Shown: positions 1 to 23,291 of the stretch, piece by piece
How the letters are laid out: each line of letters starts with the position of its first letter
How positions within the stretch are numbered: the first letter of the stretch is position 1
Assembly (NCBI GenBank): GCA_017475415.1
Contig: JAFVFM010000221.1
Location: 1 to 23,291 of the forward strand
Length of the DNA: 23,291 nt
Origin: Solobacterium sp.
GTDB taxonomy: Bacteria; Bacillota_I; Bacilli_A; Erysipelotrichales; Erysipelotrichaceae
Reading direction: 5' to 3'
Notes under the pieces: model-generated
Told to the model about the DNA's origin: nothing
Seen by the model: the letters and a program-made list of their open reading frames with translations, nothing else
Database searches by the model: none
Made by a program: the position numbers and the translations under genes

Positions 1-65
1 ACTTCTTCACAGGAATCAATTCCCAGTTCTACTTTTAGGAAATAAAACGTGTCGTGTTTACCCAT
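1..65 (-). CDS. 5' end of an unidentified gene running off the left edge
   Basis: Only the first 21 codons are in the window, and the visible peptide begins MGKHDTFYFLKVELGI. The ATG is preceded by a very strong ribosome binding site (GGGGAGGG, about 7 nt upstream), which is why I call this a real start. It lies about 60 nt downstream of the small HTH gene on the same strand and could be co-transcribed with it. I do not recognise the product. The start region can fold so that the ribosome binding site is partly paired (see findings). Confidence 0.6.
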   Translation of the reverse strand, partial: MGKHDTFYFLKVELGIDSCEE

Positions 66-118
66 GCTGTAACCCTCCCCTTCGTCACTATCGTTTAAAT
101 ACGAAAAAGGAACACGAC
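51..118 (-). promoter_or_regulatory. Possible mRNA structure around the ribosome binding site and start codon
   Basis: On the minus strand an outer 8-bp inverted repeat (GTCGTGTT at 118-111, AACACGAC at 58-51) encloses an inner hairpin in which CTTTTTCGT pairs with ACGAAGGGG, using some G-U pairs. The inner 3' arm contains the first half of the GGGGAGGG ribosome binding site. The outer 3' arm lies in codons 3-5 of the left-edge gene. This is a pairing seen by eye; no folding energy was computed. Confidence 0.35.
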
Positions 119-124
119 CGGAAA

Positions 125-475
125 TCAGTCATTCTCCTCTTCTTTTTTTCTATATTTTGCGCGCTTAATATGCTTCTTATGATAGTAGTAAGTACTATAA
201 GAAAGCCCTAAAATACGCATTATTTCAATATCCCTGTATTCTCCAAGGAAGTCTTTACTTAGATAAATTATCTTTCTTCTTATTTCTTCAGGATCAGCCT
301 CTTCAGACGTATCTACCGTTACGATATCAATAGCTACAGAGACTTGAATATGTGTTTTTTGGACCTTTTTACGGTATCCATGCTCATCTACTTCAAAGTA
401 GGAATGTGGATAAAACAGCGTAAAATAAAGGATTTCAAGCAGTTCGTCTTTGGAGTAAAACGATAGTCTCGACAT
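125..475 (-). CDS. Small ArpU/sigma-region-4-like helix-turn-helix protein
   Basis: The product is 116 aa. Residues about 62-110 resemble the C-terminal helix-turn-helix of ArpU-type phage regulators and sigma-70 region 4: an acidic helix, IIYLSKDF, then the recognition segment IMRILGLSYSTYYYHKK, then a very basic tail. The first 60 residues match nothing I know. The ATG lies inside the rlmD 3' end (41 nt overlap, another frame), and I see no good ribosome binding site, so expression probably depends on coupling to rlmD. ArpU-like proteins are mostly phage or mobile-element genes, so this may belong to an element extending left of the window. It could also be a lineage-specific chromosomal regulator. 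That the gene is real is likely; its function as a DNA-binding regulator is inference. Confidence 0.6.
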   Translation of the reverse strand: MSRLSFYSKDELLEILYFTLFYPHSYFEVDEHGYRKKVQKTHIQVSVAIDIVTVDTSEEADPEEIRRKIIYLSKDFLGEYRDIEIMRILGLSYSTYYYHKKHIKRAKYRKKEEEND

Positions 476-1763
476 GTGTTGTTTGTGGGAACATATCTAC
501 AGGTTGTATTTCTTCTACATCATATTTACCTTCTAGGTATTTTATATCTCTTGCTAAAGTAGCCGGGTCACAGGATACATAAACTAATCGCTTAGGTGCT
601 ATTTTCACAATTGCGTCTAAGGTATCTTTAGAACAACCTTTGCGTGGTGGATCAACGATTACTACATCTGCTTTTATTTTAGAACGCAATAACATTGCTG
701 CCCCCTTTTGGGCATCCGCATTAATGAATTCTATATTTGTAATACCATTTCTTTCAGCATTTCTTTTGGCATCTTTAATGGCATCTTCTACAATTTCTAT
801 ACCATATACTTTTTTTGCTTTACTTGCGGCAAGTAAACCAATTGTGCCAGTACCACAATATAAATCAATTAATACTTCATTACCTTCTAACATCGCATAT
901 TCAATTGCCTTTTGATACAACAATTCAGTAGAATATGGATTAATTTGAAAGAAAGATTTCGCATGTATTAAAAATATCTTGCCTAATAATTCTTCTTCTA
1001 TATATGGCTTGCCATAGATTAATTTTTCTTCCCCATCGAGGATGATATTATCTTCTCTTTTATTATGGATAGCCGTAATACTTTTAATCATAGGAAAAGC
1101 ATTTACCATTTCATCCATAAAAGCCTCTTGCCAAGAAATAGGAAATTTTCTTAAGATTAAACAAATCATAACTTGCCCACTTCTATGTGCATGCTTCACT
1201 AAAACATGGCGTACATCCTTACTCGAATGATGGTGAATAAAGAATTCTTTAGCCTTTAAGGTAATCGCATTGGATAATTCACTTTGTACAACACATGAAG
1301 TATAAGGAATAATCTCATTTGTATGTTCACGATAAAAACCCATTAAGGTTTCTCCATTTTTATATTGCACAGGTACTTGCACCTTATTACGATAATGATA
1401 AATATGTTCACTACATAGAATTGGCAATGGTGTAATATCCATCTTTGCGTTTTGGCGGAAACAATCCTTCACTTTTTCTTCTTTAAAGCTAGCCTGTTCT
1501 TTTTGGTCCATAATCTGCAATTGACAACCGCCACATTGCTTATGTATTGCACATTTTGCTTCTACTCTATGGTTTGATGCCTTTAGTATTTTTACAACTC
1601 TGCCATAAGCGTAATTCTTCTTTAGAGCTGTTATACCAATTTCTGCTTCTTCCCCTTTTAATAGTCCCTTTACAAATACTACAAAATCATCGATGCGCAC
1701 TACACCTAAACCATCAACGTTATATCCTAAGCATGTTGCTATAAATGTATCATTCTTCTTCAT
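435..1763 (-). CDS. rlmD: 23S rRNA (uracil-5-)-methyltransferase, RlmD/RlmCD (RumA) family
   Basis: This 442-aa enzyme of the TrmA/RumA family uses SAM to make 5-methyluridine in 23S rRNA. In Gram-positives one RlmCD enzyme can modify both U747 and U1939, so the exact target is open. An N-terminal TRAM domain (about 1-60) is followed by Fe-S cluster cysteines C71, C77, C80 and C157, all present. The SAM loop is DLYCGTGTIGL (300-310), the DPPRKG motif is at 371-376, the catalytic nucleophile is C398 in YVSCDPATLARD, and the base is E432 in THVE. The enzyme looks intact. The chosen ATG fits the TRAM domain start, but there is no ribosome binding site: the 30 nt upstream hold the intrinsic terminator of the preceding gene. 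The C-terminus after THVETIVLL is very short. The 3' end of this gene is a known integration site for mobile elements in other Firmicutes. Confidence 0.93.
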   Translation of the reverse strand: MKKNDTFIATCLGYNVDGLGVVRIDDFVVFVKGLLKGEEAEIGITALKKNYAYGRVVKILKASNHRVEAKCAIHKQCGGCQLQIMDQKEQASFKEEKVKDCFRQNAKMDITPLPILCSEHIYHYRNKVQVPVQYKNGETLMGFYREHTNEIIPYTSCVVQSELSNAITLKAKEFFIHHHSSKDVRHVLVKHAHRSGQVMICLILRKFPISWQEAFMDEMVNAFPMIKSITAIHNKREDNIILDGEEKLIYGKPYIEEELLGKIFLIHAKSFFQINPYSTELLYQKAIEYAMLEGNEVLIDLYCGTGTIGLLAASKAKKVYGIEIVEDAIKDAKRNAERNGITNIEFINADAQKGAAMLLRSKIKADVVIVDPPRKGCSKDTLDAIVKIAPKRLVYVSCDPATLARDIKYLEGKYDVEEIQPVDMFPQTTHVETIVLLQRRTA

Positions 1764-1766
1764 ATG

Positions 1767-1793
1767 TAAAAAAAGAGGTTAAATCTAACCTCT
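1767..1793 (-). terminator. Intrinsic terminator after the 224-aa membrane protein gene
   Basis: On the minus strand AGAGGTTA-GATT-TAACCTCT forms a perfect 8-bp stem with a 4-nt loop and runs straight into seven Ts. It begins at the stop codon of the membrane protein gene and ends 3 nt before the rlmD ATG, so it also occupies the whole region where an rlmD ribosome binding site would be expected. It probably ends the pcrA-ligA-gatCAB transcript, with read-through (or a promoter further upstream) feeding rlmD. Confidence 0.85.
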
Positions 1794-2466
1794 ATCCTTC
1801 CTGTCCTTGTTCATTATCTTCACCAGGCATACTTTGGTCACTACCATCACCAATATAAATACCGCCTTGATCCTCAGCTTCTTTTTCACCAGCACGCATT
1901 CTTACATCATGACGTAAGGCTTCCGCTAACTCAGGATTCTTTGGCTCAGACACTAACTGTGCTTGAGGAGAAGGCATAGAAGAAGTTTTTGTCTCTATTA
2001 CATAAACGAAATTCTCTGCCTCTCTATTTTCGGCTAAGTTGTAGACATGGATTTCCATATCATACATCTTCTTATCATCAGTTTGACTAAAATATATCTC
2101 AGGATTCAATATGGTCGAAACAACACTATATAGTTCATTTGCTTTATTGGTTGCTTCTTCAGCATTTGATGCATCAGCTATATCTGCATATACACGTAAG
2201 GTAGCTGTAGCGAGCTCAACATCGCTATCCTCTATACCACCTACTCCTTTTACAGCAGTAGCTACTTCTTCAAGTTGTGCACGTGTAATTGCAGGATCTA
2301 AGTCACCATCATAACGATTTCCAATAACTGGTGCACCTGTATCCATACGGGAAGAAAATAAAATCCAACCCAATACGACAAATGGTGCAGATAATAAGAT
2401 GAGACATATCCAGAACAAGAGTCCGGTAAAATGTCTATTTTTCTTTGTTTTTACTTTACGAGCCAT
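1792..2466 (-). CDS. One-pass membrane protein of unknown function, last gene of the gat operon
   Basis: The product is 224 aa. A basic N-terminus (KVKTKKNRH) is followed by one hydrophobic segment at about residues 14-37, which predicts N-in, C-out topology with about 185 residues outside. There is no lipobox. The outer part has a compact mixed alpha/beta region (about 55-155; LEEVATAVKGV, TATLRVYAD, MYDMEIHVYNL), then a low-complexity acidic, Gly/Gln-rich tail (GEDNEQGQEG). I do not recognise the family. GGAGAG lies about 4 nt before the ATG. The gene sits 47 nt after gatB and directly before a terminator, so it appears to be the last member of a replication/translation operon. That position alone does not indicate function. 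Confidence 0.8.
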   Translation of the reverse strand: MARKVKTKKNRHFTGLLFWICLILLSAPFVVLGWILFSSRMDTGAPVIGNRYDGDLDPAITRAQLEEVATAVKGVGGIEDSDVELATATLRVYADIADASNAEEATNKANELYSVVSTILNPEIYFSQTDDKKMYDMEIHVYNLAENREAENFVYVIETKTSSMPSPQAQLVSEPKNPELAEALRHDVRMRAGEKEAEDQGGIYIGDGSDQSMPGEDNEQGQEG

Positions 2467-2513
2467 GTTTCTCTCCGTTTAGATATTTTACCCTTTTTCT
2501 TTTAGAATATCTA

Positions 2514-3938
2514 CTATCTCTTACTTAATTCTTCTTTAAGAATGCTATTTACCATAGCAGGATTAGCTGTTCCTTTAGAAACTTTCATTACTTGGCCAAC
2601 CAAGAAGCCTATAGCCTTATCCTTACCATTTTTGAAATCTTCAATAGCTTGAGGATTAGCGTCTAATACAGAATTCACCATATCCGTTAAGGCTGAAGCA
2701 TCACTTACTTGTGCCATACCCTTTTCTTTAGCACTTTCTTCAGGATCTTTGCCTTCCATCATATCATCCACTAATTTCTTAGCCTGCGCACCACTTATCT
2801 TACCTTCATCCACTAAAGCGACTAATTTCGCAATCGCTTCTGGTTTTAGAGAACTATTTTCAATACTTAATTCATGTTTATTGAGGTAGGCACTCACATC
2901 ACCTAATAACCAATTACATGCACTCTTCGCATTATCCGTATGCTTCATGATATTTTCATAGAATTCTGACATTTCTTTATTCGCAATTAAAATATCTACA
3001 TCATGTTCACTTAAACCATATTGGTTCAAATAACGCTCTTTTCTTTCTTCTGGTAATTCACCCATATTCTCTTGAATTTCTTTAATCCAAGCAGGATCTA
3101 AGCGAATAGGGAAAATATTTGGTTCAGGGAAGAATTTATAATCTACATTTCCCTCTTTTCTTCTCATTAAAACAGTTGTATTTGTCTTTTCATCAAAACG
3201 CCTAGTTTCTTGTAAGATTTCTTCACCCTTTTCAATGAGTTCCTTTTGTCTTTCTACTTCATAATCGATAGCTTTACCAATATGAGAAATAGAATTCAAA
3301 TTCTTAATTTCATTCTTTGTGCCTAATTTACCACTACCCTTAGGAGAAATGGATACATTAACATCACAACGCATGGAACCTTCTTCCATTTTTGCATCAC
3401 TCACACCTAAGTAATATAACGTTTGTCGTAAGGCTTCTACATACTTTTCTGCTTCTTGCCCATTGTGCATATCAGGCTCTGATACAATTTCTACTAATGG
3501 TGTACCAGCACGATTGAAATCCAACAAAGACATCTTAGAAAGATGGAATTGTTTCGCTGTATCTTCTTCCATATGAATACGATTAATGCGAATCTTCTTC
3601 TCACCTTCATCCGTTACAATTTTGATATAGCCATTTCTACCAATTGGATGAAATTGTTGGGTAATTTGGAAGCCTTTTGGTAAATCAGAATAATAATAAT
3701 TCTTACGGTCAAATTTCACTAATGGATCAATTTCCAAATGTAAGGCAGTACAAGCTTGAATTGCCTTAGCTACTGCTTCCTTATTCAAACAAGGCAAAGT
3801 ACCTGGATGACCTAAATCAATTTCATTCACACAAGTATTAGCCATACGACCAAAGCTAGTAGGCGCACCAGAAAACATCTTTGTGTTTGTCTTCAGTTGA
3901 CAGTGAATTTCAATACCTATAGTTACATCGTATTCCAT
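2514..3938 (-). CDS. gatB: Aspartyl/glutamyl-tRNA(Asn/Gln) amidotransferase subunit B
   Basis: This 474-aa protein is close to the usual family length. GatB is the tRNA-binding and kinase subunit of GatCAB, which converts misacylated Glu-tRNA(Gln) (and Asp-tRNA(Asn)) to the correct amide form using ATP and ammonia from GatA. The family opening is clear (GIEIHCQLKTNTKMFSGAP), as are YYSDLPKGFQITQ, RIHMEEDTAK and DFNRAGTPLVEIVSEPD in the N-terminal cradle domain. A helical domain follows, and from about residue 400 a YqeY-like tail (ISGAQAKKLVDDM, VGQVMK). The ATG overlaps the gatA stop by one base (TAATG) and a strong GGAGGTGA sits in the gatA 3' end, so the two genes are translationally coupled. 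A GatCAB locus suggests the cell relies on the indirect route for Gln-tRNA and/or Asn-tRNA. Confidence 0.98.
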   Translation of the reverse strand: MEYDVTIGIEIHCQLKTNTKMFSGAPTSFGRMANTCVNEIDLGHPGTLPCLNKEAVAKAIQACTALHLEIDPLVKFDRKNYYYSDLPKGFQITQQFHPIGRNGYIKIVTDEGEKKIRINRIHMEEDTAKQFHLSKMSLLDFNRAGTPLVEIVSEPDMHNGQEAEKYVEALRQTLYYLGVSDAKMEEGSMRCDVNVSISPKGSGKLGTKNEIKNLNSISHIGKAIDYEVERQKELIEKGEEILQETRRFDEKTNTTVLMRRKEGNVDYKFFPEPNIFPIRLDPAWIKEIQENMGELPEERKERYLNQYGLSEHDVDILIANKEMSEFYENIMKHTDNAKSACNWLLGDVSAYLNKHELSIENSSLKPEAIAKLVALVDEGKISGAQAKKLVDDMMEGKDPEESAKEKGMAQVSDASALTDMVNSVLDANPQAIEDFKNGKDKAIGFLVGQVMKVSKGTANPAMVNSILKEELSKR

Positions 3939-5350
3939 TATTTCACCTCCGCCTTCAAGTCTTTATAACCTGTTATTTCTTCAATACCTTCCGCAATATT
4001 GAACATTTTTACTTCTTCAAATGCCCCACAGGTAATATTGATGCCAATAGGACAGCCATCAATAAAGCCCATTGGAACAGTCATAGAAGGATAACCCGAG
4101 AAGTTCGCTAAAGCCATATAGTTTTCGGTAATTAAATATTCATCACTCAATTCATCTTGATCCTTTTGCGCATCAATTAACGGGGCAATACTACCAGAAG
4201 CTGGTGCAACTATTGCATCATATTTTTCTAAACAAGACTTTACTTCTTCTACAATTAAACGTCTTACCTTTTGGCCTTTGCGGAATAAACGTTCTTGATT
4301 TTCCTCGAATAGACCATAAGAGCCAATAACGAAACGACGGCGAATTAATGGTCCAAAACCCTTTGTGCGTGTATTCGTCATGATTTCTTGCATATCACTG
4401 CCTTCTTCACGATAACCAAAACGCAAGCCATCTAAGTTAGAATGATTACTTGTTGCTTCACAATTCGCAATCAGATAGTAAGTCGGTAAAATTGCCTTCA
4501 TGAGATTTTCATCTAAGCTCACTTCTTCTACAATCGCACCCTTTTCTTCCATCTTCTTCATTAAATCAAAGAAGATTTTTCTTGTTTCTTCTTCATGCAA
4601 AGCATCTGTAACATTCTTTAATATAGCAATTCTTTTTCCTTTTAAATCACCATTCAATAATTCAGAATATGCTTCTACTTCACGATAAGAAGATGTCATA
4701 TCTCTATCATCCCTACCAGCTAGTACTTCTAATGTTAAAGCTGCATCTTCTACGCTTCTTGTGAAATAACCAACATGATCCAAAGAAGATGCATAAGGAA
4801 TGATTCCATAACGTGAGATTCTACCATAAGTAGGCTTTACCCCAACTACCCCACAAAAGGAAGCTGGTTTACGCACGGAGTCACCTGTATCACTACCAAT
4901 AGCCATAGGTACTGTACCACTAGCTACAATTGCAGCACTTCCACCTGATGAACCACCTGTCATTCTTCTTGTATCCCAAGGATTATAAGCAGGACCAATA
5001 AAACTTGTTAAATTTGTACCACCCATAGCCAATTCATCCATCGATGTTTTTGCGATACAAACAGCCCCTGCATCCTTTAATTTTGTGGCAATATGCGCAT
5101 CATAAATAGGCACATAATTCGATAAGATTTGTGAAGCCGCTGTTGTTTTAATCCCTTTTGTATTCACATTATCCTTTAAGGCAATAGGCACGCCTGCCAT
5201 TTTTCCTTCTTTGATTTCTTCACATTGTTCACTAGGATCAATAAAAGTAATTACATGATTTAATTTATCCTGTAATTTTTTAGCTTCTTCATAAGCCTTA
5301 AGGCATCTTTCCTTAGCCCCTTCTTTATTCTTCGCTAATTCCTTAATCAT
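3938..5350 (-). CDS. gatA: Aspartyl/glutamyl-tRNA(Asn/Gln) amidotransferase subunit A
   Basis: This 470-aa amidase-signature enzyme hydrolyses glutamine to supply ammonia to GatB. The Ser-cisSer-Lys triad is present: K59 (in ALKDN), S134 (in GGSSGG) and nucleophile S158, at the expected 24-residue spacing. The residue before the nucleophile is Asp (D157, TGDSVRKPA), where most bacterial GatA proteins have Gly (TGGSIRQPA). I recall similar TGDS forms from mycoplasma-type GatA, so this looks like a lineage variant rather than damage. The N-terminus is about 15 residues shorter than in Bacillus. The ATG overlaps the gatC stop by one base (TAATG), with GGTGGTGA upstream as ribosome binding site. 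Confidence 0.98.
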   Translation of the reverse strand: MIKELAKNKEGAKERCLKAYEEAKKLQDKLNHVITFIDPSEQCEEIKEGKMAGVPIALKDNVNTKGIKTTAASQILSNYVPIYDAHIATKLKDAGAVCIAKTSMDELAMGGTNLTSFIGPAYNPWDTRRMTGGSSGGSAAIVASGTVPMAIGSDTGDSVRKPASFCGVVGVKPTYGRISRYGIIPYASSLDHVGYFTRSVEDAALTLEVLAGRDDRDMTSSYREVEAYSELLNGDLKGKRIAILKNVTDALHEEETRKIFFDLMKKMEEKGAIVEEVSLDENLMKAILPTYYLIANCEATSNHSNLDGLRFGYREEGSDMQEIMTNTRTKGFGPLIRRRFVIGSYGLFEENQERLFRKGQKVRRLIVEEVKSCLEKYDAIVAPASGSIAPLIDAQKDQDELSDEYLITENYMALANFSGYPSMTVPMGFIDGCPIGINITCGAFEEVKMFNIAEGIEEITGYKDLKAEVK

Positions 5351-5646
5351 TATTTCACCACCTTCGGTAAGACAAAATGACCTTCTACCTTCTTACTTAC
5401 ATTCTTTACTGCTTCCTCTTGGCTAATCACATGACTCACCTCATCTTCACGTAAGAAGTAAGTATCTTCTTCAAAAGGATAAATCATTTCCTCTACTCCT
5501 TCTGTATCTACTGCATCCAAAAGAGCCATTTGTTTCTCTAATGTAGAAAACTCCTTTACAATGCTGTCTGCTTCTTCATCGGAAAGCCTAAACAATAATT
5601 GTTGGGCAAGCTTCTTAAAATATTCTCTATCTTTCACTTCACTCAT
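5350..5646 (-). CDS. gatC: Aspartyl/glutamyl-tRNA(Asn/Gln) amidotransferase subunit C
   Basis: This 98-aa protein is typical in length for the small GatC subunit that wraps around GatA and ties it to GatB. The family pattern is visible: an N-terminal helix pair (YFKKLAQQLLFRLSDEEADSIVKEFSTLEKQMALLDAVDTEGVEEM), then a proline-containing linker (YPFEEDTYFLREDEVSHVISQEEAVKNVSKKVEGHFVLPKVV) ending in the usual F-x-V-P-K-V. AAGGAAGGG precedes the ATG. The gene lies 27 nt after ligA and overlaps gatA by one base. Confidence 0.96.
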   Translation of the reverse strand: MSEVKDREYFKKLAQQLLFRLSDEEADSIVKEFSTLEKQMALLDAVDTEGVEEMIYPFEEDTYFLREDEVSHVISQEEAVKNVSKKVEGHFVLPKVVK

Positions 5647-5673
5647 AACTACCCTTCCTTTCCTTCTGTATTA

Positions 5674-7653
5674 TTATACTGATTCCTGTACAAATTTCTC
5701 TATAAATTCATCTTCTGAAAGAATAGGAATACCTAATTCTTTTGCCTTTTGGTTCTTAGAAGACGTTGAATTTACATCATTATTAATCAAATAGTTTGTA
5801 GACTTAGAAACTGAACCCGTTACCTTACCACCTTGTGATTCTATATAGGCTTTTAAGGCATTACGGTTAGGATAATGATGCACATCACCAGTAACCACGA
5901 AGGTTAAATCTTTGCATAAGCTTCCACTAGCCTCTAATTGACTTTCTTCTATCTCTAATAAAGATAAAACATCTTCTACATTCTTTTGATTCTCTTCTTC
6001 TTGAAACCATCTCACAAATGAAGAGGATTTTTCTTTTCCTATTCCATCAATATCTGAAAAGACTTCTGTATCTTCACTACTACTCGCTATAGTGATCAAT
6101 TCCTTTAGATGATATTTGGATAATAACTTTCTCGCCACATCAATGCCCACTAAAGGAATATTCAAGGCATAGATGAATTTTTGTTCATCAACATGCCTAC
6201 CTTTTTCTAAACTATCCACTATATTTTGGCTACTCTTTTCCCCAAAACCATCTAGCTTTGCGATTTCCTCTGCATGAGCTTTAAGCCTAAAGATATCCCC
6301 ATAATTCTTAATCCAACCTTCGCCTATAAATCGCGCTAAGGTAGCTTCAGAAATACCATCGATATCCATACCAGCCTTCGAGACAAAACGTGCATATTTC
6401 TTTAATTGCTTAGCTGGACAAGCATCATTCGTGCATTTTAATGTCTTCGTTAAGCTTTCTTCACTAATTTGAATTCTTGTCTTAGCTCCACATACAGGAC
6501 ATACTTCTGGTATCTCTAAATTACCTTCTGTTTTTGTGACATGAATAATCTTAGGTATGATTTTATTTGCCTTAATTACAGATAATACCGTTCCTTTAGC
6601 GCCTATACCTAAACGTTCACATTCACTTAGATTACATAAGGAGGCTCTTTTTACTGTTGTACCTTCTAATTGTATAGGTTCAAATATCGCTACCGGTGTA
6701 ATGGTACTTGCTGCACAAGACCATTCAATATGATCTAATTTTGTTTCTTTAGATTCATCTTGCCATTTAAAGGCATAGCCAGATCGTGTTGCATGATGCC
6801 CTGTTACACTACCGCCTTCTGCATATTTTACATCTTCATAACAAATCACTAAGCCATCTACAGGATAGGGATTCTCTCCACTTGTAACACGCTTTGTATA
6901 AGCATCAATTACTTCTTGTATATTCTTATAGCTAGGCTCTTTGACTAATGTATGTTCAACTACCGTAAAGCCTTCTTCTTCTAAAAAGGCCATTCTATCA
7001 CCCCAAGAAGATATTTCCTTATCGCTATGTACTAAGGTAAAAGGTATCCAGTGTAAATGCCTATCCTTTAATTCATCTATACTTTTCAAAGATAAAGAAC
7101 CAGCTGCTAGATTTCTTGGATTAGCATAATCTTCACCTGTTTCCATTACATATGTTTCAAAATCAGCATAAGAGATTAATACTTCACCACGAATAACCAC
7201 ATGGCCCTTTTCTTTAATTGTAGGTAATATACCTTCTATTCCTGAAGCTAAATGAGTAATATTTGTACCTACATGGCCATCTCCACGTGTCACTACTTTC
7301 GTTAATTTACCATTATCATAGGTAACGACTAAAGTAGAACCATCCAGCTTCCAAGAAATCCATATTTCCTTTCCTATAGCCCACTTTTCTAAATCTTCGA
7401 TTTTCTTTGTCTTTGCCAAAGATAAGGCCAAGAATTCATGTTCTTCCTTCTCACCAACTGTTTCATCTTTAGATACTTGTATTGTAGGACTATCCTCTAA
7501 TATGGTTTGGGTTTCTTCTTCTAATGATTTTAATTCATCAAAAAGCCTATCCCATTCAAAATCACTCATGATTTCGCCCTTACCATTATAGTAAGCATCT
7601 GAAGCCCTATTTAGTTGCTCAACAAGCTCTTCCATCCGTTTCATTTTGTCCAT
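5674..7653 (-). CDS. ligA: NAD-dependent DNA ligase, divergent LigA type
   Basis: This 659-aa enzyme seals nicks using NAD as AMP donor. In order: an N-terminal Ia-like domain (YYNGKGEIMSDFEWDRLFDEL), a nucleotidyltransferase with nucleophile K102 in WKLDGS, VTRGDGHVGTNIT, NPRNLAAGS, an OB fold (ITPVAIFEP), a Cys4 zinc finger (C385, C388, C407, C412), helix-hairpin-helix repeats (about 430-545) and a BRCT domain (about 580-655, TFVVTGDV...SVSKSTNYLINND). The layout is complete, but many signature residues differ from Bacillus or E. coli LigA: DGLVIC instead of DGVVIK, and SGYAFKW instead of RWAIAYKF. The start is 1 nt after the pcrA stop. GTGAG within the pcrA end is the only, weak, ribosome binding site. 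Codon 4 is a second possible ATG. Confidence 0.93.
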   Translation of the reverse strand: MDKMKRMEELVEQLNRASDAYYNGKGEIMSDFEWDRLFDELKSLEEETQTILEDSPTIQVSKDETVGEKEEHEFLALSLAKTKKIEDLEKWAIGKEIWISWKLDGSTLVVTYDNGKLTKVVTRGDGHVGTNITHLASGIEGILPTIKEKGHVVIRGEVLISYADFETYVMETGEDYANPRNLAAGSLSLKSIDELKDRHLHWIPFTLVHSDKEISSWGDRMAFLEEEGFTVVEHTLVKEPSYKNIQEVIDAYTKRVTSGENPYPVDGLVICYEDVKYAEGGSVTGHHATRSGYAFKWQDESKETKLDHIEWSCAASTITPVAIFEPIQLEGTTVKRASLCNLSECERLGIGAKGTVLSVIKANKIIPKIIHVTKTEGNLEIPEVCPVCGAKTRIQISEESLTKTLKCTNDACPAKQLKKYARFVSKAGMDIDGISEATLARFIGEGWIKNYGDIFRLKAHAEEIAKLDGFGEKSSQNIVDSLEKGRHVDEQKFIYALNIPLVGIDVARKLLSKYHLKELITIASSSEDTEVFSDIDGIGKEKSSSFVRWFQEEENQKNVEDVLSLLEIEESQLEASGSLCKDLTFVVTGDVHHYPNRNALKAYIESQGGKVTGSVSKSTNYLINNDVNSTSSKNQKAKELGIPILSEDEFIEKFVQESV

Positions 7654-7654
7654 A

Positions 7655-9823
7655 TTAATTCATCTCACTTTTCTTATGCAGAGTTGGATGCCCAGCCATA
7701 ATACGCTTCACTCCATATGGATGTGAGAAGGCAACTTCCACAAAGCCATCTGCACAGGATAACACAACACCTTCGCCGAATTTATCATGCACAACAGCTT
7801 CCCCCTTATTAAAACTAATATTTGCCGCACTACGCAAGCGCTCACTAAAGGATGGTGTTCTTACTTCTTCATGGAAGGAAGAATGATACATTCCTTTCTC
7901 TACTTCTTGAGAAACGCCCATATGTTCTATATAAGCTTCATCAATTTCTTTGATAAAGCGTGAGGTCGTCCTTTGTCTTTGCAAGATATAACTAAAGCCA
8001 CCAGCTTCGGTTAGAAATAATTTATTCTCAGCTCGTGTAAAAGCAACATAAGCTAGACGCCTTTCTTCTTCTATTCCCTTTTGTAAGCCCTCATTCATTG
8101 ACCGTTCATTAGGGAAAATACCTTCATTCATATCCGTCACAAAGACGGTATCAAATTCTAAGCCCTTTGCGGCATGTACAGTCATTAATTGAATAAAATC
8201 AGAACTCATTGTTTCTTCACGATCACCATATAGCGATACCATTTGTAAATATTCATCTAAATCACTGTCTGGATTTGTTTCACTGAATTCTTTCACATCA
8301 TCAATTAACTCTTTGATATTTTCAATACGATCTAATTCTTGTTCTTCCTCTAACATTGCTTGATAGCCACTATCTTGCATAATATGCTCAAATAAGGCAA
8401 AGACTTCCATCTCACCGCCTTGTGCAAGTTTACGCCATGACTCCACCTTTTCCACAAAAGCAGCTAATGTCTTTTGCGCCTTACCACTTACTGGTATTTC
8501 TTCCTTTAACAATTCATAAATGCTCAAATTCTTTTCTCTAGCTCTAGCGATTAATGTATCCATTGTTTTATTGCCAATACCACGCTTAGGCTTATTGATG
8601 ATTCTTCTTAAAGCTAAATCATCTCCATGCGTAACCATGCGTAAATAACATAAGGCATCCTTTACTTCCATACGCTCATAGAAACGCACACCACCATAGA
8701 TGATATAAGGGATTCTTTCTTCAATAAAAGCTTTTTCTAAAGGACGCGATAAATAATTTGAGCGATAGAGTATCGCTATATCATGATATTGCATACCCCT
8801 GCTATGTAGTTCTTGTACCTTACGCGCAATCCAAGCTGCTTGATATAAATCTGTAGGACTAGCGTAATGCGTAATCTTTACATTACTTTTTTTCTGTGTA
8901 AATAATTCCTTCTTTACACGATTATGATTATTTTGGATTACGGAATTGGCACCATTTAATATCGCATCAGTAGAACGATAATTTTCATTTAAAATAATGG
9001 TCTTTGCGCTAGGATACTCCTTTACGAAATTCATGATGATATTTACATCAGCACCACGCCAAGTATAGATAGTTTGGTCTGGATCACCTACCACATATAA
9101 AGAGTTGTCTTTCGCAGCCAATAAAGTAATTAATTCATATTGAATGGCATCAATATCCTGGAATTCATCTACATGGATATAGGCAAAGCGTCTAGACCAT
9201 TTTTCTAATATTTCCGTGTGTTTTTTAAACATCTTTACGGTTTGGATAATTAAATCATCAAAGTCTAAGGCATAGAGGGCGTTTTGTTGGCGAACATAAT
9301 AAGCATAGACTTCCGCCTTTGTTTTATCTGCTGAAAAAGAACCCGCTAACTCAAAGGCCCTTTCTACAGAAATATTTGCCCCCTTATTATTGGATATATA
9401 GTCCAACATTGCAGCATATGGATAAACAACAGAATCCAAATTCAATTCTTTATAGGCATCCTTAATAATGGTCTTTTGATCATCTCCGTCCCAAATCGTA
9501 AAGTTTCTCGGGAAGCCTAAAGACATAATATCTTCACGTAGAATACGTACACATAAGGAATGAATTGTACTAATCCAAGGAGTAGATGTTTCTTCTTTCA
9601 GCATTTCTTGTATACGGTTTTTCATTTCATTTGCAGCCTTATTGGTAAAGGTAATGGCTAATACTTTAGAAGGAAAAACACCAAGATCCTGGATAAGATG
9701 TACAATGCGCATAGTTAAAACACGCGTCTTTCCTGAACCCGCTCCTGCAACAATACGTATATATTGATCATCCGAAAGAACTGCATCTTTCTGATTATCG
9801 TTTAATTTCGCTAAATCAATCAT
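7655..9823 (-). CDS. pcrA: UvrD/PcrA-type superfamily 1 DNA helicase
   Basis: This 722-aa 3'-5' DNA helicase for repair and plasmid/replication fork work is normal in length for PcrA. Motifs in order: Q-motif LNDNQKDAV, Walker A AGAGSGKT (26-33), AITFTNKAANEM, Walker B DEFQDID (about residue 220), VVGDPDQTIYTWRGAD, LNENYRST, TVHAAKGLEFDTVFV and VAFTRAENKLFL. The C-terminus carries a Tudor-like segment (FNKGEAVVHDKFGEGVVL) typical of PcrA. GAGGTGA about 3 nt before the ATG supports the start. It is the first gene of the pcrA-ligA-gatCAB unit, with a -10 box at 9855-9850. Confidence 0.97.
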   Translation of the reverse strand: MIDLAKLNDNQKDAVLSDDQYIRIVAGAGSGKTRVLTMRIVHLIQDLGVFPSKVLAITFTNKAANEMKNRIQEMLKEETSTPWISTIHSLCVRILREDIMSLGFPRNFTIWDGDDQKTIIKDAYKELNLDSVVYPYAAMLDYISNNKGANISVERAFELAGSFSADKTKAEVYAYYVRQQNALYALDFDDLIIQTVKMFKKHTEILEKWSRRFAYIHVDEFQDIDAIQYELITLLAAKDNSLYVVGDPDQTIYTWRGADVNIIMNFVKEYPSAKTIILNENYRSTDAILNGANSVIQNNHNRVKKELFTQKKSNVKITHYASPTDLYQAAWIARKVQELHSRGMQYHDIAILYRSNYLSRPLEKAFIEERIPYIIYGGVRFYERMEVKDALCYLRMVTHGDDLALRRIINKPKRGIGNKTMDTLIARAREKNLSIYELLKEEIPVSGKAQKTLAAFVEKVESWRKLAQGGEMEVFALFEHIMQDSGYQAMLEEEQELDRIENIKELIDDVKEFSETNPDSDLDEYLQMVSLYGDREETMSSDFIQLMTVHAAKGLEFDTVFVTDMNEGIFPNERSMNEGLQKGIEEERRLAYVAFTRAENKLFLTEAGGFSYILQRQRTTSRFIKEIDEAYIEHMGVSQEVEKGMYHSSFHEEVRTPSFSERLRSAANISFNKGEAVVHDKFGEGVVLSCADGFVEVAFSHPYGVKRIMAGHPTLHKKSEMN

Positions 9824-9849
9824 ACTTCACCTCGAATCGTATGCGTTTA

Positions 9850-9855
9850 ATTATA
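9850..9855 (-). promoter_or_regulatory. -10 box of the pcrA operon promoter
   Basis: TATAAT on the minus strand, 26 nt upstream of the pcrA ATG, leaves room for a short leader with the GAGGTGA ribosome binding site. No good -35 hexamer is visible at 16-18 nt. The 79-nt intergenic region also carries the opposite-facing promoter for the methyltransferase gene, so the two are divergent with non-overlapping -10 boxes. Confidence 0.6.
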
Positions 9856-9887
9856 GCACGACTACCTAGTAGATAGCGCGTAAACTC

Positions 9888-9902
9888 TGTTATAATAACA
9901 AC
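9888..9902 (+). promoter_or_regulatory. Extended -10 promoter predicting a leaderless mRNA
   Basis: TGT-TATAAT (9888-9896) is an extended -10 element. Exactly six bases (AACAAC) separate it from the ATG at 9903. With normal sigma-A spacing the transcript would start on the A of the ATG. No Shine-Dalgarno sequence is present. There is no clear -35. Confidence 0.65.
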
Positions 9903-10778
9903 ATGTTAAACGAAAAAAACACATGGCAAGATTATGCCTTATTAGATGCTGGAAATGGCGAAAAAATAGAGAGATGGAAGGATGTTATTTTAAGGCGCCC
10001 TGACCCGCAAGCCATATGGCCAATCAATACTCACGCAAAGACTTACAAAAATGTAGATGCGATTTACCATCGCTCTTCTAAAGGGGGTGGGCATTGGGAA
10101 TATATCCATCAAATTCCCGAAGCATGGACCATCCACTATCGTAATTTAACCTTCCGTATTTCCCCTACTGGCTTTAAACATACAGGCTTATTCCCTGAAC
10201 AAGCTAAGAATTGGGATTGGATGATGGACCTCATTAGTAAGCATAAAGATGAAGATTTACGTATTTTAAATCTTTTCGCTTATACAGGTGGTGCTACTTT
10301 AGCTGCATCAAGCGCAGGTGCGCAGGAAGTAGTGCATGTAGATGCCGCTAAAGGTATGGTGGAATGGGCCAAAACCAATCGTGATCTCTCTCACTTACAA
10401 GATCATAAAATTCGTTTTATCGTAGATGATTGTTTAAAATTTGTAGAAAGAGAAAAAAGAAGAGGTAGAACCTATCATGGTATCATTATGGACCCACCTT
10501 CTTATGGTAGAGGTCCATCAGGAGAAATGTGGAAGTTTGAAAAAGAAATCGTTAAATTAATTGATGCTTGTTTAGAAATATTTGATGAAGATGGCTTATT
10601 CTTTTTAATTAATAGTTATACAACAGGCATATCAGCAGTAGCTTTAGAAATGTTAATGAAATCTACTATTCAAGAGCGTTTAGGAAAAGGAACAGTAGAA
10701 TCTTTAGAACTCACCATTCCTATGGAAGAAAGAGATTTAGTATTACCTTGTGGGGTAAGTGGCAGATGGCAGAGGTGA
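9903..10778 (+). CDS. Class I SAM-dependent methyltransferase, RlmI/RlmK-like catalytic domain
   Basis: This 291-aa protein has the SAM-binding motif LNLFAYTGGATLAASSAGAQEVVHVDAA (about 127-155) and the catalytic-type motif IIMDPPSYGRGPSGEMWKFE (about 195-215), followed by LFFLINSYTTG. These match the catalytic half of RlmI/RlmK-type RNA m5C/m7G methyltransferases (Pfam PF10672 type). The N-terminal PUA domain of E. coli RlmI is absent and is replaced by about 100 residues beginning WQDYALLDAGNGEKIERW. An rRNA target is plausible given the RNA pseudouridine synthase gene that overlaps it, but this is inference. It is the first gene of a three-gene unit and is probably leaderless. Confidence 0.88.
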   Translation: MLNEKNTWQDYALLDAGNGEKIERWKDVILRRPDPQAIWPINTHAKTYKNVDAIYHRSSKGGGHWEYIHQIPEAWTIHYRNLTFRISPTGFKHTGLFPEQAKNWDWMMDLISKHKDEDLRILNLFAYTGGATLAASSAGAQEVVHVDAAKGMVEWAKTNRDLSHLQDHKIRFIVDDCLKFVEREKRRGRTYHGIIMDPPSYGRGPSGEMWKFEKEIVKLIDACLEIFDEDGLFFLINSYTTGISAVALEMLMKSTIQERLGKGTVESLELTIPMEERDLVLPCGVSGRWQR

Positions 10779-11446
10779 AGCTAGATATTATATATGAAGA
10801 CAACCACTGTTTATGTGTTGTAAAACCCTATAATATTCCAGTTAATGAAGATGAAAGTTTAGATATGGATTTACTCAATTTATGTAAAACCTATCTCAAA
10901 GAAACCTACAACAAACCAGGCAATGTCTATCTTGGCTTAGTCCATCGCTTAGATCGTCCTGTTGGTGGAGCTATGGTTTTCGCAAAGACATCCAAAGCAG
11001 CTTCGCGATTAAGTGAGGCAATGCGCCAAAAGAAAATCAAAAAAGAATATATCGCTATACTTGATGGCATCCCTCCACGCGAAGGTATATTGGAAGATTA
11101 TTTAGAAAAAAACCAAAAGACGAATACAGTGCATATTAGCACAAAAGATAAGGGTAAATATGCTAGGCTTTCCTATTCCATATTAGAAATAAAAGATGGA
11201 AAAAGCCTTGTATCCATTCATTTAGATACAGGTAGGCCTCACCAAATTCGTGTTCAATTCGCTTCTCGAGGTTATCCATTAGTTCACGATCAACGTTACC
11301 ACCCTAACCCTACCAAAGGCCAAATCGCCTTATGGGCTAGATGCTTAACCTTCAAACATCCTACAAAAGAGGAAGAAATAAAAGTTACTTGTTTACCAGA
11401 AAAGAAAGGACCTTTCGCTCAATTTGAATCTCTATGGCAAAAATAA
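10766..11446 (+). CDS. RluA-family RNA pseudouridine synthase
   Basis: This 226-aa enzyme isomerises uridine to pseudouridine in rRNA or tRNA; the site cannot be told from sequence. The catalytic Asp is D63 in the HRLDRPVGGAMVFAKTS motif, and RPHQIRVQFASRGYPLVHDQRY follows at about 165-185. There is no S4 domain. I chose the ATG at 10766, 13 nt inside the preceding gene; a TTG at 10748 in the same frame would add six residues with no family support. The ribosome binding site is poor (GGGGTAAG, slightly far), so coupling to the methyltransferase is likely. Its 3' end overlaps the next gene by 13 nt. Confidence 0.93.
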   Translation: MAEVKLDIIYEDNHCLCVVKPYNIPVNEDESLDMDLLNLCKTYLKETYNKPGNVYLGLVHRLDRPVGGAMVFAKTSKAASRLSEAMRQKKIKKEYIAILDGIPPREGILEDYLEKNQKTNTVHISTKDKGKYARLSYSILEIKDGKSLVSIHLDTGRPHQIRVQFASRGYPLVHDQRYHPNPTKGQIALWARCLTFKHPTKEEEIKVTCLPEKKGPFAQFESLWQK

Positions 11447-12600
11447 TAAGAAGAAGAAAATTGCGTTTTCGCAAAAGTATATTCGTACTACTCGCAATCC
11501 TTATTGCGGGTTCTTTCCTTATCTATTATGTTCCTAGAGAAAAGAAAAAAACACAGATTAAAGAAATGGGCTATCAAGATGCCTGTGTAGATATCTTATT
11601 AGAAGATGAAGACCTTTATTCTCTCATTAGAGAAAAGAATTATTATTCTAAATTATTAGAGAAGAAGATTATAGATGGCTCACTCAATATGGATTATATA
11701 GACCTCTATGCTAATATTCATAATAAAGAAGATATCTCTAACCTAGACCTTCTTCTCTATTGTCGCTTAGAAGATATGGGTTATGATAACCTACAATTAA
11801 ATGATTTATTCAATCGCTTATATTTCCATGAGCTTACTCCATTACTAACCTTTGATTACCAATGGGATGAACAATCCTATATTACCGATTGCCTGAATAA
11901 CCGCGATCACAATAGTGAAGATGCCTTCTCCTTAGATTATGACTATAAAGTACTCTTCCGAATAACCGAAGAAATAGAGCAGCCAGAAAAGATAAACAGC
12001 CTAATCAATAAGCAATATTATTTAAACCAAAGTTATGTGCCAAATGATTTAGAAAATATTAGTCTGCAATATGCTGTTGAAGGCCAACGCTTACGCAAAG
12101 AGGCTGCCGAAAACTTCAATGCCTTAGCGGAAAAAGCCATCAATGCTGGGCACGCCTTCTTTCTCGCAAATAGTTATTGGTCATATGAAGATTTAGATCA
12201 ACTATATAAGAATCAATTATCTGTTTACACACCAAATCAATTAGATGGCATGATTAATCGCGCCGGATATAATGAATACCAAAGTGGCCTATCTATGGGA
12301 ATTGTCTTTACCAATAACCAAGGAGATGACCTTTCAAAAAGCGAATCGTATCAGTGGCTATTAAATGAAATTGAGAATTATGGCTTTATTCTTCGCTATC
12401 CGAAAGATAAAGAAATCATCACAACAATACAAGCTAAACCTCTACAATTTAGATATCTTGGTAGCGAATTAGCACAAAAAGTAAATGCCTCTAAATTAAC
12501 TTATGATGAATATTATTGCCTTTATTTAAAACCTTGGCAAGATGAACAATATAAGCCAAAAGAGAATATATTAAAAGAGATAGAAGATTATGATGTATAA
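11434..12600 (+). CDS. Membrane-anchored VanY/M15B-fold protein lacking all catalytic residues
   Basis: This 388-aa protein has a basic N-terminus, one membrane segment (about 16-33), a helical region (about 40-185) and a domain (about 186-362) that aligns end to end with VanY-type D,D-carboxypeptidases (peptidase M15B): NKQYYLNQSYVPNDL, GQRLRKEAAENFNAL, ANSYWSYEDLDQLY, NEYQSGLSMGI, YGFILRYPKDKEIIT, KPLQFRYLG, LTYDEYY. Active enzymes read SEHQTGLAMDI and EPWHFRYVG. Here the zinc ligands His, Asp and His are Y282, G289 and Q338, the catalytic Glu is K335, and the Arg of SGYRSY is W249. The fold residues around them are conserved and the frame is open, so this looks like a maintained pseudoenzyme, perhaps a peptidoglycan-binding or scaffold protein. 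The start overlaps the pseudouridine synthase gene by 13 nt. Confidence 0.85.
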   Translation: MAKIIRRRKLRFRKSIFVLLAILIAGSFLIYYVPREKKKTQIKEMGYQDACVDILLEDEDLYSLIREKNYYSKLLEKKIIDGSLNMDYIDLYANIHNKEDISNLDLLLYCRLEDMGYDNLQLNDLFNRLYFHELTPLLTFDYQWDEQSYITDCLNNRDHNSEDAFSLDYDYKVLFRITEEIEQPEKINSLINKQYYLNQSYVPNDLENISLQYAVEGQRLRKEAAENFNALAEKAINAGHAFFLANSYWSYEDLDQLYKNQLSVYTPNQLDGMINRAGYNEYQSGLSMGIVFTNNQGDDLSKSESYQWLLNEIENYGFILRYPKDKEIITTIQAKPLQFRYLGSELAQKVNASKLTYDEYYCLYLKPWQDEQYKPKENILKEIEDYDV

Positions 12601-12614
12601 TCTCCTATCTTTTT
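12578..12614. terminator. Bidirectional intrinsic terminator between convergent genes
   Basis: AGATAG-A-AGATTAT, loop GATGT, ATAATCT-C-CTATCT: 13 base pairs with one A/C mismatch, followed by TTTTT on the plus strand and a T-rich CTTTTAATA on the minus strand. It ends the VanY-like gene unit and, read the other way, the GNAT-cls-patatin-HAD operon. The hairpin overlaps the last seven codons of the VanY-like gene and the stop codon of the HAD gene. Confidence 0.85.
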
Positions 12615-13411
12615 ACTATATGTTTATTTATATATTGCGCAAAACCATTTTCATCTACAGAATTCGTAATGGCATAGGCTATTTTTTTCGCATCATCCGT
12701 TCCATTAGCGGTTACAATACCATATTTCACATATTCCAGCATTTCTATATCATTGGTTGTATCACCAAAGGCGATCATCTCTTCTTCATTAATCTGCATC
12801 AAATTACCAATAATACGTAAGCCCACATCTTTCGCCAATAGAGGATGATTAAATTCAAATAAATCATAAGCTGTTTTAAAGCCTACATAACGATCATCTT
12901 TGTGCTCTTGATAAAAGCGTTCCACTTTTTCCATATCTTTTGGCTCTACCACAAACATCTCTTTTATTTCCGCACCACCAATCATCGTACGAATATCCCC
13001 AACACGAGGTTCAATATTCACTCTTTCACACATGATGCGTGTTTGTTCCGTTAATTCTTGTACATAAAGATAGCCATCTTTTCCATAAAGTGTAGGAATG
13101 ATTCCCAAAGGTTCATACAAATCAATAATTTCCAATAGTAACTCTTTCTCTAATACATAGGATTGAATATACTTTCCTGTGCTTATTTCTAATACTTCGC
13201 CACCACCTGAGCCTACTAAATAATCACATTCATTTTCTAAGCCCCATAAAGGTAATAAAGATTGATAAGAAGAAATAGGTCTGCCAGAACATATCGCAAA
13301 GCGAATTCCTTCTTGGCGCGCAAGGCTAACAGCCTCTTTTACACTAGAATCACATTCTCCTTTGGAATTGATAATTGTTCCATCTAAATCTGTCGCAATT
13401 AGTTTAATCAT
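12605..13411 (-). CDS. HAD-superfamily phosphatase, Cof type (class IIB)
   Basis: This 268-aa protein is typical for Cof-like sugar/nucleotide phosphatases. Motif I is DLDGT with nucleophile D8 and acid/base D10 (MIKLIATDLDGTII), motif II is ICSGRP, the motif III lysine lies in LLAKDVGL, and motif IV is GDTTNDIEML. A C2b cap domain fills the middle. The substrate is unknown; these enzymes hydrolyse various sugar phosphates, flavin or pyridoxal phosphates. I use the ATG at 13411, which has GGGGAAG upstream and overlaps the patatin stop by 8 nt. A start at 13432 would add seven residues of no family value. It is the last gene of the lipid-flavoured operon, ending in the shared terminator. Confidence 0.92.
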   Translation of the reverse strand: MIKLIATDLDGTIINSKGECDSSVKEAVSLARQEGIRFAICSGRPISSYQSLLPLWGLENECDYLVGSGGGEVLEISTGKYIQSYVLEKELLLEIIDLYEPLGIIPTLYGKDGYLYVQELTEQTRIMCERVNIEPRVGDIRTMIGGAEIKEMFVVEPKDMEKVERFYQEHKDDRYVGFKTAYDLFEFNHPLLAKDVGLRIIGNLMQINEEEMIAFGDTTNDIEMLEYVKYGIVTANGTDDAKKIAYAITNSVDENGFAQYINKHIVKR

Positions 13412-14267
13412 TTTTCTTCCCCACAAATGCATATATTTCTTCTTTGCGTTTTTCCATATCTTGATAACCTAAGGCAAATAATTCTTTACACTTTTCTGCA
13501 TCACCTTTAAAACGTGATACTTGAATTGTCCTAGTAGGATAGATTTGTAATGCTTTTCCCTCTTCTTCCATCTGACGAATTAATTGGATTTGTTTATAAT
13601 AATTTTCATGACGAATATGATAATCCTTTGCCACTTGTGGGCACTCACGATAATTCACCTTCATCATCATTTCCAATATTTTTGAAGCTGGTTTACGAAT
13701 GTAATCTTTAGGCTTTGTGGTAATCACCAAGCAACGATCACAACCCACTTCCACAGCCCTTTCAATAGGAATCATTTTCGTAATACCACCATCCAAGAAC
13801 CGTTTGCCATCTACTTCTACTACAGATGAGGCAATTGGTAAGGCACAAGACGCTCTTACCAAATCCATTTCTTCATTCATGGCCGTACCATTGTAATATT
13901 CTGTATAACCTAATCCTAAATTATATACACCTACTTCAAAGCGTGAGCCCAAGGCCCTTAATGGTGTTACATCTACCTTTTCCACTTCTTTTAAATAATG
14001 ACTAAACAGACGTTTATAAGCTACATAATGCTTCTCTGCTCGGAAGGCTTTTAGACCAACGATTTCATCTCGTATCGTATAATCTGTTGCCATTTTGTAC
14101 AATACGTCTTTTCTACCAAGCATATATAAGGCTAAATAAGCCGCCCCACTCGATACTCCTACTCCATAATCTAAAGTTAAGCCTTGATCCATTAACCAAG
14201 ACAAGGCTCCAGCTGTATAGGCACCGCGTATTCCACCACCTTCAAGCACGAGTCCACTTTTATGCAT
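13404..14267 (-). CDS. Patatin-like phospholipase/acyl hydrolase
   Basis: This 287-aa protein of the bacterial patatin family (RssA/YjjU-like) is a serine esterase with a Ser-Asp dyad. The oxyanion loop is LEGGGIRGAYTAGAL, the nucleophile elbow GVSSG (Ser about residue 39) and the dyad Asp lies in FLDGGITKMIP (about residue 159). The ATGATG gives two possible starts; the second, used here, lies 6 nt from GGAGG, while the first is only 3 nt away. The GGAGG overlaps the stop codon of cls, so translation is coupled. The place right after cardiolipin synthase suggests phospholipid turnover, as inference. Confidence 0.93.
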   Translation of the reverse strand: MHKSGLVLEGGGIRGAYTAGALSWLMDQGLTLDYGVGVSSGAAYLALYMLGRKDVLYKMATDYTIRDEIVGLKAFRAEKHYVAYKRLFSHYLKEVEKVDVTPLRALGSRFEVGVYNLGLGYTEYYNGTAMNEEMDLVRASCALPIASSVVEVDGKRFLDGGITKMIPIERAVEVGCDRCLVITTKPKDYIRKPASKILEMMMKVNYRECPQVAKDYHIRHENYYKQIQLIRQMEEEGKALQIYPTRTIQVSRFKGDAEKCKELFALGYQDMEKRKEEIYAFVGKKND

Positions 14268-14277
14268 CATTTACCTC

Positions 14278-15798
14278 CTATACCAATGGCATAAATACAT
14301 TCAGTACGGCCTGCAATAAGCGTACAAAGACATTGGTTTTTTCTAATTTTTCTATCGTTATTTCTTCTGACACTTCTAGGCTATTTTCAAAGTTACCCTT
14401 AATCTTACGAATCGCTTGATCACTATAAACCAAAACACCATTTTCAAAGTGCAGATAATAACTACGATAATCCATATTCACCGATCCGACAACTGCTAAT
14501 TCATCATCTACTACAATATCTTTTGTATGATTGAAGCCTGGACTATATTCAAATATCCTTACTCCTGATTTCAATAATTCCATATAATTGGCTCTAGTAA
14601 TTTGGAAAACCAATTTCTTATCTGGTATATGCGGTGTTAATATGCGCACATCCACACCACTTTTTGCCGCAAGAATCAAAGTGTTTTTTAATGTTTCATT
14701 AGGGATTAAATAAGGTGTATTAATATAAATATAATTCTTCGCTTGTTTAATCATATTCATATGAATATTAAAGGCCACATCCTCCCCATCTGTAGGGGAA
14801 TCAGAATAAGGTTGATATACACCATCTGCATGAACACGAGGAGGTTGAATATGGTATTTTTGATAATCAATTGTTTCTTCCCCTTTAACATAACTAAGCA
14901 TACCAAGAAACATAACCGTCATAGACCATACAGCCTCTCCCTCTAATAAGATGGCGCTATCCTTCCAATAACCAAAGCGTTCTTCACGAGCAACATATTC
15001 ATCTGCGATATTTACACCACCCGTAAAGGCATAGCGATTATCGATAACGGTAATTTTACGGTGTGAACGGTTATTCATTTGTATAATGAAGGCTGGTCGT
15101 ATTGGATTAAAACGATATGCATGTATACCTAATTTCTTTAATTTTTTATCATAATGCCAAGGTAAAGTGATACTACCAAAATCATCATATATGATATATA
15201 CTTCCACTCCCTCTTTCACTTTCTCTTTTAAAATATCCAATATCTCATTCCAAAAAGAACCTGAATCAATAATAAAATATTCCATAAAGATAAAGTGTTT
15301 CGCCTTGCGCAAACGTTTTAAATATTCCTTAGCCCAAGCTTCCCCACTATTAAAATATGTACTCTTCGTATTTTGATATACGGGAAAGCCTACGGCATTT
15401 GCGCCATAGCGGAATACATTGGAAATATGTGTGTGTGTCAATTTGTTTTTTACTTCATTATTGGTTTTTTTGAGTAAATCCTCCATTCCTTTGGCAGCTT
15501 TGATTGTGCCATTCCTTAATTTCTTAGGCATCTTCTTATTAGCCGATAAGAAATATAAAGGTACACCAACAAAAGGAAAACCCAACAATAGGATACACCA
15601 CGCTATTTTATATGAAGACTCACGTGCTAAATTAATTTCATATAACACCAAAAGTAAAGCCAATGTATTCATAATTGGTATAGCATAATCAAAAGTACGA
15701 AAATGATAAAAGAAAAGTACTATTGCGGCTAATTGCAACAAAATTAAAGGAACAACAATCATTAACCTTCCCGTTAATATTTTAATTATTCGTCGCAT
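14278..15798 (-). CDS. cls: Cardiolipin synthase, phospholipase D family
   Basis: This 506-aa membrane enzyme joins two phosphatidylglycerol molecules to make cardiolipin. Hydrophobic N-terminal segments (about 10-30, 38-55, 64-84) form the usual Cls membrane anchor. Two complete HKD motifs are present: HRKITVID (246-253) and HTKDIVVD (424-431), each followed by the Gly-Ser/Gly-Asn pattern (GGVN, GSVN). The ending FMPLV is short and hydrophobic. The start codon has no ribosome binding site and lies six bases after TATAAT, which itself overlaps the stop of the upstream GNAT gene. It may therefore have its own leaderless transcript as well as being read from the GNAT promoter. Confidence 0.96.
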   Translation of the reverse strand: MRRIIKILTGRLMIVVPLILLQLAAIVLFFYHFRTFDYAIPIMNTLALLLVLYEINLARESSYKIAWCILLLGFPFVGVPLYFLSANKKMPKKLRNGTIKAAKGMEDLLKKTNNEVKNKLTHTHISNVFRYGANAVGFPVYQNTKSTYFNSGEAWAKEYLKRLRKAKHFIFMEYFIIDSGSFWNEILDILKEKVKEGVEVYIIYDDFGSITLPWHYDKKLKKLGIHAYRFNPIRPAFIIQMNNRSHRKITVIDNRYAFTGGVNIADEYVAREERFGYWKDSAILLEGEAVWSMTVMFLGMLSYVKGEETIDYQKYHIQPPRVHADGVYQPYSDSPTDGEDVAFNIHMNMIKQAKNYIYINTPYLIPNETLKNTLILAAKSGVDVRILTPHIPDKKLVFQITRANYMELLKSGVRIFEYSPGFNHTKDIVVDDELAVVGSVNMDYRSYYLHFENGVLVYSDQAIRKIKGNFENSLEVSEEITIEKLEKTNVFVRLLQAVLNVFMPLV

Positions 15799-15813
15799 GG
15801 GTTAATTATAACA
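15799..15813 (-). promoter_or_regulatory. Extended -10 promoter directly before cls, predicting a leaderless mRNA
   Basis: On the minus strand TGT-TATAAT (15813-15805) is followed by six bases (TAACCC) and the cls ATG. The hexamer includes the TAA stop of the GNAT gene. No Shine-Dalgarno and no good -35 are seen. It has the same arrangement as the promoter at 9888-9902. Confidence 0.5.
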
Positions 15814-16282
15814 AACTTTCTAGATTATACTCATAGATACACTTCTTCGTTTCACCCCTACGATATAACCAATGATCATATGGTACATCACACACCTTTA
15901 ACAATATCCCTCCTAAATATTCACAAGTTTTTTTTGAAGCATAATTATCAGGTGAACAAGTAATCAGTAATCTTTTCATTCCATATTTTTCCTTTGCGAT
16001 TTCAAATAAAATTAAACATGCTTGATAAGCATACCTATGCCCCCTATATTTTTCATAGATACGATAGCCAATATTACCTGCATAATATAATTCTTCATTC
16101 ATTCCTAAACGTAAATCGCATTTTCCTACAATTTCATTTGTATTGATTAAAACAATATTAAAATCTACTTGTTCATGTATAGAAGAAAAAGGCGATTCCT
16201 TCGTTATTGAACGTAAAACGAGCTTCACATCTAAATATGCCTTACTGGATTGATATTCTTCCTTTGAAATATGCCAAAACAT
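15806..16282 (-). CDS. GNAT-family N-acetyltransferase
   Basis: This 158-aa protein is a complete single GNAT domain using acetyl-CoA. Visible are the strand NEIVGKCDLRLG, IGYRIYEKYRGHRYAYQACLILFEIA (the pyrophosphate-binding turn, in the RG-x-H/R-x-A form), RLLITCSPDNYASKKTCEYLGG and the C-terminal VPYDHWLYRRGETKKCIYEYNL. The substrate is unknown; close relatives are often RimJ-like or small-molecule acetyltransferases. I start at the ATG at 16282. A TTG at 16300 would place the TATAAT promoter box inside the coding region. The gene is first in an operon with cls, a patatin-like lipase and a HAD phosphatase. Confidence 0.85.
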   Translation of the reverse strand: MFWHISKEEYQSSKAYLDVKLVLRSITKESPFSSIHEQVDFNIVLINTNEIVGKCDLRLGMNEELYYAGNIGYRIYEKYRGHRYAYQACLILFEIAKEKYGMKRLLITCSPDNYASKKTCEYLGGILLKVCDVPYDHWLYRRGETKKCIYEYNLESLL

Positions 16283-16299
16283 CCTACTTATATTATACA
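16283..16299 (-). promoter_or_regulatory. -10 box with a near-zero leader before the GNAT gene
   Basis: TATAAT at 16297-16292 (minus) lies nine bases from the ATG at 16282, so normal spacing puts the transcript start about 3 nt before the ATG. The AGG touching the ATG is too close to act as a ribosome binding site. TG lies directly before the hexamer without the usual one-base gap. Confidence 0.5.
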
Positions 16300-16346
16300 A
16301 TCCCGTCCAAAAAACAGTATAAATAAAGGAAAATCAGATAAAAAAT

Positions 16347-16393
16347 TTGCCAAAAGTATCTTTTTCATACTATTATATCTATACAAGTGGGGG
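16347..16393 (+). promoter_or_regulatory. Promoter and ribosome binding site of the GGDEF gene
   Basis: TTGCCA (16347-16352) and TATTAT (16371-16376) are separated by 18 bases, giving a start near 16383. The ribosome binding site is GGGGG (16389-16393), separated from the ATG at 16404 by ten bases that are nearly all A. Confidence 0.55.
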
Positions 16394-16403
16394 ATAAAAA
16401 AAA

Positions 16404-17384
16404 ATGGATGAACGCAGTTTAGAACAACAACTTCAAGACTGCAAAAAGGAATTGGAAGATTTAAAAAAGAAATACAACTTCTTTTATGCAGCACTTGAAA
16501 ACCTACCTAATCCTATTTTTATCAAGAACGAAGATGCAAAATTTGTTTTTTTCAACAAACGTTATGCCGACTTCTTTGGCATGGAACGAGCAAAATATTT
16601 AGGTAAAGATGTTTACGCTTTGGACTATTTATCCATAGAAGATCGAGCACGCTATCAAATGGAAGATTTGCGACTCATTGAATCATCGTCTATATTAAGT
16701 TATGAAGTAGACTTTGATGCAGCTGATGGAGAAATCCATCCATCCTTTTATTGGTCAAAAGGTATCATAGATCCTTTCAGCAACCAAAAATGGCTCATTG
16801 GAGAAATTGTAGATATTTCAAAAGAAAAGGACTTACAAAAGTCCCTCAACTCATCTTTGAATGATTTAAAAGAAATTAATCTCAAATTAGAACATATGGC
16901 TGAAGTCGATCCAGCAACAGGTATCTATAATCGCTTATATTTAAATAAATTAATCGAACATGGATATGGTAAACAAGTTAAACGCTTAACACCAACCTGT
17001 ATGTTACTATTAGACTTAGACCATTTCAAATCTGTAAATGATACATTTGGCCACCTTATAGGTGATGAAATGTTAATTCGTTTTGCGAATATATTACGTA
17101 CAATCTCTCGCGAAAATGATGTACCTATCCGCTATGGTGGTGATGAATTCTTATTGATACTCAATGATGTAAATCTAGAATTAGGTAAAGAGATAGCGGA
17201 AAGAATTCGTTCAACTTGTGAAAGTGAAATCGCTCTACCAGATGGTTCACCTCTTACAACTAGTATCGGTGTAGCAGAGATTCATGATAATGAAGATATA
17301 GAATCCATTATCTCTCGCTTAGATATACGCCTATATGCAGCAAAAAACAGAGGTTGTAATTGTGTAGTCGCTGAAGAATTATGA
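16404..17384 (+). CDS. PAS-GGDEF diguanylate cyclase
   Basis: This 326-aa cytoplasmic protein has no membrane segment. A short coiled coil (about 1-30, LEQQLQDCKKELEDLKKK) leads into a PAS domain (about 28-145, NLPNPIFIKNEDAKFVFFNKRYADFFG), a linker helix (about 145-165) and a GGDEF domain (about 165-326). The metal/substrate residues (LLLDLDHFKSVNDTFGHLIGDE) and the signature GGDEF (245-249) are intact, so it should make cyclic di-GMP from two GTP. The inhibitory I-site REND (236-239) sits five residues before GGDEF, so product feedback is likely. The PAS sensor ligand is unknown. The gene is a single transcription unit with its own promoter and terminator. No EAL, HD-GYP or PilZ gene is in the window. 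Confidence 0.94.
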   Translation: MDERSLEQQLQDCKKELEDLKKKYNFFYAALENLPNPIFIKNEDAKFVFFNKRYADFFGMERAKYLGKDVYALDYLSIEDRARYQMEDLRLIESSSILSYEVDFDAADGEIHPSFYWSKGIIDPFSNQKWLIGEIVDISKEKDLQKSLNSSLNDLKEINLKLEHMAEVDPATGIYNRLYLNKLIEHGYGKQVKRLTPTCMLLLDLDHFKSVNDTFGHLIGDEMLIRFANILRTISRENDVPIRYGGDEFLLILNDVNLELGKEIAERIRSTCESEIALPDGSPLTTSIGVAEIHDNEDIESIISRLDIRLYAAKNRGCNCVVAEEL

Positions 17385-17385
17385 T

Positions 17386-17411
17386 AAAGCATGGCAAGGG
17401 CCATGCTTTTT
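17386..17411. terminator. Bidirectional intrinsic terminator
   Basis: AAAGCATGGC-AAGG-GCCATGCTTT is a perfect 10-bp stem with a 4-nt loop, followed by more Ts on the plus strand. It starts 2 nt after the GGDEF stop and, on the minus strand, follows the stop of the thioredoxin-like gene. It serves both convergent units. Confidence 0.9.
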
Positions 17412-17412
17412 A

Positions 17413-18015
17413 CTAATCTATCGTTTTCTCAATAATTTCTTTATAAATATTTCTTAATTCTTCTTTTTGTGCATCAGACATTTGATCATTAGGATCTTTA
17501 ATATCTGTTGCGTGATAATCTTCTACCAGGGCACTATGGAAGCCGACGATTTCTCCATTTTTTACACCTAATACTAATGGTACATATAGATTACCATCTT
17601 CATTGAGCACAGGCTCTAAAGCTTTGAACATTTCATCTACATCACTGCTTGTATAAACGAAATGTTCACTATGTGAATTTACATAATAGGTTGTAAAGTT
17701 ATACTCTTGTAATACGGCATTTAATTCTGGAAAGGCACGATTACACCAATCACAAGTATCATAGCCCATATAGACAAGACCACTACCGCCCTCATTGATT
17801 AATTTCGTTAAATCCTTTAAAGGGATTTCAATATAACTCGCAATAGGATCACGTACGAAGCTATAGCCTTTCATATCTGCTTCTGCTGTTTCCACTTCTA
17901 CAGTATTCGTTATGGTAGCATCGCTTTTTGTGGAAGCTGAAGTCGCTTTACACCCCCATACAAATAAGCTCAACAACAATACCACTAACCATTTTTTTTG
18001 TTTTATTTTAGTCAT
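17413..18015 (-). CDS. Thioredoxin-like lipoprotein (extracytoplasmic)
   Basis: This 200-aa protein has a signal sequence (KQKKWLVVLLLSLFVWGC) with a likely lipidated C22; the lipobox is imperfect, with Trp at -2. A Ser/Thr-rich spacer (about 23-48) precedes a thioredoxin fold with active site CDWC (88-91) in VYMGYDTCDWCNRAFPELN and a cis-Pro candidate P146 (NLYVPLVLG). The layout resembles PedC/BrcD-type and other surface thiol-disulfide proteins, so it probably reduces or forms disulfides outside the membrane. The ATG overlaps the stop of the kinase gene by 8 nt, with GAGGAAG as ribosome binding site. It is the last gene of a five-gene unit otherwise made of cytoplasmic proteins; the link is unclear. 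Confidence 0.85.
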   Translation of the reverse strand: MTKIKQKKWLVVLLLSLFVWGCKATSASTKSDATITNTVEVETAEADMKGYSFVRDPIASYIEIPLKDLTKLINEGGSGLVYMGYDTCDWCNRAFPELNAVLQEYNFTTYYVNSHSEHFVYTSSDVDEMFKALEPVLNEDGNLYVPLVLGVKNGEIVGFHSALVEDYHATDIKDPNDQMSDAQKEELRNIYKEIIEKTID

Positions 18016-18928
18016 TCAACTTCCTCACTTCTACTTCTTGATAATAGGTATCTACCTTTTCTCTTGTCGCTAATGTTTTCGAATATGCAGTAGCACTACC
18101 ACAGGCACTGCCAAAACGGAAGCTATCCACAACATCACGAGACCTAATATAGTTCATCAAAAAGCCTGCAACTAAAGAGTCTCCTACTCCTACTGAATTT
18201 ACTACATCATCATGCGCAAATTTGCAGGTAAACTCACCCATTTCACAAGATAATACAGTCTTTTCATTATCATATACAACCAAAACATTCTCAGCGCCTT
18301 TTTCTCTTAATTCTTTCGCTATACGGCCATAATCTTTCGCATCTTCCAAATCATCATAATATTTATGTAATTCATCATCTGTTATTTTCACTAAGAATGG
18401 TTTCTTATCCAATAGTGTTATGAGTAAATCATAATTGGTAGCAAGAATCACTTTTACTTTTGCATCTTGTAATTCTTGTACCATCTCTTTCACTGATTCA
18501 TTGAGGTTAGGTTGTGTATTTCCACACAAGGCAAAGTAATCACCCTCATCTAGGCGTGATACTTTAGCACGTAAATTCTCCATCGCTTCATCTGTAATAT
18601 AAGGACCACAAGCATTCAAATCTGTATCTGTATCTTCATGGATTAACTTTAAATTGATTCTTGTATTCCCCTCTATGTAGGTGAAATTTGGTTCAATTCG
18701 TTCATATTTAGACAATAAGGATAAATAGAAGTCCTTCACAAAGCCACCTAAAAAACCATAGGCCTTTGTAGGGACACCTAAATTATTGAGGACAACAGAT
18801 ACATTAATCCCTTTACCTCCTGCTTCATAGTATTCTAATACGGACCGATTCACCCTTCCTTCTTTTATTTCATCATTAAATTCCATATAACAATCTAAAG
18901 AAGGATTCAATGTACAAGTTACAATCAT
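18008..18928 (-). CDS. PfkB-family sugar (phosphate) kinase, divergent 1-phosphofructokinase-like
   Basis: This 306-aa protein has the full length and order of the FruK/LacC group: TLNPSLD (D12), GGKGINV (37-43), TRINLKL and the C-terminal anion hole with catalytic base D250 in NSVGVGDSLVAGFL. Several positions that bind the sugar phosphate and nucleotide differ from 1-phosphofructokinase: ALCGNTQP where SGSLP is usual, LATNYD (162-167) where DTSG is usual, and KITDDEL (181-187) where KPNxxEL is usual. The substrate is therefore uncertain and may not be fructose 1-phosphate. No PTS or fruR gene is nearby. GTGAGGT before the ATG lies in the pepT 3' end; 4 nt separate the two genes. Confidence 0.85.
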   Translation of the reverse strand: MIVTCTLNPSLDCYMEFNDEIKEGRVNRSVLEYYEAGGKGINVSVVLNNLGVPTKAYGFLGGFVKDFYLSLLSKYERIEPNFTYIEGNTRINLKLIHEDTDTDLNACGPYITDEAMENLRAKVSRLDEGDYFALCGNTQPNLNESVKEMVQELQDAKVKVILATNYDLLITLLDKKPFLVKITDDELHKYYDDLEDAKDYGRIAKELREKGAENVLVVYDNEKTVLSCEMGEFTCKFAHDDVVNSVGVGDSLVAGFLMNYIRSRDVVDSFRFGSACGSATAYSKTLATREKVDTYYQEVEVRKLND

Positions 18929-18932
18929 CTCT

Positions 18933-20150
18933 TTACCTCACTACGATTTCAGCAATCTTTAAAATCACATCACGAGCCATTTCTAATTCATCTATTACAC
19001 AATATTCATATGGACCATGGAAATTACCTCCACCTGTACCTAAGTTAGGACAAGGTATGCCCATAAAAGATATTTGTGAGCCATCTGTGCCACCTCGAAC
19101 TGGCTCATTCAATATTTCTATACCCAATTCCTTTAATGCACAACAAGCTACATTAACCGCTTCAGGTTTTTCCAACAAGACTTCTTTCATATTATGGTAA
19201 GAATCTTTTATCTCTATTTTTACTCTATCTTTTCCATATAGGTGATTAAAATATTCTACTGTCTTTTCTAATAAGACTTTCTTCTCTTCTAGTTTATTCA
19301 AATCATGATCACGAAGAATATATTCTAATTCAGCTTTTTCTACATCACCTTTTATATTATGTAGATGAATAAAGCCTTCCCTACCTTCTGTATGTTCAGG
19401 TGTCATATGTGCAGGTAAGCTCTGCGCAAAAGCTGAGGCAACTAAGGCTGCATTAACCATCTTATCCTTAGCTTCACCAGGATGAATAGAAAAACCCTGG
19501 AAACTTACTTTCGCACTAGCTGCATTAAAGGTTTCATCAGACATTTCTCTCACTGTAGAGCCATCCATAGTATAGGCAAATTCAGCATCGAATTTCTTTA
19601 TATCGAAATACTTTGCACCATTGCCTATCTCTTCATCTGGTGTAAAAGCAATCGATAAATTAGGTCGTTTCACTTCTGGATGAGCGCATAAATAAACTAA
19701 GGCTTCCATAATTGCAGCAATACCTGCTTTATCATCAGCACCCAATAAAGTAGTACCATCACTCACCATGATTCTTTTCCCTTTGAATTCTTTCATCCAT
19801 GGGAAGCTATCCATCTTCAACGTTAATTCTTCATTCAAAACAATATCCTTCCCATCAAAGTTTTCAATGATGCGTGGCTGAACATTTTTACCAGAAAAAT
19901 CAGGTGCTGTATCCATATGGGCAATAAAGCCTATCTTTTTTGAGCACCCTTCTATATTTGTCGGTAGTTTTGCGTAGACATAACAATGCTCATCTACTTC
20001 TACATCTTGTAAATCTAATTCTTTTAATTCTTCTACTAATAGATTTGCTAAATCAAATTGTTTATTTGAAGAAGGTGTTACTTCTTCATTACTTGGATCT
20101 GATTGGGTGTCAATTTTACAATAGCGTATTAATCTTTCTTCTATACTCAT
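18933..20150 (-). CDS. pepT: Peptidase T (tripeptide aminopeptidase), M20 family
   Basis: This 405-aa cytoplasmic two-zinc aminopeptidase removes the N-terminal residue of tripeptides. Zinc and catalytic residues are all visible: H78 and D80 in AHMDTAPD, bridging D139 in LGADDKAG, E173/E174 in TPDEEIGNG, D196 in YTMDGST and H378 in GGGNFHGPYE. The substrate-binding segment RGGTDGSQISFMGIPCPNLGTGG is typical of PepT and separates it from other M20 peptidases. The ATG overlaps the upstream DUF1349 stop by one base (TAATG), with GGAGGATG as a strong ribosome binding site. Confidence 0.97.
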   Translation of the reverse strand: MSIEERLIRYCKIDTQSDPSNEEVTPSSNKQFDLANLLVEELKELDLQDVEVDEHCYVYAKLPTNIEGCSKKIGFIAHMDTAPDFSGKNVQPRIIENFDGKDIVLNEELTLKMDSFPWMKEFKGKRIMVSDGTTLLGADDKAGIAAIMEALVYLCAHPEVKRPNLSIAFTPDEEIGNGAKYFDIKKFDAEFAYTMDGSTVREMSDETFNAASAKVSFQGFSIHPGEAKDKMVNAALVASAFAQSLPAHMTPEHTEGREGFIHLHNIKGDVEKAELEYILRDHDLNKLEEKKVLLEKTVEYFNHLYGKDRVKIEIKDSYHNMKEVLLEKPEAVNVACCALKELGIEILNEPVRGGTDGSQISFMGIPCPNLGTGGGNFHGPYEYCVIDELEMARDVILKIAEIVVR

Positions 20151-20674
20151 TATGTTTCATCCTCCAATTTCACTTTACTGAATATACAATCGAACGATGA
20201 ATTCGCTGGTGAGCAGGCATAGATACCAGGATGGATTTCTCCTTCTCCTCTTAAGGCAAATTCTCTTAAGTCTAAATAGCGATCGCCATTAAAGCTATAT
20301 TGTATACGACATAAGCCTCCTCTATACCAAACACGATAGTAGAGATATTTAATACCAGAGGATATATCTCTTATACTTTTGTCTCCCACCCCACCATGGT
20401 AAACAATCGTCGATATTTTCGTTATTTCTTCATCATAATATTCTATACCAATAATGGCTTTACGCTTCTTTCCTTCATATAAGGTAATACCACATTGGTC
20501 AAAGGTATTCTTAAAATCATATTGTATACGCAAAGAAAAGGAAAAGTTTCCCTTTGGCAACATGCGCATTTCCACTGCCTCAGCCCCATTACCCATAGGC
20601 CTAAGATCCGTAAATGGTTCTGTTTCTACCACAAGGGAATCTTTATTTAAGATGAATAACTTTGGTTGATTCAC
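20150..20674 (-). CDS. DUF1349 family protein (concanavalin-like fold)
   Basis: This 174-aa protein is recognised by the pattern WVNQP...LVVETEPFTDL, FDQCGITLYEGKKRKAIIGIEYYDEE, ISTIVYHGGVGD and GIYACSP, as in DUF1349 proteins, a jelly-roll/concanavalin-like family of uncertain function linked by name to a yeast enolase regulator. No signal peptide is seen. The start is a GTG that forms the Val of the family's W-(L/V)-N-(E/Q)-P motif. The frame stays open for ten codons upstream and encodes matching residues (EEKLTW) but has no ATG, GTG or TTG there. GAGGA lies 13 nt before the GTG, longer than ideal. The gene follows the DJ-1 gene by 35 nt and overlaps pepT by one base. Confidence 0.8.
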   Translation of the reverse strand: MNQPKLFILNKDSLVVETEPFTDLRPMGNGAEAVEMRMLPKGNFSFSLRIQYDFKNTFDQCGITLYEGKKRKAIIGIEYYDEEITKISTIVYHGGVGDKSIRDISSGIKYLYYRVWYRGGLCRIQYSFNGDRYLDLREFALRGEGEIHPGIYACSPANSSFDCIFSKVKLEDET

Positions 20675-20709
20675 CCAAGTTAACTTTTCCTCATTAAATG
20701 TAAATTACA

Positions 20710-21255
20710 TTAATGATATTGTATACCTCTTATGATTTCTTCTGCTTTTTCTTTATTCACTAAAGTTTCTACAATGCATGAGGCAAATTCAATAGTCGCA
20801 CCCATGCCTTTCGCTGTGATAATACTTCCATCTTTTACTACTTTATCTTCTAAATGTTTTGCCCCATAATCACCCTCAAAGCCTGGGAAACAAGTATACT
20901 TCTTTCCTTCTAATATACCTAATTTACCAAAGATAGATGGAGCTGCGCATATCGCGCACAAACACTTTCCTTCTGCATTTGCGGAAAGTAAAGCTTCTGT
21001 TAATTCTTCATTTTCACCTAAGTGTTTCGTACCAGGCATGCCTCCAGGCAAGATGAGTGCATCATACATTACTACATCAATTTCTTTCCATAATTTATCC
21101 GCAACAATAAAAACACCATGACTACTTTCTACTTGGCATTCTTCTTCCATTGAAATCATATCAATGGTTAATCCTGCTCTACGCAAGACATCTACTGTAA
21201 TGAGGGCTTCACATTCTTCAAAGCCCTTAGCTAAAAAAATTGCACACTTTTTCAT
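20710..21255 (-). CDS. DJ-1/PfpI (ThiJ/YajL) family protein
   Basis: This 181-aa protein is normal for the DJ-1 subfamily. It has the conserved glutamate E16 in GFEECEA, LILPGGMPGTKHL, the nucleophile-elbow cysteine C103 in AICAAPSIFGKLGIL, and CFPGFEGDYG and ITAKGMGATIEFA. Relatives act as oxidative-stress chaperones, glyoxalases or deglycases, and sequence does not decide among these. I chose the ATG at 21255, which gives the normal family start (MKKCAIFLAKGFEE). The longer frame to 21294 would run through the typA terminator and this gene's own promoter. It is the first gene of the five-gene unit and is probably leaderless. Confidence 0.92.
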   Translation of the reverse strand: MKKCAIFLAKGFEECEALITVDVLRRAGLTIDMISMEEECQVESSHGVFIVADKLWKEIDVVMYDALILPGGMPGTKHLGENEELTEALLSANAEGKCLCAICAAPSIFGKLGILEGKKYTCFPGFEGDYGAKHLEDKVVKDGSIITAKGMGATIEFASCIVETLVNKEKAEEIIRGIQYH

Positions 21256-21271
21256 AGTTAGAATTATAACA
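21256..21271 (-). promoter_or_regulatory. Extended -10 promoter predicting a leaderless DJ-1 mRNA
   Basis: On the minus strand TGT-TATAAT (21271-21263) is followed by seven bases (TCTAACT) and the ATG. Transcription would begin at or one base before the A of ATG. There is no Shine-Dalgarno. The promoter begins 3 nt after the T-run of the typA terminator. Confidence 0.65.
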
Positions 21272-21273
21272 TG

Positions 21274-21299
21274 AAAAAAGGCTATGCCTTGCATAACCT
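21274..21299 (-). terminator. Intrinsic terminator of typA
   Basis: On the minus strand AGGTTATG-CAAGG-CATAGCCT forms an 8-bp stem (one G-U pair) followed by TTTTT. It overlaps the last base of the typA stop codon and ends just before the DJ-1 promoter. Confidence 0.85.
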
Positions 21300-23133
21300 A
21301 TTCTTCTTCACTTTCAACTTTACCGATTTCACGCATATGGCGCTTACGATCTAAAGCAGTTAAATACTTTTTACGAATACGAATATCTGTAGGTGTAATT
21401 TCTACCAATTCATCATCATTAATGAATTCAATCGCACTTTCTAATGTTAACGAGCGAGGTGGAACTAATTTCATTGCCTCATCATTACCTGTAGAACGAA
21501 CAGCTGTCATCTTCTTATTCTTAATTGGATTAACACCCATATCCATATTCTTAGCCGATACACCAATAATCATACCTTCATATACAGGTGTCTGTGCGCC
21601 GATAAATAATTGACCTCTTTCTTGTATATTCCATAAAGCATAAGTCATCGCTGCGCCTGTTTCTGTAGAAATCAAAGCCCCATTTTCACGTTGAGGTATT
21701 TCACCTTTATATGGCTCATAATCTGCTAGACGTTGTACAAGCGTACCCTCACCATGTGTCATATTGATAAAGTCAGAACGGAAGCCAATCAAACCACGTG
21801 TTGGCACCATATACGTTAATCGACTATAGGTACCTAAGTCTTCCATATTTTGTAGCAAACCTTTACGTACATTCAAGCTACTAATTACAGACCCTGAATA
21901 TTCGGTTGGTACATCAATTACCACTTCCTCTACCGGTTCACATGTTACACCATCGATTTTCTTAAGAATTACTTCTGGTCTAGAAACAGCAATTTCATAG
22001 CCTTCTCTACGCATTTGTTCAAGTAGAATCGTTAAATGCAATTCCCCTCTACCACTTACTTTAAAGGTATCGGTAGAATCTGTTTCTTCTACACGTAAAC
22101 CTACATTAACTTCTAATTCTTTATCTAAACGTTCACGTATATTACGACTAGTTACATATTTACCGGTTTGTCCCGCAAATGGGGAATCATTGACCATAAA
22201 GTTCATCGATAGAGTAGGCTCCTCAATCGTAATCATAGGCATTGGTTCATTCTTACCTACTGGGCATAATGTATCCCCAATATTAATATCTGGAATACCT
22301 GAAATCATACAAATTTCACCACATTGTACTTCTGGAACAGCTACTCTACTTAACCCTTTATAAACAAAGACTTGATTCGTTTTACCAGTATGTGAAGTAC
22401 CATTTGCGTTACAAACTTGATATTGTGTTGCTTCCTTTAAGGTACCTTTATAAATTCGACCAATACCTAATCTACCAATATAATCATCATAAGCTAAGGC
22501 ACTAATTTGCATTTGAATATCTTCATCCATAATATTTGGATAAGCTTGTGTATGATGGATAATTGTTTCAAATAAAGGAATGATATCTTCATTCGTATCT
22601 TCTACTTCATAACGAATTACCCCTTCTCTAGCTACACCATATAGAATAGGGAAATCTAATTGATCATCTGTCGCATTTAGTTCAAGGAATAAATCATATA
22701 CTTCATCAATGACTTCTGTTGCTCGTGCATCTTGTTTATCCATTTTATTGATAACAAGTATTGGGCATAAACCGCATTGTAAAGACTTTTGTAAAACAAA
22801 GCGAGTTTGTGGCATTGGCCCTTCAGAAGAATCCACCAACAGAATAACCGTATCTACTGTTTTAATAATACGTTCTACTTCTGAAGAAAAGTCCGCATGT
22901 CCTGGAGTATCGACAATGTTAATCTTATAATCCTTATAGGTAACAGAACAGTTCTTAGAATAGATTGTAATTCCTCTTTCTCTTTCTAAGTCATTTGAGT
23001 CCATAATACAATCCACTACCTTTTCGTTATCTTTAAACACATGACTTTGCTTTAAAAAGGCATCTACTAAGGTAGATTTACCTGCATCGACATGGGCAAT
23101 AACGGCAATGTTAATAATCTTTTGATACTCCAT
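21298..23133 (-). CDS. typA: Ribosome-associated GTPase TypA/BipA
   Basis: This 611-aa translational GTPase of the EF-G family binds the ribosome and aids assembly and stress or cold adaptation. The G motifs are intact: AHVDAGKS (13-20), [13 protein letters not shown] and NKMD. EF-G-like domains II, III and V follow, then the BipA-specific C-terminal domain ([32 protein letters not shown], with [22 protein letters not shown]). GAGGAGGCG about 6 nt before the ATG is a strong ribosome binding site. It is a single-gene unit with its own promoter and terminator, divergent from the tRNA-Leu gene. Confidence 0.98.
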
Positions 23134-23166
23134 TCTTACGCCTCCTCACTATTCGTAAACGTGCCT

Positions 23167-23192
23167 ATTATATACTTTTCTTACAAGAAAAG
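23167..23192 (-). promoter_or_regulatory. typA -10 box with adjoining palindrome
   Basis: TATAAT (23172-23167, minus) lies 33 nt upstream of the ATG. Two bases upstream of it sits an 18-bp palindrome (23175-23192): CTTTTCTT and AAGAAAAG arms around two central bases. It fills the space between -10 and -35, a usual place for a repressor operator. No convincing -35 is seen. Confidence 0.5.
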
Positions 23193-23206
23193 CCACAAAA
23201 ACACGA

Positions 23207-23235
23207 TTGACTATTAACCTCTGCAAGAGTAAAAT
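23207..23235 (+). promoter_or_regulatory. Promoter of tRNA-Leu
   Basis: TTGACT (23207-23212) and TAAAAT (23230-23235) have an ideal 17-base spacer. The predicted start is about 23242, only a few bases before the mature tRNA 5' end at 23246. This is the best match to the sigma-A consensus in the window. Confidence 0.75.
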
Positions 23236-23245
23236 ATTTATACGC

Positions 23246-23291
23246 GCGCCAGTGGTGGAATGGCAGACACGTACGCTTGAGGGGCGTATGA
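23246..23291 (+). tRNA. tRNA-Leu (anticodon GAG), 5' part, cut by the window edge
   Basis: Acceptor strand GCGCCAG (23246-23252), T8-G9, a 3-bp D stem GTG/CAC around GAATGGCAGA, then anticodon stem TACGC/GCGTA around loop TTGAGGG. The anticodon is GAG (23279-23281), reading Leu codons CUC/CUU. The D-arm sequence is typical of class II tRNA-Leu. The variable arm, T arm and 3' end are beyond the window. Confidence 0.9.

Follow-up and report, generated by a model that had tools for sequence, protein, structure and literature searches.

Leaderless starts, including starts with an extended -10 element, are already known in Firmicutes. By 5'-end mapping, about 9% of the operons of Streptococcus pneumoniae D39 are reported as leaderless, and in the same species the output of a leaderless luc reporter was unchanged when a ribosome-binding site was added (PMC6212727). 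For S. pyogenes a share of 8.6% of mRNAs is given, with 54 of them leaderless also in S. agalactiae (PMC6431027). Zheng et al. (2011) describe, for TA-led (leaderless) genes, a TATAAT-like signal some 12 bp upstream of the start and predict leaderless genes with a TG-extended TATAAT in Lactococcus (PMC3160421). Few leaderless mRNAs are recorded in some other Firmicutes: 2 in Paenibacillus, 15 in C. difficile and less than 1% in two enterococci. A preliminary description of the DNA examined here had regarded such mRNAs as rare in Firmicutes; these low numbers agree with it, but the roughly 9% in three streptococci and the predictions for Lactococcus do not, and the statement is out of date.

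The window, that is, the whole stretch of 23,291 nucleotides that was analysed, comes from the Solobacterium/Bulleidia branch of the Erysipelotrichaceae. Its putative leaderless starts resemble those of streptococci, in which extended -10 boxes are found among S. pyogenes promoters and the leaderless state is kept between species (PMC6212727, PMC6431027). The streptococcal starts were mapped experimentally and belong to a different order, whereas those described here are known from sequence alone. With the TA-led genes the window shares the TATAAT-like signal and the TG peak reported for low-GC genomes, and the exchange of Shine-Dalgarno (SD) and TA signals between orthologs, reported in Actinobacteria, is similar to the two states of the methyltransferase gene described below (PMC3160421). 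The geometry from the -10 element to the start codon is the same in Actinobacteria and Deinococcus-Thermus. The average predicted leaderless shares of these two groups, 19.2% and 39.4%, are higher, and their motif, TAnnnT, is looser (Zheng et al., PMC3160421). In the accessible portion of that article the Firmicutes named are Lactobacillales and Mycoplasma, and Erysipelotrichaceae are not among them (PMC3160421). Neither a report of leaderless starts in Erysipelotrichaceae nor a transcript-start map for the family was found in the open-access literature, nor, as far as its texts were available, a report of a leaderless cardiolipin synthase mRNA. Within the literature searched, the family, a mostly leaderless cardiolipin synthase gene (cls) and a methyltransferase gene with two predicted states in one genus would be new.

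Putative promoter elements adjoining start codons in the window

The window has a GC content of 35.4% and belongs to an assembly of 1.43 Mb in 339 contigs, 70% complete, in which 16S rRNA was not found. The closest relatives of its methyltransferase, up to 72% identical, are from Erysipelotrichaceae or Solobacterium records, and the Bulleidia extructa protein is 64% identical.

Table 1. Features of the window relevant to the architecture of its gene starts.
Feature	Position	Strand	Basis
Contrast: divergent pcrA-like gene, TATAAT (9855-9850) and ordinary SD (GAGGTGA) before ATG 9823	9823..9855	-	
Extended -10 (TGT TATAAT) and six-base gap	9888..9902	+	sequence read directly, orthologs
Class I SAM-dependent methyltransferase, RlmI/RlmK-like	9903..10778	+	all matches below family cut-offs
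RluA-family pseudouridine synthase; frame overlaps methyltransferase gene end	10748..11446	+	below subfamily cut-off
LdcB/VanY-like carboxypeptidase-domain protein	11434..12600	+	below family cut-offs
Cardiolipin synthase, cls, predicted leaderless	14278..15798	-	TIGR04265 above cut-off
Extended -10 (TGT TATAAT, 15813-15805) and six-base gap before cls	15799..15813	-	sequence, orthologs
Acetyltransferase-like gene upstream of cls	15806..16282	-	no NCBIfam match; GNAT by eye only
TATAAT (16297-16292) preceded by TTG, no TGn; nine-base gap to ATG 16282	16283..16297	-	
DJ-1 family gene, near-leaderless in the window, leadered in relatives read	20710..21255	-	TIGR01383 above cut-off
Extended -10 (TGT TATAAT, 21271-21263) and seven-base gap before DJ-1 family gene	21256..21271	-	

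At the methyltransferase start, TGT (9888-9890), TATAAT (9891-9896), AACAAC (9897-9902) and ATG (9903-9905) follow one another directly on the plus strand, exactly as the preliminary description had read them: an extended -10, six bases and the start codon, with no SD. The recurrence that it had also noted is present at cls, which reads TGT-TATAAT-TAACCC-ATG (15813-15796, minus strand; TATAAT at 15810-15805), and at the DJ-1 family gene, with TGT-TATAAT-N7-ATG (21271-21253, minus strand); in the latter the gap is seven bases, and both are without an SD. Its wording "nearly so" for the start at 16282 was fair, the arrangement there being TTG-TATAAT, N9 and no TG. At all four starts (9903, 15798, 21255 and 16282) an SD-like word is absent from -18 to -4, and the best -35 has 3 or 4 of the 6 letters of TTGACA at 15-19 bp, none of them convincing. 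The three N6/N7 cases thus have TGn directly before TATAAT and a weak -35, and their spacing (N6, give or take about one base) would let +1 coincide with the start codon, which the spacing of the 16282 gene does not. In these three cases the AUG is also the only plausible start, apart from a weaker alternative at M13 of cls. The three exact cases and the N9 case compare with 21 called ORFs at least 100 aa long, and the share of about half of the transcription units given in the preliminary description is a loose estimate. TGnTATAAT-N6/7-ATG occurs 3 times, whereas 300 resamples from a first-order Markov model average 0.14, the highest of them also reaching 3.

The methyltransferase is the first gene in a three-gene run. 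The gene upstream of it is divergent, so that no read-through leader is available, and between the upstream in-frame stop and 9903 there is no ATG, GTG or TTG. For the acetyltransferase-like gene at 16282 a 3-nt leader is predicted. A further TATAAT lies before this gene, opening a 26-codon frame as TATAAT-N3-ATG (16377-16288, minus strand); it would place the transcription start just inside that frame and, as an alternative to the N9 start, would give the gene a leader of about 83 bases.

Upstream of the DJ-1 family gene, a short hairpin (seen by eye) and a T run follow the gene at 21298-23133 and precede the extended -10. The DJ-1 gene was considered as a conserved leaderless gene and rejected: all 16 relatives read, on the plus strand only and from 30 loci, carry an SD-like word by eye. 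In a further relative (L295) TATAAT stands at N9.

Spacing of TATAAT relative to ATG in related genomes

The distance was counted first around orthologs of the methyltransferase. The first 45 named loci were taken as the family (L031-L074 and L086; L068 and L071 are titled only Bacilli), and 42 with 538 called genes remained after three near-copies were dropped. Here TATAAT-N6-ATG occurs in frame 20 times, against a mean of 0.26 (maximum 1) for permuted hexamers, with zero cases at N2 to N5 and a second hump from N15. All of these loci surround the methyltransferase, and most matches are therefore its orthologs and those of cls. In 35 lower-ranking loci, mostly from other Bacilli (L087, L109 and L110 are titled Erysipelotrichaceae), N6 occurs 2 times against 1.74, equal to chance.

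Because the named loci are centred on one gene, stretches not chosen for any gene were sampled from four genomes of the same genus, 79 in number with 988 genes and about 1.2 Mb in all. The control, as for the named loci, consisted of 19 other arrangements of the letters of TATAAT. The preliminary description had named the lack of an excess of TATAAT 6-7 nt before ATG as a ground for refutation; in these samples the excess is present, with 13 in-frame cases at N6 against a mean of 0.68 (at most 4 for any of the 19 permuted hexamers). The other spacings gave 0 at N5, 6 at N7 against 1.53 (maximum 9) and 2 at N8. By genome, the N6 cases amount to 5 of 111 genes (G012), 4 of 309 (G033), 3 of 325 (G002) and 1 of 243 (G007); two of the 13 lie 291 and 351 bases after an in-frame stop and may be internal ATGs. 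TGn precedes TATAAT in only 2 of the 13. It is not required for the N6 class, and the extended -10 holds for the window cases, not for the class.

Among the 19 N6/N7 matches of the sample, 17 are neither the methyltransferase nor cls. Judged by eye from their N-termini, some of these genes look like YggS, DNA polymerase III alpha, an elongation-factor-like GTPase and an aminotransferase; YggS at N6 has support from two genomes. In a genome of the sister family (G037), a gene-based count gave 4 at N6 against 0.8, two of the four being copies of one gene.

In all 20 named N6 cases, which are partly orthologs, the ATG is preceded by C or T, and 10 of 11 sampled cases likewise have a pyrimidine there (11, not 13, as only the first part of each frame was covered); the background before called ATG starts is 405 of 701. 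Bacterial RNA polymerase usually prefers to start on a purine that follows a pyrimidine, and a pyrimidine at this position therefore fits a +1 at the A of the ATG.

In the window's own genome, with frame and TG ignored, TATAAT-N6-ATG occurs 38 times against 25 in a backwards control, and TGnTATAAT-N6-ATG 8 times against 1. Thirty of the 38 matches became loci, 7 of them with TGn; of these 7, five begin frames of 90 codons or more, one is still open at the contig end and one is a 10-codon frame. No N6 case was found in 20 random contigs of this genome, 10 of them all N, with 40 genes in total, too few to be informative.

Two states of the methyltransferase start

Of the 75 methyltransferase loci, 20 were duplicates, identical over the first 400 bases, and 55 distinct rows remained. 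The -10 lies at N6 in 11 rows, at N7 in one, at N8-N14 in none and further out in 43. In 42 of these 43 the best -10 falls at N15-N28; in the remaining one (L056) the scan, limited to N30, settled on a weak word at N24, and the actual TATAAT is at N33. All 43 distant rows have an SD-like word, the weakest being GGTG or AAGG, and 11 of the 12 N6/N7 rows have none, the exception carrying AGGA inside its 7-base gap. A spacing of N17 implies a leader of about 11 bases, into which GAGG and its spacing only just fit. Within the genus, the methyltransferase gene thus appears to alternate between a leaderless start and a short SD-bearing leader. By parsimony at least nine state changes are required, but the tree has little resolution and does not reject one common leaderless clade (p-AU 0.127). 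The ortholog counts for the methyltransferase and for cls are not independent.

The 55 methyltransferases and 35 cls genes form a natural series of orthologs, with one gene in either state, from which the selective forces behind a leaderless start might be learned with no need to compare unrelated genes. The gut family Erysipelotrichaceae would be added to the Firmicutes that use such starts, and software that relies on the SD to place start codons may get such genes wrong in these genomes.

A fixed -10 distance at the cardiolipin synthase gene

Among 75 cls loci, 46 had a match and an ATG near the expected start. Nine identical ones were dropped, as were two (one distinct sequence, L049 = L240, TATAAT at N8) too close to the locus end, leaving 35 distinct rows that include several near-copies, so that the independent number is smaller. 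With tied words assigned to the smaller spacing, the best -10 lies at N6 in 27 of the 35 rows, at N7 in 4, at N8 in 2 (both weak), at N11 in Bulleidia extructa W1219 and at N18 in one (weak). None of the 35 has an SD, whereas in the sampled genomes 581 of 907 genes show, under the same rule, an SD-like word ahead of their first ATG. The leaderless state is thus probably kept at cls in most relatives.

An upstream stop lies between -7 and -44 in 27 rows, and in 6 of the 35 no upstream frame of 90 codons ends within 60 bases. As the stop varies or is absent, the fixed element is the distance from the -10 to the ATG, not the neighbouring gene. In the window, the stop TAA (15808-15806) of the co-directional acetyltransferase-like gene is embedded in the cls TATAAT, 7 bases before the ATG, and coupling could contribute there. 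The same overlap of stop and hexamer is seen in five other orthologs (L232, L250, L256, L257 and L259). In L231 and L251 the cls start overlaps or abuts the upstream frame and there is no -10 at N6; translational coupling is likely in these two.

Proposed initiation and alternatives

What is directly observed is the motif with its exact spacing, its excess relative to the controls, its conservation and the lack of an SD. Since the -10 hexamer spans -12 to -7, +1 falls on the A of the ATG when the gap is six bases. From this we infer the transcription start point, and with it the mode of ribosome binding. The housekeeping sigma factor would bind the TATAAT, which in the window is TG-extended and without a good -35, and transcription would begin seven bases after the hexamer, at the A of the ATG; for the methyltransferase, the start codon at 9903 is thus the predicted first transcribed base. 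A ribosome loaded with initiator tRNA would then bind straight to the AUG at the 5' end, without any SD contact. In this branch of the Erysipelotrichaceae the leaderless state would be a gene-specific option beside ordinary SD initiation. We assign a probability of about 0.87 to the window cases being leaderless mRNAs transcribed from the A of the AUG. The earlier proposal of a leaderless start from an extended -10 is supported by the N6 spike, the conservation in orthologs and the pyrimidine at -1; TGn is dispensable in the sampled genomes.

Termination-reinitiation from the acetyltransferase-like gene could instead account for the translation of cls, the TATAAT being merely the Leu and stop codons of that gene (TTA TAA T). 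The window and the five orthologs with an embedded TAA would fit this, as would L231 and L251 with their overlapping or abutting frames; in the remaining rows, however, the stop lies anywhere down to -44 or is absent and the -10 is still mostly at N6/N7, and the methyltransferase, whose neighbour is divergent, would be left unexplained. We regard reinitiation as improbable. Slightly less credit is due to transcripts that start further upstream and carry an SD-less leader, with the TATAAT beside the ATG an incidental word or a secondary promoter. Leadered initiation without an SD does exist in other bacteria, and TATAAT-like words are more likely by chance where gene starts are AT-rich, but incidental words would not cluster at exactly N6 with almost none at N2-N5, nor stay there in most cls orthologs, and every methyltransferase ortholog with a more distant -10 also carries an SD-like word.

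Miscalled starts, with translation beginning instead at an in-frame codon further downstream, seem very improbable. A candidate would be the second ATG of the window cls, at codon 13, which is preceded by GGGAAGG, yet M13 is found in only 15 of the 35 orthologs, and residues 1-12 share one recognisable pattern over all 35 rows, mostly MRR/MHR/MRK...ILTSRL-like. The N-terminal region right after M1 of the methyltransferase is likewise alike across its orthologs.

Further spacings and whole-genome counts

In the genus sample a small second spike was seen for TATAAT-N9-ATG, with 8 cases against 0.74 (maximum 3), five of the eight ending in GCT-ATG. Cases lie in L166, L173, L178, L292 and L300, all sampled genus stretches, and the N9 case of the window (16297-16280, minus strand) has AGG. 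In 40 genomes of the genus, TATAATNNNNNNGCTATG occurs 31 times against 7 backwards. The spike is absent from the named family loci (2 against 0.63). N9 may represent a class with a 3-nt leader. A broader reading, which we hold to be rather doubtful, is that the distance from promoter to start occupies only discrete states (N6/N7, leaderless; N15 and above, a minimal SD leader; N9, a 3-nt leader, often GCU-AUG) separated by jumps of about ten bases, the distance itself being a selected translation switch and not a by-product of compact genomes.

Pattern counts over whole genomes gave, for TGNTATAAT-N6-ATG against N3, 286 versus 62 in the window's genus (36 genomes; 16 in the backwards control) and 264 versus 129 in the sister family f2 (24 genomes; 51 in the control). 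N6 was also compared with N4 in 149 genomes of the class. Two members of the genus gave 8 versus 1 and 13 versus 0, and 12 members of the family's other genera gave 144 versus 84, with the opposite in G101 (1 versus 13). Five sister-family genomes showed no excess (66 versus 71), and in families f6, f9, f11, f12 and f22 N4 exceeds N6 overall. With counts this mixed in other families no class-wide conclusion is drawn, and outside the genus such counts were rejected as a leaderless survey, as frame-free counts are no measure of leaderless starts there. In the same five families of Bacilli, TGNTATAAT-N4-ATG is overall several times commoner than its backwards control.

Identical 18-mers of the N6 type recur within single genomes, in five places in G041 (C1) and in C23, C33, C60 and C96 of G059 and C42, C46 and C79 of G131. 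Several of them lie 36-58 bases from contig coordinate 1, a pattern that an insertion sequence with a leaderless promoter would produce.
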